A DNA stretch of 64,000 bases from Salinibaculum litoreum (GTDB lineage: Archaea > Halobacteriota > Halobacteria > Halobacteriales > Haloarculaceae). Made by a program: the position numbers and the translations under genes. The notes under the pieces are model-generated. The model ran no database searches and had not been told where the DNA came from. It worked only from the letters and a program-made list of their open reading frames with translations. The DNA is taken from assembly GCA_009789175.1 (NCBI GenBank), contig CP046866.1:2666001-2730000 (forward strand), written 5' to 3'. Positions 1 through 64,000 of the stretch are shown here, piece after piece (the first letter of the stretch is position 1; each line of letters starts with the position of its first letter).

Positions 1-114
1 GCGGACGCCGTCCAGAATCAGTCGTATCTTCTCCATCGAGGTGAGTCCGTCCATGCGCTCGCCGCTGATGAGGTCGATCTGGACTCCCTCGCTTGGGTCT
101 TTCACTTCTGCCAT
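1..114 (-). CDS. oapB: DUF2073-type protein, N-terminal part (OapB-like)
   Basis: The gene runs off the left edge; only the first 38 codons are present, beginning MAEVKDPSEGVQIDLISGER. This start is characteristic of the haloarchaeal DUF2073 family, which is found next to an Era-like GTPase beside the oriC1 replication origin (origin-associated proteins OapA, OapB, OapC). Here it starts 4 bp after the GTPase stop on the same strand, so the two are almost certainly co-transcribed. Function is not established. The symbol is assigned from gene order and the short N-terminal match. Confidence 0.75.
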   Translation of the reverse strand, partial: MAEVKDPSEGVQIDLISGERMDGLTSMEKIRLILDGVR

Positions 115-118
115 TGTA

Positions 119-766
119 TCACCCGAAGTACTCCGCTATCTTGTCGTACACTTCGTCCATGTTGTCTCCTTCGAGCGCCGACAGCGGAATCGTCTCGTGC
201 TGTGGGAAGGCATTACGAATGCGCTGAACGCTCGACTCCTCTTTGTCTATCTTGTTCGCCAGAATCAGGACGGGGAGGTCCTGACTCTCGATGATGCCGA
301 TGAGCATCGTGTTCACCTGCGTGAAGGGGTCGGTCGTGGAGTCGAGTACGTAGATGACGCCATCGACATCCTCCCGGAGCCAGTGCATGGCCTCGGCGAC
401 GCCTTCCGTGGCCTCGCGTGACCGACGGACAGCGTCGTCTTTCTCCATGTCGTGTTCCAGGAACTCGGTGTAGTCGACTTTCGTCGTCACGCCCGGCGTG
501 TCGACGACATCGATGTTTACCGTCGACCCGTTGCGCTCGATTTCGATATCTTCCTTTCGGCGCGCGCGCCGTGTCTCGTGGGGGATGTGACTCTCCGGCC
601 CGACCGCGTCGCCGTGTTCGGTCCAGTCGCGAACGATGCGGTTGGCGAGTGTCGTCTTCCCTGCGTTTGGCGGTCCGTAGATGCCGATGCGCTTCGACTC
701 CTCTTCGGCAAACAACGTCGATGCAGCCCGTGCGATGGATGATTTGAGGTTCGTTAACAGTCCCAT
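119..766 (-). CDS. oapA: Era-like GTP-binding protein (OapA-like)
   Basis: A 215-residue P-loop GTPase. G1 is GPPNAGKTT near residue 30, G3 is DTPGV and G4 is NKID, the order expected of the Era/Obg-type TRAFAC class. The ATG at 766 (MGLLTNLKSS) is chosen over an upstream in-frame ATG because the intervening 25 residues are Arg-rich and unlike haloarchaeal protein. It is transcribed away from the origin and is followed after 4 bp by the DUF2073 gene. The GTPase-DUF2073 pair next to orc1-linked oriC1 is a conserved haloarchaeal arrangement; its role in replication or ribosome work is unproven. Confidence 0.9.
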   Translation of the reverse strand: MGLLTNLKSSIARAASTLFAEEESKRIGIYGPPNAGKTTLANRIVRDWTEHGDAVGPESHIPHETRRARRKEDIEIERNGSTVNIDVVDTPGVTTKVDYTEFLEHDMEKDDAVRRSREATEGVAEAMHWLREDVDGVIYVLDSTTDPFTQVNTMLIGIIESQDLPVLILANKIDKEESSVQRIRNAFPQHETIPLSALEGDNMDEVYDKIAEYFG

Positions 767-1370
767 CCTGTTCCTCCCGGCCCCATGGGTGGGGCTTGCA
801 CGAACAAGCCGGGCGTATCCACTTAAGCGTACGTCAGACATACATAAACAATCCGATATCTGCAGTTGAAGCCGGGGACGGCCTACTGTACCGGGATTTC
901 ACTCGTGTAGGGAATCAAGAAGGTAGGGGACGTGTCAATATCTGGGGTGGGGAGGCTACCAAAATCAGGGGATGGCTTCGGGTCGAACAAAGCTACTGTG
1001 AGAAACAACACAACGGGGGACAGGAAACTGCAGCGAGCGTGGAGGGGAAACGATGGTGTGCAAAACGGAGGTGTGGGGAACGTGGGCGAACATCAGGTGG
1101 CGCGACTGGAAGAGAAAGGACGGGATAACGTGAACACAGGATGGGCAACAGAGGTCACGAGACATGTGGAAAAACAACGTGGAACATGACGTGAGTTAGC
1201 ATATAGTGTGGACAGGAAACAGAGGGCGAAAGGAGAACAGGAGGTGGGGTCGAAGGGTCGAGTCGGTCCGTCTCGTTGCCGTTGTGAGAGTGTCTACCGT
1301 AGCTGATACCGGGAAGACAACTGCGGAGGGTGGGTTACAAGGGAGGGGGTTCGAGAGGAAAGGGTACCTG

Positions 1371-1400
1371 CCCCCCACCCCTTGGTTTCAACTGGAACGG
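1371..1400 (-). promoter_or_regulatory. Origin recognition box, left, strong
   Basis: Read on the minus strand it has GTTCCAGTTGAAACC followed by AAGGGGTGGGGGG, the dyad plus G-string layout of archaeal ORBs bound by Orc1/Cdc6. Its G-string points left, away from the AT-rich core. Confidence 0.85.
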
Positions 1401-1478
1401 AACACCCCCCGGGAAGGGGTCATTAGAGGGAGAGAAAATCTAGAGTGCACTAGAAGAGAGAACCCCCAGACGGCAATC

Positions 1479-1493
1479 GTTTCGAGTCGAACT
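1479..1493 (-). promoter_or_regulatory. Mini-ORB-like site without G-string
   Basis: The minus strand reads GTTCGACTCGAAAC, matching the dyad part of the ORBs, but no G-string follows. It sits at the left edge of the AT-rich core. Confidence 0.4.
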
Positions 1494-1620
1494 AGTAACT
1501 ATCCACTAGTAAGACTAGTTAATTACTCCGTCTAGAGAATCTAGTTTATTCTTTCCCAGTACGGGTTTGGTTTTAGTGTACTCTATATAAATCTTTCCTA
1601 GACTAGCCAATCCCACAGTT
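1490..1620. other. AT-rich candidate duplex unwinding element
   Basis: This is the most AT-rich stretch of the origin, framed by the two outward ORBs. It holds three ACTAGT palindromes (1491, 1505, 1514) and a run CTCTATATAAATCTTTCC near 1581. Seven of the nine CTAG tetranucleotides clustered at 1440-1606 fall here. Unwinding activity is inferred from position and composition. Confidence 0.7.
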
Positions 1621-1649
1621 GCTGCTCACCCCCTCCCCGTTGTATTACC

Positions 1650-1678
1650 GTTCCACCTGAAACGAAGGGGTGGGGGGG
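1650..1678 (+). promoter_or_regulatory. Origin recognition box, right, strong
   Basis: The plus strand reads GTTCCACCTGAAACGAAGGG then a T and a long G run. It is the inverted partner of the box at 1371-1400 and its G-string points right, so the pair brackets the AT-rich core. Confidence 0.85.
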
Positions 1679-1827
1679 TCCACCTCGGGACACCTCCCTC
1701 CAGCACGGTCATGCCGATGAATTCGAATTCCTCTCGACTACCGGTCCGATTCCCTCCCGACCTGTATCTCGAAATCCGTCTCCCATCTGCCGGTTCTGAG
1801 CCGTTTCCAGTTCGGCAGCCCTCAGAA

Positions 1828-1853
1828 CCACCCCCCACGCTTCGAGTCGAACG
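1828..1853 (-). promoter_or_regulatory. ORB-like site, degenerate
   Basis: The minus strand reads GTTCGACTCGAAGCG followed by TGGGGGGTGG. The dyad is weaker than in the two main boxes but the G-string is intact. Confidence 0.5.
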
Positions 1854-2183
1854 GAGCACCACTCGTCCCGTCCCAGCACTCCCGAACCCCCTAGCACTTC
1901 ACGTCCAGCCGAAATCCACCTCCTATTTCCCCCTCTCAAGCGCACCACGTACCGTTTGGCTCCTGATAGACTGCTTCTATCCCTGTGAGACGCTGCCGTC
2001 GGCACATATAGCTCAGTCAGACGCCTGTCACACCCAATTGTGTCAACTGTTGACAACCGAAATCTTTAATATTGTATCAACCAGGGGTTCTGGTGGTTCA
2101 ACTGCACACGCACCCTCTGGGAGAATCCGTAATATCACCCTCTAAACCGTCTGAGGGCACGGATTTCGGGTGCGCGGCGCGAG

Positions 2184-2208
2184 TCTCCACTTGAAATGGA
2201 GGGGTCAC
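2184..2208 (+). promoter_or_regulatory. ORB-like site overlapping the orc1 leader
   Basis: The plus strand reads CTCCACTTGAAATGGAGGGG followed by TCAC, close to the right-hand origin ORB. It ends 9 bp before the orc1 start codon, where bound Orc1 could repress its own gene. That role is inferred. Confidence 0.55.
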
Positions 2209-2217
2209 CTACCGACT

Positions 2218-3786
2218 ATGACAGACACGAACGACTCACCAGATTCAACGGAGGGCGTCGATTCACAGCGACTCGACACTGTCGAGTCCGACGCCGAGGA
2301 GGGCACGATACCAAGTTCCGACACAGACGACGGCGACCGTACGTCTTCGGGTCCGGACCTGGATGAGATGTTGCTGGACGAAGGGGAACCCGACGAGGGG
2401 TCTTCACAGGGGCTGTTCGATGACCTGCTGAGCGGTCAGCCCATCTTCGAGAACAAGGAAGTGCTCCGACCGTCCTACACACCCCGTAAACTCCCGCATC
2501 GCGAGGAGCAAATCAACAACATGGCGACGATTCTTGTCACCGCCTTGCGCGGGGACACGCCATCGAACATCCTCATCTACGGGAAGACGGGGACAGGCAA
2601 GACCGCCAGCGCGAAGTTCGTCAGCGACGAACTCGAAGCGACCTCCGAGAAGTACGAGGTCCCCTGCGAGGTCGAGTACATCAACTGCGAGGTCACCGAC
2701 ACCCAGTACCGCGTGCTGGCACAGCTCGCCAACAAGTTCATCGACCAGAACCGCGCGGCAATCGAGGCAGACCTCGAACAGCTCCGTGACCTGCGTGACC
2801 GCGCGCGCACGGACCCGGACGTACTGGCCGATGCCGACTTCGAGAGCGTCCCGGCCATCGAGTCCCGTATCGACGACCTCGAAGACGAACGCGACTCCTT
2901 CGAAGAGGTCCCTATGACCGGGTGGCCGACCGACCGCGTCTACAGTTCCTTTTTCGACGCCGTCGACCACCGCGAGCGCGTGGTCGTCATCATGCTCGAC
3001 GAAATCGACAAGCTCGTCGAAAAAAGCGGCGACGATACGCTCTATAACCTCTCGCGGATGAACTCCGAACTCGAAAACTCCCGGGTCTCAATCATGGGCA
3101 TCTCCAACGACCTGAAGTTCACCGACTTCCTTGACCCCCGTGTCAAGTCCAGCCTCGGTGAGGAGGAAATCGTCTTCCCACCTTACGACGCCAACCAGCT
3201 TCGGGACATCCTCGAACACCGCGCCGACGTGGCGTTCAAAGACGAGGCCCTGACTGGCGATGTCATCCCGCTGTGTGCCGCTTTCGCTGCACAGGAACAC
3301 GGGGACGCCCGCAGGGCGCTTGACCTGTTGCGGACCGCCGGCGAACTCGCCGAGCGCGACCAGACCGACGTGGTCGACGAAGACCACGTCCGGCAGGCAC
3401 AGGAGAAAATCGAACTCGACCGGGTCGTCGAAGTCGTCCGCACCCTTCCCCAGCAGTCCAAAATCGTCCTTTTCGCTATCATTCTGCTGGAAAAACAGGG
3501 CGTCCACAACGTCAACACCGGCGAGGCCTACAACATCTACAAGCGCCTCTGTGAGGAAATCGACGCCGACGTGTTGACACAACGGCGCGTCACGGACCTC
3601 ATCAGCGAACTCGACATGCTCGGCATCGTCAACGCCGCCGTCGTCTCGAAGGGTCGGTACGGCCGCACCAAGGAAATCTCGCTGTCGGTTCCTATCGACG
3701 AGACCGAAGCCGTCCTGCTGTCGGACTCGCGACTGGGGGACATCGAGAACGCCCAGCCGTTCGTCCAGGCCCGCTTCGATAACTGA
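2218..3786 (+). CDS. orc1: Orc1/Cdc6 replication initiator
   Basis: A 522-residue AAA+ initiator that binds ORBs and loads MCM. Residues 1-80 are an acidic, low-complexity haloarchaeal extension. Walker A is GKTGTGKT at about 122-129, Walker B is VIMLDEIDKL at about 258-267, and the C-terminal part (about 410 onward) has the winged-helix region with TQRRVTDLISELDMLG. The ATG at 2218 gives MTDTNDSPDS; an in-frame ATG 48 bp upstream would translate through the ORB-like site and is rejected. It is divergent from the GTPase across the origin. Linkage to the strong ORBs identifies it as the cognate oriC1 initiator. Confidence 0.95.
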   Translation: MTDTNDSPDSTEGVDSQRLDTVESDAEEGTIPSSDTDDGDRTSSGPDLDEMLLDEGEPDEGSSQGLFDDLLSGQPIFENKEVLRPSYTPRKLPHREEQINNMATILVTALRGDTPSNILIYGKTGTGKTASAKFVSDELEATSEKYEVPCEVEYINCEVTDTQYRVLAQLANKFIDQNRAAIEADLEQLRDLRDRARTDPDVLADADFESVPAIESRIDDLEDERDSFEEVPMTGWPTDRVYSSFFDAVDHRERVVVIMLDEIDKLVEKSGDDTLYNLSRMNSELENSRVSIMGISNDLKFTDFLDPRVKSSLGEEEIVFPPYDANQLRDILEHRADVAFKDEALTGDVIPLCAAFAAQEHGDARRALDLLRTAGELAERDQTDVVDEDHVRQAQEKIELDRVVEVVRTLPQQSKIVLFAIILLEKQGVHNVNTGEAYNIYKRLCEEIDADVLTQRRVTDLISELDMLGIVNAAVVSKGRYGRTKEISLSVPIDETEAVLLSDSRLGDIENAQPFVQARFDN

Positions 3787-3794
3787 AACCGCCG

Positions 3795-4607
3795 TTACTG
3801 CGTTGCGAGTCGCACCCAGCCCAGCCCGGGGATACGGAACTCCGCCGTGCCGACGACCCACTCGGCTTTGACCGGCCCAGTGCTGGCTCCGCCGGGACCG
3901 GCCTGGTCGTAGAGGCCGTTGTTGTCACCTTTCGTGATGAACCCGTCGTGTGGGGCAGGGCAGTTGCGTAGCCCCTTGTCGCCATCGGGGGCATTGGTTC
4001 CGTTGCAACTGGTCGCCCCGCCGACGTAGTCCTCGTCAGCGCGGTCGTACCAGTTCTCACCCTCCTCGACGTAGAACATCGCACGGTGGATTATCGGTGT
4101 CCGCCGTTCGTTCCCGTTGGGTTCGAAGACGATGACGTCACCGGGACCGCCGAACTGCCGGTAGCCGTCCGCATCCTGTGCTGTCACGACGCCGGTTCCC
4201 CCGTGGGCTTCGTCGGGAGCAAACCGCTCCTCGTCCATGACGAACACGAGGTCGTTGACCTCCATGTTGGGGACCATGCTCTCGCTTTCGACGGCGACCA
4301 GCGGCGGCCAGATGCCGCTTACGGTAAAGAGGTATGCACCGACGATAGCGACTGCCAGGACGCTGCTGACGAGGTCATAGACAAACAGCTGCGCCTCGCT
4401 GGTCTGCTCGCCGTTCGGTGTGGGTGTGTCCTGTTCGGTCTCCGAGCGCCACTCCTCACGCTGTGGCGCACCCTCGCCGCTGCTCGTGGACTCGGGTGTC
4501 GGCTTCTCGGAGGGCGCGGTGCCGTCTACGCCTGTGTCCGGGGCCGTCTCGTCGTTTCGACCCGTCTCCCCACCGACTTCGTCGTCGCTGTCGTCCGGGG
4601 AATCCAT
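3795..4607 (-). CDS. sec11: Signal peptidase I, archaeal Sec11 type
   Basis: A 270-residue membrane-anchored serine protease that removes signal peptides after Sec export. An acidic Pro/Ser/Thr-rich N-terminus of about 75 residues precedes one membrane segment (SSVLAVAIVGAYLFTVSG). This is followed by the catalytic Ser motif ESESMVP, a His in PIIHRAMFYV replacing the bacterial Lys, and an Asp-containing GFITKGDNN box, the archaeal/ER-type catalytic set. The start at 4607 (MDSPDDSDDE) is preferred over an ATG 18 bp upstream. It is convergent with orc1 (8 bp apart) and divergent from DP1. Confidence 0.9.
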   Translation of the reverse strand: MDSPDDSDDEVGGETGRNDETAPDTGVDGTAPSEKPTPESTSSGEGAPQREEWRSETEQDTPTPNGEQTSEAQLFVYDLVSSVLAVAIVGAYLFTVSGIWPPLVAVESESMVPNMEVNDLVFVMDEERFAPDEAHGGTGVVTAQDADGYRQFGGPGDVIVFEPNGNERRTPIIHRAMFYVEEGENWYDRADEDYVGGATSCNGTNAPDGDKGLRNCPAPHDGFITKGDNNGLYDQAGPGGASTGPVKAEWVVGTAEFRIPGLGWVRLATQ

Positions 4608-4688
4608 CGTCCCCTCTTGTACCACTCGGCGTTTGAATGTTCTGGAAGGCTCCGCTACGTTTTTGCCCGCCCGTTGCTAGCCACAGGT

Positions 4689-6263
4689 GTGCCCCTGGAG
4701 ACGCCCGCCCACGTGGTCAGCGAACTCACCAGCCGCGGCTACAACGCTGAACGCGAAGCGGTCACGCTGCTGTCGAACGCACCCGACCCGGAGGCGGCAC
4801 TCTCCCGTGCAATCGAAGCCGCCCCCGACGACGCCGTCAAACTCTCCGCCGACCACGCCCGTGCCGCCGTCGAGGAGGGGACGCTGTCGGGCGGTTCTGC
4901 CGATTCCGAACTCGCTCACGAACGCTCGAAAACCGATACCACACCTCCCACAGACAACCCCTCTGTTTCGACTGGAAACAGTCCCGAAAAACCGACGGAC
5001 GATGGGGGTGTTGTTCCAGTTGAAACAGGGGGGTCTTCGCGGTCGGTCGACCCCTCGAAGCGCAGCGTCGAGATAGACGGCGACATGACCGGTGCGAGCA
5101 CGGGAACCGGTGAGTATCGGGACTTCGTCGCCGTGTTCCGGGACCGCTACGAGCGACTCGCCGGGCAGTTACGGGGTCGGGTCAATCACCGTCCGACCGA
5201 CACCATCGAGGAGATGGCACCCAACAGCGACGCCGCTATCGTCGGGATGGTCTCCGACATCCGCTCGACGGCGAGCGGACACTGGCTGGTCGAACTCGAA
5301 GACACCAACGGCACGTTCCCGTGTCTGGTGATGAAAGACCGCGCCTTTGCCTCGCAGGTTCAGGAACTACTCCACGACGAGGTCATCGCCATCGAGGGGA
5401 CCCTGGCCGACGACGGCGGTATCCTCTTTGCCGACGCTATTCACTTCCCTGACGTTCCACGCACATACAGCCCCTCGACTGCCGACCGTCCGGTTCAGGC
5501 GGCGCTCATCTCCGATGTCCACGTCGGCAGCCAGGAGTTCATGGAAGCGGCCTGGCATCGCTTTACCGACTGGCTGCACACCCCCGAAGCCGAATCCGTC
5601 GAGTATCTCCTGCTGGCGGGGGATATGGTCGAGGGGGTCGGCGTCTACCCCGGTCAGGACGAGGAACTCGACGTGGTCGACATCTACGACCAGTACGAGG
5701 CCTTTTCGGAGTATCTGAAGGAGGTGCCCGACGACATGGAGATCGTCATGATTCCGGGCAACCACGACGCCGTCCGCCTCGCGGAGCCACAGCCGGCCTT
5801 CGACGAGGACCTCCGGGGGATTATGTCGGCCCACGACGCCCGCATCGTCTCGAACCCCTCCACCGTGACCATCGAGGGCGTCTCCGTGCTGATGTATCAC
5901 GGCGTCTCCCTGGACGAGGTCATCGCCGAGTTACCCGACGAGAAGGCCAACTACGACGAGCCACACAAGGCGATGTACCAACTCTTGAAGAAGCGCCACG
6001 TCGCCCCCCAGTACGGGGGCCACACCCGGCTTGCACCCGAGGAACAGGACTATCTCGTGATGGACGAGGTGCCCGACATCTTCCATGCCGGCCACGTCCA
6101 CAAACTCGGCTACGGGAAGTACCACAACGTCCTCACAATCAACTCGGGTTGTTGGCAGGCACAGACCGCCTTCCAGGAGTCGGTCAACATCGACCCCGAT
6201 GCCGGGTTCGCTCCTATCGTCGACCTCGACACGCTTGATTTGACTATCCGGAAGTTCGTCTGA
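4689..6263 (+). CDS. polD1: DNA polymerase D small subunit (DP1), exonuclease
   Basis: A 524-residue small subunit of the archaeal replicative polymerase D. The C-terminal calcineurin-like 3'-5' exonuclease domain has SDVHVGSQ, LLAGDMVEG, IPGNHD, YHGVSLDE and FHAGHVHKLGYG in order; an OB-fold lies before it (around residues 170-270). The GTG start at 4689 (VPLETPAHVV) is used because the longer open frame upstream overlaps the divergent signal peptidase gene. Residues about 75-130 are a low-complexity linker, and two ORB-like sequences lie in the DNA coding this linker. The next gene on the minus strand abuts its stop. Confidence 0.93.
   Translation: MPLETPAHVVSELTSRGYNAEREAVTLLSNAPDPEAALSRAIEAAPDDAVKLSADHARAAVEEGTLSGGSADSELAHERSKTDTTPPTDNPSVSTGNSPEKPTDDGGVVPVETGGSSRSVDPSKRSVEIDGDMTGASTGTGEYRDFVAVFRDRYERLAGQLRGRVNHRPTDTIEEMAPNSDAAIVGMVSDIRSTASGHWLVELEDTNGTFPCLVMKDRAFASQVQELLHDEVIAIEGTLADDGGILFADAIHFPDVPRTYSPSTADRPVQAALISDVHVGSQEFMEAAWHRFTDWLHTPEAESVEYLLLAGDMVEGVGVYPGQDEELDVVDIYDQYEAFSEYLKEVPDDMEIVMIPGNHDAVRLAEPQPAFDEDLRGIMSAHDARIVSNPSTVTIEGVSVLMYHGVSLDEVIAELPDEKANYDEPHKAMYQLLKKRHVAPQYGGHTRLAPEEQDYLVMDEVPDIFHAGHVHKLGYGKYHNVLTINSGCWQAQTAFQESVNIDPDAGFAPIVDLDTLDLTIRKFV
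4954..4979 (-). promoter_or_regulatory. ORB-like site inside DP1 gene, left member
   Basis: The minus strand reads GTTTCCAGTCGAAACAGAGG then GGTTG. It is paired with a site at 5013-5034 in the same outward arrangement as the origin ORBs, 33 bp apart. Confidence 0.55.
5013..5034 (+). promoter_or_regulatory. ORB-like site inside DP1 gene, right member
   Basis: The plus strand reads GTTCCAGTTGAAACAGGGGG followed by GT; its dyad part is identical to the left origin ORB (GTTCCAGTTGAAAC). It falls in the linker-coding part of DP1. Confidence 0.6.
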
Positions 6264-6662
6264 TTATTCGGGCCGGGCGTTCAGGCGCTCTTCGCGGGTG
6301 TATCTCCCGTGGAACGCGAGCAAGTCCACTCCCATCGCAGCCAGCGAGACCCCGCCGAGTGCCGTCACGAACAGGACGAGCAGATAGGTGCTACTCTGTC
6401 CAACGAAGCCAAGCGGGAGCGAGAGGCCGATGCAGATGTTTCCCACTCCCTGCCACTGGTACCAGGTGAGTGGCCCCGTCCGTACGCTGTCGAGGCCCCC
6501 GAGCAGGTGAGCGATACCGCCCGCCCCAAGCAGCCCCACCTGTGCGAGCAGGACCGGGTGCTGAACCATTGCCGACCCCACGAGCGCGGTGACACCGAGA
6601 CTGACCAGTACGGCGAAGACGCCGGCGACAGTCCCTATCTGACGGTTTTGCGTCTCGTTCAC
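6264..6662 (-). CDS. Small membrane protein, four predicted TM segments
   Basis: About 132 residues with four hydrophobic segments (VAGVFAVLVSLGVTALVG, LLAQVGLLGAGGIAHLLGG, VGNICIGLSLPLGFVG, YLLVLFVTALGGVSLAAMGV) and a short charged tail. No family was recognised. The GTG at 6662 is chosen because GGGAGG stands about 9 bp before it; a longer frame to 6743 adds a non-hydrophobic, Cys/His-rich stretch. Its stop directly abuts the DP1 stop (convergent). Confidence 0.65.
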   Translation of the reverse strand: MNETQNRQIGTVAGVFAVLVSLGVTALVGSAMVQHPVLLAQVGLLGAGGIAHLLGGLDSVRTGPLTWYQWQGVGNICIGLSLPLGFVGQSSTYLLVLFVTALGGVSLAAMGVDLLAFHGRYTREERLNARPE

Positions 6663-6792
6663 CGCCGACACCTCCCGGATGTCGTGTCGGTCACAGTCGG
6701 TGATGAAGTGGAGGGCATACTCGCCAGTTCGTGCCGGACACACTTCAGTACTCAGTCCGTGCTGCTGGTGGCGTGACTGTCCGAGTAGTCCC

Positions 6793-7455
6793 TTACAGGA
6801 CGCCTTCTTCGGTCAGCACATCCGCCAGTTCGTCCATCGTCTCCACGATGACCTCGCAGGCGGGCGCGACGTTGGGTTTCGGTTCGAACCCGACGGCAAG
6901 CCCCGCGACTTCGAGCATCGGGAGGTCGTTGGCACCGTCGCCGACGGCGATGGTCTCGTCCATCGGGACGCTCTGGGTCGAGGCCAGGTCGTCGAGAGCG
7001 TCGTCTTTGGTCCCCTCGATGAGCGGCCCCTCGACCTCGCCGGTGAGCGCCCGCCTATCGTCGTCTGCCTCTCCCTCGCTGTCGCCGACGGGCAGGCGAT
7101 TGGCGACGATGGTGTCGACGGTGACCCCCTCTTTTTCGAGTGCGGCCTCGACGCCGCGCTGGAAGCCGCCGGTGAGGATTGCGGTGTGGACACCGGCTTC
7201 GTTGAGCGCCTCGATGACATCCGCTGCGCCCGGGCGAAGGACGACTTCCTCGAAGGCTGCTGTGGCGTCGTCGTTGTCGAGGCCCTCCAGCAGCGCACAC
7301 CGCTTTCGGAGACTCTCGGCGTATTCGATTTCGTCGTTCATCGCACGCTCGGTAATCTCGTCCATCTGGTCGGCCACACCACATCGGTCACCGAGCAGAA
7401 CGGTCATCTCGGAATCGGAGAGCGTGCCGTCGAAGTCGAAGGCGACGAGTGTCAT
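6793..7455 (-). CDS. serB: Phosphoserine phosphatase (HAD family)
   Basis: A 220-residue HAD hydrolase likely to make L-serine from phosphoserine. Motif I is VAFDFDGTLS at residues 4-13 with the two catalytic Asp, motif II is ILTGGFQRGVE, and motif III/IV is DETIAVGDGANDLPML, the SerB pattern. The cap region between motifs I and II carries the MTVLLGDRCG helix typical of SerB. The start at 7455 places motif I at the extreme N-terminus; an upstream ATG at 7500 would run through an ORB-like sequence. A related HAD phosphatase of different specificity cannot be excluded. Confidence 0.85.
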   Translation of the reverse strand: MTLVAFDFDGTLSDSEMTVLLGDRCGVADQMDEITERAMNDEIEYAESLRKRCALLEGLDNDDATAAFEEVVLRPGAADVIEALNEAGVHTAILTGGFQRGVEAALEKEGVTVDTIVANRLPVGDSEGEADDDRRALTGEVEGPLIEGTKDDALDDLASTQSVPMDETIAVGDGANDLPMLEVAGLAVGFEPKPNVAPACEVIVETMDELADVLTEEGVL

Positions 7456-7483
7456 GTCCGCGGATTCTCCGCGGGGGGATTCA

Positions 7484-7506
7484 AACCCCTCGGTTTCCAC
7501 TCGAAC
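7484..7506 (-). promoter_or_regulatory. ORB-like site between serB and a small membrane gene
   Basis: The minus strand reads GTTCGAGTGGAAACCGAGGG then GTTT, agreeing with the left origin ORB at most positions of the dyad and the start of the G-string. The G-string is short, so this may be chance. Confidence 0.35.
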
Positions 7507-7544
7507 ACACAGTCTCTATCCGGTCCCGGAACGAACGCCCGACA

Positions 7545-7724
7545 ATGTCAGCAGATGGACCCGACCCCCGGCAGACGCTCATCAGCGCGGCCCTCGCTGG
7601 GGTCGTTGCACTCGTCGTTCTGGTTGCCCTCTCGACGGCGAACGTCGGGACGGACCTGGTACAGGCAGTCGTCGCTATCGTCGTCGGGGTTATCGTCGCA
7701 CAGTTCTACGAACGAACGCGGTAG
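7545..7724 (+). CDS. Small two-TM membrane protein
   Basis: A 59-residue protein, MSADGPDPRQTL start, with two hydrophobic segments (AALAGVVALVVLVALSTAN and VQAVVAIVVGVIVAQFY) and a short Arg-rich end. No family was recognised. The ATG at 7545 is chosen because upstream in-frame sequence belongs to the serB promoter region. It is divergent from serB. Confidence 0.65.
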   Translation: MSADGPDPRQTLISAALAGVVALVVLVALSTANVGTDLVQAVVAIVVGVIVAQFYERTR

Positions 7725-7818
7725 CGGGCGTCCCGGTTCATACTGTTAGCTATACCTTCGTGACGGTATTCGGCACCCCGGAGTGCCGAAATCCTTCGCG
7801 GGCTTATAGCCGACAGTA

Positions 7819-8775
7819 TCAGTACGTGTCCACGTCAGTGCCGACAGAACAGACGTACTCGCCGCTTGCGACGTGGGGGAGCCGGCGGGACCGCCAGAAG
7901 ACGCCCGAGGAGTCCGCAGTCACTTCCTCTTTGCTGGTGCCAAAGACGTCGGTCACCTCGAAGAGGGTCTGTCCCGCGGAGACGCGGTCACCCAGCTCGA
8001 CGTTGAAGTCGACGAGGCCGCCGACGGGCGAACCGTACTGTTCGAACCCGGAGGCACGGGTCTGAGGGCGTGGCGTGACTGTCCCTTCCAGGAAGTCGTA
8101 GTACTGGAGGACGTTGAAGACGCCGTTGACGCCGGCCTGAATCGATGTTTCGTCCCAGCCGACACAGCCGCCCAGTTCGGGGTCGACGGTCGGGACGCCG
8201 TCGTCGGGGGCTGCCCGGGCGAGTTGCCCGTCCGGTCCTTTCTGGTCCAGCACGTGGCCACAGCCGAAGACCTTGGCGAGTTCGAGACACTCGTCGTGGA
8301 GGCGATGCCGGGTGCCACACCGGACCCGGACTTCCTCTATCATCTGCGAGGTCGACCCCTGGTGGAGGTCCAGCGCGAGGTCGGCACGGCTGGCGGCCTC
8401 GAAGGTGGCAGCCGCGATGCGTTCGGAGGTTGTTCCGTTTCCGTCGCCGGGATATGCCCGGTTGAGCTTGGTGTCGTCGATTGGGTTGCGGTGCTGGGCC
8501 ATCTGATAGGCGTAGTAGTTTGCGACGCCGACGACCAGTATCGTCCCGGCGATGTCGGCTGGGTCCAGTTGGGGAACGACCCGCTGGATGACACCGACAC
8601 CGTTGAGTTCGTCGCCGTCGCTTGCGGCCTGCATGTACAGCGTCTTCCCGTCACGAGCGCCATTTATGACCGCGACGGGGAGCCGGACGGGGCTACCGTC
8701 ACGGGCTTCCCCGACACGGAGCCTGCCGGTCTCGACCTCGCCGGGGCTGGCACTCGCCGTGCCGAGACTCGTCAT
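7819..8775 (-). CDS. Succinylglutamate desuccinylase/aspartoacylase family protein
   Basis: A 318-residue M14-fold zinc deacylase or carboxypeptidase-like enzyme. Residues about 30-110 carry NGARDGKTLYMQAASDGDEL (the H-x-x-E zinc site seems altered to GARDG/DGDEL), then HRNPIDDTKLNRAYPGD and ALDLHQGS (third zinc ligand). The C-terminus (about 245-318) is a barrel/biotinyl-like domain with GGLVDFNVELGDRVSAGQTL. Substrate is unknown; members of this family remove acyl groups from amino acids or peptides. It starts just before the divergent small gene at 8877. Confidence 0.82.
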   Translation of the reverse strand: MTSLGTASASPGEVETGRLRVGEARDGSPVRLPVAVINGARDGKTLYMQAASDGDELNGVGVIQRVVPQLDPADIAGTILVVGVANYYAYQMAQHRNPIDDTKLNRAYPGDGNGTTSERIAAATFEAASRADLALDLHQGSTSQMIEEVRVRCGTRHRLHDECLELAKVFGCGHVLDQKGPDGQLARAAPDDGVPTVDPELGGCVGWDETSIQAGVNGVFNVLQYYDFLEGTVTPRPQTRASGFEQYGSPVGGLVDFNVELGDRVSAGQTLFEVTDVFGTSKEEVTADSSGVFWRSRRLPHVASGEYVCSVGTDVDTY

Positions 8776-8876
8776 TATCGGTAGTGGACGGCCCCACGGT
8801 CTTTAGCTTTCGTTTTGCAGTCGGTCACTGTCCCGGAACCGACGCGACTATTGGGACAGCGACCCTACAGACGGCC

Positions 8877-9137
8877 ATGTCGATCGAGGACCAGCCCAGC
8901 GGTCGGGCCGCACTCGTCGAGGCGTTGCAGGTCCGGCGAAACCTCAAGCGTGGTCTCGCTGTCGGCGTGGGCTTTGCGGTGGCCGTGTTCGTTTTCTTCG
9001 TCGCCCTCGCGCCACAGACGACACGCTCGCGGCTGTACTACTTCGGGCTGGCGTTCGTGCTGGCGTTGACCACGAGCGGGCTGGTCGCGGCGCTGCTGGT
9101 GATGCGTCGCGCCTATCACCTCTCACAGGAGCTATGA
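8877..9137 (+). CDS. Small two-TM membrane protein
   Basis: An 86-residue protein (MSIEDQPSGR) with a cytoplasmic head and two membrane helices (GLAVGVGFAVAVFVFFVAL, YYFGLAFVLALTTSGLVAAL) followed by a short RRAYHLSQEL tail. Similar small proteins are common in haloarchaea but none has a known role. The ATG at 8877 is chosen because the upstream frame lacks protein-like composition. Its 3' end overlaps the convergent PhoU/TrkA-C gene by 6 bp. Confidence 0.75.
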   Translation: MSIEDQPSGRAALVEALQVRRNLKRGLAVGVGFAVAVFVFFVALAPQTTRSRLYYFGLAFVLALTTSGLVAALLVMRRAYHLSQEL

Positions 9138-10328
9138 GGCCTGGTCGGCCAGCCGCTCGGAGCCGGCCTGGGTCCCCTTGGCGATGATGATATCACCGGC
9201 CGACAGCGGCGTCTCCGGTCCCGGCGACACGTCCCAGTCCGTCTCGTCGGCTGCGCCGGCGCGCCGAACCGCGATGACGCGCATCCCCGTAGCCGTCTTG
9301 ACTGCCGCATCGCCGATGGTCGTCCCGTCGAGGTCGCTGCCGGCCTCGACGGCCAGCCTGACGATGAGTTCGTCGCTCTCGTAGACGGCTTCCTCGACGA
9401 CGGGGTGTGTCGACAGTCCCCGGAGGACCCCCTCGCTGATTTCCAGTGCAGCGTCGGAGATGACCTCCGTACTGGAGGCCAACTGGACCAGCCCGCGCAA
9501 GGAGACGGGCTCTTCGACCCGTCCCGCCGCCCGCAGGGTCCACGCCTCGAAGCGGGACTGCAAGGCATCGACCTCGGCTTCGAGTTCGAACACCTCCTTG
9601 GCAACGTCTTCGGAGTCGAACAGAATAGCACCGTAGGCCAAATCCACCGCCAACTCGCCCATGTCTTTCATGAGGACGATGGAGTCGACAGCGCGTTCGA
9701 GGTCCGACGAGGCGCTCTCGACGGCTTCGGGCCGGTCGTAGGCCTCGCCGGTCGCGTCGGCGTACACCTCCGCGATGCCCTCCTCGGGACCGCGGAAGAC
9801 GACCACGTCGCCGGCCCGCACCTCCGTGGTCGCGTCGGGGTTGAGCAGCCAGCCTTCCTCGCGGCGGATAGCAAGCGCACGCACCCCCGTCTCGGTTTCG
9901 AGGTTCAGCCCGCCAAGCGTCGCCCCCGAAAGCGGGGACTCGGCTCCGATTTCGGCCCGGACCAGCGTCTCGAGTGCCTCGGGGAGGGCGGCGCGCATCT
10001 CCTCGGGGAGGCCGATGTCCTCCAGGACGATTTTGGCGATGTCGCCGGCGGCGTCGCTAATCTTCTCGGCAGCGCCGACGATACCCAACACGGGGGCCAG
10101 TGCCTCGGCGTCGGCGGGCTTGCGTGCGGCCATGAGGAGACTCATCCGGGCCTGCATCTGGAGGACATCCATCTTTTCCTCTAAGGCCAGCACCTCCTGT
10201 GCCACGTCGTCGCTGCCCAACAGGACGGCGGAGTACGAGAGGTCGATGAGCAACTCGGCGGTGTCTTTCATCTCCGCGAGTAGCTCTTTGACACTCTGTG
10301 GTTCGTACTCCACCTCGCCATCTGCCAT
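9132..10328 (-). CDS. PhoU/TrkA-C tandem protein, potassium channel related
   Basis: A 398-residue protein built as a duplicated module: PhoU-like helical domain (about 10-105), TrkA-C/RCK_C domain (about 120-195), second PhoU-like (about 215-300) and second TrkA-C (about 315-395). Matching half-repeats include LIDLSYSAVLLGSDDVAQEV and VDLAYGAILFDSEDVAKEVF. TrkA-C domains bind small ligands and regulate K+ transport; no membrane segment is present, so it probably acts as a cytoplasmic regulator of a separate channel or transporter. The start at 10328 (MADGEVEYEP) is preferred to a GC-rich upstream ATG. Confidence 0.85.
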   Translation of the reverse strand: MADGEVEYEPQSVKELLAEMKDTAELLIDLSYSAVLLGSDDVAQEVLALEEKMDVLQMQARMSLLMAARKPADAEALAPVLGIVGAAEKISDAAGDIAKIVLEDIGLPEEMRAALPEALETLVRAEIGAESPLSGATLGGLNLETETGVRALAIRREEGWLLNPDATTEVRAGDVVVFRGPEEGIAEVYADATGEAYDRPEAVESASSDLERAVDSIVLMKDMGELAVDLAYGAILFDSEDVAKEVFELEAEVDALQSRFEAWTLRAAGRVEEPVSLRGLVQLASSTEVISDAALEISEGVLRGLSTHPVVEEAVYESDELIVRLAVEAGSDLDGTTIGDAAVKTATGMRVIAVRRAGAADETDWDVSPGPETPLSAGDIIIAKGTQAGSERLADQAS

Positions 10329-10542
10329 ACCCACATCTCCGCGGTCCCCGGGCAAAAACGTTGCCCGCCACGCTGTACGGCACCGAGTACCGTGGACGCG
10401 ACAACGGAACGGACTGATAGTTTACACCTGTGGCCCTATATTCGTATAGAAAAGACACACATTCAGAAAACGAGTGGGCGCGTGTCGGTACTGGACGGTC
10501 CAAATGGTAATGTTTTTTCCTGCACGTGGAAAAGTCGGTGGT

Positions 10543-11694
10543 ATGTCCGAGGAACTCAAGAAGGGATTGCGGGGCGTTCTCGTCGCCGAGTCCAGCATGA
10601 GCTACATCGACGGTGACGCGGGACGGCTCATCTACAACGGCTACGACATTGAGGACCTAGCCGAGGGCGCAAGCTACGAGGAAGTCCTGTATCTGCTGTG
10701 GGAGGGCGAGTTGCCAACACGTGACGAACTGGACGCGTTCACGGACTCGATGAGTGCCGAGCGCGCTATCGATGACGTGACACTCGACGCGTTGCGCGAC
10801 CTCGCGGCTGTCGACGAGGACCCGATGGCAGCGCTGCGGACGGCCGTCTCCACGCTGTCGGCAAGCGAACCCGAGACCGACGCCGACCCCGAGGATCTCG
10901 ACGCCGCTCGCCGGAAGAGTCGCCGCATCGTCGCGAAGATTCCGACGATCCTCGCCAACTACGACCGATTCCGCCGTGGCGAGGATGCCATCGAACCCCG
11001 CGAGGACCTCTCTCATGCCGGCAACTTCCTGTACATGTTGACCGGCGAGGAGCCAAGCGATGTCGCCGAGGAGACCTTCGATATGGCGCTCATCCTGCAT
11101 GCCGACCACGGTTTCAATGCCTCGACGTTCACGACGCTCGTCATCTCCTCGACGCTTGCGGACGTTTACCCCGCTGTCACCGGCGGTATCGGTGCCCTGT
11201 CCGGCCCGCTACACGGCGGTGCCAATCAGGATGTCATCGAGGCGCTGCTGGAACTCGACGACAGCGACATGGACCCCATCGAGTGGGTCAAACACAAATC
11301 CGAGCAGGGCGAGCGCGTCCCCGGCTGGGGTCACGGCGTCTACAACACCAAAGACCCCCGCGCGAAGATTCTCCAGTCCAAACTGGAGGACCTCACCGAG
11401 GAAGACGGCGAGACCAAGTGGCTCGATTACACCACGACCATCGAGGAGTATCTCACCGACGAGAAGAACCTCCCCGAGAAAGGCATCGCCCCGAACGTCG
11501 ACTTCTACTCGGGCTCGGTCTACTACAAGCTCGGCATCCCGGTGGACATGTACACGCCCATCTTCGCGATGGCCCGCGCCGGTGGCTGGGTCGGCCACAT
11601 CCTCGAATACATCGAAGATAACCGTCTCATCCGCCCGCGGGGTCGCTACGTCGGCCCGAAAGACCTCGACCTGACGCCCATCGACGAGCGGTAA
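10543..11694 (+). CDS. citZ: Citrate synthase
   Basis: A 383-residue type I-like short citrate synthase condensing acetyl-CoA and oxaloacetate at the entry of the TCA cycle. Visible signatures are LIYNGYDIEDLAEG near the N-terminus, LHADHGFNASTF and SGPLHGGANQ (first catalytic His), PGWGHGVYNTKDPRAKIL (second catalytic His), NVDFYSGSVYYKLGIP (catalytic Asp) and RPRGRYVGP at the C-terminus. The start at 10543 (MSEELKKGLR) matches haloarchaeal homologues; the longer frame adds non-coding sequence. A T-rich stretch about 25 bp upstream is a weak TATA candidate. It is divergent from the PhoU/TrkA-C gene. Confidence 0.95.
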   Translation: MSEELKKGLRGVLVAESSMSYIDGDAGRLIYNGYDIEDLAEGASYEEVLYLLWEGELPTRDELDAFTDSMSAERAIDDVTLDALRDLAAVDEDPMAALRTAVSTLSASEPETDADPEDLDAARRKSRRIVAKIPTILANYDRFRRGEDAIEPREDLSHAGNFLYMLTGEEPSDVAEETFDMALILHADHGFNASTFTTLVISSTLADVYPAVTGGIGALSGPLHGGANQDVIEALLELDDSDMDPIEWVKHKSEQGERVPGWGHGVYNTKDPRAKILQSKLEDLTEEDGETKWLDYTTTIEEYLTDEKNLPEKGIAPNVDFYSGSVYYKLGIPVDMYTPIFAMARAGGWVGHILEYIEDNRLIRPRGRYVGPKDLDLTPIDER

Positions 11695-11927
11695 GGACTG
11701 CCCTGTCCCCCTGCAGACACACCTTCTGACACTTCCTCCCGAGTCGTGACTGTTCTGTGATGCCTTCCGAACCAGATGACTGTCAGCTGTCAGTCACCCG
11801 CCGGGGTTTAAATAGTGAGACGGTCGCGTGACAGCCGTCTGACGGACGCATTATTCCAGTGCTGTCTTGCGTTTTTCAATCGTCAGACGCTCCCGAGGGC
11901 TTAAGTGATGACACTCCCTCGTTGCGG

Positions 11928-11945
11928 GTGCAGTCGCGACTGCAC
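11928..11945. repeat. 18-bp perfect palindrome upstream of ilvA
   Basis: GTGCAGTCGCGACTGCAC reads the same on both strands without a loop, which fits a dimeric regulator's operator better than an RNA hairpin. It lies about 113-130 bp upstream of the ilvA TATA box. No bound protein is known. Confidence 0.6.
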
Positions 11946-12057
11946 GTCACACGCTCACGGTCATTTCCGGGGGCGTCCCAATTTTCGGGCTTCGACTCGA
12001 CAGCCGTGCTCCCACAGACGCCGCCTGTCAGCACCAGCGGAGACCCTGCGAGCCCAG

Positions 12058-12066
12058 TCTATATGC
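12058..12066 (+). promoter_or_regulatory. Candidate TATA box of ilvA
   Basis: TCTATATGC is centred about 28 bp before the ATG at 12090, the spacing of leaderless haloarchaeal promoters. Confidence 0.5.
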
Positions 12067-12089
12067 GTGGCGGCGGGAATAGTAGGGAT

Positions 12090-13301
12090 ATGCTCGAATT
12101 TTCTGACGTGCTAGCGGCCCGCGAGCGGGTCGCCGAGACTTCGCGACACACACCACTGGAGTACTCACACACTTTCTCTGCGATGACCGGCGCGGACGTA
12201 CACCTGAAACTGGAGACCTTCCAGCGGACGGGCGCGTTCAAGATTCGCGGCGCGACCAACCGTATCGCGACGCTCTCCGAGGAGGCCCGCGAGCGCGGCA
12301 TCGTCACAGCGAGTGCGGGCAACCACGCACAGGGAGTCGCACTCGCCGCCTCGCGGATGGGCGTCGACGCCAAGGTCGTCATGCCACAGGACGCACCAAT
12401 CTCGAAAGTCAAGGCCACCCGTAGCTACGGCGCGGAGGTCGTCCTCGAGGGGGTCGACTACGACGCCGCGGCCGAGTACGCACACGAACTCGAAGCCAAG
12501 GAGGACCGCTACTACCTGCACGCCTTCGACGACGACATGGTGATGGCCGGGCAGGGGACTATCGGACTGGAAATCGTCGAGGACCTGCCCGGCGTCGACA
12601 CGGTGGTCGTCCCCATCGGCGGCGGCGGACTCATCAGCGGGGTCGCCACCGCGCTCACGGGCAAAGACTCCGATATCAGGGTGATCGGCGTTCAGGCCGA
12701 GGGTGCCTCCAGCGCGGCGCGGTCACTCCGGACGGGCGAACTGGTGGAACTGGATGCCGTCGACACCATCGCCGACGGCATCGCCACCCGCTCCATCGGC
12801 GAGCGAACCTTCGAGGTCATCAAAGAGCGGGTTGACGAGGTGGTGACCGTCTCCGACGACGAAATCGCAGTGGCGCTGACGACGCTGCTAGAGCGGGGCA
12901 AGACGCTGGTCGAGGGCGCGGGTGCGGTCCCGCTGGCCGCGTTGTTGTACGAGAGGTTCGACTACGGCGAGGACGAGACCATCGTCCCGGCGCTGTGTGG
13001 GGGGAACATCGACATGAACACGCTGACGACGGTCATCGTCCGGGGGCTGGCCGAGACCGGTCGCTACCTGCGGTTGCGGACGGTGCTTGAGGACCGACCG
13101 GGCACGCTGGAGGAGTTTGTCGGCATCATCGCGGCCAACGACGCCAACATCTACGCCATCCAGCACGACCGGACCTCCCGGAACGTGGCGATGGACGACG
13201 CCGAGGTGGAACTGGACCTCGAAACGCGCGGCCCCGACCACGTCGAGGAACTCATCGCGGCGCTGGAACAGGCCGGCTACGAGATAGACGTGCTGGTCTG
13301 A
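12090..13301 (+). CDS. ilvA: Threonine ammonia-lyase (threonine dehydratase) with ACT domain
   Basis: A 403-residue PLP enzyme converting threonine to 2-oxobutyrate for isoleucine synthesis or catabolism. The PLP lysine is K51 in TGAFKIRGATN; other signatures are ASAGNHAQGVA, PIGGGGLISGV (phosphate cup) and ALCGGNIDMN. Residues about 330-403 form an ACT regulatory domain (RLRTVLEDRPGTLEEFVGII). The length and single ACT domain match the short haloarchaeal IlvA/TdcB form. The ATG at 12090 fits both the family start and the TATA box; the open frame upstream is non-coding. Confidence 0.93.
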   Translation: MLEFSDVLAARERVAETSRHTPLEYSHTFSAMTGADVHLKLETFQRTGAFKIRGATNRIATLSEEARERGIVTASAGNHAQGVALAASRMGVDAKVVMPQDAPISKVKATRSYGAEVVLEGVDYDAAAEYAHELEAKEDRYYLHAFDDDMVMAGQGTIGLEIVEDLPGVDTVVVPIGGGGLISGVATALTGKDSDIRVIGVQAEGASSAARSLRTGELVELDAVDTIADGIATRSIGERTFEVIKERVDEVVTVSDDEIAVALTTLLERGKTLVEGAGAVPLAALLYERFDYGEDETIVPALCGGNIDMNTLTTVIVRGLAETGRYLRLRTVLEDRPGTLEEFVGIIAANDANIYAIQHDRTSRNVAMDDAEVELDLETRGPDHVEELIAALEQAGYEIDVLV

Positions 13302-13326
13302 GACAGACCGCCGCCTGCCGCCAGTG

Positions 13327-14337
13327 TCAGTCGTCGTGGGTGTCGGCGACATCCACGTCGTGTTCGTGTTCGCCGATTGTGGTCTCGGCGAGAAACGCCT
13401 CGGCGTCGGCCCGGCCATCGGCCAGCAGGCGCTCGATGAACGCCGCCGACCGGTCGAGCTTCGAGGCGTAGCCCAGGCGCTCGTCCAGGACGATGCGTCG
13501 GATTTCGGTGTGGTTGTAGTACGCCCCGGAGAGCTGACCGGCGTCTATCCAGTCGTTGACCGTCTGGATGAACCGCAGTTCCTGGTTCAGCGAGATGTTG
13601 CCGGCGAGTTCGTTGCGCCGGTCGACGATTTCCTCGACGCTTGTCGGCTCGCCCTCGCGAGTCTGTGGGTTTATCTGGATGACCCACAGTTCGTCGGGTT
13701 TCCGTGCCGGTGCGGTGTGCATCAGGTCATAGACCGGCGGGTTCTGGGAGAACAGACCGTCCCAGTGGTAGTGGCCGTCGATTTCGACGGCCTCGAACAG
13801 CGACGGTACGGCCGCCGATGCCAGCATCGCCTCGGCCGTGATGGATTCGTCGCTGAAGGTCTCGAACTCGCCGTCGTTGATGTCGACAGTCCCGACGACG
13901 AGTCGGGGTGTCTCCGGACCGACGAGGTCTGGCACGCGGTCGAAGTCCACGTGGCGTTCGAGCAGGCGACGGAACTCCCGCTTGCCGAGGTCGGCAAAGG
14001 GGTGGTGATAGGGACTGATTGTCGGCGTCGGTGCGGCCCCGTGCTGGAGGCGTGACCACCAGACCCCCCATTCGTTGAGTATCCACTGATAGGGGTCATC
14101 GGCCGCGATGTCCGCCCACAGTTCTTCGATGGTGTCGACGGCCCCGTCGCCCCCGCCGGTGAGATAGCCATACCAGCCCGCAAGCGCCGAGACCGCACCC
14201 CCGGAGGTCCCGCTCAGCCCGACCAACCGGCAGTCCTCGCACTCCTCGATGTGTGGCAACAGCGTCTGTAACACCCCTGCGGTAAACGCCGTATGGCTCC
14301 CGCCGCCCTGACAGGCGATAGCGATGTTCGACGTCAC
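13327..14337 (-). CDS. phaZ: Patatin-like phospholipase, probable PHA depolymerase
   Basis: A 336-residue patatin-fold hydrolase. The oxyanion loop is CQGGGSHTAF at residues 9-18, the nucleophile Ser45 lies in LSGTSGGA, and the dyad Asp is in HYHWDGLF. Haloferax mediterranei PhaZh1, a granule-associated patatin, degrades native polyhydroxyalkanoate and is encoded with bdhA. Here too the gene overlaps the upstream bdhA-like gene by 4 bp (ATGA), so a joint role in PHA mobilisation is the best inference. A lipid acyl hydrolase remains possible since no PHA-specific motif can be checked by eye. Confidence 0.8.
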   Translation of the reverse strand: MTSNIAIACQGGGSHTAFTAGVLQTLLPHIEECEDCRLVGLSGTSGGAVSALAGWYGYLTGGGDGAVDTIEELWADIAADDPYQWILNEWGVWWSRLQHGAAPTPTISPYHHPFADLGKREFRRLLERHVDFDRVPDLVGPETPRLVVGTVDINDGEFETFSDESITAEAMLASAAVPSLFEAVEIDGHYHWDGLFSQNPPVYDLMHTAPARKPDELWVIQINPQTREGEPTSVEEIVDRRNELAGNISLNQELRFIQTVNDWIDAGQLSGAYYNHTEIRRIVLDERLGYASKLDRSAAFIERLLADGRADAEAFLAETTIGEHEHDVDVADTHDD

Positions 14338-15191
14338 AGGTACGTCGAGAGGTGACCGCCGTCGAAGGTAAGGTCACCGCCGTTGAGATGCCGCGCACGC
14401 TTCGAGAAGCCAAACGCGAAGAGGTTGGCCACGTCGACGGGTTCCATCATCTCTTTCACGCGGGAGTGGCCGAGCATCACGTCCTCGACGACTTCCTCCT
14501 CGGAGATACCGCGCTCCTCGGCGGTATCGGGAATCTGGTTCGTGACCAGCGGTGTCTTCACGTAGCCCGTCGAGATGGAAAACCCACGTACAGTTCCCTC
14601 ACCCTCGGCAGCGATACACTTGGTCAGCCCGCGCAGGCCGAACTTCGCGGAGATGTAGGCCACCTTGTCTTTCGTCGCGATATGGCCGTGAATCGAGGAC
14701 ATGTTCCCGATAGCACCGATGCCGTCGTCGGTCGCCCGGATGTGGGGAAGCGCGTGTTTGGCCAGCAGAAACGGCGCTCGTAGCATCACGTCGTGCATCA
14801 CATCGAACTGCTCGGTGGGGAACTCGTCGATGGGGTCGATATGCTGGAGCCCGGCGATGTTGGCGACGTATCGTAGCTCTCCCAACTCTGCCGCGGCGTC
14901 GGTCAGTGCTGCGATTTCGTCTTCCTCGACGAGATCTGCGACGACCGTCTCGACGCTGCCCGAGACGTTGCACGCCTTTGCCTTCTCGACGGTCTCGGCC
15001 AGCCCCTCCTCGTCGACATCCGATGCGACGACGGTCAACCCGTTGTACGCGAGTGCGATTGCCGTCGCCCGGCCGATACCCGAGCCGCCCCCGGTGACGA
15101 TAGCCACTGACTGGTCCGTGAAGTGGTCGTCGTCGATGGTCTCTATCTCTTCGGGGGTCACTTCCGGCGTGTCCGTAACGTCGGATGTCAT
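14334..15191 (-). CDS. bdhA: Short-chain dehydrogenase, probable 3-hydroxybutyrate dehydrogenase
   Basis: A 285-residue classical SDR. A 30-residue N-terminal extension is followed by the NAD motif TGGGSGIGRA, NIAGLQHID, the catalytic Ser in NMSSIHG, and Tyr/Lys in YISAKFGL. The C-terminal NGGDLTFDGGHLSTYL and overall length resemble 3-hydroxybutyrate dehydrogenases, which oxidise the PHB monomer to acetoacetate. It is the first gene of a two-gene unit with the patatin gene, overlapping by 4 bp. The start at 15191 (MTSDVTDTPE) is preferred over a hydrophobic upstream extension. It is divergent from the HIT gene. Confidence 0.82.
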   Translation of the reverse strand: MTSDVTDTPEVTPEEIETIDDDHFTDQSVAIVTGGGSGIGRATAIALAYNGLTVVASDVDEEGLAETVEKAKACNVSGSVETVVADLVEEDEIAALTDAAAELGELRYVANIAGLQHIDPIDEFPTEQFDVMHDVMLRAPFLLAKHALPHIRATDDGIGAIGNMSSIHGHIATKDKVAYISAKFGLRGLTKCIAAEGEGTVRGFSISTGYVKTPLVTNQIPDTAEERGISEEEVVEDVMLGHSRVKEMMEPVDVANLFAFGFSKRARHLNGGDLTFDGGHLSTYL

Positions 15192-15388
15192 CGTATCGCA
15201 CAGTGATAGGGCAGTCAGCACTAAAAAACGGCGCGTTGCCTGACGCAACCCTCGTCGGTCTCCGGACATATAGCAGTCAATGGACAGGAGTCACAGCCGG
15301 GAATCGACGAACCGGACTGGGTGGCGACCGCATGCGAGCAGTCGGCCTGACGGAAACCTTGATAGCGTCGGCGGCCGACCCGCCTGAC

Positions 15389-15811
15389 ATGAGCGAGGAC
15401 TGCCTGTTTTGCCAGATTGTCGACGGCGAGATTCCGAGCAACACGGTCGCCGAGACCGACGACGCCTACGCCTTCCTCGACGTGAACCCGCTCGCGCGCG
15501 GACACACGCTGGTCATCCCCAAAGACCACCACGAACGCGTCGGCGACATGCCCGCCGACACCGCCGGTGCGGTCTTCGAGTTGGTCAACGACGTGACCCC
15601 CGCGGTCGAGGCGGCCGTCGACGCCCCCGCCAGTACCGTCGCGTTCAACAACGGCGAGGACGCCGGCCAGGAGGTCCCTCACGTCCACTGTCACGTCGTC
15701 CCCCGCTTCGCCGAGGACGGCGGCAAGCCCATCCACTCGCTGTTCACCGGCGCGGACCTCTCCGAGGATGAGATGGGCGAGGTGGCCGAGGCCATCCGGG
15801 ACGCGCAGTAG
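15389..15811 (+). CDS. HIT family nucleotide-binding hydrolase
   Basis: A 140-residue histidine-triad protein. The N-terminal zinc pair is CLFCQIVDGEIPS, the core has GHTLVIPKDHHERVGD, and the HIT motif is VPHVHCHVVPRF with the catalytic His. Such proteins hydrolyse AMP-linked or dinucleoside polyphosphate substrates; the cellular substrate is unknown. The start at 15389 places Cys5 and Cys8 as in the family. The ParA-like gene follows after 52 bp. Confidence 0.92.
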   Translation: MSEDCLFCQIVDGEIPSNTVAETDDAYAFLDVNPLARGHTLVIPKDHHERVGDMPADTAGAVFELVNDVTPAVEAAVDAPASTVAFNNGEDAGQEVPHVHCHVVPRFAEDGGKPIHSLFTGADLSEDEMGEVAEAIRDAQ

Positions 15812-15863
15812 TGACTGGCAGGAATCACGTAGCTTTTTGACAGAGAAGGAACCAGCCCCGGCC

Positions 15864-16598
15864 ATGACGCGAACGGTGGCACTCGCTGGAGCGACTGGCG
15901 GTGCCGGTACGACGCGACTCGCAGTGGAGATGGGGGCCGTCCTCGCCCGGTCGGGGCGGGACGTGGCAATCGTCGATGCAGCCTACGAAACCCAGGGACT
16001 GGCCGACTACGTCGAGGGGCCAATCGAGGCCGACGTGACGGAACTGGTCACCGACGGCGCTCCAATCGAGGAGGTGGTCCACCCCGTGGGGCTGGAGACG
16101 CCGGGCCAGCTCTCGCTGTGTCCGGCCCGGGCACCGTTCGAGCGCATCGCGCGGGCCAAGACCGCCGCCGCTGCCGAGGAACTGGAGAAACAGGTCGCCG
16201 CCATCGCGCTCTCCCACGACGCGGTCCTGATAGACACGCCGCCGGTCGCGAGCAACCAGGCCGTCGCCGCCGTCAACACCGCGGAGCGAGTGGTGGCAGT
16301 CACGCCCGACAGCCGCCGTGGTGCGGATGCGCTTGCCCGCCTGCAGGGTCGGCTGGCCGACGTGGGTGCCTCGTTGGATGCCGTCGTCGGGACCGTCGCC
16401 GACGAGGGATACGTCGAGGCCGCCGACGTGCGCGTGCCAAGGGCCGACACCGACGACCCTGCGGCCTGTCCGGTGGCACACGAGGGTGAAAGCCCGCTCA
16501 TGCCGGCCGTCGCCGAGGCTGCCGAGGTGGTACTCGCCGACGCGGTCGATGCCGGCGTCGAGGATGACGGCCGACTCGGGGGACTCTTCGGCGGGTAG
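15864..16598 (+). CDS. ParA/MinD-like protein lacking the P-loop lysine
   Basis: A 244-residue protein with the fold pattern of ParA/MinD ATPases: MTRTVALAGATGGAGTTRLA at the N-terminus, VAIVDAAYETQGLADY in place of the Walker A' strand, AVLIDTPPVASNQA as Walker B, and VVAVTPDSRRGADALARLQ. The usual KGGVGKT is replaced by TGGAGTT, so both signature and P-loop lysines are gone and ATP hydrolysis is doubtful. It follows the HIT gene and precedes a small ORF on the same strand. Its function is unknown; a regulatory or scaffolding role is possible. Confidence 0.75.
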   Translation: MTRTVALAGATGGAGTTRLAVEMGAVLARSGRDVAIVDAAYETQGLADYVEGPIEADVTELVTDGAPIEEVVHPVGLETPGQLSLCPARAPFERIARAKTAAAAEELEKQVAAIALSHDAVLIDTPPVASNQAVAAVNTAERVVAVTPDSRRGADALARLQGRLADVGASLDAVVGTVADEGYVEAADVRVPRADTDDPAACPVAHEGESPLMPAVAEAAEVVLADAVDAGVEDDGRLGGLFGG

Positions 16599-16656
16599 GC
16601 GGCCTGGGACGGTGACCGGCGGTAACGTCTTGCCACTTGCGTCACGAGTGGGCGAC

Positions 16657-16866
16657 ATGGGCTCGGAGAACACTACGGATTCGGTCCTGTCGCCGTTCGT
16701 CGAGGCGGCTCGCCGCGTCGACACGACGGTGACAGAAACCGACGCCGTCGGGGTCGAGGGTGTCCTCGCCAGTGTGCCCTCCTGTCTGGACCAGCTAGCT
16801 GCCCTGCTGGACCGGCCGAGTCGTCCCCCAGTCGAGTTCGTCGCATCCGACCGGTCGAATCCGTAG
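16657..16866 (+). CDS. Hypothetical small protein
   Basis: A 69-residue ORF starting MGSENTTDSV, acidic at the N-terminus and with an amphipathic middle (FVEAARRVDTTVTETDAV). Composition and GC-rich third positions look like haloarchaeal coding sequence. It follows the ParA-like gene by 58 bp on the same strand. No family was recognised. Confidence 0.45.
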   Translation: MGSENTTDSVLSPFVEAARRVDTTVTETDAVGVEGVLASVPSCLDQLAALLDRPSRPPVEFVASDRSNP

Positions 16867-16958
16867 AGCGAGGACCCTCACTGTCCACGGGTCGATACGC
16901 CGACGTTACTCCCGATAGGGATGTCATAGTCAAGCCTCTCGTTGCAGTCTCGTCTGGC

Positions 16959-18035
16959 ATGCCACGACCGACTCGCAAACGGCGCGGACTTGTCGTCGTA
17001 CTCGGTGTCGCCATCCTTCTGGCAACGCTTCCCGGGGTCGTCACCGCACAATCCGGTGTCGACGGGACGACTGTCGTCGAGCGCGGCGAGACGGTATCGA
17101 GTATCGAAGGTGCTTACGGGACTATCGTCGTCGAGGGGACGGTCACAGGCGATGTCGACGGATTCGCGGGTGATATCGTCATCAGGGAGGGTGGCGTCGT
17201 CAAGGGCAACCTCCGGGCGGCTGCTGGCAACGTTCGCATTGCCGGGACTGTCGAGGGGGAAGTCTCGACCGGTGCCGGGTCGGTACACGTCACCGATACG
17301 GGTGTCGTCGAGGGAACGACCAACATCGGCGCGGGCGAGGTCCGTATCGACGGCCGCCTCGACGGTGATGCAACCATCGGTGCCGACACCATCAGGCTCG
17401 GCGACAACGCCACCATCGCCGGCTCGTTGACCTACGACGGGACCCTCATGGGCAACCGCGACGCCGTCGGCGGCGACGTCACCCGGGACCGGTCCATCGG
17501 GACCGGCCTCACCGAGGACGTGCTGCCGTTCGTCTCCTGGGTGGTCGCAGCCTACCTCTTCGTCCTCAACCTCCTCCTCGGTGCTGTGTTGCTGGGGCTG
17601 TTCCCCCGCTTTTCCGGCCGCGTCGCCGACCGCGTCAGGACCGGCCCGGTCAGGTCCGCACTCGTCGGCGTCGTCGCTCTGGTCGTAATTCCGCTCATCC
17701 TCGTCGCCGTCGCGCTGACAGTCGTCGGCATTCCACTCTCGCTTGTCGGTATCCTGGCGTTCATGCTGCTGTCATGGGTTGCCCTCGTCTACGGCCGCTT
17801 TGCCGTCGGTGCCTGGCTGGTCTCGCTTGTCGGCATCGCAAACAGGTGGGTCGGTCTCCTGACGGGGCTGGTGCTCGCGGCGGTGCTTGGACAGGTTCCC
17901 ATTGTCGGTCCCCTCCTCAACTTCGGCATCTACCTGCTCGGCCTCGGTGCGCTCCTGACTGCCCTGTTCAGCCGCCGCCGTCGCGTCGCTGGACCGACCG
18001 CGGTCCCGGGTCCGAGTGAATCATCCGCCGATTGA
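16959..18035 (+). CDS. Polymer-forming (bactofilin-like) membrane protein
   Basis: A 358-residue protein with a signal peptide (RRGLVVVLGVAILLATLPGVVTA), then a right-handed beta-helix of bactofilin-type repeats (about 35-170: IVVEGTVTGDVDGFAGDIVI, VRIAGTVEGEVSTGAGSV, VRIDGRLDGDATIGADTI), and four to five membrane helices to residue about 340. The repeats are outside the cytoplasmic membrane if the signal is used. Related proteins form surface or shape-related assemblies in bacteria; in haloarchaea the role is unproven. The start codon gives a good Sec-type signal. Confidence 0.82.
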   Translation: MPRPTRKRRGLVVVLGVAILLATLPGVVTAQSGVDGTTVVERGETVSSIEGAYGTIVVEGTVTGDVDGFAGDIVIREGGVVKGNLRAAAGNVRIAGTVEGEVSTGAGSVHVTDTGVVEGTTNIGAGEVRIDGRLDGDATIGADTIRLGDNATIAGSLTYDGTLMGNRDAVGGDVTRDRSIGTGLTEDVLPFVSWVVAAYLFVLNLLLGAVLLGLFPRFSGRVADRVRTGPVRSALVGVVALVVIPLILVAVALTVVGIPLSLVGILAFMLLSWVALVYGRFAVGAWLVSLVGIANRWVGLLTGLVLAAVLGQVPIVGPLLNFGIYLLGLGALLTALFSRRRRVAGPTAVPGPSESSAD

Positions 18036-18065
18036 TTCGCAGATAAGAACTTCCCACGCGACCCC

Positions 18066-18587
18066 TCAGAGCAGGTCGGTCGTCTCGCTGCGGGCGTCAG
18101 CGAGCGGGTCAGCGTCGCCGTCGACGGCCAGCGTGTCGGCGACCGCGTCCTGTGCCTCGGCCAGTGGCTCGTGGGTCTCGACGTAGACCGCGAGGGCGAA
18201 CTCCGAATCGGAGACGCGGGCAAGCTGGCGGGCCTCGGTCCGCGGGAGTTCCCCGGCGAGGAAGTCCCGGACTACCTCGCGACCGGTGGGTCCAACCGGG
18301 CTCACGGACTCGCCGAGTAAGTGCAGCGTCTTCGCGGCAGTCATCGGGGCGACGCCGGCGGCCCGACCGGCGGCCCCGACGCTTCCCCCGCTGGCGTAGC
18401 GTTCGACGACCGTCGCGGCTGTCTCCGCTGGGCACGGTAACTCCTCGGCGACATCCCCGAGCCGCTGTGAGAGTGACTGCTCCGTCCGGTCGGCAGTGGC
18501 GACCCCCCGGTCGCGCTGCTCTGTCGTGACCTCCAGCCCCTCGGCGATGTCGGACAGCGCCATATCCTCGGCTGGTTCGGCTTCCAT
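18066..18587 (-). CDS. Conserved haloarchaeal protein with HTH-like segment
   Basis: A 173-residue acidic, helical protein. Residues about 62-90 (VVERYASGGSVGAAGRAAGV then APMTAAKTLHLLG) look like a helix-turn-helix, suggesting DNA binding. No family function is recognised. It is divergent from tfb and convergent with the bactofilin-like gene. The start MEAEPAEDM at 18587 is the first plausible codon. Confidence 0.7.
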   Translation of the reverse strand: MEAEPAEDMALSDIAEGLEVTTEQRDRGVATADRTEQSLSQRLGDVAEELPCPAETAATVVERYASGGSVGAAGRAAGVAPMTAAKTLHLLGESVSPVGPTGREVVRDFLAGELPRTEARQLARVSDSEFALAVYVETHEPLAEAQDAVADTLAVDGDADPLADARSETTDLL

Positions 18588-18702
18588 CTTAAAACTTCGA
18601 CATGTGGCACTGACGCCGGTGCCGCCCCCGTCTGGAACTACCTACCGGTGACCGGCTGGTAATTCTTCGCGATTCCTGCCTGAACCCCCCGTTGGAACTC
18701 CG

Positions 18703-18710
18703 TTTTAAAA
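18703..18710 (+). promoter_or_regulatory. Candidate TATA box of tfb
   Basis: TTTTAAAA centred about 32 bp before the tfb ATG, in otherwise GC-rich surroundings, fits a leaderless or very short leader promoter. Confidence 0.5.
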
Positions 18711-18738
18711 GTCCAAGCCGGACCAACCTTCACGTAAG

Positions 18739-19599
18739 ATGGCAGCGACGACACAGACCTGCCCGGAGTGTAGTGGTCGACTGCAAGCCGACGATTGCGA
18801 GACCGTCTGTGCGGAGTGTGGGCTGGTGGTCGAGGAGCACAACATCGACCCGGGACCGGAGTGGCGGTCCTTCGCCGACGACGAGACAAACCCCGAGCGG
18901 ACCGGTGCGCCGTTGACTCGCTCCAGACACGACCGCGGGCTGTCGACGGAAATCGGTCGCTCGACCAGACTGAAAGGACGCAAGCGCCGGCGGATGGCCC
19001 GCCTGCGTCGCCAGCACAAGCGCACCCAGATTGCGACCAAAGCCGAGCGCAACCGCGTCTACGCCTTCAACGAAATCGACAACGTGGTCACCGCGCTGTC
19101 CCTGCCGGAGGACATCCAGGAACGGGCCTGTGTCCTTTTCGAGTCCGCACAGGACGAGGGGCTTTTGCAGGGGCGTTCCCTGGAGGGCTTTGCCGCTGCT
19201 GCGGTGTATGCGACCTGTCGGACGGCCACCGTCTCGCGAACCCTGCCGGAGGTTATCGGTGCCGCCCGCGCCAGCCGTGAGGAACTGGACGTGGCCTACG
19301 ACGCGATGAACCGCGAACTGGGGCTGCCGACCGGTCCCATCCATCCCCGGGAGTATCTGGCCCGCTTTGCCAGTAAACTCGACCTCTCACAGGCCGTCGA
19401 GCGCCGTGCCCGCGAGCTAGCCGAACGGGTCCGTGAAGAGGGTATCGACAACGGCCGCAACCCCAGCGGCGTCGCAGCGGCGTGTCTCTACACTGCGGCG
19501 ATGGAGGCCGACTGTGACCTGACACAAGCGGAGGCGGCCGACGTTGCGGATGTGACACCCGTGACCCTGCGGTCGACGTACTACGACCTCACGGAGTGA
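18739..19599 (+). CDS. tfb: Transcription initiation factor IIB (TFB)
   Basis: A 286-residue TFB that bridges TBP-bound promoter DNA and RNA polymerase. The zinc ribbon is CPECSGRLQADDCETVCAEC at residues 8-27, followed by the B-reader/linker (GPEWRSFADDETNPERTGAP) and two cyclin repeats (about 95-185 and 190-286; e.g. RSLEGFAAAAVYATCRTATV and NPSGVAAACLYTAAME). Haloarchaea carry several TFB paralogues, so this may be one of a set used at particular promoters. Its 3' end overlaps the convergent parA gene by 19 bp. Confidence 0.95.
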   Translation: MAATTQTCPECSGRLQADDCETVCAECGLVVEEHNIDPGPEWRSFADDETNPERTGAPLTRSRHDRGLSTEIGRSTRLKGRKRRRMARLRRQHKRTQIATKAERNRVYAFNEIDNVVTALSLPEDIQERACVLFESAQDEGLLQGRSLEGFAAAAVYATCRTATVSRTLPEVIGAARASREELDVAYDAMNRELGLPTGPIHPREYLARFASKLDLSQAVERRARELAERVREEGIDNGRNPSGVAAACLYTAAMEADCDLTQAEAADVADVTPVTLRSTYYDLTE

Positions 19600-20240
19600 A
19601 CGGCAGCGGCGAGTCGCTCGAACTGTTCTGCGGCCGTCGACGCTGGTGCCTGCGTGGCGACTGGCTGTCCGGTACGCTGTGCCCGGGCCACCGACTCCGA
19701 CTCCGGGAGCCGGAGGACTGGCGCACCCAGCGCGTCCGCGATGGACGCGGTCTCCATCTCCGGTGCCCGGTTGAGGACGACCCGGACCAATGGCGTCTCG
19801 ACGGCCCGTGCCAGTTCCCGCGCCCGCAACGCGTCAGAGATGGCCGTCTCCGTCGGCCGAGTCACCAGCACGCAGGCATCGGCCGACAGCAGTGGAATCC
19901 CGGCATCGCTGCGCAGTCCGGCCGGACAGTCCACGACGACGCCCCCGTAGTGGCGCTCGACCGCGTCGAGCGCGTCACAGAGGGCAGTCGGGTCCGTCCC
20001 CCGTGCGCCAGCAAGTGAGCGTCCACAGGGAAGCAGGTCGACGGGGCCACCTTCGTGGACGGCCTCGACTGCCTCGGCACGGCCGGCCAGCACGTCGTGG
20101 AGGTCGGGGCCACGCCCCGCCGGCAGGTCGGCCATCGAGAGGTCGGCATCGACCGCGACGGCGTCCAACTCCGCGGCGAGGTTGAACGTGACGGTCGACT
20201 TGCCGACGCCGCCTTTCCCGGCAGTGACGGCGACTATCAT
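19581..20240 (-). CDS. ParA/MinD family ATPase, end of the mcm operon
   Basis: A 219-residue deviant-Walker ATPase. MIVAVTAGKGGVGKSTVTFN carries the intact signature and P-loop lysines; the A' strand is AVDADLSMADLP and Walker B is GVVVDCPAGL. The C-terminal half (VRVVLNRAPEMETASIADAL) matches MinD-like proteins. It is the last gene of the run that begins with mcm; its ATG overlaps the preceding stop by 4 bp. A positioning or partition role linked to replication is suggested by context only. Confidence 0.85.
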   Translation of the reverse strand: MIVAVTAGKGGVGKSTVTFNLAAELDAVAVDADLSMADLPAGRGPDLHDVLAGRAEAVEAVHEGGPVDLLPCGRSLAGARGTDPTALCDALDAVERHYGGVVVDCPAGLRSDAGIPLLSADACVLVTRPTETAISDALRARELARAVETPLVRVVLNRAPEMETASIADALGAPVLRLPESESVARAQRTGQPVATQAPASTAAEQFERLAAAVHSVRS

Positions 20241-20944
20241 GCCAGTCGGGCGAGCGTCTCGACGGGCACTTCGACCGCCTCGGCGCGGTCGGCCAGTTCG
20301 TCGCACTCCCGGGCGAGCGCTCGCAACGCCTCCCCGTCGGCTGCGAGTTGCTCCTGTAGCGACTGGACCTCCTCGGCACCACCAACCCCGGCGACAGCCG
20401 CGGTCGCGTCGTCGAGTGATGTTGCCGACGCCAGGTTCTCCGCGTCCCCGAGTCGTCTCTCGACGGCAGCGAGCCACGCCGTCACTGCCGGTGGTGGTCC
20501 CTCGCGTCGTCCTCCCCCGTCGTCCCCGCGCACCGCCGACTCGGAACCCGTCTCCGTTCCGTCGACGTCCGCCACTGTCGTGGCCGGGACCCCTGGGCTG
20601 ACAGCGTCGCGTGGCGGGGTTCCGGCACCGAACTCGCGGATGAGCGTCTCCGGCGAGAGGTCTCCATCATCAGATGGGGGGCGCGTTTCGACGATGCGGG
20701 CAGGCTGTTCGGCAGTGTCTGGGTCTGCCGGCGTCGCATACCCAAGCGCCAGCGTGCCGTCGACGACGCCCTCGAATCCGTTCTTGTCCCACCCAGCCGC
20801 GGGCACGCCTTGCCGCCGCGGTGGCCACAGCGCTCCGTCGAGTCGGTGGGCAACCCGAACGTGTGTTGCCGCCTCGCTTTCGAGCCGAAGCGTAACCAGT
20901 GTCACCCCTCCTGCAGTCGTGGTGTGACAGTCCAGCGAGACCAT
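20237..20944 (-). CDS. Unknown haloarchaeal protein in mcm operon
   Basis: A 235-residue protein. The first 75 residues look like a beta-rich domain (TLVTLRLESEAATHVRVAHR), the middle (about 75-145) is a Pro/Asp-rich disordered linker, and the last 90 residues are helical, possibly coiled coil (SLQEQLAADGEALRALAREC). No function is recognised. It overlaps the ParA gene by 4 bp and follows the coiled-coil gene by 24 bp, so it probably works with the ParA ATPase. Confidence 0.75.
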   Translation of the reverse strand: MVSLDCHTTTAGGVTLVTLRLESEAATHVRVAHRLDGALWPPRRQGVPAAGWDKNGFEGVVDGTLALGYATPADPDTAEQPARIVETRPPSDDGDLSPETLIREFGAGTPPRDAVSPGVPATTVADVDGTETGSESAVRGDDGGGRREGPPPAVTAWLAAVERRLGDAENLASATSLDDATAAVAGVGGAEEVQSLQEQLAADGEALRALARECDELADRAEAVEVPVETLARLA

Positions 20945-20968
20945 GGCGGGTCTGGCGCGGATTCGGAT

Positions 20969-21805
20969 TTAAACTTCCGTGGCGATGACGGGAGCCCCGA
21001 GAAAGGCACTCGCTGCCGTCGGCGAGTCGAAGCGGTCACAGGCGAGCACGACCGGCGCGGCGAGGTCGGCAAGGCGGGCGACGGCCAGTCCAGCCGTCAG
21101 CGAGTCCACCTCGAAGGGATTTCCGACCGACTCCGGGCCGCCCGGAACGGACTCGATGGCACTCTCGAACGCCGTCTGTGTCCGTTCGACCAGCCGACGG
21201 CGCGCTTCCCGCTCGGCGTTGGCAAGCTCGTCCTCTATATCCATCCGCTGTGCCAGTTTGTTCCGGGCTTGCCGTGCTGCGTGCCGGCGTCGCTCCAGAT
21301 TCTGTCGGGCAGCGACGAACGCGGTTTCGGCTTCCGAGAGTTCGCGTGCCGTGTCCCGGAACTGTTCGGCTGTCTCCGGTGCATCGCCATCCTCACGTCG
21401 GGCTTTCAGCTCACCTCGCGTCTCTGCCACCGCTTCCTGCAGACGTTCCGTGTTGGCGCTGGCCTCGGCCACCGCCTGTCGCTGGTCAGTCGTCTCGACA
21501 GTCTCGACGGTCAACTCCGCGAGTCGCTCCCGGAGCGTCTCGATACGACTGTCGAGTGCCGTGGTATGGCCGCGACTCCGGGCTGCTTCTGCCAGCGCTG
21601 TCCGGGTTCGCAACCCCATCTCGTGGTGGAGACAGCCGACGCGTTCATGTACCGGGCCCGGGGTACGGGCCTGGATGGCTATCGTCGTTCCGTCGTCGGT
21701 TGCCTCTCCCGCCCGGACGGCTCGTGTGAGTGCTCGCTGGTCGACTGTGGTCGTGGTTCGCACCACGCGACCGCGGTGGACCCGCTCGCCGATGCGACAG
21801 ATCAC
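20969..21805 (-). CDS. Coiled-coil protein in mcm operon
   Basis: A 278-residue protein. A small N-terminal domain with CRIGERVHRGRVVRTTTTVD and a CLHHEMGL segment precedes a long coiled coil (about 75-205, e.g. RIETLRERLAELTVETVETT and AETRGELKARREDG). A C-terminal globular part follows (VDSLTAGLAVARLADLAAPV). No enzyme motif is seen. The start overlaps the stop of the preceding gene by 4 bp, indicating translational coupling. The coiled coil suggests a structural or adaptor role in whatever complex the operon encodes. Confidence 0.78.
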   Translation of the reverse strand: MICRIGERVHRGRVVRTTTTVDQRALTRAVRAGEATDDGTTIAIQARTPGPVHERVGCLHHEMGLRTRTALAEAARSRGHTTALDSRIETLRERLAELTVETVETTDQRQAVAEASANTERLQEAVAETRGELKARREDGDAPETAEQFRDTARELSEAETAFVAARQNLERRRHAARQARNKLAQRMDIEDELANAEREARRRLVERTQTAFESAIESVPGGPESVGNPFEVDSLTAGLAVARLADLAAPVVLACDRFDSPTAASAFLGAPVIATEV

Positions 21806-22140
21806 AGTTCTTGCTCCCGCATCGCCTCCGGGTCGGGGAGGTCACGCCCGCTGGCAAACCGCTCGTAGGGCGTTGCCGCCTGCTCACGACTTTCGTAAGC
21901 CGTCGCGGCCTCGCGCACCCCCTCTGGTACTCGCTCGAACTCGTTGAACGGTTCCGTCCACTCCACCTGTACCGCAGTCCCGTGTTTCTCGCGTAGCCGC
22001 AGGGCCTGAAACGCAGCGAATTCGGTGGCGTCCAGCAGCGCCGCCTGTCCGAACTGCCTGACGACGCAGTCCTCGTGGGAGCGACAGACGTTGCGCAGCG
22101 TCTGGCGTGCCGCTCGCGAGTACGTGATGACCAGCAGCAC
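21802..22140 (-). CDS. Small conserved protein in mcm operon
   Basis: A 112-residue soluble protein, MLLVITYSRAARQTLRNVCR, with conserved-looking CRSHEDCVVRQFGQAALLDA. No family function is known to me. It lies between the RecA-like gene and the coiled-coil gene and overlaps the latter by 4 bp. Confidence 0.72.
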   Translation of the reverse strand: MLLVITYSRAARQTLRNVCRSHEDCVVRQFGQAALLDATEFAAFQALRLREKHGTAVQVEWTEPFNEFERVPEGVREAATAYESREQAATPYERFASGRDLPDPEAMREQEL

Positions 22141-22171
22141 GCCAGGGAGTGTGGCGATAACTCCTGTAAAA

Positions 22172-22747
22172 CTATTGAATTACGTCCCGTGTCCGCACCT
22201 CGGGTTCCTCGCCCTCAAGCGAGACCTTGGCGTCGAACAGCGCGGTAATGCCGGCGATTTGCGTGTCGTCGTGTGCGCTGGGGTCGACGTGGAAGTGTGC
22301 ACGGGCCCCGGCCGCGTGGACCTGTCCCGTAATCGCGTGCAGAAACTCGTAGGCTGTCTCGAAATCGACGTACTGCAACATCGAGGTCAGCGAGTCGAAA
22401 CAGACCACGACAGGGGCGTCCCACTCCGAGAGAAACTGCCCGATCTGGATACCCAGCCCCGTCAGGTCACTCGCCGTCGAGATACTCTCTGTCGTGATGT
22501 CGTCGCGGTCGGTCGCTGACAGGGCGTCGCCGACGGTGATGACGCCGAGGTTTCTGGCCTGTGCCCCGCCTGCCTCCCACTGGTCGATGCAGTCCTGTGC
22601 CTGCTGCGTGAAAGAGACATACAGCACGCTCGGCTCGGTCACACCCTCGGACAGTAGTCCGGTACAGACCTCTTGGCCACCCCCCATCGGTGGCAACTCC
22701 AGTAAGATGTTCGTCGCCCCGTCTAGCTTATCGATAACGTCGGTCAT
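22172..22747 (-). CDS. RecA/KaiC-fold protein with degenerate P-loop
   Basis: A 191-residue protein with RecA-superfamily layout: N-terminal strand NILLELPPMGGGQEVCTGLL where Walker A should be, VLYVSFTQQAQDCIDQW, and Walker B-like APVVVCFDSLTSMLQYVDFE. The P-loop GxxxxGK[ST] is absent (GGGQEVC), so ATP binding is unlikely or unusual. Similar short degenerate KaiC-like proteins are known in haloarchaea without assigned roles. It lies in the mcm operon, 63 bp after the 91-residue gene. Confidence 0.75.
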   Translation of the reverse strand: MTDVIDKLDGATNILLELPPMGGGQEVCTGLLSEGVTEPSVLYVSFTQQAQDCIDQWEAGGAQARNLGVITVGDALSATDRDDITTESISTASDLTGLGIQIGQFLSEWDAPVVVCFDSLTSMLQYVDFETAYEFLHAITGQVHAAGARAHFHVDPSAHDDTQIAGITALFDAKVSLEGEEPEVRTRDVIQ

Positions 22748-22810
22748 CTGTCCCCGTTGGCGAATGCAGGGTCTTGTGGGTTAAACCGCTTTGTATTCTT
22801 GTCGGTACGA

Positions 22811-23086
22811 TCAAACATCGTCGGCAGGTTCAACCTCGAAGGCCGGCGGGTCCGTGAGTAAGTCCTCGAAGCGTTCCCGTGCTTCCTGTCGGGATGTTGC
22901 AACGACGACCAGCCCCTCGACCCGCTCGGGGCCACGTGCCCGGTAGGCCTGTCGGTCGTCGAACTCCGTCGCGTAGGTTCGCAGGACTCCCCGCACCTCT
23001 TGTTCGAGCTCCGGCAGCGTACATTCGCCGCTCTCGAAGGCGGTCAGCGCGTCCTCGATGTTGCGGAGTGCGGAGATGCGGTCCAT
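22811..23086 (-). CDS. Small helical protein directly after mcm
   Basis: A 91-residue acidic protein, MDRISALRNIEDALTAFESG, helical at the N-terminus with a short alpha/beta C-terminal part (VEGLVVVATSRQEARERFED). Its ATG follows the mcm stop codon immediately with no intervening base, so it must be co-transcribed and probably translationally coupled with mcm. Function is unknown. Confidence 0.78.
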   Translation of the reverse strand: MDRISALRNIEDALTAFESGECTLPELEQEVRGVLRTYATEFDDRQAYRARGPERVEGLVVVATSRQEARERFEDLLTDPPAFEVEPADDV

Positions 23087-26000
23087 CTACGTTGTTCGGA
23101 GGTGGTCAGTCTGTGGCTCGTAGACCTCTCCTTTCTGTTTGAGCTGTTCGATCTCGTGTTCTGCCTTGGAGGACTCCATCCCCGCCTCTTCGGCCCGTTC
23201 GAGGATGACATCAACTGGCGCGCCCTCGTCGTACTCCTCCTCGATGTTCTCGATCAGCGAGAGCAGGTCCTTGATTCGGTCTCGCTGGCTCTTTGAGGTG
23301 CCTGTCTCGACCATGTCGGCGTCGAACTCGCCTGTCTCGGGGTCCATCCCGATGTCCTCCAGACAGTACCGGACGATGTCGACCGCCCGCGAGGCGTCCT
23401 CGGCCTCGACGGTATCCGAGAGGCGAATCCGGGCGCTGGCTTCCGCGAGTCGCACCAGGGCTTCGAGTTTCCGCGCCGTCACTGGCACTGCGGCGTCTTC
23501 GTCGGAGCCACGCGAGCGCAGATTCACGTAAAACTCCTGTATCTCGCTTTTTGCCTCCTCGGTCATCGTCGGGAAGCAGTTCCGTTTCGCGTAGGCGATG
23601 TACTTGCGCAACAGGTCCGGTTCGATGGTCGGCGCGACTTCCTCGGTCACCGTCTCGACTTCCTCCTCGGTGAAATTCGAGGCAGTCGTCTCCGTCCGGT
23701 GGGTGTGCAACTCGCCGGCGTAGTTCGTCTGGAGGATGTGCTCTGCGAGGTTTGCGTCTTTCTCCTCGTCGGGCTGGTCGGTGACCGTGAAGATGAGATC
23801 GAACCGCGAAATGAGTGCTGGCTCGAGATTTATCTGCTCTCCTATAGGTTCGTACTCGTCGAAACGGCCGTATTTCGGGTTTGCAGCGCCCAGAAGCGAA
23901 CATCTGGATTTGAGGGTGGCGTTTATTCCTGCCTTGGAGACGCTGATGGAGTTGTGGAGGACGACTCCGCTGCTGACGAACGTGTTCGTCGGTTCGACGG
24001 TCACGTCGTATACCCACTCGCAGGCGTGTTCGCCCTCGTTTGGAATCGTCTCGACCTCAGTCACGCGGTAGTACCGGAGTTCACAGCGCTCTTCGAGCCC
24101 GTCGCTACGCTGCTCGGCTTCGTCGAGTGCGTCGTAGATCGCCTTCCGAGCACGGGCAGCGAGTGACTCGCGACGGTCGCTATCGTACCCACCGTTTTCG
24201 GCATACGAGATAGTGCTCTGGGTGACGCCGTCGAGTCGCTCGGCGAGTTGGCGTGCAGACCAGCCGCTCGCGTCACGGACGCTGGCGAGGTCGTTGGCAG
24301 CGTCGAGCGCTGTCCGAACAATCTCGATGCGGTCTCGAATCTCGGTCAGTTCGTCCTGTACGGTTTCGACCTGCACGCCGTATCCCTCGTCGAGGGTGGG
24401 TCGGAACTTCCCTGTCCGTCGCAGTCCGACGAGCGACCGAAGACTGCGAATCTCGCGTGCCGCGCTCGTCGGAAGCACGTCGTGGTGGCGAGCGGTCTCG
24501 TTGCTCCGCTCCACGAACGCGGTCGCCTTTTCGTAGCGGTCATCTGCTTCGGTGACGACCTGCTCGACGAACTCTTCCGTCGAGTCGCCCATCACGTAGG
24601 TTTTCCACGAATCCTCCGTCTTGCTGTAGTGGATGCGTGAGGCGATACCGATTTTCGAGAGCGCGTCGGCGTAGTCACGCGCCAGTCGTTCCGACGCCGT
24701 TGCGAACGACATCGCCTCGCTCTCGACGCCACCGTCGCCGGCGAACGCACCGACGAGGAACCGACGGATGACCTCCTCGGAGGCGCCCAGCACCGCTGCG
24801 GGGATGCGCTTGTCCCGTGCTGTCTCCATCACGTCGGGGAAATTCTCCTCGAACCACCGGTAGAGCTTCGTGGAAACCCAGCGCTTCGTGACCGTACCCG
24901 CCTCGTTGGTCGTGTCGGTACTTGTCATCCCGAACACTGACTCCATCAACCGACCCATCCGGTCGAGCAGTCGCTGGTCCTGGTTCGAGAAACCAATCTC
25001 GTGTGCTGAACCCGCATACGAGTGTCCCTCTGCGACGAGTAGTCCGAGTATTTCGCCCAGGTCCGGCGACAGTGTTCCGGGAAGGTCAACGTCTTTCTCC
25101 TTGCCGACGTGTGGTTCGTCAGCGAGGTCGACCCCCTCGGCGGAGTTCGGGAGTTTCCGTGGTGCGGGGACGAACTCCCCCGGTTCGATATCTCTCGCCT
25201 CGACCGTTCCGACATCACCGTTGTCGACGAACATCGGATGCTCGGGTGTGACTGTCACTTCGCGGCCGTTCGAGAACGTCACGCGCACGAACTCCTCGGG
25301 TGCCTCGTGGCGACTCACGCGGTCGACTGCCGTCTTCTCGACGCTGTTGTCGTCGAGGTCGACCGTGTGGACGCCAACGTCGTCGGTTGGAAGAATCTCG
25401 CAGTCCACGCCGTCGACGACCGAGTCCGGATTGGCCTCTATTCGATTGTCGACGAACTCGCCGATTTCGATACGTCGGCCGTCTGACAGCAAAACCTCTG
25501 TTTTCGGGTGGTAGGACTGCTGTTCCAGCGCTTCGTGCATAGCGCTCCGATCGTCCGACTCCATCTTATCGAGTTCGTCCACTGCGGCGATGCCCTTATC
25601 GGCGAGCACGAGCGCGCCGGCTTCGAGCGTCCACTGCTGGCCCTCGCCGAAGTCGTCGCGAACCGCGGCAGCGGTGAGACCGGCCGAGGACGCACCCTTC
25701 CCGGAGGTGTACACCGAGCGGGGTGCTATCTGTCGGATATACTGAAGCATAGCCGATTTGCCAGTCCCGGGGTCACCGATGAGAAGCATATGCAAGTCGC
25801 CACGAATCCGGGAGCCGTCGGGGAGGTGTTTGGTGACGCCGGAGAACAACTGGAGAATCATCGCCAGTTTCTGTTTCTCGTAGCCGTAGATGGAAGGCGC
25901 AATCGCGCCGACCATCTTCTCGTAGATGCCCGGCTCGTTGGAGAGTTCGACGATTTCTTTCTTGTCCTCGTCGGTGATGTCCATGTCCTCGAACTGCTCG

Positions 26001-26749
26001 TCTTCGATGGAGACGGCGTAGCCGTTCATGTAGACATCGAACATCTGGGACTTCTCGCGGTCGTTGCCCTGCTGTTCGAGTTTGAGTACGCCCGTGACTT
26101 CGACGTGGTCGCCCGCCGTCACCTCGCCGGTGATGTCGTCCTCGATGTTGACGTCGATACTCTGTGGCGTCTCGCCGCCGCGTAGCCCCTCGGGAGATTC
26201 CTGAATACGGAGCTTCTGTGCGTCGATGAACTCCGACTGGTCGAAGTTGATGCGAAAGGGGCCCTGTCGCTCACAGCCCTGGCACTCGTGGGGTTCCTGA
26301 AAATCGCCGTCGGACTGCGGGATGCGACTGAGGGTGCCACAGCGCTGGCACTCGAAGGCGGCGTTGGTAATCTTGGGGCGCACGTCCGTCGCCTTCCTGA
26401 CGATGCCTTTCACGGAGATGAGCGCGCCACGGTGGTCGGCGCGTATCTCACGGATATCCGTCGACTCGGGGAGGTTCTCGACGCGAACGTGGGCCTGCCC
26501 GAGCGAGACGTCGACAGGGAGGTCGTACAGCCGCAGGGCCTCTTCGGCGTACTCCCGGAGCTGTTGGGGCTTGTTGCGGAAGTCGTCCGCGAGCGCGGGG
26601 TCGAACCGGTAGAGGTCCTGCCAGTCGACGTACAGCGACTTCTGCTCGGTCGGGTAGCTCTGGGCGAGTTCCCCGATTTCGTTGCGATAGTAGTCGCGGT
26701 AGAACTCCTCGAACGTGTCGACGAGTTCGGTGTCGTCCGCGCGGGCCAT
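23087..26749 (-). CDS. mcm: MCM replicative helicase with intein
   Basis: A 1220-residue precursor: a 698-residue MCM interrupted by a 522-residue intein at residues 412-933. The N-terminal domain has a zinc motif (CQRCG ... CQGC, about 135-160) and an OB fold. The AAA+ part has Walker A GDPGTGKSAML, Walker B LADKGIAAVDELDKM and arginine-finger region LISRFDLIF; a winged helix ends the protein. The intein sits right after HEALEQQ, in the conserved region before SISVSKAGI. The ATG at 26749 (MARADDTELV) gives the usual haloarchaeal MCM start. MCM unwinds DNA at forks; it heads an operon with six downstream genes. Confidence 0.95.
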   Translation of the reverse strand: MARADDTELVDTFEEFYRDYYRNEIGELAQSYPTEQKSLYVDWQDLYRFDPALADDFRNKPQQLREYAEEALRLYDLPVDVSLGQAHVRVENLPESTDIREIRADHRGALISVKGIVRKATDVRPKITNAAFECQRCGTLSRIPQSDGDFQEPHECQGCERQGPFRINFDQSEFIDAQKLRIQESPEGLRGGETPQSIDVNIEDDITGEVTAGDHVEVTGVLKLEQQGNDREKSQMFDVYMNGYAVSIEDEQFEDMDITDEDKKEIVELSNEPGIYEKMVGAIAPSIYGYEKQKLAMILQLFSGVTKHLPDGSRIRGDLHMLLIGDPGTGKSAMLQYIRQIAPRSVYTSGKGASSAGLTAAAVRDDFGEGQQWTLEAGALVLADKGIAAVDELDKMESDDRSAMHEALEQQSYHPKTEVLLSDGRRIEIGEFVDNRIEANPDSVVDGVDCEILPTDDVGVHTVDLDDNSVEKTAVDRVSRHEAPEEFVRVTFSNGREVTVTPEHPMFVDNGDVGTVEARDIEPGEFVPAPRKLPNSAEGVDLADEPHVGKEKDVDLPGTLSPDLGEILGLLVAEGHSYAGSAHEIGFSNQDQRLLDRMGRLMESVFGMTSTDTTNEAGTVTKRWVSTKLYRWFEENFPDVMETARDKRIPAAVLGASEEVIRRFLVGAFAGDGGVESEAMSFATASERLARDYADALSKIGIASRIHYSKTEDSWKTYVMGDSTEEFVEQVVTEADDRYEKATAFVERSNETARHHDVLPTSAAREIRSLRSLVGLRRTGKFRPTLDEGYGVQVETVQDELTEIRDRIEIVRTALDAANDLASVRDASGWSARQLAERLDGVTQSTISYAENGGYDSDRRESLAARARKAIYDALDEAEQRSDGLEERCELRYYRVTEVETIPNEGEHACEWVYDVTVEPTNTFVSSGVVLHNSISVSKAGINATLKSRCSLLGAANPKYGRFDEYEPIGEQINLEPALISRFDLIFTVTDQPDEEKDANLAEHILQTNYAGELHTHRTETTASNFTEEEVETVTEEVAPTIEPDLLRKYIAYAKRNCFPTMTEEAKSEIQEFYVNLRSRGSDEDAAVPVTARKLEALVRLAEASARIRLSDTVEAEDASRAVDIVRYCLEDIGMDPETGEFDADMVETGTSKSQRDRIKDLLSLIENIEEEYDEGAPVDVILERAEEAGMESSKAEHEIEQLKQKGEVYEPQTDHLRTT
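23951..25516 (-). mobile_element. Intein in MCM with LAGLIDADG homing endonuclease and HTH
   Basis: In-frame 522-residue intein. Residue 1 is Ser (SYHPKTEVLLSDGR, block A), block B is VTVTPEHPMFV, the endonuclease blocks are LGEILGLLVAEGH (about 153-165) and RRFLVGAFAGDGG (about 251-263), block F is CEWVYDVTVEPTNTFVSSG, and it ends in HN before extein Ser. All splicing residues are present, so it should self-excise. A helix-turn-helix (about 415-445, WSARQLAERLDGVTQSTISY) lies between the endonuclease and block F and may help target DNA recognition. Confidence 0.93.
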
Positions 26750-27094
26750 CTGGTGAGGCTTGGGTAGTGCCCCATCCCTCAAGAAGGTTCGCAAACCCCG
26801 GTGGAAGTGGTCCGCCGGCTACATCGACCACTCGACTGCGACCCGACGACCCCCGAAACGATGGGGTGGGTCACAGTCAGGACGACGGGGACTCTTATCG
26901 AATGTGACTGCCGGCCGCTGCCGACCGGAGTGAAAGTAATTCCCACGCACTTGAACCGCAGGACTGCGAGGGTGCGGCAGACGAAAGAGAGGGGTTGACC
27001 TGTTCGCCGCGTCCGGGAGAGAGCGACTCCCCGAAGAGAGTCACTGCCGGCTCTAACCGACCCATTATCATCCCTGCTGCGGGTACCCTTCGGT
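26750..27094. other. Intergenic region upstream of mcm
   Basis: About 345 bp with no convincing gene. It contains an ORB-like G-string site at 26854-26870 about 105 bp upstream of the mcm start, and Pro/Gly/Cys-poor short ORFs that lack family support. A clear TATA box for mcm was not identified. Confidence 0.4.
26854..26870 (+). promoter_or_regulatory. Mini-ORB-like site upstream of mcm
   Basis: CGAAACGATGGGGTGGG differs by one base from the corresponding part of the right-hand origin ORB (GAAACGAAGGGGTGGG). The upstream half of the dyad (GTTCCA) is not conserved, so Orc1 binding is uncertain. Confidence 0.35.
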
Positions 27095-27220
27095 ATGCCT
27101 GCCGATAGCTCGCCGTCTGACGGTTCCACTGATGACGGCGAGCAGTCGGTGACCTGGTCCCAGTACTTATACATTTTGTCGGGTTGCGGGGCTGGCAACT
27201 CCGCGCTCCAGATTAAGTGA
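27095..27220 (+). CDS. Possible small ORF or remnant
   Basis: A 41-codon ORF, MPADSSPSDGSTDDGEQSVT, whose first half has the acidic Ser/Asp composition of haloarchaeal N-termini and whose second half uses rarer codons (TTA, ATT) and overlaps an AT-rich ACTTATACATTTTG. It may be a remnant, with the AT-rich part acting as promoter for the next gene. Confidence 0.25.
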   Translation: MPADSSPSDGSTDDGEQSVTWSQYLYILSGCGAGNSALQIK

Positions 27221-27241
27221 GAGACCGCCGAACGGTGGGGT

Positions 27242-27475
27242 ATGTCCCGACCAGCACAGCTTCAGGATACCGTTCGCCAGTTGCTGGCTGATGACGACAC
27301 CAGGGGAGTGTTTCTCGTACTCGTGGTCATCGGAGCGCTCTCGGGGGGCTATGCCGCCGGTAGCGTCCTCGCGGGCGAGCCGGTGACCCAGCAGGGCTGG
27401 CTGGGCCCGGTCGCACTCGGTCTCGGCACCGCATTGCTCGCGCTGCTGAATACGACCGACGAGACGGACGTGTAA
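27242..27475 (+). CDS. Small two-TM membrane protein
   Basis: A 77-residue protein (MSRPAQLQDTVRQLLADDDT) with two hydrophobic helices (GVFLVLVVIGALSGGYAAG, GWLGPVALGLGTALLALL). The next small gene starts 1 bp after its stop, so the two form a unit. Function is unknown. Confidence 0.7.
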   Translation: MSRPAQLQDTVRQLLADDDTRGVFLVLVVIGALSGGYAAGSVLAGEPVTQQGWLGPVALGLGTALLALLNTTDETDV

Positions 27476-27476
27476 A

Positions 27477-27617
27477 ATGGCCGACGACGGGACGACAGTC
27501 CTCGACCACCTCCGGCTGCTCAGCTACGTCGCCTTTCTCGGTGCCGCGGTCTTCCTTGGCCCGCTCGCAGCCGCGCTCGGACTGGCCCTCGCGTGGCTGG
27601 TGTTTCCTGACGAGTAA
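27477..27617 (+). CDS. Very small membrane protein
   Basis: A 46-residue protein, MADDGTTVLDHLRLLSYVAF, consisting of a short acidic head and one long or two short membrane helices (FLGAAVFLGPLAAALGLALA) with a WLVFPDE end. It starts 1 bp after the preceding stop and is probably translated with it. No family was recognised. Confidence 0.6.
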   Translation: MADDGTTVLDHLRLLSYVAFLGAAVFLGPLAAALGLALAWLVFPDE

Positions 27618-27667
27618 ACTCCCTTCGACAACTGGTCCGGAACGACGAAAAACGCGGTGGAGAAGCA

Positions 27668-27738
27668 TGGGATCGCCCGGATTCGAACCGGGGTCTTAGC
27701 CACCCAAGGGCTAGAGTATACCGCTAACCCACGATCCC
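27668..27738 (-). tRNA. tRNA-Pro (TGG)
   Basis: Read on the minus strand it forms a 7-bp acceptor stem (GGGATCG/CGATCCC), a D arm, an anticodon arm TAGCC-CTTGGGT-GGCTA with anticodon TGG, and a T arm containing GGTTCGAATCC. The discriminator is A and CCA is not encoded. No intron is present. Confidence 0.95.
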
Positions 27739-27825
27739 GCATCAGAACGTGTGCCCGACACGGAGTAAAGCGTTTCGTTGCACGCTGTCACAAAGATTTA
27801 CCCGGTGGCCTGTGAGAGAGAGGGT

Positions 27826-28830
27826 GTGCCCCGGTCCCGCGTCCAGGCGGTGCTGGCCGTGCTGGTCGGAGTGGCCACGCTGGCGACGGTGGCGATACTC
27901 TGGGAGGTGTTGCCGACGGTCTTTTTCGCGATTACTATTGCGTACGTGCTGTATCCGCTCCGACGCCGGCTGTACGAACACGGTGCGAGCGGGCGACTGG
28001 CGGCGGTGGTGTGTACAGCCAGTGCGTTCCTGGTGGGCGTGTTGTTGCTGGTGCCACTGGTCGGGGCGCTGTATTTCAGGCGACAGCAACTGTTCCGGTC
28101 GGTTCAGTCCCTTCCCGACATCGTCCCAGTTACCGTCGGTCGCTTTCAGTACACCATCGAACTGAATCAACTGACGAGCAGAGCGCAGGCCCTCTCTGGT
28201 GATGTCGCGGTTGCTGTCTTGCAGGCAGCGCCGGCCATCGCACTGAAACTGTTCCTGTTCACGCTGGTGGTGTACGCCCTGTTGCGCCGTCCACACACTA
28301 TCCGGCGGGCACTGTTGCGTCCGGTGCCCAACCGGTATCACGACATCGTACTGGTCTTTCACGAGCGGACACGGTCGATTCTGTACGCCATCTACGTCGT
28401 GCAGGCGGCCGTCGCCTTCGGAACCTTCCTCATCGGCTACGTCAGTTTCCTTTTGCTGGGTTACGAGTCGGCGTTTACCCTGGCGGTCATCGGCGGCGTC
28501 TTGCAGTTCATCCCGATTCTCGGGCCGAGTGTCCTCGTCGTCGCGCTGGCCGGCGCCGAACTCATCGCGGCGGACGTGACCGGCGCGGTGACGATTCTGG
28601 TCATTGGCCTCGTCGTCATCGGGTTCCTGCCGGACGCGCTCATCCGCCCGCGACTGGCCCGGCTGACAGCGGGGATGCCCGGCAGTCTCTACTTCGTCGG
28701 CTTTACCGGCGGTATCCTCTCGGTTGGGATTGTCGGCCTCGTCGCCGGCCCTGTCGTGGTCGCGTTGCTCGCGGAAGCGGTCTCACTACTGACCGAGGAG
28801 ACGACGAGCGTCCAGCAACGGCCCGACTAG
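27826..28830 (+). CDS. AI-2E/PerM-family membrane transporter
   Basis: A 334-residue membrane protein with about eight hydrophobic helices. The family signature is the central region with LRPVPNRYHDIVLVFHERTR (about 180-200), followed by LQFIPILGPSVLVV and GFLPDALIRPRLAR. The superfamily includes putative autoinducer exporters and Na+/H+ antiporters; substrate is unknown. The GTG at 27826 has a GAGAGAG ribosome-binding stretch just upstream; a TTG 48 bp earlier is less likely. It starts about 90 bp beyond the tRNA-Pro gene. Confidence 0.85.
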   Translation: MPRSRVQAVLAVLVGVATLATVAILWEVLPTVFFAITIAYVLYPLRRRLYEHGASGRLAAVVCTASAFLVGVLLLVPLVGALYFRRQQLFRSVQSLPDIVPVTVGRFQYTIELNQLTSRAQALSGDVAVAVLQAAPAIALKLFLFTLVVYALLRRPHTIRRALLRPVPNRYHDIVLVFHERTRSILYAIYVVQAAVAFGTFLIGYVSFLLLGYESAFTLAVIGGVLQFIPILGPSVLVVALAGAELIAADVTGAVTILVIGLVVIGFLPDALIRPRLARLTAGMPGSLYFVGFTGGILSVGIVGLVAGPVVVALLAEAVSLLTEETTSVQQRPD

Positions 28831-28848
28831 TGTGGGTTCACGACGGTC

Positions 28849-29646
28849 TCAGGCCGTCTCTATCGGCCGGCCTGCAGCCTTCCACTCGGTGAGACTGCCC
28901 TCGTAGAAGGCGAGGTTCTCGTAGCCGAGATGGCGGAGCACGACGTAGGTGTGGCTGATACGCCGCGCGGTGTTGCAGTACAGCAAGACGCGCTTGTCGG
29001 GTGTGATGCCGCGCTCGTCGAGAATGGCCCGCATCTCCTCGTCGGGTTTGAGGCCGCGGGTCTCGTCGTCGACGAGTTCCCGCCAATCCAGTCGGACGGC
29101 ACTCGGGATGTGACCCTCCTCGTACTCCCAGTCCTCACGGGTGTCGACGATGACGGTCCCGGGGTCGTCGGTGGCCTCGGCGACGGCGTCGGCATTGACC
29201 AGCGGCGTCTCTTCGAGTGGGTGGACCTCGTAGTCGGTCGCCTTGACGGCGGGCGTATCGCTCGTGGTCTCGTACTCGCGTTGCCAGGCGCTGAAGTCGC
29301 CATCGAGCAAGTGCAACCGCTCTGGCGGGTGTCCATAGAGCTGGGCAGTCACGAGCAGGCGCGCGGCGAACACGCCGTGGTGGTCGTCGTAGGCGACGAG
29401 GTGGTCAGCACGCTCGATGCCGGCCTCGCCCAGTAGCGCCCCGAAGGCGTCTTCGCCGGGCAACATTCCGTTGCCGTCGCCGCCCTCGGCAGCGTGCTCG
29501 TCGGCACGGAACGAGTCGAAGGGAATGCTGACGGCACCCGGGACGTGCCCGATGCCGTCGTACTCCCAGGCGTCGCGGACATCGACCACGCGGACCTCGT
29601 CGCGGTGGTCGGTCAACCACGACGGAGCAACGACGATGTCGGTCAT
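28849..29646 (-). CDS. Thiosulfate/3-mercaptopyruvate-type sulfurtransferase
   Basis: A 265-residue two-domain rhodanese. The N-terminal inactive domain has VVDVRDAWEYDGIGHVPGAV; the C-terminal domain has VIVDTREDWEYEEGHIPSAV and the catalytic Cys in VLLYCNTARRISHT. The CNTARR loop is of the thiosulfate sulfurtransferase type. It is divergent from a second sulfurtransferase at 29902, suggesting shared use in sulfur transfer or cyanide detoxification. Confidence 0.88.
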   Translation of the reverse strand: MTDIVVAPSWLTDHRDEVRVVDVRDAWEYDGIGHVPGAVSIPFDSFRADEHAAEGGDGNGMLPGEDAFGALLGEAGIERADHLVAYDDHHGVFAARLLVTAQLYGHPPERLHLLDGDFSAWQREYETTSDTPAVKATDYEVHPLEETPLVNADAVAEATDDPGTVIVDTREDWEYEEGHIPSAVRLDWRELVDDETRGLKPDEEMRAILDERGITPDKRVLLYCNTARRISHTYVVLRHLGYENLAFYEGSLTEWKAAGRPIETA

Positions 29647-29901
29647 CGGCGGGAATTATGCGCCGACCCGCTTGAACGTGTCCGTCTGGCTGCCTCGAAG
29701 GTACTGGCAAAAAACACCGTAAGATGCGTGGGCCGGTCAGAGCCGCCCTCACAACCCGGGGTGTGTGGTCTCGGTATGAGATTCTCTCGCACATACATAC
29801 GGCTCGATAGAGGCAGAATGTGCCGGCACAGGGGAGGAGTGGTCTCTTATGCCGAGACTGTCACGACTATATGTGTGGTTGTCGTATAGTGTAACGCAAC
29901 C

Positions 29902-30765
29902 ATGAGCGATTACGCCAAAGACGTACTCGTCTCGGCGGACTGGGTCGAAGCCCGCCTCGACGAGTTCCAGAGCGATGACCCCGACCACCGACTGGTCGAG
30001 GTCGACGTCGACACGGAACTGTACGACGAGAGTCACGCCCCCGGTGCCATCGGCTTCAACTGGGAGACGCAACTGCAGGACCAGACCACGCGGGACATCC
30101 TCTCGAAGGAGGACTTCGAGGACCTGCTTGGCAGCCACGGCATCAGCGAGGACTCGACGGTCGTCCTCTACGGTGACAATTCCAACTGGTTTGCGGCTTA
30201 CACATACTGGCAGTTCAAGTACTACGGCCACGACGACGTGAAGCTGCTCGACGGCGGCCGCGAGTACTGGGAGGACAACGACTACCAGACGACCGACGAG
30301 GTTCCGGACTTCTCCGAGGTCGAGTACAACGCCTCCGGCCCGCGCGAGTCTATCCGCGCCTACCGCGAGGATGTCGAAAACGCCATCGAACGCGGCGTCC
30401 CGCTCGTTGACGTTCGCTCGCCCGAAGAGTTCTCCGGCGAGATTCTCGCACCCCCCGGCCTGCAGGAGACCGCCCAGCGCGGCGGCCACATCCCCGGCGC
30501 ACAGAACATCTCCTGGGCTGCCGTCACCAACGACGACGGCACCTTCAAGGACGTTGCAGACCTCGAAGAGCTCTACGCCGAGAAGGGCATCGACGGCGAC
30601 AGCACCACCGTCGCCTACTGCCGCATTGGCGAGCGTTCCTCGGTCGCCTGGTTCGCTCTGCACGAACTGCTCGGCTACGAGGACGCCATTAACTACGACG
30701 GCTCCTGGACCGAGTGGGGCAACCTCGTCGGCGCACCCATCGAGAAGGGCGAAGCGGACGACTAA
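29902..30765 (+). CDS. Thiosulfate sulfurtransferase
   Basis: A 287-residue tandem rhodanese. The first domain contains RLVEVDVDTELYDESHAPGA and VVLYGDNSNWFAAY (no catalytic Cys); the second contains VPLVDVRSPEEFSGE and the active loop VAYCRIGERSSVAWF with catalytic Cys. The CRIGERS loop is typical of the actinobacterial/haloarchaeal SseA-like thiosulfate enzymes. A TATA-like CTATATG at 29868-29874 lies about 31 bp before the ATG. It is divergent from the paralogue at 28849. Confidence 0.9.
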   Translation: MSDYAKDVLVSADWVEARLDEFQSDDPDHRLVEVDVDTELYDESHAPGAIGFNWETQLQDQTTRDILSKEDFEDLLGSHGISEDSTVVLYGDNSNWFAAYTYWQFKYYGHDDVKLLDGGREYWEDNDYQTTDEVPDFSEVEYNASGPRESIRAYREDVENAIERGVPLVDVRSPEEFSGEILAPPGLQETAQRGGHIPGAQNISWAAVTNDDGTFKDVADLEELYAEKGIDGDSTTVAYCRIGERSSVAWFALHELLGYEDAINYDGSWTEWGNLVGAPIEKGEADD

Positions 30766-30789
30766 GTAGCGTCGTACTCTCCTTGCCTT

Positions 30790-31137
30790 TTAGAGTGTCA
30801 GTAGCGTCACAGCGTTGACTGCGACGACGACGAGCGAGACGAGCGAAAAGGCGAGCAGGACGACACTCGCCTGCTGGTCGGGCAACCGCCACCACAGCAG
30901 GACCACGAGCAGGAGTGCGACGAACTTCAGCAGGCCGATGCCGGGCGTCCCGTAGGTTTCGATGAAGGCCACGGCGACGGTATTGCCCTCGCTGGCTCCC
31001 CTTCCGAGACCGACGATAGTCGTCACCACGTCGAAAACCGTGGCAACGATGACGACACTCCACAGTACCGCATCCGACTCCGAGAGCGTGCGGGCAGTGT
31101 CGCCGGAGAGCAAGCCGGTGGAACGCTCGGCGGGCAT
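30790..31137 (-). CDS. DUF5658-like membrane protein
   Basis: A 115-residue protein with three membrane helices. VVIVATVFDVVTTIVGLGRG followed by ASEGN and FIETYGTPGIGLLKF is the pattern of a widespread haloarchaeal small membrane family (DUF5658-like). Function is unknown. It is convergent with the sulfurtransferase gene. Confidence 0.72.
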   Translation of the reverse strand: MPAERSTGLLSGDTARTLSESDAVLWSVVIVATVFDVVTTIVGLGRGASEGNTVAVAFIETYGTPGIGLLKFVALLLVVLLWWRLPDQQASVVLLAFSLVSLVVVAVNAVTLLTL

Positions 31138-31218
31138 CGTACTCCGGGAGGGAGACGTGCCACCGTCGTAAAATTTCGGACCGAGAGTTACAAACGGTGG
31201 GCAGTCGATAGACGGAGT

Positions 31219-31833
31219 ATGAACGGTAGCGAACTCGTCGAGGCCGTCCGCGAGGCTACGAAGACGGAGCTCTCCCGGCTCGGTTCCTCGAAGTCACTGT
31301 ACGCAGATACCGAAGGCGAGATGGAACCGGACGCGGTGCGTGCCGCAGCAGCCGACAACGCCCACCACGCCGCCGAGACGGTCGCCGGCTGGACCGACGA
31401 CGATGTCGACGGCGTGTTTGCGGCCGCAAGCGAGGGCGAGCGCGCCCGCGCCGAGGAACTCGCCGACAAACTCGATGACTACGAGCCCGGGAGTCCGCCG
31501 GCGGCCGTCGACGCCTTGCAGGACCTGACGACGCCAGTCGAGCGCCTCGGCGGTCTCGTCGGATGGACACTGGTCACCGAAGAGAAAGCCAGCCAGTGCT
31601 CCGGCTTCTTCACTGGACAGGCCGACCCACAGACGGCGAGCCTGTTCCGCGGGTACGGCGGCGACTACGAGGACCTCCGAGCGGATGCTCTCGACGCGCT
31701 GGCAAACGCCTGTGGTGACGAGACCGACTGGGACAGTGCTCAGGCGGCAGCCACCGATGTTGTCGAAGCTGCCTACGACGAATACTTCGAGACGCTGGAG
31801 GAGTTGGGCGTCAACCCGAAACCGGTCTGTTGA
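31219..31833 (+). CDS. Conserved helical protein, function unknown
   Basis: A 204-residue acidic, helix-rich protein: MNGSELVEAVREATKTELSR, then SRLGSSKSLYADTEGEMEPD, with recurring His/Glu (AADNAHHAAETVAGW) in a ferritin-like spacing. Close relatives are common in haloarchaea and have been named variously, including rubrerythrin-like and antitermination protein, without evidence. No clear metal motif set (ExxH twice) is visible, so I leave function open. Confidence 0.7.
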   Translation: MNGSELVEAVREATKTELSRLGSSKSLYADTEGEMEPDAVRAAAADNAHHAAETVAGWTDDDVDGVFAAASEGERARAEELADKLDDYEPGSPPAAVDALQDLTTPVERLGGLVGWTLVTEEKASQCSGFFTGQADPQTASLFRGYGGDYEDLRADALDALANACGDETDWDSAQAAATDVVEAAYDEYFETLEELGVNPKPVC

Positions 31834-31865
31834 GCCGGACTGTTGGTACTGGAACGCGGACTGTT

Positions 31866-32651
31866 TTAGCTCCGCGTCGACCCACCGTCGACGGCAAGCG
31901 CTGCTCCGTTGACGTAACTCGCTCGCGGACTCGACAGAAACGCCACGACATCGCCCAGTTCGCGTGGTTCCCCGATGCGCTCTGCGGGTACGTCTGTGGC
32001 CCAGTCACGATATCCTGCCTCGTAATCGCTTACCTCTCCACGCTCGACGGCTGTCTCGATGAGCTCCTCGATGCGGGCGGTTTCGTGTGCACCAGGTAAT
32101 ACGGCGTTTGCCCGAATCGCGGGGGCCATCTCCCGGGAGAGCGTCTTGACCAGCCCGATGACCGCTCGCCGAACCGCATTCGAGAGTAACAGCCCTTCCC
32201 GGACTTCCCGCACTGTCCGTGAGGTAATCGCCACCAGCGTCCCTTCTTTCGAGTCCCGGAGGTACGGCACCGTCTCCCGCAGCGTCCAGACGACGCTCAT
32301 GACGAGCATGTCGTAGGCCTGGTACCAGTCGCGGTCTGCCAGTTCCTCGAAGGACCCACTGGGCGGCCCGCCGGCGCTGGTGACGACGTGGTCGATACCG
32401 CCGAAGGACTCGGCCGTCTCCGCGACGAACGCGGCGACGTGGTCCGGGTCGGTGATGTCCGCCTCGACTGCCAGTACGTCGCCGTCGCCGGTCGCTTCCA
32501 GTGTCTCACGTGCGTCCTCGACGTGCTCGGGAGTCGTCCCGCAGACGGCTACGTCAGCCCCCTCCCGAGCGAACGCCGCCGCACTTGCCAGTCCGAGGCC
32601 ACTCGTCGCGGCGGTACACAGTACTGCCGACTCCGCGAGTTCGAGGTCCAT
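31866..32651 (-). CDS. SDR-fold protein lacking catalytic Tyr and Lys
   Basis: A 261-residue short-chain dehydrogenase fold: cofactor loop TAATSGLGLASA, adenine-site EADITDPDHV, SAGGPPSGSFEEL and C-terminal VNGAALAVDGGST. The catalytic Ser is in ITSRTVRE, but the YxxxK position reads SNAVRRAVIGL, with Tyr and Lys replaced by Asn and Arg. A known subgroup of FabG-like proteins has this replacement; activity is uncertain. The start at 32651 (MDLELAESAV) is preferred to an ATG 9 bp upstream. Confidence 0.82.
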   Translation of the reverse strand: MDLELAESAVLCTAATSGLGLASAAAFAREGADVAVCGTTPEHVEDARETLEATGDGDVLAVEADITDPDHVAAFVAETAESFGGIDHVVTSAGGPPSGSFEELADRDWYQAYDMLVMSVVWTLRETVPYLRDSKEGTLVAITSRTVREVREGLLLSNAVRRAVIGLVKTLSREMAPAIRANAVLPGAHETARIEELIETAVERGEVSDYEAGYRDWATDVPAERIGEPRELGDVVAFLSSPRASYVNGAALAVDGGSTRS

Positions 32652-32736
32652 ACCTGACACACGACCAAGGATAACTAAACAGCACTGGACTGCCCAGGTT
32701 GACTATGAATAGCCCGAACGTCGCCGCCGGCTGCGT

Positions 32737-33198
32737 CTAGCTGCCCCAGAAATTGTCTCGACTGCCCAGCCGCGGCCCCTCGTCTTCCTCCTCCCCGTCG
32801 TCTTCGTCTTCGCTGTCGGCGTCGATTGCTTCGTCCTCGGGTTCGTCGTCTTCTGGCTCGTCGTCCATCTCCAGGCGTTCGAGTTCCTCGGCACGGGCGT
32901 GGTTGGAGTGGACTTTGGTCACCTTCACGCGGGCTCTGGCCGGCGGCAGGACGCCGTCGACCATGATAATAAATCCGTCTTCCGTCCGTCCGACGCCAGC
33001 CCCGCTCTCGTGGATATCCTCGATATCGACGACGACTTCCTCGCCTATCTGCACAGGCTGGGATTTGAGGTCCTCGATGGGCTGATTGTAGTGGTTACAC
33101 CACTCTGCCCCACCACGGTCACCGTAGTGCTGGCACCCCATCCCCTCGATGCGTTCGGAGAAACTGGGGCAGTCGTCGGCGAGCGGACAGTCGGCCAT
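32737..33198 (-). CDS. TRAM-domain protein with zinc-binding Cys
   Basis: A 153-residue protein. An N-terminal Cys/His cluster (CPLADDCPSFSERIEGMGCQ, then WCNHY) precedes a TRAM domain (about 48-105: VQIGEEVVVDIEDIHESGAG, DGFIIMVDGVLPPARARVKV) and an acidic tail rich in Glu/Asp. TRAM domains bind RNA; haloarchaeal TRAM proteins are proposed RNA chaperones. The acidic tail is low complexity. It is divergent from nothing; the structured repeat element lies in its promoter region. Confidence 0.85.
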   Translation of the reverse strand: MADCPLADDCPSFSERIEGMGCQHYGDRGGAEWCNHYNQPIEDLKSQPVQIGEEVVVDIEDIHESGAGVGRTEDGFIIMVDGVLPPARARVKVTKVHSNHARAEELERLEMDDEPEDDEPEDEAIDADSEDEDDGEEEDEGPRLGSRDNFWGS

Positions 33199-33243
33199 GG
33201 AGCGGTGTAATCCGGGGGTGAATGTAACGCTTTCCCTCCGACA

Positions 33244-33344
33244 CCACCTTTTTTCACCGGGGCCTCACGCCTCCTCCGAGGCGCTCGACCCCGGGCAAAA
33301 AACGTGGGCGAAAAAAGCCGGTCACTCACTTTGCTCGTGACCGG
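33244..33344. repeat. Structured intergenic element, single copy (locus 1)
   Basis: From left to right: box 1 CCACCTTTTTT (33244-33254); stem-loop 1 with outer arms CGGGG/CCCCG and inner arms CGCCTC/GAGGCG; box 2 with ACGTGGGCG between A-runs (33296-33316); stem-loop 2 with arms CCGGTCAC/GTGACCGG (33318-33344). The same order occurs in the 171-bp array and near 63.9 kb with different stem sequences. Read from the minus strand it lies downstream of the gene at 33402, as a terminator would. Function is inferred, structure is seen. Confidence 0.8.
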
Positions 33345-33401
33345 TTGCTGTTCTAGCCTTCCCGCTACCGCCACCGCCAGCTCCGCTATCGCCCCGCACC
33401 G

Positions 33402-33698
33402 CTACCGGCAGGTGCTGTCGTACTCCACGTCCTCTGCCGCCCCGTCGGCGTCTATCGTGAAGGTGTTTGCCGTCTCGACCGACTCGATACCTTCGAAGGA
33501 ACAGATATCGTCCAGCCGTTCCTGCTCGACGGTCACCCGGAGGCCGGCAAACCGAAGCTGGTCCTCGACGGTCCCGAACTCGGCGATGCGGTCGGCGATG
33601 GCGTCGCGGGCGTCGTCGTCCTCGGCTGTGATACGCAGGACCACCTGCTCGTCGGCCGGGTCCTCGCGCATCCGCCGGACGGGGTGGGAGACATACAT
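33402..33698 (-). CDS. Hypothetical haloarchaeal protein
   Basis: A 98-residue protein, MYVSHPVRRMREDPADEQVV, with a beta-alpha-beta-like layout (VVLRITAEDDDARDAIADRI) and GLRVTVEQERLDDICSFEGI. It resembles small ferredoxin-like regulatory folds but no family was recognised. A structured repeat element follows its stop. Confidence 0.65.
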   Translation of the reverse strand: MYVSHPVRRMREDPADEQVVLRITAEDDDARDAIADRIAEFGTVEDQLRFAGLRVTVEQERLDDICSFEGIESVETANTFTIDADGAAEDVEYDSTCR

Positions 33699-33731
33699 CG
33701 CAGGAGACTACGACGCGGACTCATACAACCG

Positions 33732-34766
33732 TTACTCCTCGATAGTGTCAAACGTGAGCGTGACCCTGTTGCCGCTCCCGTCCTCGCGGCGACTGAAGGT
33801 AAGCTCCCCGTTGACGGTATCGACGGCCCACTGGACCAGCCAGAGGCCGATACCGTCGTTGTGATGGAGCGGCTGTTCCGTCCCGTCGTCGAGCGTGTCG
33901 ATGACTGACGTGGGGATGGGTTCGCACTCGTCCCGTACGTGGACCGACACCCGCCCGTCACCGGGCTCGATGGTGATGTCGACAGGCCCGCTTCCCGAGG
34001 GATGGTGGACGACGGCGTTTTCGAGCACTTCTATCAGCGCCACCTCGTAGGACGGGGGAGCGCGTGCGACGGTCCGTCCCGGCAGGTCGGTCGTCACTGA
34101 CGCCGCTGGATAGGAGATGCTGAATTTCACGACGACCTGTTCGGTCGCCGAGACGAGGTCGAGTTTGCAGTCCTCGTCGTCCGGGATGCCGAGATATTTC
34201 TGGGCCTTTCGCGCTTTGTTGCTGATGTTTATGATTTCGTTGCCCACCGTCTCGATGCGCTCGGCGGCGGTTTTGTACCCCTCGTCGTCGATGTCCTGCA
34301 ACACCGTCGCCTTTCCCAGGATGATGTTCATCCGGTTTCGGATATTGTGCCGGAGCGCACGGTTGAGAATCTCCAGTTTCTGTTCCTGTCTGTCCTGCTG
34401 GCGCACGTCACGGGCGAGGCCGACGATGCTGTCGCCGTCGCTCGCGGCCTCGATATCGAACTCCACGGGCACCTCGGTTCCGGTCTTCGTGACGACGCGA
34501 GCAACCCACCCATCGGAGTGTTTGTCGGTCTCGGTCCGGAGGAGATTCGTCCGCCGTTGCCATTCGCTGGCGTCGTCCCCTCGCAGAAGCGTTGTCGGCT
34601 GCATCCCGACGAGTTCGGGCCTGTCGTATCCGACGAGGTCCAGAAACTCCTGATTGACCACGTCGAACTGGTCGTCCTCGTCGACGACGAACAGGGGGTC
34701 AGACGCCTTCCCAAGGAGGTCTTTGTACGCCTGCGCCGCCTGTTCGGTTCCAGAGCTTTCGAACAT
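33732..34766 (-). CDS. PAS-domain histidine kinase
   Basis: A 344-residue cytoplasmic sensor kinase. One PAS domain spans about 15-125 (DPLFVVDEDDQFDVVNQEFL). The phosphoacceptor His is in NRALRHNIRNRMNIILGKAT (about 140), and the HATPase_c domain (about 235-340) has an N box LIEVLENAVVHH and G-box DGIGLWLVQWAVD. No membrane segment is seen. The response regulator at 35520 on the other strand is a possible partner. Confidence 0.88.
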   Translation of the reverse strand: MFESSGTEQAAQAYKDLLGKASDPLFVVDEDDQFDVVNQEFLDLVGYDRPELVGMQPTTLLRGDDASEWQRRTNLLRTETDKHSDGWVARVVTKTGTEVPVEFDIEAASDGDSIVGLARDVRQQDRQEQKLEILNRALRHNIRNRMNIILGKATVLQDIDDEGYKTAAERIETVGNEIINISNKARKAQKYLGIPDDEDCKLDLVSATEQVVVKFSISYPAASVTTDLPGRTVARAPPSYEVALIEVLENAVVHHPSGSGPVDITIEPGDGRVSVHVRDECEPIPTSVIDTLDDGTEQPLHHNDGIGLWLVQWAVDTVNGELTFSRREDGSGNRVTLTFDTIEE

Positions 34767-34950
34767 CGCTAGCCGTTGGGTGGACCAGTGGCGGGGCGTC
34801 GGGAGTGCCGCCGGGTCGGAGGGTACCTCTCATCCGTTCGATGCATAATCTGTCCTTTGTCCTCCGGTACAATGACTTTTTGGAGATATCGACTCCCGCG
34901 TTCGCCCCACAGCCGACACAAACAAGCCTCCCCTGGCCGCACTCGTTTCT

Positions 34951-35472
34951 GTGCCCGAGACGTACGCCGAGGAGACCCAGTACTTTCGCCAGGACTGGCT
35001 CTGGGCGCTTCTTCTCGTCGGGTCCGCCCCGACTTACCTGCTTGTCCTGGTCGTCGTCGTCGACGACGCTGGCGGCCTTGGCCCCGATATCTATCCGACA
35101 CTCGCCGGCATCACGCTGCTCGTGTGGGGGCCGCTGGTGGTTTTCTATCGTGCCAAACTCGTCACCGAAGTCCGCGAGGACGGACTGTATCTGCAACTGT
35201 GGCCGCTACATCTCTCGCCACGCCGGGTTCCCTGTGAGGCCATCGACGACCACCGTCCGGTCACCTTCTCTCCGATGGGCGACTACGGCGGCATCGGCAT
35301 CCGTCACAATCCAACGGTGTATCGCTGGGGCGTTTCCTTCGACGGCCCGAAAGCGTACATCGCCGCGGGCGGTGAGGGTGTTCGGATCGACCGGGTCGAC
35401 GCCCGCCCGCTGGTCGTCGGCAGCCAGCGGCCACACGAGATGCATGCCGCATTGCAGCGAGTGTGTCCCTGA
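34951..35472 (+). CDS. Two-TM protein with PH-like domain
   Basis: A 173-residue protein starting at GTG. Two membrane helices (WLWALLLVGSAPTYLLVLVVV, LAGITLLVWGPLVVFY) precede a beta-rich domain (about 65-170: KLVTEVREDGLYLQLWPLHL, GGIGIRHNPTVYRWGVSFDG, EGVRIDRVDARPLVVGSQRP) of the bacterial PH-like kind. Function is unknown. It is divergent from the histidine kinase. Confidence 0.72.
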   Translation: MPETYAEETQYFRQDWLWALLLVGSAPTYLLVLVVVVDDAGGLGPDIYPTLAGITLLVWGPLVVFYRAKLVTEVREDGLYLQLWPLHLSPRRVPCEAIDDHRPVTFSPMGDYGGIGIRHNPTVYRWGVSFDGPKAYIAAGGEGVRIDRVDARPLVVGSQRPHEMHAALQRVCP

Positions 35473-35519
35473 CGCCACAGCCTACTTGTATCCCGACCAC
35501 AGAAAAGAGAGCGAGACGC

Positions 35520-36098
35520 GTGACAGACACGAGCGAGCCAGCGGACGCGACGATACTCGTTGTCGACGATGAGAAGACTGTCGCGGACACCTACGCCCAT
35601 CGACTGCAACACGAGTACCGGATGGAGACGGCATACGGTGGGAAAGCGGCACTGGACATCCTCGCGGAGACGGATGTCGACGTGGTCTTGCTGGACCGAC
35701 GGATGCCGGATATGACTGGCGACGATGTCCTCCGGGAGATTCGCGAGCGCGGCTATGACTGTCAGGTGCTGATGGTCACGGCCGTCGACCCCGACTTCGA
35801 GACGCTGGATATGCCCTTCGACGACTACCTCTGTAAGCCAATCAAACAGGAGCTACTGCTGGGGGCCGTCGAGCAGCAGTTGCGTATCCGCGCCCTCGAA
35901 CGGTTAGGGGAGTACTGTCGGCTGCTCGCCAAGCTGGAGGTCGTCGCCGCTTCGACCACCGCTGACGAGCTTGCGGACAACGACAGATACCAGCAACTCG
36001 TCGCACAGCGCGAGGCTATCGAGGCGGAACTGGCCGGCCACACCGATATTCTCGACGACCTGGCGGCGGCCGTTGCCGAACTCGACCGCGAGCCCTAA
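35520..36098 (+). CDS. Response regulator with HalX domain
   Basis: A 192-residue protein. The receiver domain has the acidic pocket LVVDDEKTVADTY, phospho-acceptor Asp in VVLLDRRMPDMTGDD, the Thr in VTAVDPDF and Lys in LCKPI. The HalX domain follows (about 125-190, LEVVAASTTADELADNDRYQ). HalX regulators are haloarchaeal; output is unknown. The GTG at 35520 is chosen to start MTDTSEPADATI. Its stop overlaps the convergent HTH_10 gene by 4 bp. Confidence 0.88.
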   Translation: MTDTSEPADATILVVDDEKTVADTYAHRLQHEYRMETAYGGKAALDILAETDVDVVLLDRRMPDMTGDDVLREIRERGYDCQVLMVTAVDPDFETLDMPFDDYLCKPIKQELLLGAVEQQLRIRALERLGEYCRLLAKLEVVAASTTADELADNDRYQQLVAQREAIEAELAGHTDILDDLAAAVAELDREP

Positions 36099-37615
36099 TC
36101 GAAACAGGCCGTGAGGAGTTTCCGCTGTGCGACTCGCAGGTGGTGACTGAACGTCGGGGCGGTGATGCCAAGCGACGTGGCGACCTCCGCCGAGTTGGAG
36201 TGACGCGGCGATGCGAAGTACCCGGCTTCGTAGGCTGTCCGCAGTGCAACGCGCTGGCGGTCGGTCAGCTTCTCGTCTAGCACTTTCTGGACGGCTGCGG
36301 TCGTCCGTGCAGGTCGCTCCCGTGTCTGTGTCGCACACAGCTCCACATCGCCGACGGCTTCGGTGAGCCTGTCGAGTAGGCCCCTGACATCCGTCTGCGG
36401 GGCGACATCGGCGGTAACTCGTCCTCCAGTCCCGTCCCAGGTTGCCGAGCGAACTGTCGCGCCCAGCGCGACCAGTCGGACCAGCGGCGAGTCACCCCGC
36501 AGTCGCAGCTCACAGACCCCGCCTTCGGCCAGGTCCTGTACCGTCCGGGCGCGCTCGACTCCAGCGACCTCGGCGGCCGACTCGGTTACTGTGCCCGCGT
36601 CCACGCCGTCGACGGAGACGTACGCCAGTACGACTTCCGTGTCGACGTTTGCGGTTCCTTCGAGTGTGAGGTCACACCCGCTTTCGCTGGCCACCCGTGC
36701 CACCGGTCCGGCCGTGGGACCGACCTCGAACGTCAGTTCGCGTTTCGTGGCGGTATCCATCGCCTGCCGCTGTCGGGTCGCGTGAAGGACGAACCCGACC
36801 ACCCCCCCAATCGTCTCGATGCCAGCGACGCCAGGGTCATCCAGCACTTCCGGCCGGGCGGTGTACAGGCCCAACACGCCGAAGGTCGTCTCACCGTAGG
36901 TCAGCGGCACGGCGATACCAGCATGGACGCCGTGAGCGAACGCTGTCTTGCGTATCTCCTCGGGCACGCTCCCGTCGCTTGCGAGTTCTCGCCGGAGTTC
37001 TCGCTCACCCGCATCGAGCGCGCGCTGCTCCAGGCCGGGAGTGTCCGCCGTCTGGATGGCGTCGAGGACCGGCTCTGCCCCGGCGGCTGCCTGCACGGTC
37101 AGGTCTTCCCGGTCTGTGGACCAGTCGCCCACCCACGCGAGTTCGAACAGGTCCGTGGTCGCCAGTCGCGAGACGACACTCTCCTGCAGCGCTTCCGGAG
37201 TCGTCGCGGTCACTACTGTCCCGAGCAGTTCGCTCACGAGTTCGACCAGCCGGCGGAGCAACGACAGGTTCGTCTCGGCCCGTTTCAGCTCGGTGACCCG
37301 CTCGGCCCACTGTGTCACGTCCCGGACCTCGACGAGCGTCCGCTGGTCGTTCTCGACTGCCCGGAGTTCGATCCAGCGCCGTGTCCCCGGCAGGTACTCC
37401 TCGACGGTCACCGGCTGTTGCCCATCGGCGAGACCGTCCCGGACCCGCTGTGCGAGGTCACCCGGCAGGACCGCATCGAGGGGCTTCCCTTCGATACTGT
37501 CGGTGCGTTCGTCAGCACCGAGCAGTCGCGACACCGGCACCGTCGCCTCGGTGACCGCCCACGTCGTGTCACAGATGAGCCGACCGGTACCCGCACGCGC
37601 CAGCAAATCCTCCAT
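36095..37615 (-). CDS. Bacterio-opsin-activator-like regulator (PAS-GAF-HTH_10)
   Basis: A 506-residue transcription regulator. Domains in order: PAS (about 10-110), a short linker, GAF (about 130-280), a BAT-type domain (about 290-430) and a C-terminal HTH_10 (about 450-505: LTDRQRVALRTAYEAGYFAS and VATSLGITAPTFSHHLRVAQ). This is the Bat architecture; targets and signal are unknown. Its start lies 97 bp from the edge of the 171-bp tandem array, so the array occupies its upstream region. Confidence 0.87.
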   Translation of the reverse strand: MEDLLARAGTGRLICDTTWAVTEATVPVSRLLGADERTDSIEGKPLDAVLPGDLAQRVRDGLADGQQPVTVEEYLPGTRRWIELRAVENDQRTLVEVRDVTQWAERVTELKRAETNLSLLRRLVELVSELLGTVVTATTPEALQESVVSRLATTDLFELAWVGDWSTDREDLTVQAAAGAEPVLDAIQTADTPGLEQRALDAGERELRRELASDGSVPEEIRKTAFAHGVHAGIAVPLTYGETTFGVLGLYTARPEVLDDPGVAGIETIGGVVGFVLHATRQRQAMDTATKRELTFEVGPTAGPVARVASESGCDLTLEGTANVDTEVVLAYVSVDGVDAGTVTESAAEVAGVERARTVQDLAEGGVCELRLRGDSPLVRLVALGATVRSATWDGTGGRVTADVAPQTDVRGLLDRLTEAVGDVELCATQTRERPARTTAAVQKVLDEKLTDRQRVALRTAYEAGYFASPRHSNSAEVATSLGITAPTFSHHLRVAQRKLLTACFD

Positions 37616-37711
37616 CTACGGGAACTGTTCGGCTTACCGACCAAAATAGTATGCCTGCCGGAACCGTGTGCAACCCCGCCCTGCTGACTTCTCGCTTCGC
37701 TCGTTCCCGTT

Positions 37712-39421
37712 TCAATCAGCCGATGCGGATTCCTCGGCAGCCGCCGTGTCGGCGACGACCGGCGTCCGCTCCACGACGGTTCCGCTCCCACCTTTTTCCC
37801 GCTCGGGTTCGCGTAGAGCGCGAACCGCTCGCGGCAAAAACGTGGGCGAAAAAGGCGGGACCTCGCTTCGCTCGTTCCCGTCTCAGTCGGCCGATGCGGA
37901 TTCCTCGGCAGCCGCCGTGTCGGCGACGACCGGCGTCCGCTCCACGACGGTTCCGCTCCCACCTTTTTCCCGCTCGGGTTCGCGTAGAGCGCGAACCGCT
38001 CGCGGCAAAAACGTGGGCGAAAAAGGCGGGACCTCGCTTCGCTCGTTCCCGTCTCAGTCGGCCGATGCGGATTCCTCGGCAGCCGCCGTGTCGGCGACGA
38101 CCGGCGTCCGCTCCACGACGGTTCCGCTCCCACCTTTTTCCCGCTCGGGTTCGCGTAGAGCGCGAACCGCTCGCGGCAAAAACGTGGGCGAAAAAGGCGG
38201 GACCTCGCTTCGCTCGTTCCCGTCTCAGTCGGCCGATGCGGATTCCTCGGCAGCCGCCGTGTCGGCGACGACCGGCGTCCGCTCCACGACGGTTCCGCTC
38301 CCACCTTTTTCCCGCTCGGGTTCGCGTAGAGCGCGAACCGCTCGCGGCAAAAACGTGGGCGAAAAAGGCGGGACCTCGCTTCGCTCGTTCCCGTCTCAGT
38401 CGGCCGATGCGGATTCCTCGGCAGCCGCCGTGTCGGCGACGACCGGCGTCCGCTCCACGACGGTTCCGCTCCCACCTTTTTCCCGCTCGGGTTCGCGTAG
38501 AGCGCGAACCGCTCGCGGCAAAAACGTGGGCGAAAAAGGCGGGACCTCGCTTCGCTCGTTCCCGTCTCAGTCGGCCGATGCGGATTCCTCGGCAGCCGCC
38601 GTGTCGGCGACGACCGGCGTCCGCTCCACGACGGTTCCGCTCCCACCTTTTTCCCGCTCGGGTTCGCGTAGAGCGCGAACCGCTCGCGGCAAAAACGTGG
38701 GCGAAAAAGGCGGGACCTCGCTTCGCTCGTTCCCGTCTCAGTCGGCCGATGCGGATTCCTCGGCAGCCGCCGTGTCGGCGACGACCGGCGTCCGCTCCAC
38801 GACGGTTCCGCTCCCACCTTTTTCCCGCTCGGGTTCGCGTAGAGCGCGAACCGCTCGCGGCAAAAACGTGGGCGAAAAAGGCGGGACCTCGCTTCGCTCG
38901 TTCCCGTCTCAGTCGGCCGATGCGGATTCCTCGGCAGCCGCCGTGTCGGCGACGACCGGCGTCCGCTCCACGACGGTTCCGCTCCCACCTTTTTCCCGCT
39001 CGGGTTCGCGTAGAGCGCGAACCGCTCGCGGCAAAAACGTGGGCGAAAAAGGCGGGACCTCGCTTCGCTCGTTCCCGTCTCAGTCGGCCGATGCGGATTC
39101 CTCGGCAGCCGCCGTGTCGGCGACGACCGGCGTCCGCTCCACGACGGTTCCGCTCCCACCTTTTTCCCGCTCGGGTTCGCGTAGAGCGCGAACCGCTCGC
39201 GGCAAAAACGTGGGCGAAAAAGGCGGGACCTCGCTTCGCTCGTTCCCGTCTCAGTCGGCCGATGCGGATTCCTCGGCAGCCGCCGTGTCGGCGACGACCG
39301 GCGTCCGCTCCACGACGGTTCCGCTCCCACCTTTTTCCCGCTCGGGTTCGCGTAGAGCGCGAACCGCTCGCGGCAAAAACGTGGGCGAAAAAGGCGGGAC
39401 CTCGCTTCGCTCGTTCCCGTC
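37712..39421. repeat. Tandem array, ten 171-bp units
   Basis: Exactly 1710 bp. Each unit has a 72-bp segment copied from the 3' end of the radical SAM gene (23 codons plus stop) and a 99-bp element. The element contains CCACCTTTTT, an 8-bp inverted repeat GGTTCGCG/CGCGAACC with loop TAGAG, the box AAAAACGTGGGCGAAAAAGG and an imperfect stem-loop. By eye units 2-10 are identical; the leftmost 72-bp segment differs at three positions. The native gene end at 39422-39493 is the eleventh coding copy. The period is divisible by 3, which keeps spurious ORFs open on both strands. Confidence 0.97.
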
Positions 39422-40453
39422 TCAGTCGGCCGATGCGGATTCCTCGGCAGCCGCCGTGTCGGCGACGACCGGCGTCCGCTCCACGACGGTTCCCTCGACG
39501 GTCGGGTACTGCTCGACGATTTCCCCTTTGGGTACGTCGCCGTCCTCGACCATCTCCTCTAGGAGCCACCAGGCGAGTTCGAGGTGGTCCGACTTCTCGG
39601 TGTAGAACTCCTCGGGGACACCAAGCTCCTCGAAGCGGGCGGCGTCGACCCAGGTCTTCCCGTAGACGATGGTCCCGTCGTCGGTCACCTCGTCGAAGGG
39701 CCGTTGAATCTGGCGAGCCATCCGCTTGAGCCTGTTGCGGTGCTGGGCGGCGTCTTTGAACACGGAGGTACAGAAGTAGACCTGCTCGTGGTCGCCCATC
39801 CGTTCCAGAATCTCGTGGCTCCCCTCGACGGCGCTCATGTGCCCCTCCTTGCGCTCGTAGCCTTCCTCCTGCATCCGGCGGAAGTTGCCGTCGCTCATCT
39901 CGAACTCGTTGATGTTACAGAAGTCGGCGGCACCCTCGTCGAGGAAGTCGAGGAACTCCTCTTCGGCACGGATACCCGGAATCTCGAAGGCGGGCGTGAT
40001 GCCTTCTTCGCGGGCGATGTACAGGATGTCCTCCCACTCGGTGCCGTGCAGGTCGCCCCACTGCTCGAATGGCGGGTGGAAGCGAATCTCGTCCAGTCCG
40101 GCCTCGGCCAGACGGCGCATGTTCTCGCGGCCGCCGGTGATACCCGTATAGAGGTGGATGTGATGGTCCTCGCCGAATTCGTCTTTCAGGAGTTCGATGT
40201 ATCGGCAGGTCCGCTCCAGCACTTCCTGTGGCTCGCCCCCGGTAATCGAGGAGCCGAGCGCGTCCATCCGGCGGGCTTCGTCGATGATGTCTTGGTCGCA
40301 CTCGACTTTCCGCTCGTTGGCGTAGACGTCGGTGACGTTCTTGCGGTTCTCGCCGAGCGGGCAATAAAAGCAGTCGCGCTGGTCACAGTAGCCATAGACG
40401 AACATGACCATCTTGCCGCCTTTCGCACACTGTTCACAGCCCTTGGAAATCAT
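39422..40453 (-). CDS. Radical SAM protein
   Basis: A 343-residue protein. Cys residues at 6 and 9 (CEQCAKGG) precede the cluster motif C23-DQRD-C28-FY-C31, a CX4CX2C spacing instead of the usual CX3CX2C. SITGGEPQE and EIPGIRAEEEFL follow in the expected places of a radical SAM barrel. The last residues, TVVERTPVVADTAAAEESAS, form a low-complexity acidic tail whose coding DNA is the segment duplicated in the adjacent array. Substrate is unknown; relatives are conserved in haloarchaea. Confidence 0.85.
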   Translation of the reverse strand: MISKGCEQCAKGGKMVMFVYGYCDQRDCFYCPLGENRKNVTDVYANERKVECDQDIIDEARRMDALGSSITGGEPQEVLERTCRYIELLKDEFGEDHHIHLYTGITGGRENMRRLAEAGLDEIRFHPPFEQWGDLHGTEWEDILYIAREEGITPAFEIPGIRAEEEFLDFLDEGAADFCNINEFEMSDGNFRRMQEEGYERKEGHMSAVEGSHEILERMGDHEQVYFCTSVFKDAAQHRNRLKRMARQIQRPFDEVTDDGTIVYGKTWVDAARFEELGVPEEFYTEKSDHLELAWWLLEEMVEDGDVPKGEIVEQYPTVEGTVVERTPVVADTAAAEESASAD

Positions 40454-40561
40454 TCAGTAGGTCACATATCACGCCGAGCCTCAAAAGCCGTGCGAAACAT
40501 CCTGCGGCGAACCTGACGGTTGCCCGAAAACAGATATAGGGGGCTGGCCTAGCCCCGTGTA

Positions 40562-41647
40562 ATGCTGCTGGTGCTGTGTGTCGACCTCGACGACGATATC
40601 GGTCGCAAGACCGATGTCGAGACGCCAGTGGTGGGCCGCGAGGCCGTCGAGGACGCCGCCGTTGCACTCGCGACCGCCGACCCCGAGGACAGCGACGTGA
40701 ACGTCCTCTTCGAGGGCTGTCACCTCGCCGACTCCCTCACCGACGAGCGGGTCGAGGTCGCCGCAGTCACCGGCGTGGACGGCTCGGATGTCGCCGCCAA
40801 CCGTGCGGTCGGCGAGGAGGTCGACCGCGTCCTCGCCCAGCTCGCGACGAGCGAAGACATACGGGCGCTGGTCGTCACCGACGGCGCACAGGACGAGTCC
40901 GTGGTGCCGGTCATCCGCTCGCGAGTCCCCATCGACGGCGTCCGCCGCGTCGTCGTCCGCCAGGCCCAGGACCTCGAATCCATGTACTACACCATCAAGC
41001 AGGTGCTTGACGACCCGGAAACGCGGGGGACGATTCTCGTCCCGCTTGGCATCCTGCTGCTTATCTACCCGCTGACCATCCTCGCGGAGGTGCTTGGCTT
41101 CCCCGGCCCCGTCTTCGGCGTCGCCTCCGCGCTGCTCGGGTTGTACATCCTCGCCCGCGGCTTTGGCGTCGAGGAGTGGCTGGACAGCGCCGTCGCCAGC
41201 GCCCGCGAGGCGCTGTTTACCGGTCGGGTGACACTCATCACCTACGTCGTCGCGTTCGCCCTGTTGATTATCGGCGGCGCAAGCGGGATGGAGACCCTGG
41301 AAGCGACCAGAACCGCCGAGTCCGCAGCCCTCGGGGCTATCGACGTACTCGCTGCGCTCGCCTACGGCTCGGTCCAGTGGATTGCCGCCGCCGGCATCAC
41401 GAGCAGCCTCGGTCGAGTCACTGACGAGTACCTCGCCGGGGAGTTCAAGTGGCGCTACCTCAACGCCCCCTTCTACGTGCTGGCGATTGCCGCCGTCCTC
41501 CACGGGCTGAGCGCCTTCTTCCTCGGGGAAGCTGAACTGGGATATCTCGCCCTGACGCTGACCGGAGGGACCCTGCTCGGACTGGCGAGTACGCTTTCCT
41601 TTGCCGTCGTCGAATCCCGCTGGGAGCGCGACGCCGAGGCGGCGTGA
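40562..41647 (+). CDS. DUF373 family membrane protein
   Basis: A 361-residue protein with an N-terminal soluble domain (about 1-150: MLLVLCVDLDDDIGRKTDVE, VVTDGAQDESVVPVIRSRVP) and about six membrane helices from about 160 onward (GTILVPLGILLLIYPLTILA, TLITYVVAFALLIIGGASGM). DUF373 proteins are widespread in Euryarchaeota without a known role. It is divergent from the radical SAM gene. Confidence 0.88.
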   Translation: MLLVLCVDLDDDIGRKTDVETPVVGREAVEDAAVALATADPEDSDVNVLFEGCHLADSLTDERVEVAAVTGVDGSDVAANRAVGEEVDRVLAQLATSEDIRALVVTDGAQDESVVPVIRSRVPIDGVRRVVVRQAQDLESMYYTIKQVLDDPETRGTILVPLGILLLIYPLTILAEVLGFPGPVFGVASALLGLYILARGFGVEEWLDSAVASAREALFTGRVTLITYVVAFALLIIGGASGMETLEATRTAESAALGAIDVLAALAYGSVQWIAAAGITSSLGRVTDEYLAGEFKWRYLNAPFYVLAIAAVLHGLSAFFLGEAELGYLALTLTGGTLLGLASTLSFAVVESRWERDAEAA

Positions 41648-41688
41648 ATCCCCACTGCTTTTTGGCCCGTGGCACAACGGAACCGTGA

Positions 41689-41764
41689 GGGCACGTAGCT
41701 CAGTCCGGACTAGAGCGTCGGACTTCTAATCCGACGGTCGTGGGTTCGAATCCCACCGTGCCCG
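41689..41764 (+). tRNA. tRNA-Arg (TCT)
   Basis: Acceptor stem GGGCACG/CGTGCCC, D arm TAGCTCAGTCCGGACTAGAG, anticodon arm TCGGA-CTTCTAA-TCCGA with anticodon TCT, and T arm with GGGTTCGAATCCC. The discriminator is G, no encoded CCA and no intron. Confidence 0.95.
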
Positions 41765-41961
41765 CTCTCTTTCCGTTCGGGTTGCTTCGGTCACCTCCGA
41801 GACCTACACTCTCCCGAACCGTCGTTCTCCCCCACTGGCTAGAACGGACAGCCAATCTCTATAGCTCACACATCTGTCCCGTCACTCGGTGTGTGAATGC
41901 ACCTCGCAATTCTCTATATATTACCCGGATTTATATCGGATGCCGAGCGCGGTCCAATCGA

Positions 41962-44352
41962 ATGAGTCCAGACGGACGCGGTCGCGTCACGGCTGCTCTC
42001 ACTCGTTTCACACCCGACTTCGTCAGGCGTCGGTTCGCCCGGAAGTTCGTCGCAGTGGTCGTGCTGGCGATGCTGGTGATGGCAATCGTCGGCGGTATCC
42101 AGTACGTGAGTGCGACCAGCCAGGTAGAGGCCCAGACGGAGGAGCGGGTGGAGTCGACTGCCCGTCTGCAGGCCGACAGCCTGAGCGCGTGGGTGGACGG
42201 CCTCAGCGAGCGGACGAAGACGTTCTCGACGGCACAGCAGTTCCAGCGCGGTGACCCGGAGACCGTCCGGTCGTATCTCTTCGAGGAGGGACAATCACTG
42301 CCGGCGGATGTCAGCGCAATCCACTACGTGGACATGCGCGAGGGTCGCATCGAGGCGAGTACCCGGCCGACGCTTGAGGGGACGACACTCGCTGGCAAGG
42401 TCCCCTGGGCGAGCAATCTCGAAGCCATCGACACGAAGACCAACGACCCCGGGACGGTCCACGCGGCAACTGAGCCCTATCAGGCACTCGGTGGCGACTC
42501 CCAGGTCATCGCGTTCGTCAGCGCGCCACCGAAAAACACCGAACACGCAATCGTCATGGTCGCGAACACGGAAGCGCGGACGGGCAACTTCGCTCAGACT
42601 GCCGAGGGCGGGTACACGACGATTCGGCGCTCGGATGGCTCGTTCATCGTCGGCGAACCGCTGGCCGAGACGAACAGCACACTCCCGGCCAGTCACATCG
42701 GCGAGTCCGGGACCGTCACGAACGGCAGCGAGGTACTCGGCTTCGCCTCCGTCGAGGGGACCGATTGGACGGTCGTCACCCACACCCCGAAAGCCAGCGC
42801 CTACGCGATGCGCGATACCGTCGGTCAGAGCCTACTCGTCATGTTGGCTATCGGTGTTCTCGTCCTCGGTGGTGTCGCAATCGGGTTGGGTCGACGTGTC
42901 GGCCGGACACTTGACCGACTGACAGACCGGGCACGGACCATCGAGTCGGGCACGCTGGACGTGGACCTCTCGACGGACCGCGTCGACGAGTTCGGCCGCC
43001 TGTCCACCGCCTTCGGGAGCATGCGCGACGCCCTCAGGGACCAGATTGCCGAGGCCGAGTCGGCTCGCGAGGAGGCCGAACGTGAGCGCGAGCGAGCCCA
43101 GAAGGCCCGTTCGGAGGCAGAGCAGGCACGGCAGGAAGCCGAGCAGTTGAACGACCGACTGGAGGCGACTGCCTCCGAGTTCGGGTCGGTGATGGACGAC
43201 TGTGCCGAGGGTGACCTCTCGCGGCGACTGCCGACCGATGCCGACAGCGACGCGATGGTCGACGTGGCGACGGCGTTCAACGCGATGGTCGAGGAGTGGG
43301 AGGCGACGATTCGGGAGGTCCGCACCTTCGGAACTGCCGTCGAACAGGAGAGTTCTGCTGTCGCCAGGCGCGTCGACGAGGCCCGCGAGACCAGCGAGAC
43401 ACTCGCTGACAGTATGGGCAATATCGCCGAGGAGGCGACCGAACAGGCGACTGACCTCCAGACGGTCCGTGACGAGACCGAACAGCTCTCGGCCAGCATC
43501 GAGGAAGCCTCCTCCTCGGCGACGGAGGTGGCGACGCTTGCCGATGACCTGCGTACGAACGGCGAGGCGGGCCGCGATGCAGCACAGGCGGCGATGGACG
43601 ACCTCGAAGCCATCGAAGCCCGGACCGAGGCCGCAGTTCAGCAGGTGACACAGCTCGAGACGCTGGTCGCCGATGTCGAGGCGGTGACCGACCTCATCGC
43701 CGACATCGCAGAACAGACCAACATGCTCGCGCTGAACGCCAACATCGAGGCCGCACGCGCAGCCGACAGCGACGGATTCGGAGTCGTCGCCGGGGAAATC
43801 AAACAACTCGTCGAGGAGACGCAGGAGGCGACGGCCGATATCGAAGCGACCATCGAGGAACTGAAAGCACAGACTGACGCGACGACAGCCGAGATGACCG
43901 ACGCCCAGCAGAAGGTCGCCGACGGTGCCGAGACTATCGAGGCGGCGCTGGCCGCGCTGGAGGCTATCGTCGACGACGTCGAGGAGACCGCCGACGGCAT
44001 CGCGGAAATCGACCGGGCCATCGCCGCCCAGGCCGAGTCCACACAGGCCGTGATGACCGAACTGGAGACGGTCACCGACGTGAGTACGGAGACGGCGACC
44101 GCTGCCGAGAATGCTGCCGGGGACGCCCGCAGCCAGGCCGACCGGATGGGCACCGTCACCGAGGGCGTCGATGACCTCTCGATGCAGGCTCGACAGCTCG
44201 ATGACCTGCTTGCCACCTTCGAGACTGGGGGTCAGGCTGGCGAGGCCCAGCCAGCACTCGACTCACAGCCCGAACATCCGTCCCTTCCGGCTGGACCGCA
44301 ACACGATGGGGCGGCAGCCGCTGACGGTGGGCAAGACAGGCGCGATACGTAA
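41962..44352 (+). CDS. Methyl-accepting chemotaxis-type transducer
   Basis: A 796-residue membrane transducer. TM1 is at about 28-50 (FVAVVVLAMLVMAIVGGIQY), the extracellular sensory domain spans about 50-285 (Cache-like), and TM2 is at about 292-312. HAMP follows (RRVGRTLDRLTDRARTIESG), then a heptad-rich coiled coil (AEQARQEAEQLNDRLEATAS) and a signalling domain whose tip is DIAEQTNMLALNANIEAARA. This is the Htr family feeding CheA; the ligand is unknown. The start at 41962 is chosen because the longer frame runs into the tRNA-Arg gene. Confidence 0.92.
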   Translation: MSPDGRGRVTAALTRFTPDFVRRRFARKFVAVVVLAMLVMAIVGGIQYVSATSQVEAQTEERVESTARLQADSLSAWVDGLSERTKTFSTAQQFQRGDPETVRSYLFEEGQSLPADVSAIHYVDMREGRIEASTRPTLEGTTLAGKVPWASNLEAIDTKTNDPGTVHAATEPYQALGGDSQVIAFVSAPPKNTEHAIVMVANTEARTGNFAQTAEGGYTTIRRSDGSFIVGEPLAETNSTLPASHIGESGTVTNGSEVLGFASVEGTDWTVVTHTPKASAYAMRDTVGQSLLVMLAIGVLVLGGVAIGLGRRVGRTLDRLTDRARTIESGTLDVDLSTDRVDEFGRLSTAFGSMRDALRDQIAEAESAREEAERERERAQKARSEAEQARQEAEQLNDRLEATASEFGSVMDDCAEGDLSRRLPTDADSDAMVDVATAFNAMVEEWEATIREVRTFGTAVEQESSAVARRVDEARETSETLADSMGNIAEEATEQATDLQTVRDETEQLSASIEEASSSATEVATLADDLRTNGEAGRDAAQAAMDDLEAIEARTEAAVQQVTQLETLVADVEAVTDLIADIAEQTNMLALNANIEAARAADSDGFGVVAGEIKQLVEETQEATADIEATIEELKAQTDATTAEMTDAQQKVADGAETIEAALAALEAIVDDVEETADGIAEIDRAIAAQAESTQAVMTELETVTDVSTETATAAENAAGDARSQADRMGTVTEGVDDLSMQARQLDDLLATFETGGQAGEAQPALDSQPEHPSLPAGPQHDGAAAADGGQDRRDT

Positions 44353-44455
44353 CCTCTCACCCCCCGCACTGGAACGCTGCCGACTCATCGTAACCGTCGC
44401 CGCTCCGACTCTCGTGGTCCGGTGGGTACGTGTGGCCCTATCCCCAGCGCCGAGC

Positions 44456-45772
44456 TTAGTCCGCACTGGCCGAACTGTCGCCCTGCCGGCCGAGCATCGC
44501 AGCCAGGTCCGACTGTGCGGTTCCGATGGTCTTGAGACCGAACTCCGATTGCAGGGTCTCGGCGAGTTCGGGCGTTGCAAACTCCGGCAAGGACGGTCCC
44601 AGCCGGATGTCCTCGATACCAATCGAGAACAGGCCAAGCAGGATTGCGATAGCCTTCTGCTCGAACCACGAGAGGGCGATACTCACCGGGAGGTCGCCAA
44701 CCTCACAGTCGAACGCGTCGGCGAGAGCGCCTGCAATTTTGATTGTCGAAATCGAGTCGTTGCACTGCCCGAGGTCGATGTACCGCGGAATCTCCGTGCC
44801 CGGAACGGTTCCAAACTCCAGGTCGTTAAACCGGAACTTCCCACACGATGTCGTCATGATGACACAGTCCTCGGGGACCGATTTGGCGAGTTCGCGGTAG
44901 TACGAGCGACCGGGCGTGGGGGCGTCACAGCCAGCGATGATGAAAAAGTGCGAGAGGTCGCCGTCCTCGACGGCATCGACGATGGCCGGTGCCATATCGA
45001 CGACGTTCTGGTGGTGAAAGCCAGTCGAGATCGTCTCCGATGACTCCCAGTCGAGTGCCGGCGTCTCCTTTGCGTGCTCGATGGCACGGCTGAACTCACC
45101 CTCCGGCAAGTCCGCCGTTCCGTCAAGCCCGGCGACACCGTGGGTGTACATCCGGTCTGCGTACTCGTCTTTTGGCGGCTGCACACAGTTCGAGGTACCG
45201 ACAACCACACCCGGGAACTCCTCGAACAGCGTCCGCTGGTCGTACCAGGCACCACCGAGGTTCCCTCGAAGGCTCTCGTCGTCGGCAAAGCGGGGATACC
45301 CGTGGGCCGGCAGCATCTCCGAGTGCGTATAGACAGTCACGTCCTCGCCTTCGGCCTGTTCGAGCAACTGGTCGAGGGCGTGCAGGTCGTGCCCCGTGAC
45401 GAGAATCGCGTTGCCCTCGGCATCGTTCTGTGGCACCTCCCGTGGCTGTGGTGCGCCAAACGCCTCGGTGTGGGCCTCGTCGAGCATCTCCATGGTCTCG
45501 ATGGCTGCCTGCCCGACGTCCATCGCTACATCCAGATGCTGTTCGGGGTCAAAACTCACGTTCGTGAGCGTCATGTACAGCGCCCGCGAAATCGTCTCGT
45601 TGACCGTCTCCGAGGAGTAGCCGAAGTTCCGGGCTTCCGTATCGTAGGCGGCGACACCTTTCAACCCATAGAGAATCATCTCCTGCATCGCGTTGAGGTC
45701 GTCTTCCTTTCCACAGACACCACGGACTGTACAGCCCCCGTCGGGGGTCTGTTCACATTGGTTGCACAACAT
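44456..45772 (-). CDS. hcp: Hybrid cluster protein (hydroxylamine reductase)
   Basis: A 438-residue Hcp, shorter than class I enzymes of about 550. The N-terminal cluster ligands are C3, C6, C14 and C20 (MLCNQCEQTPDGGCTVRGVC, CX2CX7CX5C). Hybrid-cluster regions are visible as VVGTSNCVQPP, IIAGCDAPTPGRSYY, TTSCGKFRFND and DLGQCNDS. Hcp reduces NO or hydroxylamine in nitrosative stress, normally under low oxygen. The ATG at 45772 follows a TATA-like TTATTATACAAC by about 22 bp, giving a leaderless transcript. A palindrome GAACATGTTC lies further upstream. Confidence 0.92.
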   Translation of the reverse strand: MLCNQCEQTPDGGCTVRGVCGKEDDLNAMQEMILYGLKGVAAYDTEARNFGYSSETVNETISRALYMTLTNVSFDPEQHLDVAMDVGQAAIETMEMLDEAHTEAFGAPQPREVPQNDAEGNAILVTGHDLHALDQLLEQAEGEDVTVYTHSEMLPAHGYPRFADDESLRGNLGGAWYDQRTLFEEFPGVVVGTSNCVQPPKDEYADRMYTHGVAGLDGTADLPEGEFSRAIEHAKETPALDWESSETISTGFHHQNVVDMAPAIVDAVEDGDLSHFFIIAGCDAPTPGRSYYRELAKSVPEDCVIMTTSCGKFRFNDLEFGTVPGTEIPRYIDLGQCNDSISTIKIAGALADAFDCEVGDLPVSIALSWFEQKAIAILLGLFSIGIEDIRLGPSLPEFATPELAETLQSEFGLKTIGTAQSDLAAMLGRQGDSSASAD

Positions 45773-45790
45773 TACCGCTGACTTCTCGAT

Positions 45791-45804
45791 GTTGTATAAT
45801 AAAC
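45791..45804 (-). promoter_or_regulatory. Candidate TATA box of hcp
   Basis: The minus strand reads GTTTATTATACAAC, centred about 26 bp before the hcp ATG, as expected for a leaderless haloarchaeal gene. Confidence 0.55.
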
Positions 45805-45837
45805 TGGAGTCGACATTTTTGCTGGGCTGGACTGCTG

Positions 45838-45851
45838 CCGAACATGTTCCG
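45838..45851. promoter_or_regulatory. Palindromic operator candidate upstream of hcp
   Basis: CCGAACATGTTCCG contains the perfect palindrome GAACATGTTC, about 36-50 bp upstream of the hcp TATA box. It resembles the CGAAC...GTTCG inverted repeats at haloarchaeal denitrification genes controlled by NarO-type regulators. Binding here is inferred. Confidence 0.5.
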
Positions 45852-45971
45852 CACAAAGTATAGTTACGGGTGCTAAGTCGGTCGGTGCCGACGCGTGGCC
45901 ACACGGGGTCTCGCAACCCTGTTACTGGTCGCTGGCCTCTCACGGATGGCGTTCTAGCGCGAGTCGAGTCG

Positions 45972-46883
45972 TTATCCCGTCTCGAACCGCGCGAAGATGA
46001 CACGAATCGGGACGTAGTGGTGGTCACCCTCGACGTCCGACTGGCCCGGTGACACTCTGAGGTGGTACTCCTTGTCGGTGTCCACCGAGTAGACGATTAC
46101 GCCGTCGACTTCCTCGCCTGGGTCGAGTCTGAAATCGTTGTTGTACAGGTCGAGGAGCCGATCGTCGAGTCGGTTCGAGAACTCCACTTTCGGTGCCTGA
46201 TGACTGGGGTCGTAGAACTCGGTGTGGTCGCCGTTGGTAAGAGTGACAGTCGAGCTGTCGTCGATTATCGCCGTCTTGTTGCCGACGTTCTCGAAGGTCA
46301 CGTACACCGCGAGAAATGCCTCGTCGGTGGGTGTCACTGGCGTCTCGCGACCCGCAGGGACCGGCCGGTAGAGGTCCTGTGCGTCCGTGACGTTGACGCG
46401 GAGGGTACCGTGACGACTCGTGTTGACGGTAAACGATTCGTTCATCGAGTGGGTGATGTTGTCCCGCTCGGGCGTGGTGTCTATCTGTGTGCTGACGAGG
46501 CCGAATGAGGCGGCCCCGGCACTGAGGACGAGGAGCCCCACCATCCAGCTACGCATCTGGATGCCGCCTTGCCGTTCGAGCTGTCGCCGGACCGGCGGCA
46601 GTGCAAGGAGTCCCGCACCGATTGCGAGCGCGCCAGCCCCCGGCGACTGCAGCGCGACGGTGAGACCGAACAGGAGAAGCACGATACCGACACACCAGAC
46701 CACGAGCCGTCCGGCCGAGATGTCGATTCGCAACCGCCGGCGCGAGGGCGGGAAGACGTACAGGCCTACCAGAACGATGACGGCACCGACTGGCGGTGCA
46801 GCAACGAGAGAGATGCCGCCAACGAGCAGTAGTACCAGCCCGAGCAGACTGCTCAGTAGTTCCGTGACTGACCGACCCATCAT
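45972..46883 (-). CDS. Membrane protein with DUF4352-like extracellular domain
   Basis: A 303-residue protein. Five hydrophobic segments occupy about 10-125 (LLSSLLGLVLLLVGGISLVA, VVWCVGIVLLLFGLTVAL, SWMVGLLVLSAGAASFGLVS). A beta-rich domain follows (about 150-300: AFLAVYVTFENVGNKTAIID, FRLDPGEEVDGVIVYSVDTD) of the kind called DUF4352, likely outside the membrane. Function is unknown. It runs toward hcp on the same strand, 200 bp away. Confidence 0.72.
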   Translation of the reverse strand: MMGRSVTELLSSLLGLVLLLVGGISLVAAPPVGAVIVLVGLYVFPPSRRRLRIDISAGRLVVWCVGIVLLLFGLTVALQSPGAGALAIGAGLLALPPVRRQLERQGGIQMRSWMVGLLVLSAGAASFGLVSTQIDTTPERDNITHSMNESFTVNTSRHGTLRVNVTDAQDLYRPVPAGRETPVTPTDEAFLAVYVTFENVGNKTAIIDDSSTVTLTNGDHTEFYDPSHQAPKVEFSNRLDDRLLDLYNNDFRLDPGEEVDGVIVYSVDTDKEYHLRVSPGQSDVEGDHHYVPIRVIFARFETG

Positions 46884-46982
46884 CGGCCCCTGACAGGGGT
46901 CGGACTAAAATATTGTCACTCTTACCGACAATTGACGGCACTGTATTGACAACTCTCCCTGGACAGCTGCCGTAGTCGTAGC

Positions 46983-47058
46983 GAGGGGGGTTCGCCGCCG
47001 CTCAGACCTCGCCGTCTCTGCTCACGGCTCGCGTCGCTCGCACTTTCGAGGACCCCCT
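46983..47058. repeat. Imperfect inverted repeat, possible terminator
   Basis: GAGGGGGGTTCG (46983-46994) can pair with CGAGGACCCCCTC (47047-47059) with one bulge, leaving a long GC-rich loop. It lies just beyond the stop of the aminopeptidase gene on the minus strand. No T-run follows, so a termination role is weakly supported. Confidence 0.3.
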
Positions 47059-47065
47059 CCCTGGG

Positions 47066-48154
47066 TCAGTCGTCCTCGCCGTCTTCAAAACGGAAGGTTC
47101 CGTCCCGCTGGACGACTTCGCCGTCGACCTCGATGTAGCTGTCCTCGCTCATATCGACGATCATGTCGACGTGGACGGCCGACTGGTTTTGCTCGTTGTC
47201 CTCGCCGACGGTATCCCCGTAGGCGCGGCCGACGGCCATGTGGACGGTATCGCCCATCTTCTCGTCGAACAGCATGTTGTAGCTGAACCGGTCGATATCG
47301 CGGTTCATCCCGATACCTAACTCGCCCAGCCGGCGTGCCCCCTCGTCGGTCTCAAGTACCTCCGTCAGCACGTCCTCGTTTTTCTCGGCGCTGTGGTCGA
47401 TGACCTCGCCGCCGTCGAACTCCAGGTACACGCCGGTGACCTCCCGGCCCTGGTGATAGAGGGGCTTGTCGAAGAGGACTTCGCCCTCGACGCTGTCGGG
47501 GATGGGCGCGGTGAAGACCTCGCCGCCGGGGAGGTTCTTCTCGCCGTAGTCGTTCAGCGTCGGGTTGCCGTCGACGGACATGGTCACGTCGGTGGTGTCA
47601 CCGGAGACGATGCGGACCTCGTCGGCTGGGTCGAGAATGTCGACCATCTGGGCCTGATGTTCGCGGACGGCGTCCCAGTCTTTGAGGATGGCGTCCCAGA
47701 CGAAGTTCTCGTAGGCTTCGCTGCTCATCTCGGCAAGCTGGGCGTTGGCTGGTGCGGGGTACTGGGTGAGACACCAGCGCTTCGAGAGGCGCTCGTCGAG
47801 GATGGGCTGGTGGGCCTGTGAGTACGCGGCGTTCGTTTCGGGGTCGACATCGCTGGTCTCGGTGACGTTTCTGTTCGCACGAATCGCGATGTAGACGTCG
47901 GTCTCCTCGATGAGTGCCTGCTCGTGACTGGGGGTCTCGAACTCCTCGTCGCGGGCGCGGAGGTATGCCCGCTGGAACCGGTCGTTGCCCGACAGCGCGA
48001 TTGGGTTCGCGCCACGGTCCCCGATTACCTCGTGCAGTGCCGTCACGAGGTCGTCAGCCTCCGGGGGTGCGACGATGACCACGTCGTCACCGGCCGAGAG
48101 GTCGACGGAGTGGTCGGCGACTACCTCTGCGTGTTCGCGGATGCGCGGGTCCAT
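47066..48154 (-). CDS. Aminopeptidase, M29 family
   Basis: A 362-residue metallo-aminopeptidase of the M29 (AmpS/PepS) family. Signatures include VEGEVLFDKPLYHQGREVTG, GVYLEFDGGEVIDHSAEKNE (metal Glu), LGELGIGMNRDID, HMAVGRAYGD and HVDMIVDM near the C-terminus carrying the His/Asp ligands. It removes N-terminal residues from peptides in the cytoplasm. The start at 48154 (MDPRIREHAEV) fits the family; the upstream in-frame ATG adds MYPPAAHAC only. Confidence 0.9.
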   Translation of the reverse strand: MDPRIREHAEVVADHSVDLSAGDDVVIVAPPEADDLVTALHEVIGDRGANPIALSGNDRFQRAYLRARDEEFETPSHEQALIEETDVYIAIRANRNVTETSDVDPETNAAYSQAHQPILDERLSKRWCLTQYPAPANAQLAEMSSEAYENFVWDAILKDWDAVREHQAQMVDILDPADEVRIVSGDTTDVTMSVDGNPTLNDYGEKNLPGGEVFTAPIPDSVEGEVLFDKPLYHQGREVTGVYLEFDGGEVIDHSAEKNEDVLTEVLETDEGARRLGELGIGMNRDIDRFSYNMLFDEKMGDTVHMAVGRAYGDTVGEDNEQNQSAVHVDMIVDMSEDSYIEVDGEVVQRDGTFRFEDGEDD

Positions 48155-48203
48155 ACACGCGTGTGCGGCCGGCGGATACAAAGCTCTCCCGTCCGACCGC
48201 CGG

Positions 48204-48332
48204 TTACCGCCTGTCCTGCCCCTGCTCGACGCCCTCTTTGAACCCCACCACTGTCCGGCGAACCATCAGGTACGCAAAGAAGACGAAAAGCAAGATGGCC
48301 GCGAGGATACCGTACAGTATCAGGTCAGCCAT
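48204..48332 (-). CDS. Single-TM miniprotein
   Basis: A 42-residue protein, MADLILYGILAAILLFVFFA then YLMVRRTVVGFKEGVEQGQD: one membrane helix followed by a basic amphipathic tail. Similar miniproteins are conserved near M29 or DUF genes in haloarchaea. Function is unknown. The ATG at 48332 is chosen because the longer frame extends into non-coding sequence. Confidence 0.65.
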   Translation of the reverse strand: MADLILYGILAAILLFVFFAYLMVRRTVVGFKEGVEQGQDRR

Positions 48333-48370
48333 GTGACACGGTACGGCAGCAAGCGTCAAAGCCGTTTCGT

Positions 48371-48592
48371 CTACTCTTCGCGCTGTTGCTTGGCGAATTC
48401 CATCGAGTAGACGAACCCGAAGTACGCGGGGATACCGGCCACAAAGAGCAGATACCGTGCCCACTCGGGCCCGTCAACGAGCATGACGAATCCCGAGACA
48501 ATCGTCACCCACGTGAGCGCGAACACGAGGTCGAACAGCATGCCGTCTTTGTTCTCGTAGATGTGGTTGCCGATGCGTGCGAGCCAGCCCAT
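48371..48592 (-). CDS. Small two-TM membrane protein
   Basis: A 73-residue protein, MGWLARIGNHIYENKDGMLF, with two helices (LVFALTWVTIVSGFVMLV, YLLFVAGIPAYFGFVYSM) and a charged tail. Similar small proteins occur in many haloarchaea. Function is unknown. It is divergent from the winged-helix gene at 48675. Confidence 0.7.
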   Translation of the reverse strand: MGWLARIGNHIYENKDGMLFDLVFALTWVTIVSGFVMLVDGPEWARYLLFVAGIPAYFGFVYSMEFAKQQREE

Positions 48593-48674
48593 ACGCGGCG
48601 ATTCGACACCGATGCCCAAAGCCCTGTCGGCACGTCAAAAAGACTCATACCCCATGCCCTGTTACCGGTGTGTA

Positions 48675-49520
48675 ATGTCGCTGTTGCCCTCCAGACCCGA
48701 CGCTTCGGCCGACGAGGATGCCGAGCCGCGGGTCGTCGATGTCGACAGCGAAGAGGCCGACGAGGTCCTGTCGGCACTGTCGTCGGACACTGCCCGGGAG
48801 TTACTCGCGGCGCTGCACGACGACCCCGCTCCCCCTTCCGACCTCGCCGACCGCGTCGACACCTCACTCCAGAACGCCCAGTACCACCTTCAGAACCTCG
48901 AAGACGCGGGGGCCGTCGAAGTCGTCGACACGGCCTACTCCGAGAAGGGCCGGGAGATGGATGTCTACGCGCCGGCCGACCAGCCGCTCGTCATCTTCGC
49001 CGGCGATGATGAGGACCAGTCCGTCATCCGGACCGCTCTCTCACGCCTGCTCGGTGCCGTTGGCCTGCTTGCGGTCGCCAGCTTTGTCGTCCAGCGACTG
49101 TTCGGGGCTGGCGGCCCGTTCGGGACCAGCACCATCGACGACGCGGCCGGTGGCACGGCCGCTGGCCCCGTGGGTAACGAGTCGACATCCACGCCCGACG
49201 GCGGGACCGCTCCTGAGGTGACCCCCGATGCTGGTGAACTGTCGGAGAATACGTCGTTCACGGCCGAATACATCGACGAAGGAGCGACGGTGGATACCAC
49301 GAATGCGACGCTCGAAGAGACTGTCGAGTTGACACGGACGCCGACAAACGTGACCGAGGCCCCAACGAACGTAACCGAAACGGTCGACCCCGAGACGACG
49401 ACTGCGGCCGCGGATGCGAGCCGGGAGGTGGCTGCCGGTCTCCCGCCCGGGCTCGTCTTTTTCCTCGGCGGGCTGTTCGCACTGGCTGTCCTCGGCGTCG
49501 TGTTGTACCTGCGGGAGTGA
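48675..49520 (+). CDS. Membrane-anchored winged-helix (ArsR-like) regulator
   Basis: A 281-residue protein. A winged helix-turn-helix lies at about 25-95 (LSALSSDTARELLAALHDDP, RVDTSLQNAQYHLQNLEDAG). One hydrophobic segment at about 125-142 is followed by a long Thr/Ser/Glu-rich, probably extracellular linker, and a second membrane helix ends the protein (PPGLVFFLGGLFALAVLGVV). This suggests a one-component membrane-bound transcription regulator. The ATG at 48675 (MSLLPSRPDAS) is chosen over an upstream frame. Target is unknown. Confidence 0.8.
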   Translation: MSLLPSRPDASADEDAEPRVVDVDSEEADEVLSALSSDTARELLAALHDDPAPPSDLADRVDTSLQNAQYHLQNLEDAGAVEVVDTAYSEKGREMDVYAPADQPLVIFAGDDEDQSVIRTALSRLLGAVGLLAVASFVVQRLFGAGGPFGTSTIDDAAGGTAAGPVGNESTSTPDGGTAPEVTPDAGELSENTSFTAEYIDEGATVDTTNATLEETVELTRTPTNVTEAPTNVTETVDPETTTAAADASREVAAGLPPGLVFFLGGLFALAVLGVVLYLRE

Positions 49521-49528
49521 CGGCGTCA

Positions 49529-49566
49529 CTCAAATAGTTCTTTGAGCCTTCGTCGGCTACTTTTTG
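49529..49566 (+). terminator. Candidate terminator
   Basis: A short inverted repeat CTCAAATAGTTCTTTGAG lies 9 bp after the stop of the winged-helix gene and is followed by an ACTTTTTG T-run. Archaeal termination depends mainly on the T-run. Confidence 0.4.
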
Positions 49567-49609
49567 TCCCCCTCCGTAGCGATAGTTGCGTCGACTCGCG
49601 ACGGCCCTC

Positions 49610-50113
49610 CTACAACTGTCGTCGTGTAATGGACTCGCCGGCCGGTGTCCGCAACTGAACGTGCACGTCACGCCCGTTCCGCCCAACTGTTGCGTACGCT
49701 GGCCGGGACCCGCGCGGGTCGGCGTGACTGCCCGGATTCACAACTCGTAGCCCGCCGAACTGTCCGATCCCCGGCCGATGTGTGTGCCCCGTCATCACGA
49801 CATCGGCCGTTTCCTGCCGTGCCAGCAAGGAGAGCTTTGTCTCGTCGTGTTCGTGCCCGTGAACGACCAGTATCCGCCGGTCGAAGGCCTCGACTGTCGC
49901 CGTTGCCGGCAACCGCTCTTTGACTCCGGCAGTGTCGGCGTTGCCACGGACTGCCACCAACTTGTCCGTCATGTCCTCGAAGGCTTCGAGCGCCGCCGTC
50001 GAGGTGAAATCCCCGGCGTGGACGACGGCCTCTGCCTCGGCAATCTGCTCGCGGAGATGGTCGGTCAGCGTCGGCGAGCCATCAGCGTGCGTATCCGAGA
50101 GCGCCAGCAGCAT
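49610..50113 (-). CDS. YfcE/MJ0936-type metallophosphoesterase
   Basis: A 167-residue calcineurin-like phosphodiesterase. Metal motifs in order: LALSDTHADG, VVHAGDFTS, AVRGNAD, VVHGHEHDET, VMTGHTHRPG. GGLRVVNPGSHADPRGSRPA closes the family pattern. Relatives hydrolyse phosphodiesters with Mn or Ni; the substrate is unknown. The start at 50113 (MLLALSDTHA) is the standard one. It is divergent from the CDF gene. Confidence 0.9.
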   Translation of the reverse strand: MLLALSDTHADGSPTLTDHLREQIAEAEAVVHAGDFTSTAALEAFEDMTDKLVAVRGNADTAGVKERLPATATVEAFDRRILVVHGHEHDETKLSLLARQETADVVMTGHTHRPGIGQFGGLRVVNPGSHADPRGSRPAYATVGRNGRDVHVQLRTPAGESITRRQL

Positions 50114-50191
50114 ACCCGCCGTAGCGGCCAGTGACCGAAAAGCCGGTCGAAACCCGGGAATACTTGTGACAGGCCAGTGAGTAATCGCACG

Positions 50192-51184
50192 ATGGCAAGC
50201 AGCAAGTCGGTGGTCATCGCGGCGCTCATCGCCAACGGGGCGATTGCGATACTGAAGTTCGTCGGCTTCCTGTTGACGGGGAGTCCGGCGATGCTCTCGG
50301 AGACCTATCACTCCGTCTCCGACACCGGGAACCAGGTGTTTTTGCTCATCGGCATCCGGTATGGCTCCCGGGAGGCCGACCAACGGCATCCCTTCGGCTA
50401 CGGGAAGGCGCAGTTTTTCTACAGCTTTCTGGTCTCGGTGTTGCTTTTCGGTATCGCCGGGTGGGAATCCGCGAAACACGGCTATCACGAGGTTCAGGTC
50501 GCGCTGGGCGACCACGGGGGGCACGCTGCGGGAGATGTCACGCTCGCCGGACAGACGTTCCCCTCCGTGTACGTCAACTACGTCGTCTTGCTCGGGGCTA
50601 TCCTGTTCGAGTCCTACGCGATGTACAAGGCAAACAAGGCGCTGAAAAAGCAGATTCGCACCAACGACTGGAGCGGCTACCGGGAAGCGTTCAGAAAGAC
50701 GGCCGATACGACCACGCTGACGGCGTTTACCGAGGACGGCATCGCACTGGGCGGTGCCGGTCTCGCCCTCTTTGGCATCTTCCTGACCCGCACGACGGGC
50801 AACCCCATTTACGACGCCGCAGCAGCCCTGCTCATCGGCCTCCTGCTGATGTTTTTCGCGCTCGCGCTGGCGTGGGAGAACAAGCGCCTACTGATGGGCG
50901 AGAGCATGCCCGCCGACGCCGAGGCGGAACTCCGGACGATTGCGGCCGGCGTCGACGGTGTCGAGGATATCATCGATTTCCGCACGGTCTACTTCGGCCC
51001 GAAGAAAATCGTCGTCACTGTCGACGCCGACTTCGATGACGGACTCTCTGGCCGGGAGATTGACGACGCTATCGACGCCATCGAAACCGCTCTCAGAAAC
51101 GCCGACGACGACATCGCATCGGTGTTCGTCGAAGTCGAGAAAGACGGCGAAACGTCAGGCACGACCGGCGACGACGGCCACTGA
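50192..51184 (+). CDS. Cation diffusion facilitator family transporter
   Basis: A 330-residue CDF protein exporting divalent metal such as Zn or Mn. TM2 has the metal-site pattern SETYHSVSDTGNQVF, the next loop has DQRHPFGYGKAQFFY, and later LTAFTEDGIALGGAGLALFG. A His-containing loop (GDHGGHAAGD) lies between helices. A C-terminal cytoplasmic domain (about 240-320) follows. The ATG at 50192 (MASSKSVVIA) is preferred to a GTG 15 bp upstream. Metal specificity is not inferable. Confidence 0.9.
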   Translation: MASSKSVVIAALIANGAIAILKFVGFLLTGSPAMLSETYHSVSDTGNQVFLLIGIRYGSREADQRHPFGYGKAQFFYSFLVSVLLFGIAGWESAKHGYHEVQVALGDHGGHAAGDVTLAGQTFPSVYVNYVVLLGAILFESYAMYKANKALKKQIRTNDWSGYREAFRKTADTTTLTAFTEDGIALGGAGLALFGIFLTRTTGNPIYDAAAALLIGLLLMFFALALAWENKRLLMGESMPADAEAELRTIAAGVDGVEDIIDFRTVYFGPKKIVVTVDADFDDGLSGREIDDAIDAIETALRNADDDIASVFVEVEKDGETSGTTGDDGH

Positions 51185-51256
51185 CCCCGCCCGCACTCGC
51201 CAGACCCGGGCGCTGGATTCCGAAACCGGTAGGTACCGGCCCAGGGAAGGGCAGGT

Positions 51257-51985
51257 ATGAAACTCGCACGCATCCGGACCGCCGATGGCGTTCTCACCGG
51301 CGAGTACGACGACGGCACCGTGACGACTGACGAGGGGACCTACGAGGTTGGCGCCGAGGCCGACCTGCTTGCGCCCTGTGAGCCGGGCACCTTCTACTGT
51401 GTCGGGCGCAACTTCGCGGAGAAAATCGACCAGATGGATTATGATATCCCCGACATCCCGGACTGGTTCATCAAGCCCGCCGTCGCGCTTCACCACCCCG
51501 AGGAGCCCATCGTCCATCCCGAGTGGACCGACGAACTGACCTACGCCGGCGAACTCGCCGCGGTCGTCGACGAGGAGTGTACCGACCTCGACGGCGAGGA
51601 CGAGGTCAAAGAGGTGCTGCGCGGGTGGACAATCCTCAACGACCTCGACGCGCTCGACCAGGAACGGCGGACGGCACGCAAGGCCTTCGACGGGTCGGCA
51701 CCCCTCGGGCCGGTCATCGAGACCGACCTCGACCCCCGCGGCATCGACATTGAGACACACGTCTCCGGGGAGAAACGGCAGGACGCCACCACCGACTGGA
51801 TGATTTTCGACCCCTACGAGACCGTCGCCTTCCTCTCCGAACGGTACACCTTCCAGCCCGGCGACGTGATTTCATTCGGCAGCCCGGCCAACCCCGGTCT
51901 CGTCGAACCCGGCGACGACGTGGAAATCTGGTACGAGGGCATCGGGACGCTGTGCAACGACGTGGTCGCTCCCGACGAGGCGTAA
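51257..51985 (+). CDS. Fumarylacetoacetate hydrolase family protein
   Basis: A 242-residue FAH-fold enzyme. YCVGRNFAEKIDQMD and FIKPAVALHHPEEPI are family marks, metal ligands appear in TYAGELAAVVDEEC, and the end has FGSPANPGLVEPGDDVEIWY. Members open or hydrate dicarboxylic or diketo acids (oxaloacetate decarboxylase, fumarylpyruvate hydrolase). A CoA transferase gene follows after 1 bp, so the two likely form an operon for a carboxylic acid degradation step. Confidence 0.87.
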   Translation: MKLARIRTADGVLTGEYDDGTVTTDEGTYEVGAEADLLAPCEPGTFYCVGRNFAEKIDQMDYDIPDIPDWFIKPAVALHHPEEPIVHPEWTDELTYAGELAAVVDEECTDLDGEDEVKEVLRGWTILNDLDALDQERRTARKAFDGSAPLGPVIETDLDPRGIDIETHVSGEKRQDATTDWMIFDPYETVAFLSERYTFQPGDVISFGSPANPGLVEPGDDVEIWYEGIGTLCNDVVAPDEA

Positions 51986-51986
51986 G

Positions 51987-53315
51987 ATGACCGACGGCGA
52001 GGACGAATCGACTGGGGCCGACAGCAGTGGTCGGTCGACGGCTGGCGGTGACGACGGTTCGGCGGCTGGCGACGCCGACCGACAGGGGCCGCTGTCGGGG
52101 GTCACCGTCGTCGATGCTGCCTCGCTGTATGCGGGGCCGCTTGCTGCCACCTACCTCGGTGACTTCGGCGCGGAGGTCATCAAGGTCGAACACCCGGAGG
52201 GCGGGGACCCGCTCCGGCAGTTCGGCGGTGACGGGCGCTCCTGGGAGTGGGTCGGCCGCAACAAGAAATCCGTCCCGCTGGATTTGAAAGCCGACGCCGG
52301 GCAGGCGGCCTTCCTGGACCTCATCGAGATTGCGGACGTACTGATAGAGAGTTTTCGGCCCGGGACGCTGGAGGAGTGGGGTATCGGCTGGGAGACGCTC
52401 TCCGACCGGAACCCGGGGCTGGTGATGGTCCGCACCACCGGCTTCGGCCAGACCGGGCCCTACAGCGACCGGCCCGGGTTCGGGACGCTCATCGAGGCCA
52501 TGTCGGGGTTTGCCTACTCCACGGGGATGGACGATGGGCCGCCGACCTTGCCGCCGATTGCGCTTGCGGATTCGGTGTGTGCCCTGCACTCGGCGTTTGC
52601 GACGGTGGCGGCGCTGTACTGGCGGGACGTGAGCGGCGGGACCGGGCAGTACGTCGACGCCTCTATCCTCGAATCGATGTTCGCACTGATGGGCGACGTG
52701 GTCGCGCGCTACGACGCCGAGGGCGAACTCTTCGAACGCAACGGTAACACCTCACAGATGACAGTTCCCCGGAACACCTACCGGACGAAAGACGACCGCT
52801 GGGTCGCTATCTCGGGGAGTACGGAGAACATCGCCCGGCGGATTCTCCACATCGTCGGGGGCAGCGAGGAGCAACGTTCCTCGGAGGAGTGTAGCGACCC
52901 GCGAGACGAGGAACTGGTCGAGCGGTATCCCGACATGGCCTCGCGCATCGAACACAGCGACGAAATCGACCGGCGCATCGCCGAGTGGATGAGCGAGCGC
53001 ACGCGTGCGGAGGTAATCGATGTCTTCGAGGAACACGAGGCTGCGCTGGGTCCGGTGTACAACATGGCCGATATCTTCGAGGACGAGCACTACGCGGCCC
53101 GGGATGCCGTGATTGCAGTCGAGGGGCCGGACGGCGGGACACGACGGATGCGCGGCGTCTTCCCCAAGATGAGTGAAACGCCGGGCGATGTCGACCACGC
53201 GGGCCCGCACCTGGGCGAACACGCACGCGAGGTGCTTCGCGAGGAGGCCGGCCTGAGCGACGAGGACATCGACCGGCTGCTCGACGAGGGTGTGACGGCA
53301 CTGGCCGACGACTGA
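51987..53315 (+). CDS. CoA transferase family III (CaiB/BaiF)
   Basis: A 442-residue CoA transferase. After a 35-residue low-complexity acidic N-terminus come LSGVTVVDAASLYAGPLAAT, FGAEVIKVEHPEGGDPLR and GPYSDRPGFGTLIEAMSGFA. Length and motifs match the formyl-CoA/succinyl-CoA:carboxylate group; haloarchaea also use a member as mesaconyl-CoA transferase in the methylaspartate cycle, but the substrate here cannot be read from sequence. It starts 1 bp after the FAH-family gene. The isocitrate lyase gene lies 317 bp downstream. Confidence 0.87.
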   Translation: MTDGEDESTGADSSGRSTAGGDDGSAAGDADRQGPLSGVTVVDAASLYAGPLAATYLGDFGAEVIKVEHPEGGDPLRQFGGDGRSWEWVGRNKKSVPLDLKADAGQAAFLDLIEIADVLIESFRPGTLEEWGIGWETLSDRNPGLVMVRTTGFGQTGPYSDRPGFGTLIEAMSGFAYSTGMDDGPPTLPPIALADSVCALHSAFATVAALYWRDVSGGTGQYVDASILESMFALMGDVVARYDAEGELFERNGNTSQMTVPRNTYRTKDDRWVAISGSTENIARRILHIVGGSEEQRSSEECSDPRDEELVERYPDMASRIEHSDEIDRRIAEWMSERTRAEVIDVFEEHEAALGPVYNMADIFEDEHYAARDAVIAVEGPDGGTRRMRGVFPKMSETPGDVDHAGPHLGEHAREVLREEAGLSDEDIDRLLDEGVTALADD

Positions 53316-53632
53316 CCCGCAATGCCGACACCGGCCCGGACGGGCTCTCTCCACGAACGGCGGGGGTGAGCCGACTGCGGTGTACGATTTGTCCGAAGGG
53401 GGTCGCCGCCACTCCTGGCACCCTCTGGTGGTCTTCTCTGTCACTACACTCCGTTGAATGTCAATTGTTACCGCAGGGCCTGCAAGTGAGTCACTCTCAA
53501 TTTAAGGTCCTAAACCTGGATAAACGGGTTAAGGAATATTATCATTATAGTTCATAACATTTATCCACGGCCGACGTTTCCGAACGGGATGCACGGAGAC
53601 CCGCGTCCTGAACGCGGCTCACACATCCACCC
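53316..53632. other. Intergenic region before aceA
   Basis: 317 bp without a gene. An AT-rich segment at about 53520-53570 (AATATTATCATTATAGTTC, AACATTTATCC) is likely the aceA promoter, leaving a leader of roughly 60-80 nt if the TATA is at about 53537-53552. No clear operator was found by eye. Confidence 0.45.
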
Positions 53633-54703
53633 ATGACATCTGACAACGACGGAAAAGACGAAGTTGCGAGCCGAGTCAAGAGTACGGACCCGTATATCCG
53701 AGACGTCGACAACGACGCCGCACGCGAACTGCGGGATATGCTGAACAACCAGGACTACGTCTTTGCACCTGGCACCTACCACGCGCTCGATGCCCGCCTG
53801 GCCGAGATGGCTGGTCTGGACGCTGTCTACATGTCCGGGTACTCGACGGTTCTGGGCCAGTTTGGCTTCCCGGACCTCGAGATGGTCGACATGCGCGAGA
53901 TGGTCGAGAACGCAAAGCGTCAGGTCGAGGCCACGAACCTGCCCATCATCGCGGACTGTGACACCGGCTACGGTGGCATTCACAACGTCCGCCGAGCAGT
54001 CCGAGAGTACGAGAAGGCAGGCGTCGCTGCGGTCCACATCGAGGACCAGACGACGCCCAAGCGCTGTGGGCACATCGCCGGCAAGCAGATTGTCTCGCGA
54101 GAGGACGCCGAGGCACGCTTCTCCGCCGCTGTCGACGCCAAGCAGGACGAGGACACCATCATCATCGCCCGGACCGACGCCTACGGCTCCGCCAACGGTG
54201 ACTGGGAGGAACACCTCGAACGCGGCCGTCTCTACGCCGACTGTGGCGTCGACCTGGTCTGGCCCGAGATGCCCGACCCCTCGCGCGAGGACGCCGTCGA
54301 GTACGCCGAGACCATCCACGAGACCCACCCCGACCTGAAGCTGGCGTTCAACTACTCCAGCTCCTTCGCCTGGTCCGAGGAGGAGGACCCGCTCACGTTC
54401 CAGGAACTGGGCGACCTCGGCTACAAGTACCAGTTCATCACGCTGTACGCCCTGCACTCGGGCGCACACGCCGTCTACGAGGACATGAAAAATATCGCCG
54501 AGAACGACGAAGAGGCCCAGTGGGACCTCGAAGACCGCTACCTCGGTCACCCCACCGAGAGCCACCACGAGCTCTCCTTTGTCCCGCGCTTCCAGGAGAT
54601 CGAAGCCGAGTACGACCCCGACGCCAAGCAGCGCCAGGAAGAGTCTGCCGGCTTCTCCGACGACGAGGAAGACGCGGTCATCACCAGCGACCAGGACGAC
54701 TGA
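53633..54703 (+). CDS. aceA: Isocitrate lyase
   Basis: A 356-residue member of the PEP mutase/isocitrate lyase superfamily that splits isocitrate to succinate and glyoxylate. Signatures: [23 protein letters not shown] (metal Asp), [20 protein letters not shown] with the catalytic Cys of KRCGH, and [11 protein letters not shown]. The protein is acidic with a low-complexity C-terminal tail. Followed by aceB on the same strand, 133 bp away, it makes the glyoxylate shunt used on acetate or PHA-derived acetyl-CoA. Confidence 0.93.
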
Positions 54704-54801
54704 TTCCACCGCCGGCCTCTGACTGCCGTCTTTCCTTTTTCGGCACGCTTAGGCGCTTCTCTGTCTATTTTTGCCGGTGCATAACGAGCCGATTCGGTCA
54801 G

Positions 54802-54810
54802 GTTTAATAA
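54802..54810 (+). promoter_or_regulatory. Candidate TATA box of aceB
   Basis: TTTAATAAT is centred about 31 bp before the aceB ATG and indicates that aceB has its own promoter in addition to possible read-through from aceA. Confidence 0.5.
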
Positions 54811-54836
54811 TGCGGGACTGGTCCATTCGAGTGACT

Positions 54837-56147
54837 ATGAGTATCGATAAACGCACGCACGACCGGACGTTCGTGCGCACGTTCTTCACGACACCGACAG
54901 CCGAACAGGGCGAGGGCGACTCCGCCGCCAAACTCCGCAGCGCAATCGAACTCCGCGGCATGCAAGCCCCGGACGTGTGGGTCCCGGACAACGAGGACGC
55001 CACCGCACCCAACATGCGCGACGAGGGCGCGACGAACATCGCCGAAGTCGTCGCCGAGAAGGGCGATGACTTCCCCGGCGAGATTCACCCCCGCGTCGTC
55101 TGGCACCGCGACTCCCCCAGCACGCGCTACAAGGGCTTCCAGCACATGCTGGAAATCGCCGACCCCGACAACGGTGCAATCGAAAACATCGACGGCTTCG
55201 TCATCCCGGAAGTCGGCGACATCGACGACTGGAAGAAAGCCGACGAGTTCATCACCATCGTCGAACACGAGTACGGTCTCGAAGAGGGCTCGATTGCGAT
55301 GAGCGTCATCATCGAGTCCGGCTCCGCCGAGCTCGCGATGGGCAAACTCCGTGAGGAGATGGGCAAGGCCGACAACAACCTCGAACGCCTGTTCCTGCTG
55401 GTCGACGGTGAGGTCGACTACACCAAGGACATGCGCGCCATCACCCCCACGGGTGGCCTCCCCGAGTGGAAGGAGCTGCGCCACAACACCTCGCGTGCGG
55501 CCAGCGCGGCGGGCGCAATCTCCGTGGACGGCCCCTACGACGACATCCGCGATGTCGAGGGCTACCACGACCGCATCACCGCCAACAACGCCATGGGGAT
55601 GACCGGTATCTGGTCGCTGACCCCCGGTCAGGTCGTCGAGGCCAACCAGAGCCCGCTGCCCCCCGCCGAGGGCTACTGGCTCATCGACGAGGACGGCCGC
55701 GAGGTCGAACTCGACGACCAGGGCGACGCCCAGGTCTACACCGGCGACCGCATCGAACTCGAAGCGGAAGACGGCGGCTACGAACTCGAAGTCGGCAGCA
55801 CCGAACTCTACGCCGAGGACGAGGACGAACTCGCCGACCTCCTGCTCGATTACGTCGACTACGTCCCCAGCCTGGACGACATCGTCGACTCCATGGAGGA
55901 GTTCGAGGCCGCCAAGGAAGCCGGGCAGGGCGCAATCGCGATGACCCGTGCCGCTACCGTCGAAATCGACGGCGTGCAGGTCGATGTCTCCAGTGACCGC
56001 ATGTGGGACGAGGCGACCTATCAGGCGCTGATGACGCCGGTCAAGCTGTTCCAGGACGTCTACGACAACCGTCCGGACCAGCACGACGACCTCGCCGAGA
56101 TTTACAGCGAGGACGTCGTCGAGCGCGCGACCCAGGTCGGTAACTAA
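54837..56147 (+). CDS. aceB: Malate synthase, haloarchaeal type
   Basis: A 436-residue enzyme condensing glyoxylate with acetyl-CoA to malate. The haloarchaeal malate synthase is related to malyl-CoA lyase/CitE proteins: TFFTTPTAEQGEGDSAAKLR, VWVPDNEDATAPNM, EIHPRVVWHRDSPSTRYKGF and NNAMGMTGIWSLTPGQV are visible. The second half carries an acidic insert (DGREVELDDQGDAQ). The start at 54837 (MSIDKRTHDRTF) fits the TATA box. Together with aceA it completes the shunt. Confidence 0.93.
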   Translation: MSIDKRTHDRTFVRTFFTTPTAEQGEGDSAAKLRSAIELRGMQAPDVWVPDNEDATAPNMRDEGATNIAEVVAEKGDDFPGEIHPRVVWHRDSPSTRYKGFQHMLEIADPDNGAIENIDGFVIPEVGDIDDWKKADEFITIVEHEYGLEEGSIAMSVIIESGSAELAMGKLREEMGKADNNLERLFLLVDGEVDYTKDMRAITPTGGLPEWKELRHNTSRAASAAGAISVDGPYDDIRDVEGYHDRITANNAMGMTGIWSLTPGQVVEANQSPLPPAEGYWLIDEDGREVELDDQGDAQVYTGDRIELEAEDGGYELEVGSTELYAEDEDELADLLLDYVDYVPSLDDIVDSMEEFEAAKEAGQGAIAMTRAATVEIDGVQVDVSSDRMWDEATYQALMTPVKLFQDVYDNRPDQHDDLAEIYSEDVVERATQVGN

Positions 56148-56187
56148 ACCTTCCCGCCGAGATTTTTTCGCCGTCACCCGCGTAGCG

Positions 56188-56805
56188 ATGCGTATGTTCT
56201 CCGACAGAACGGATGCGGGGGAGCGAGTGGCCGACGCGCTGGCCGACGACGTGGCTGCCGACATCGTCGTGGGCATCACACGCGGAGGTATCCCGGTCGC
56301 TTGCGTCGTGGCCGAGCGGCTGGACTGTCCGCTTGGCGCGGTCGTCGTCCAGAAAATCGGCGCGCCCGGCCGGGAGGAACTGGCACTCGGCGCGGTCACC
56401 GCCGACGGGACGGCCTGGCTCAACGACGACCTCATCGACCGACTCGACATCGACGACGGTGCGGTGGCAAAGCGCCGCGAACAGGCCGTCACGACCGCCC
56501 GCGAGAAAGCAGACCGCTACCGCGAACAGTCGCGGTCGCTGGCGGGCGAACGGGTCGTCGTCGTCGACGACGGCGTGGCGACGGGTGCGACGGCGAACGC
56601 GGCGCTGACGGCTGCCCGGGACCGCGATGCGAGTGCCGTCGTGTTCGCAGTCCCGGTGGCTGCCCCCTCTGCACTGCCTGCGTTGCGCGAACGCGCCGAC
56701 GACGTGGTCGCCGTCGAGACTCCCGACCCCTTCGGCTCGGTGGGGCGTCACTACGACCAGTTCCCGCAGGTCACCGACGAGGAGGTACAGGCCACACTGG
56801 GCTGA
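56188..56805 (+). CDS. Phosphoribosyltransferase
   Basis: A 205-residue type I phosphoribosyltransferase fold. The PRPP motif is VVVVDDGVATGATANAAL, and the N-terminal part has VGITRGGIPVACVVAERLDC. The C-terminus (PDPFGSVGRHYDQFPQVTDE) matches haloarchaeal PRTase-like proteins with unassigned base specificity; some relatives are predicted nucleoside or dienelactone-linked proteins. The start is at 56188; a second ATG 6 bp later is equally possible. Confidence 0.87.
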   Translation: MRMFSDRTDAGERVADALADDVAADIVVGITRGGIPVACVVAERLDCPLGAVVVQKIGAPGREELALGAVTADGTAWLNDDLIDRLDIDDGAVAKRREQAVTTAREKADRYREQSRSLAGERVVVVDDGVATGATANAALTAARDRDASAVVFAVPVAAPSALPALRERADDVVAVETPDPFGSVGRHYDQFPQVTDEEVQATLG

Positions 56806-56985
56806 GAGTGACTGCTGTGCCCCTTTCGCGCCGTACGGTTTCCTGACTATCTCAGACGCTGGAGCCCCCGATTTGTATCGGTCCGGAGTAAAGCTCGCCG
56901 CACGCGATGTACGTCGACTCCCGCCGTCGCCAACAGGGTGCCCCACCGTCACAGACCGGTCTCCGGACGGGGCAGTCGCTTCGCC

Positions 56986-58125
56986 TTACGCTTCGTATAT
57001 CCCCGACTCGGGGAAGAAGTCGGCCCACGCGAACCAGAACATCGGCGAGCGGTCGTTTGCGCGCCGCAGACTCGCACCCTCGTGAGGGCCATCCAGCGCT
57101 GTGCCGCCGAGGAGTCCCCACCGCGACCCGGCACCGACCAGCACCTCGCCGTCGCGCTCGAAGGTGACTCCCTCGCCGTCGACGTGGCGCTCGTAGGCCA
57201 CCAGCGTCCCGTCGGCTGTCGCTGCGACGACGACCGGCAGGTCGCCCACAGTATCGTTGACCACGCCTGCCGCTTCGACTGCGGACAGCGGATACGCCCG
57301 GGCTGTCTCGTCGGTAGCCACGCCGATGACCGCGGCTTTCGGGTGGAGTCGGCCGTCGTACTCCCCGCCGTACCCGATGCCGATGCGCTCGCTGTCGTCG
57401 TACTCGGGGTAGGGGTTCCGGCCGTAGTCGCGTCTCACCTCCCCCTCGACGGTCCCCGAAGACGGCGGCGGGAGCAACACCTCCGTCTCGGGGTGTTCCT
57501 CGCGCCACTCTCCCCACGTCGTCAGCGTCGATGGCCGCAGGGACAGCGCCGTTCCCGTCATCGGCCCCTTGACGGCTTTCCCGAGCACCTGACTCCACAG
57601 CGAGTCCGTCAGTGTGTCGTACATAACCAGATCGGAGTGCCACAGCAACCCGGAGACGCCGAACGTCGTCTCCCGGCCGCCGACCCGGCGCTGTGCGGTC
57701 ACGCCCGAGCCACACAGCGGGCAGAAACTCACGAGCAAGGGGCCGCCGAAGTCGTCGTTGACCACCTCGTGATAGTTCAGGACCGGGAGCGGGTACGCGC
57801 GGGCAACGCCGTCGACGGCGACGCCGATGACCCGGTCGTCGGCTGCGAGCGTCCACTCGACATCACCCCAATTCGCACCGAAGACCGGGTCGGTAATCGC
57901 GGGGATGCTGTCTTTCGGAGCCCCTCGCTGGAGGTCGCTGTCGGCCAGTGGCAGGTCGGCGTCGGTCAGCGTCCCGATGTCGGCCGACCGCGTCGTGACG
58001 TTGGCGTTCGGGACGGGGTCCGTACTGTTGCCCTCGGCGGGGTCGGACTCGAAGACGCCCAGACAGCCGGCTGTGGCCCCAAGCGCGCCAGTCCCGAGCG
58101 CGCTGAGATAGTGACGGCGGCGCAT
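56986..58125 (-). CDS. DUF3179 protein, Tat lipoprotein
   Basis: A 379-residue exported protein. The N-terminus MRRRHYLSALGTGALGATAG ends in a lipobox GCLG, so it is probably a Tat-exported, lipid-anchored protein on the outer face. The DUF3179 body has RAYPLPVLNYHEVVNDDFGG, LVSFCPLCGSGVTAQR and a second RAYPLSAVEAAGVVNDTVGD. The CPLCGSG motif may bind metal or act in redox. Function is unknown. Confidence 0.88.
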   Translation of the reverse strand: MRRRHYLSALGTGALGATAGCLGVFESDPAEGNSTDPVPNANVTTRSADIGTLTDADLPLADSDLQRGAPKDSIPAITDPVFGANWGDVEWTLAADDRVIGVAVDGVARAYPLPVLNYHEVVNDDFGGPLLVSFCPLCGSGVTAQRRVGGRETTFGVSGLLWHSDLVMYDTLTDSLWSQVLGKAVKGPMTGTALSLRPSTLTTWGEWREEHPETEVLLPPPSSGTVEGEVRRDYGRNPYPEYDDSERIGIGYGGEYDGRLHPKAAVIGVATDETARAYPLSAVEAAGVVNDTVGDLPVVVAATADGTLVAYERHVDGEGVTFERDGEVLVGAGSRWGLLGGTALDGPHEGASLRRANDRSPMFWFAWADFFPESGIYEA

Positions 58126-58217
58126 GCCCTGTGGTTAGCTAACAGGCACCTAAAACGTGTGTCGGCCGGGCGAGACAGTCTCACAACCGCACCGGCCCCG
58201 TCCCTGCTGGACTGCAG

Positions 58218-58985
58218 TCACTTCCGGTACGAACTGAGTTGCTGATGGCTGGGGTCTGCGTACATCTGTACGTCCCCGCATCGTTTGCACCGCCAGACGT
58301 ACGCTCCGAGTCTGACCATCCCCGGCTCGTCGCTGTCCTGGGGGTCCCACGCCTGGCCGCAGTTGCCACACTTCTCGGGGCGGTACTTGCTTCCGACTTT
58401 CTGTGGGACATCCGCCGTATTGCCGTCTGTCTCGATGTTGACGTTCTGCATGACCGCCCTCAGGTCGTCCTCACTCATCTCCGCCCTGAGGTCGGAGAGA
58501 AACCGTTGGAGGTCCGCCGCCAACTCGGTCAACTGCTCGTGTCTCTCACTCTCCTTGTCGTTCAATTCGGATTTCAGCTCCAGCGTCGTGATGCTGATCG
58601 TCATCTTGTAGTACCGGTCGAGTGCGACCTGGTAGTTCACCCGGCGGAGCAGCGTCCTGACTTTCTCGACGAGGACGTCCTCGAAGATGGGTTTGACGAG
58701 ATTGTGGTCGACCCCGAGACTCGGAAACGCCTCCGAGCGGTCCCGGGTCTCGATGACCCGACAGACCGAGTCCTGTTCCCGGATGTACGACAGCACTTGC
58801 GCCGCCTTCCCGTCTGCAAAACCCTGATTGAGTACCACGACAGCGACCTCGTCGTCGAGTTTATCCCTGGCCTGCTGTGTCGTCAGGGCGATACGGACCT
58901 CACACTCGTCGAGCCAGAGGGAGTATAGCTCCGCTCGTGTTTCGTTGTCTTCACAGACGGCAACGGTCGAGGTCGGGATTTTCAT
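58218..58985 (-). CDS. Degenerate receiver with HalX domain and zinc ribbon
   Basis: A 255-residue protein. The receiver domain (about 1-110) has acidic residues in AVCEDNETRAE and Lys in LVKPIFED, but the phospho-acceptor position reads VVVLNQGFADG with Asn replacing Asp, so phosphorylation is unlikely. A HalX-type helical domain follows (about 112-185: YYKMTISITTLELKSELNDK). The C-terminus is a zinc ribbon (CGNCG ... CKRCG, about 208-240). It lies 39 bp downstream of the PAS sensor on the same strand and probably works with it. Confidence 0.85.
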   Translation of the reverse strand: MKIPTSTVAVCEDNETRAELYSLWLDECEVRIALTTQQARDKLDDEVAVVVLNQGFADGKAAQVLSYIREQDSVCRVIETRDRSEAFPSLGVDHNLVKPIFEDVLVEKVRTLLRRVNYQVALDRYYKMTISITTLELKSELNDKESERHEQLTELAADLQRFLSDLRAEMSEDDLRAVMQNVNIETDGNTADVPQKVGSKYRPEKCGNCGQAWDPQDSDEPGMVRLGAYVWRCKRCGDVQMYADPSHQQLSSYRK

Positions 58986-59024
58986 GTCGGGGATGGTCTC
59001 TTCTGTTGGCCAGGGCCGGGGCGT

Positions 59025-61544
59025 CTATCTCGTCGTTCCGAACCCATCCCGGGCGGTCTCAGAGACCTCCCTGGATTTGACGGAAAACGAGTGGACGGTG
59101 GTGAGGTCGTCGATGAGCTTCTGGACCCGTTCGAGCGAGCGGTCCGCCACTTCCACTTCAGCCATGTCGTCGCGTTCCAGCGCCGTCTGTATCGTCTCTC
59201 TCGCGTCCTCGATTGGCGCGCTGAGCTCTTTGGCCAGCACCTCGCCGAACTCGTCCAGCCGGCGCTCGATTTCCTGTTCGTGTTCTTTCTCTTTGGTCAC
59301 GTTCTGGAGGAAGCTGATGAATCTCGTCACGTCACCTGTCTCGTTGGTCACCGGCGCGAGACTGATTCTGCCCCAGAACGGCTGGCCATCCTTGCGATAG
59401 AGCAACAGCACCTGGGAGACACTCTCACCGCGCTCCAGGGCTCGCACGAGCAGGTCACGTTCAGTCTCACCGGTCTCGGCACCGAACAGCATGGAGATGT
59501 CCTCGCCGAGGGTTTCCTCCCGGCCGTAGCCGGCAATCTGGATGAAGCCGTCGTTGACGTACGTGATTTCCCTCTCTGACCCGTCGACGTCGTGAATCGT
59601 GATGCCGACTGGGGCCTCGTCCATCGCGCGCTTTTTTAGCCGTAACTCCCGCTCGCGTTCCTTGCGCTCCGTGACGTCCCGGAACACCCACAGCCGCCCG
59701 TAGTAGGAACCATCGTCGCCCCGAACCGGTGCGCTGTAGCGCTCGAACCACCGCCCATCGGCGAGTTCGATTGTCTCGCGGCTCTCCGCGTCGGGGTCGT
59801 CGTAGAGTTTGGCGACACGGTCGCGAAATGCCTCGGGGTCGGCGTGTAGGTCGTGGACCGCGGATAGAATCTCGTCGTCGGAGTGGTTCGCTACGACAGT
59901 CCGTGGGATGTCCCACATCTCCAAGAACTGCTCGTTGTAGTAGTGGACGGTCCCGTCCTTGTCGGCCAGGAGCAACCCATCCACCGTGGTTTCGGCCTGT
60001 GCCTCCAGCAGCGCACGCCGGTATCCCAGTTCCTCTTCGCGTTCCTTGCGTTCGGTGATATCCGTCGCGATGCCGACGATGCGAGTCAGCGTTCCGTCCT
60101 CGTAGACACCGGATGCGCGGTCGTGGACCCACCTGACCTCACCGTCGGGCTGGACGACGCGGTACGTCTCCTCGTACCCCTCGGGGTCCTCCCGCTGGGC
60201 TGCTAGCGCCTCCTCCAGGCGCTTGCGGTCATCCGGGTGAATGCTCTCGACAAACGAGCGCGGGCGCTCACGCAGCGACTCCGTCGAGCGTCCCCAGACA
60301 TCTTCGTAGGAGTCGCTGACGAAATCCATCGACTCCTTTTCCGGGTCGCTCATCCAGATGACCTCTGAGGCGTGGCTCTGTATCTGGTTGAGCTTCTCGA
60401 TGCGCTCTTTGCGCTCGGTGATGTCGACGTAGGCCCCCAGTCCCTCGACGGTGCCGTCCTCCCGGATGAGCGGCCTGGACTTGAACAGGAAATCCCGCTT
60501 TTCCCCGTCGGCTGTCTCGCGGACAATCTCCCGTTCGATAGTCTCGCCGCGGCTGGCTGGTTCGTTTACCTCCGTCGAGGTATCGATATCCTCTGGGACG
60601 ATGAACTTGTCCAGTGGTTCTCCCCGTAACATCTCTCGCTCGTAGCCAAACGTCTCCTCGAAGGCATCGTTGAGTTGCTGGACGACCGTCTCGCCGTCCT
60701 CGAATGTGACGTGGACAAACGGATACGGCGCGGTGTCGAGTGTCGCCGACAGGCGGTCACGCTCCCGCTGGAGCTGTCGCTCGCGTTCCTTGCGGGCGGT
60801 GATGTCACGCCCGACGCCGACGACGCCACGTGTCTCCCCATCGTCGTCGACCAGTTTCGTCGTGGTGTACTCGACCGGTATCCGCTCGCCGTCTTTCGTT
60901 ACTATCTCCGTCTCGACCGTGGCTGACCCGGTCTCGAACACCTCTTGCATCGCCGCTCTGGCCTGGTCCCGGTCCTCTTCGGGGAAGAACTCCCGACCGC
61001 GCATCCCGGTGAGTTCCTCGTCGGTGTAGCCTGTCACCTGCTTTGCCGTCTCGTTCCATCGCGTGAGAAACCCGTCCGTATCGAGGACGTAGAAGATATC
61101 GTCGATAGCGTTGAGCAACTCGTCCGTCGCTTCCTGTTTTTCGGGCTGTTGCCCTGTGGAGATATCCTGTGCCAGAACTGCGTCGAGTCGCCGTTCCAGT
61201 ACCGCTTCGTCGCTGAGGCCGTCGTGGCGGACGGCCACGTCGCTTGCGCCTGCGGCGAGTGCCTCGTCTGCGCGTTCCGGGTCGTCGGTAACGAACAGGT
61301 ATGGCAGGCTTTCGGCCCGTTCACGAACGGTCCTGAGAAACCCCGTCCGCTCCTCGTCGGCGACGAGACTGTCGACGAGACAGGAAACAGCCTCGTCGTC
61401 GAGTGTCGCCAGCGCTTCCTCCTGTGTTTCGACAGTGGAGACGGCGATATCCTCAGCGTCCCCCGCTACTGCTGTGAGTGCCCCGTCGACAGCACCATCG
61501 CGTCGCCCGACGTGTAGGACAGTGGCACTCTCATCCGTTACCAT
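59025..61544 (-). CDS. Multi-PAS sensor without kinase domain
   Basis: An 839-residue protein. An N-terminal receiver-like domain (about 1-130, LFVTDDPERADEALAAGASD) precedes five PAS domains (about 140-260, 265-385, 390-510, 515-635, 640-755), each closing with DITERK-type ends. The C-terminus (about 755-839) is a helical HisKA-like hairpin (RRLDEFGEVLAKELSAPIED) with no acceptor His at the usual place, and no HATPase follows before the stop. It cannot be a classical kinase. The degenerate HalX regulator follows 39 bp later. The start at 61544 (MVTDESATVLH) is chosen over MICG. Confidence 0.87.
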   Translation of the reverse strand: MVTDESATVLHVGRRDGAVDGALTAVAGDAEDIAVSTVETQEEALATLDDEAVSCLVDSLVADEERTGFLRTVRERAESLPYLFVTDDPERADEALAAGASDVAVRHDGLSDEAVLERRLDAVLAQDISTGQQPEKQEATDELLNAIDDIFYVLDTDGFLTRWNETAKQVTGYTDEELTGMRGREFFPEEDRDQARAAMQEVFETGSATVETEIVTKDGERIPVEYTTTKLVDDDGETRGVVGVGRDITARKERERQLQRERDRLSATLDTAPYPFVHVTFEDGETVVQQLNDAFEETFGYEREMLRGEPLDKFIVPEDIDTSTEVNEPASRGETIEREIVRETADGEKRDFLFKSRPLIREDGTVEGLGAYVDITERKERIEKLNQIQSHASEVIWMSDPEKESMDFVSDSYEDVWGRSTESLRERPRSFVESIHPDDRKRLEEALAAQREDPEGYEETYRVVQPDGEVRWVHDRASGVYEDGTLTRIVGIATDITERKEREEELGYRRALLEAQAETTVDGLLLADKDGTVHYYNEQFLEMWDIPRTVVANHSDDEILSAVHDLHADPEAFRDRVAKLYDDPDAESRETIELADGRWFERYSAPVRGDDGSYYGRLWVFRDVTERKERERELRLKKRAMDEAPVGITIHDVDGSEREITYVNDGFIQIAGYGREETLGEDISMLFGAETGETERDLLVRALERGESVSQVLLLYRKDGQPFWGRISLAPVTNETGDVTRFISFLQNVTKEKEHEQEIERRLDEFGEVLAKELSAPIEDARETIQTALERDDMAEVEVADRSLERVQKLIDDLTTVHSFSVKSREVSETARDGFGTTR

Positions 61545-61645
61545 ACCACATATCACTCCTCAATCAAAATAAACCGTTTGCCGACTCCCTGCCACTTCCG
61601 TCCCGGGGCGGCAGTTTATAATGTATCGCGGCCAATCCCCCACCA

Positions 61646-63847
61646 GTGTCGAAACAGGCCTCGCACTTGCAGTATTTCCCCTACGACGAGCCCTACGACC
61701 ACCAGCGGGAGGCGATGACCACTATCCACGACGCCCTGGAGGATGGGACCGACGTGCTCTTCGAGGGGGCCACCGGGACCGGCAAGACGCTGGCCGCCCT
61801 CGCGCCCGCACTGGAACACGCCCGCGAGACCCAGAAGACCGTGGTCATCACCACGAACGTCCACCAGCAGATGCGCCAGTTCCGCCGGGAGGCGTCGGCC
61901 ATCACCGACCAGGAGCCGATTCGGGCGGTTGTCTTCCGCGGCAAGGGGTCGATGTGTCACATCGACGTGGGCTACGAGGAGTGCCAGGCCCTGCGGGACA
62001 CCACCCGGGACCTCGTCGATACCGAACAGGAGATGGCCGACCTCGAAGCGAAGCAACGGGACCTGCTGGACCGGAGCCAGGAGGGCGACAGCGGTGCCAC
62101 GGAGGCACGAGGTGCCGTCATGGACGAACTCGACGCGCTCGAAGACGACCTCGCCGACTTCGAGGAGAAGGCCGTCTGTGACCACTATTATCGCAATCTC
62201 ACCACGAATACGGACGAGTTCTTTTCCTGGCTGTACGAGGACGTGCGCACGCCTGATGACATCTACGAGCGCGCCCACCGCGAGGGGTTGTGTGGCTACG
62301 AACTCCTCAAAGAGGGTATCGAGAACGTCGATTTGGTGGTCTGTAACTACCACCACCTGCTCGACCCGATGATACGCGAGCAGTTCTTCCGGTGGCTCGG
62401 CCGTGACCCCGAGGATGTCATCGCCGTCTTCGACGAGGCTCACAACGTCGAGAACGCCGCCCGCGACCACGCCCGGCGCACGCTCACCGAGACGACCCTC
62501 GAAAGCGCACTCGACGAACTGCAAGAATCCGACGACGCCCGCGCCGACGCCGCCTACAACGTCCTCGGTACCTTCCTCGACGCCCTGCGGACAGCCTACG
62601 ACGACGCCTTCGCCTTCGGCGAGCGCGAACAGGTCGGCGAGAACTGGCACGACCTCTCGATTGCCAACGAGGGGCGCCGGGACGACCTCACGCTGACGTT
62701 CTTGCAGGAGTACACCGGCCCCGGGTTCTCGGCGGAACTGGACCATGCCATCGAACTCGGGAAGGACCTCGACGCCGAGTACGACGAGGCTTACAAATCC
62801 GGCGAGGCGAGCGTCCGCAAGGAATGTCAGACCTTGCAGGCGGCCACGTTCGTCCAGGCGTGGCTCTCGGAGGGCGACGCGATGGGCACGTACCCCGTCA
62901 TCAGTACGCGTCGTGACGACGAGGGCAACGGCGAAGTCTACGGCCGTGCGGAACTGTACACCTGTATCCCCGAGGAAGTGACGCGTGACCTCTTTGCGGA
63001 GCTACACGCGAGTGTCCTGATGAGTGCCACCCTGCGGCCGTTTTCGGTCACAGAGGACGTGCTCGGCCTGTCCGACACCGAGCGGATGGCCTACGGGGCA
63101 CAGTTCCCCGCGGACCGTCGCCGGACCTATACCGTCGACGGCCCCCCGCTTTTCGCCAGCAAGCGCGACGACCGCCAGGTCCAGCAGACCATCACCGACA
63201 CTATCGAGGACGCCGCCCGCTTCACGCCGGGGAACACGCTCGTCTTCTTCCCGTCCTACGGGGAAGCCAAACGCTATCACGACCGCGTCTCGGCAGGCAC
63301 TACCTACCTCGACGAACCCGGGACGGCCGCCCACGAACTGCGCGACCAGTTCATCGACGACGACGACGCCGTCCTCTTTACGTCGCTGTGGGGGACACTC
63401 GGTGAGGGAGTCAGTTTCGACGGCGACGACGCCCGAACCGTCGTCGTGGTCGGCGTTCCCTACCCGCATCTCGACGACCGGATGGAGGCCGTCCAGGCCG
63501 CCTACAACGAGGCCTTCGACGTGGACGACGCCGAGGACGTGGGTGCGACTGTCGCCGACGAGGACGCCGGCTGGCACTACGCCGTCGAGATACCCACCAT
63601 CCGCAAGACCCGGCAGGCGATGGGCCGGGTCGTCCGCTCGCCCGATGACTACGGTGCGCGCATCCTGCTCGATGCCCGCTACACCGAGCGCGCGGAAATC
63701 GAGATGGGCGAGTACGCCGTTCGTGGTGCCTTCCCCGCCGAGGAACGCGCCGAGATGATAGACGTAGAGCCCGAGAAACTCAAGTTCGGCCTGCTCAACT
63801 TCTATCAGGATGTGGATGGATACGATGGGGACCCGCCAACGCCGTAG
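61646..63847 (+). CDS. XPD/DinG-like ATP-dependent DNA helicase
   Basis: A 733-residue superfamily 2 helicase starting at GTG (VSKQASHLQYFPYDEPYDHQ). Motif I is GATGTGKTLAALAPAL, motif II is VFDEAHNVENAARD, and later motifs are VLMSATLRPF, NTLVFFPSYGEA, SLWGTLGEGVSFDG and QAMGRVVRSPDDYGAR. Four Cys (GSMCHIDVGYEEC, AVCDHYY, GLCGYELL) match the iron-sulfur domain of XPD. Haloarchaea have several such helicases for repair. The gene ends in a DVDGYDGD tail whose coding DNA is partly repeated after the downstream element. Confidence 0.93.
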   Translation: MSKQASHLQYFPYDEPYDHQREAMTTIHDALEDGTDVLFEGATGTGKTLAALAPALEHARETQKTVVITTNVHQQMRQFRREASAITDQEPIRAVVFRGKGSMCHIDVGYEECQALRDTTRDLVDTEQEMADLEAKQRDLLDRSQEGDSGATEARGAVMDELDALEDDLADFEEKAVCDHYYRNLTTNTDEFFSWLYEDVRTPDDIYERAHREGLCGYELLKEGIENVDLVVCNYHHLLDPMIREQFFRWLGRDPEDVIAVFDEAHNVENAARDHARRTLTETTLESALDELQESDDARADAAYNVLGTFLDALRTAYDDAFAFGEREQVGENWHDLSIANEGRRDDLTLTFLQEYTGPGFSAELDHAIELGKDLDAEYDEAYKSGEASVRKECQTLQAATFVQAWLSEGDAMGTYPVISTRRDDEGNGEVYGRAELYTCIPEEVTRDLFAELHASVLMSATLRPFSVTEDVLGLSDTERMAYGAQFPADRRRTYTVDGPPLFASKRDDRQVQQTITDTIEDAARFTPGNTLVFFPSYGEAKRYHDRVSAGTTYLDEPGTAAHELRDQFIDDDDAVLFTSLWGTLGEGVSFDGDDARTVVVVGVPYPHLDDRMEAVQAAYNEAFDVDDAEDVGATVADEDAGWHYAVEIPTIRKTRQAMGRVVRSPDDYGARILLDARYTERAEIEMGEYAVRGAFPAEERAEMIDVEPEKLKFGLLNFYQDVDGYDGDPPTP

Positions 63848-63876
63848 TTGTAGCCGTGAGTGGGGTGAGCAGTTTA

Positions 63877-63976
63877 CTGACCCGAGGCCGGTGGCCGAGG
63901 GTCAGCCTTTTTCGCCCACGTTTTTCGAGGAGCGGTATGCGACCATCGGGAGCATACCCGACGATGAAAAAGGTGG
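63877..63976. repeat. Structured intergenic element, single copy (locus 3)
   Basis: After the helicase stop: stem-loop 2 with arms CTGACCC/GGGTCAG (63877-63905), box 2 CCTTTTTCGCCCACGTTTTT (63906-63925), stem-loop 1 with arms GGTATGC/GCATACC (63934-63958), and box 1 GAAAAAGGTGG (63966-63976). This is the reverse complement of the layout in the array and at locus 1, with other stem sequences. Relative to the upstream gene the order is the same at all three loci. Confidence 0.82.
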
Positions 63977-63980
63977 TCTC

Positions 63981-63999
63981 ATCAGGATGTGGATGGATA
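63981..63999 (+). repeat. Direct repeat of helicase 3' end, cut by window edge
   Basis: ATCAGGATGTGGATGGATA repeats 63804-63822 exactly, at a distance of 177 bp, and starts 4 bp after box 1 of the element. It mirrors the gene-end plus element unit of the 171-bp array. The window ends one base later, so the full length of the repeat is unknown. Confidence 0.8.
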
Positions 64000-64000
64000 T

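Follow-up and report, generated by a model that had tools for sequence, protein, structure and literature searches.

The array of ten tandem units found at the end of a radical SAM gene of Salinibaculum litoreum probably goes back to one insertion, later amplified locally, of a mobile element of the Halobacteria that is small, non-coding and non-autonomous. A structure of this kind cannot have originated by chance. The element belongs to a dispersed, folded family, and its members regularly have a copy of the host gene's 3′ end on either side. We describe the array, then the family, and finally the features of gene ends and junctions that bear on its origin.

The array at the end of the radical SAM gene

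The window, i.e. the whole stretch of 64,000 nucleotides that was analysed, carries the gene on its minus strand at positions 39422..40453. It codes for a radical SAM protein of 343 aa, identified from the list of open reading frames, a match to PF04055 and an ortholog in Salinibaculum sp. KK48 that is 89% identical. A first, sequence-only reading of this DNA had described ten perfect tandem units of 171 bp, each made of a 72-bp gene 3′ end and a 99-bp structured element located downstream of it. This description is borne out. TRF finds a 171-bp period with 99% matches over 37691-39493, and the genome contains ten end-to-end matches of the unit at 100%. Repeat and sequence comparison places the ten units at 37712..39421 (minus strand), identical letter for letter, and the division into gene end and element fits the coordinates throughout. 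Gene-end copies of 72 bp lie at 37712+171k (k=0..10) and elements of 99 bp at 37784+171k (k=0..9), all on the minus strand. Read along that strand, a unit consists of the 72-bp gene end GGAACC...GCCGACTGA, followed by the 99 bp GACGGGAACGAGCGAAGCGAG...GGTGGGAGC.

The copy that we term proximal (P) corresponds to the final 72 bp of the intact gene (39422-39493, minus strand), with the stop codon at 39422-39424 of the same strand. It is followed by the gene-nearest element (39323..39421, minus strand), recognized by pattern match together with nine further copies, one every 171 bp down to 37784. Its hairpin occupies 39393-39421 and its core, TTTTTCGCCCACGTTTTT ... AAAAAGGTGG, spans 39327-39392 and is followed by GAGC, again by pattern match and on the minus strand. 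At the far end stands the distal gene-end copy (D; 37712..37783, minus strand). It had been singled out as the outermost copy, with three substitutions, and this is what its sequence displays: GCTGATTGAAACGGG is found there against GCCGACTGAGACGGG in the other copies, that is GCT GAT TGA A against GCC GAC TGA G. Two of these changes are synonymous and the third is directly 3′ of the stop. Judging from the empty sites of relatives, D may be read as the displaced native end of the gene. Relative to the extent first proposed for the array, homology reaches 21 bp further left, to 37691, where TRF and the sequence reveal an eleventh, truncated element made of the first 21 bp of the hairpin (37691..37711, minus strand).

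Two negative statements of the earlier reading also stand. The array is not a CRISPR: short repeats and unique spacers are lacking, and the ten units are identical over the whole 171 bp. Nor is it a protein repeat, as its four open frames stem merely from the divisibility of 171 by three and from a unit devoid of stops in these frames. The identity of the ten units supports the proposal of a recent expansion or homogenization. Could it be an artefact, a true locus of one or a few units having been repeated by the assembler? Short reads cannot span ten identical units over 1.7 kb. We deem this very improbable, however: a contig of 3.3 Mb in a 3-contig assembly suggests long reads, the distal end of the array is distinct, and multi-unit versions exist in independent genomes.

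The array had been placed upstream of a Bat-type regulator gene, and the domain matches concur. This gene (36095..37615, minus strand; open reading frame list and domain matches) combines GAF, BAT (PF15915) and HTH_10 domains. Its ATG is at 37615, and the roughly 75 bp between it and the array are outside the repeats. In Salinibaculum sp. KK48 both array and element are absent at the radical SAM gene, but this is not a clean empty site for the locus because the downstream gene differs too. The radical SAM gene of KK48, like that of several other genomes, has a small gene (M-Y-[LV]-S-H-P-V-R-R...) as its immediate downstream neighbour. The same small gene is met about 4 kb further on in the S. 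litoreum window, and kinase-like, response-regulator-like and Bat genes intervene there, from just past the array (33.7-37.7 kb). A tRNA-Arg (TCT) gene (41689-41765, plus strand) is found about 1.2 kb past the start of the radical SAM gene; we saw no link with the array.

A dispersed family of folded elements

Members of the family consist of TTTTTNNNCCANNTTTTT, a variable stem-loop and AAAAAGGTGG, and are dispersed among Halobacteria. The core pattern is TTTTT NNN CCA NN TTTTT, then the variable stem-loop, then AAAAA NN TGG. A search of related genomes, recommended in the sequence-only reading, recovered the exact pattern in 79 of 145 genomes of the class, while a reversed control gave 0/145. 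With a looser pattern, 16 of 33 Halobacteria gave matches, and 164 genomes from the rest of the phylum gave none. The idea of a gene end joined to a structured element was sound, but the dispersed family of this element and its P/D design had been missed.

The element possesses terminal inverted repeats (CCANNTTTTT ... AAAAANNTGG). In variant cores the outer CCA/TGG pair is replaced by GTA/TAC, a compensatory change. An alignment of 83 cores shows that the inner stem is kept by two-sided changes (columns 31/49: TA, GC, CG, AT) and, because these changes fall on both sides, it is the fold that is conserved rather than the sequence. A hairpin precedes the core, and longer copies add a second one behind an AGCATNC motif. 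For a 112-nt stretch of the window the fold has z = -4.05. The core alone measures 52-80 bp and the full element up to about 180 bp. As inserted, it is 99 bp long at the array and 47-180 bp elsewhere, with no room for an integrase. Comparison of positions 36000-41000 with the covariance models of Rfam 15 (E up to 1) gave no match, and neither did a search for the element in phage records. Six haloarchaeal megaplasmids carry it.

Diverged copies exist elsewhere in the S. litoreum genome. Within the window, one family member (33244-33315, minus strand) has no gene-end duplication, and another (63908-63976, plus strand) is followed by a 42-bp copy of a host gene end that runs beyond the window edge. 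We also came across three near-identical copies of about 180 bp, located at three places of one genome (L109, L110, L111), with a core of the GTA type and both upstream hairpins. They lack a gene-end duplication, and this type is possibly a recently mobile form.

Gene ends, junctions and the fate of the two copies

Duplication of the host gene end recurs across the class. Eight of 17 same-genome loci that were read consist of a gene end with its stop, the element and a second gene-end copy of 35-164 bp. When about 0.9 Mb of DNA around the radical SAM genes of 80 other haloarchaeal records was scanned for spaced direct repeats, without the element as a reference, most of what came back was the element flanked by gene ends. 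Among 123 elements, which make up 112 loci, 71 are followed, 0-10 nt after TGG, by a copy of the sequence upstream of them; the remaining 52 are without duplication. The duplication spans 21 to at least 160 bp, the upper limit of measurement, with a median of about 60 bp. According to a codon model, a sense-oriented gene precedes 62 of the 71 duplicated elements and an antisense gene only one; in the 62 sense cases what is copied is the 3′ end of the preceding gene. Of 54 cases, 21 have their homology end between -6 and +3 nt relative to the stop codon. In 22 of the 54 it extends more than 15 nt past the stop, so that the distal copy includes part of the element, which would also suit a tandem duplication followed by loss.

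Host genes include those for the radical SAM protein and ornithine carbamoyltransferase; the C-termini of further ones are, on our reading, presumably those of ETF alpha, Spt5 and GyrA. The same genes serve as hosts in more than one genus, and the duplication often starts at another point there, which means repeated events. Some start points are common to different genera and could represent old inherited insertions, not new ones. Arrays of two and three units exist in other genomes, two of them at the radical SAM gene, and the ten units of S. litoreum form the longest array seen.

Which of the two copies is native? Haloferax carries the element at its radical SAM gene too, and there we find an empty site (L039), a filled one (L044) and one with two units (L042). 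In Haloarcula an empty site (L234) faces filled ones (L228 and L231). The tail of the gene in the empty Haloarcula genome (G017) is SNGADAGRATADD; in filled genomes (G116, G107) the gene has SASNPQSEQSAVGD or SASNSQSEQSAVGD as its tail, followed by the element and by a copy ending with SNGADAGRATADD. For ornithine carbamoyltransferase, the gene end and flank of an empty genome (G042) match the downstream copy of a filled one (G060). These three comparisons agree in identifying the downstream copy as the native end: in each of them the 3′ end of the gene has been duplicated and the native end displaced downstream. At the radical SAM gene of yet another genome (G090, L245) the hairpin of the element encodes the last residues of the protein, and the native tail comes after two tandem units.

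These observations bear on a simpler account, in which replication slippage at a gene ending with an old, terminator-like host element would have created an ordinary tandem duplication: gene end and element would be duplicated together, amplified and then decayed at the far end, nothing being mobile. The element is rich in hairpins, which stall polymerase, distal copies often carry a truncated element (21 bp at the array), and some element positions are common to different genera. Yet most duplicated loci comprise a single element with two gene ends; in the three comparisons of empty and filled sites the downstream copy runs into native flank without any element. P and D can differ in stop codon, and even in tail. 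Furthermore, the start of D is always fixed to the TGG end of the element, with a signature that we now detail. Slippage seems unlikely to us for these reasons.

In 16 of 61 duplications TGG is followed by exactly three bases of the gene, then one extra pyrimidine (13 C, 3 T), after which the gene resumes. Among the same 61 junctions this fingerprint is met at offset 2 in three cases and at offsets 4-6 in none. The junction of the array (39323-39326, GAG + C) is one of the sixteen. The stop codon also has a favoured context: GTAG or GTAA at the native stop in 31 of 54 cases against 110 of 529 background genes, a significant excess, though p-values for stop context and junction are optimistic because copies found at one gene do not count as independent. 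GTAR stands before the element in 33/54 hosts, being the host's own stop codon. The radical SAM host of the array ends in CTGA. A preference for GTAG among TAG stops was considered and dropped (25/33 against 70/111, p = 0.21, not significant). Likewise, TAGCAT at the 5′ end of the element as the source of a TAG stop is true for three loci (L103, L210, L244) and is not general. Taken together, fingerprint and stop context suggest the involvement of a dedicated enzyme.

The way the two copies evolve is also informative. Comparison of 57 P/D pairs (2574 coding sites) yields 152 differences, of which 122 affect third positions and 121 are synonymous. D is therefore not a dead duplicate left to decay freely: third positions account for 80% of the differences, against about 50% expected. 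Either both copies were coding until recently, or the live copy has been replaced by imported alleles. This pattern fits a further scenario, that of horizontal spread, where units of gene end and element, travelling perhaps as small circles or with donor chromosomes, would enter the corresponding gene of a different lineage by recombination, making P foreign and D resident, and where the element need not transpose. Indeed, the P tail of Haloarcula, SASNPQSEQSAVGD, resembles SSGQPGSGQSAAGD of Halomicrobium while its D tail is native, and an identical junction is present in several genera. Against this, another process would be needed for the first junction, which arose many times at different points of the same genes, and at many loci, array included, P differs little or not at all from D. 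As a full explanation, horizontal spread strikes us as rather doubtful, if less so than slippage; it is compatible with amplification of a mobile element, as the route by which that element spreads. The similarity of P to D is 89-100% inside one genome; between genomes, copies with a common junction are usually 73-93% alike, much as in concerted evolution. In Haloferax volcanii gene conversion is efficient (PMC8223754).

An insertion followed by amplification could then proceed as follows. The element would lodge in the sense orientation at the 3′ end of a gene, right at the stop codon or close to it, a pattern found in the family and extended here to the locus. It would then separate two gene ends: P, which would remain joined to the gene, and D, the native end moved downstream; the element itself would become a new 3′ UTR. 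Because the family regularly sits between two copies of host gene ends, the gene-end duplication probably came with the arrival of the element, the array being secondary. P and D flank the element as direct repeats, so that chromosome copies may gain or lose whole units of gene end and element through unequal homologous recombination; recombination between the 72-bp repeats would have built the ten found here. Gene conversion or repeated turnover, in line with the similarities just given, would keep the copies alike. Its hairpin and T-tracts probably make the element a portable terminator of the host gene. The TGG/three-base/C-or-T fingerprint and the GTAG/GTAA preference of hosts make it probable that a putative enzyme supplied in trans moves it, a single-strand transposase of the HUH/Y1 type being one guess. 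No fresh insertion of the element was seen, and this weighs against a mobile reading, as do the 52 elements that lack a duplication and the start points common to different genera.

Significance and known systems

If true, this would turn a single odd array into a general phenomenon of Halobacteria, gene ends being recurrently overwritten and duplicated by a folded element. It would account for one class of direct repeats found in their genomes, and provide a natural recombination substrate in polyploid archaea. The junction signature would offer a precise handle for seeking the mobilizing enzyme. We would tentatively go further, at less than even confidence, and see here a hitherto undescribed type of mobile DNA in Halobacteria: a portable, structured 3′ UTR that would recognize gene ends (G-TAR) and be put in by a dedicated enzyme leaving a junction of 3 nt plus pyrimidine and a long, variable gene-end duplication. 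Housekeeping genes would thereby have their stop codons, C-termini and terminators rewritten, and the direct repeats of the element would let copy number expand. No description of the element was found in the literature on intergenic and mobile repeats of haloarchaea or on the element motifs, in a search that covered open-access papers only and hence gives weak support to novelty.

None of its named relatives (SMR, REP, gene-end integrations) matches all features of the element. The SMR-A/B of Haloquadratum walsbyi are likewise haloarchaeal, about 80-110 bp long, with inverted-repeat ends and without a transposase gene; they were described without target duplication and as targeting IS605-type elements (PMC3119063). 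Our element, by contrast, is found at gene ends between long gene-end duplications (71/123 duplicated). REP elements and their RAYT (Y1) transposases offer another parallel, REP being palindromic, extragenic, near gene ends, in tandem clusters and with GTAG beside the hairpin; many of our hosts also have GTAG next to the hairpin, though as their own stop codon. However, REP units are 20-40 bp long, against 52-80 bp for our core alone, and are not bordered by gene-end copies (PMC3733652). Unlike REP, the element also uses GTAA and TGA hosts. MITEs too are short, non-coding, dispersed and structured by inverted repeats, but they have ends in common with a transposon and short duplications of set length, where those of the element vary from 21 to at least 160 bp. 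Integrative elements that enter the 3′ end of genes (tRNA genes, icd) leave the gene intact, displace its native end downstream and create direct repeats. The likeness lies in the intact gene and the repeated 3′ end; the differences are a size of 99 bp with no integrase, and many host genes, each with its own repeat. Finally, target-primed retroelements of the SINE/LINE type have a precise 3′ end, a looser 5′ end and flanking direct repeats of variable length, and in all three respects the element resembles them.
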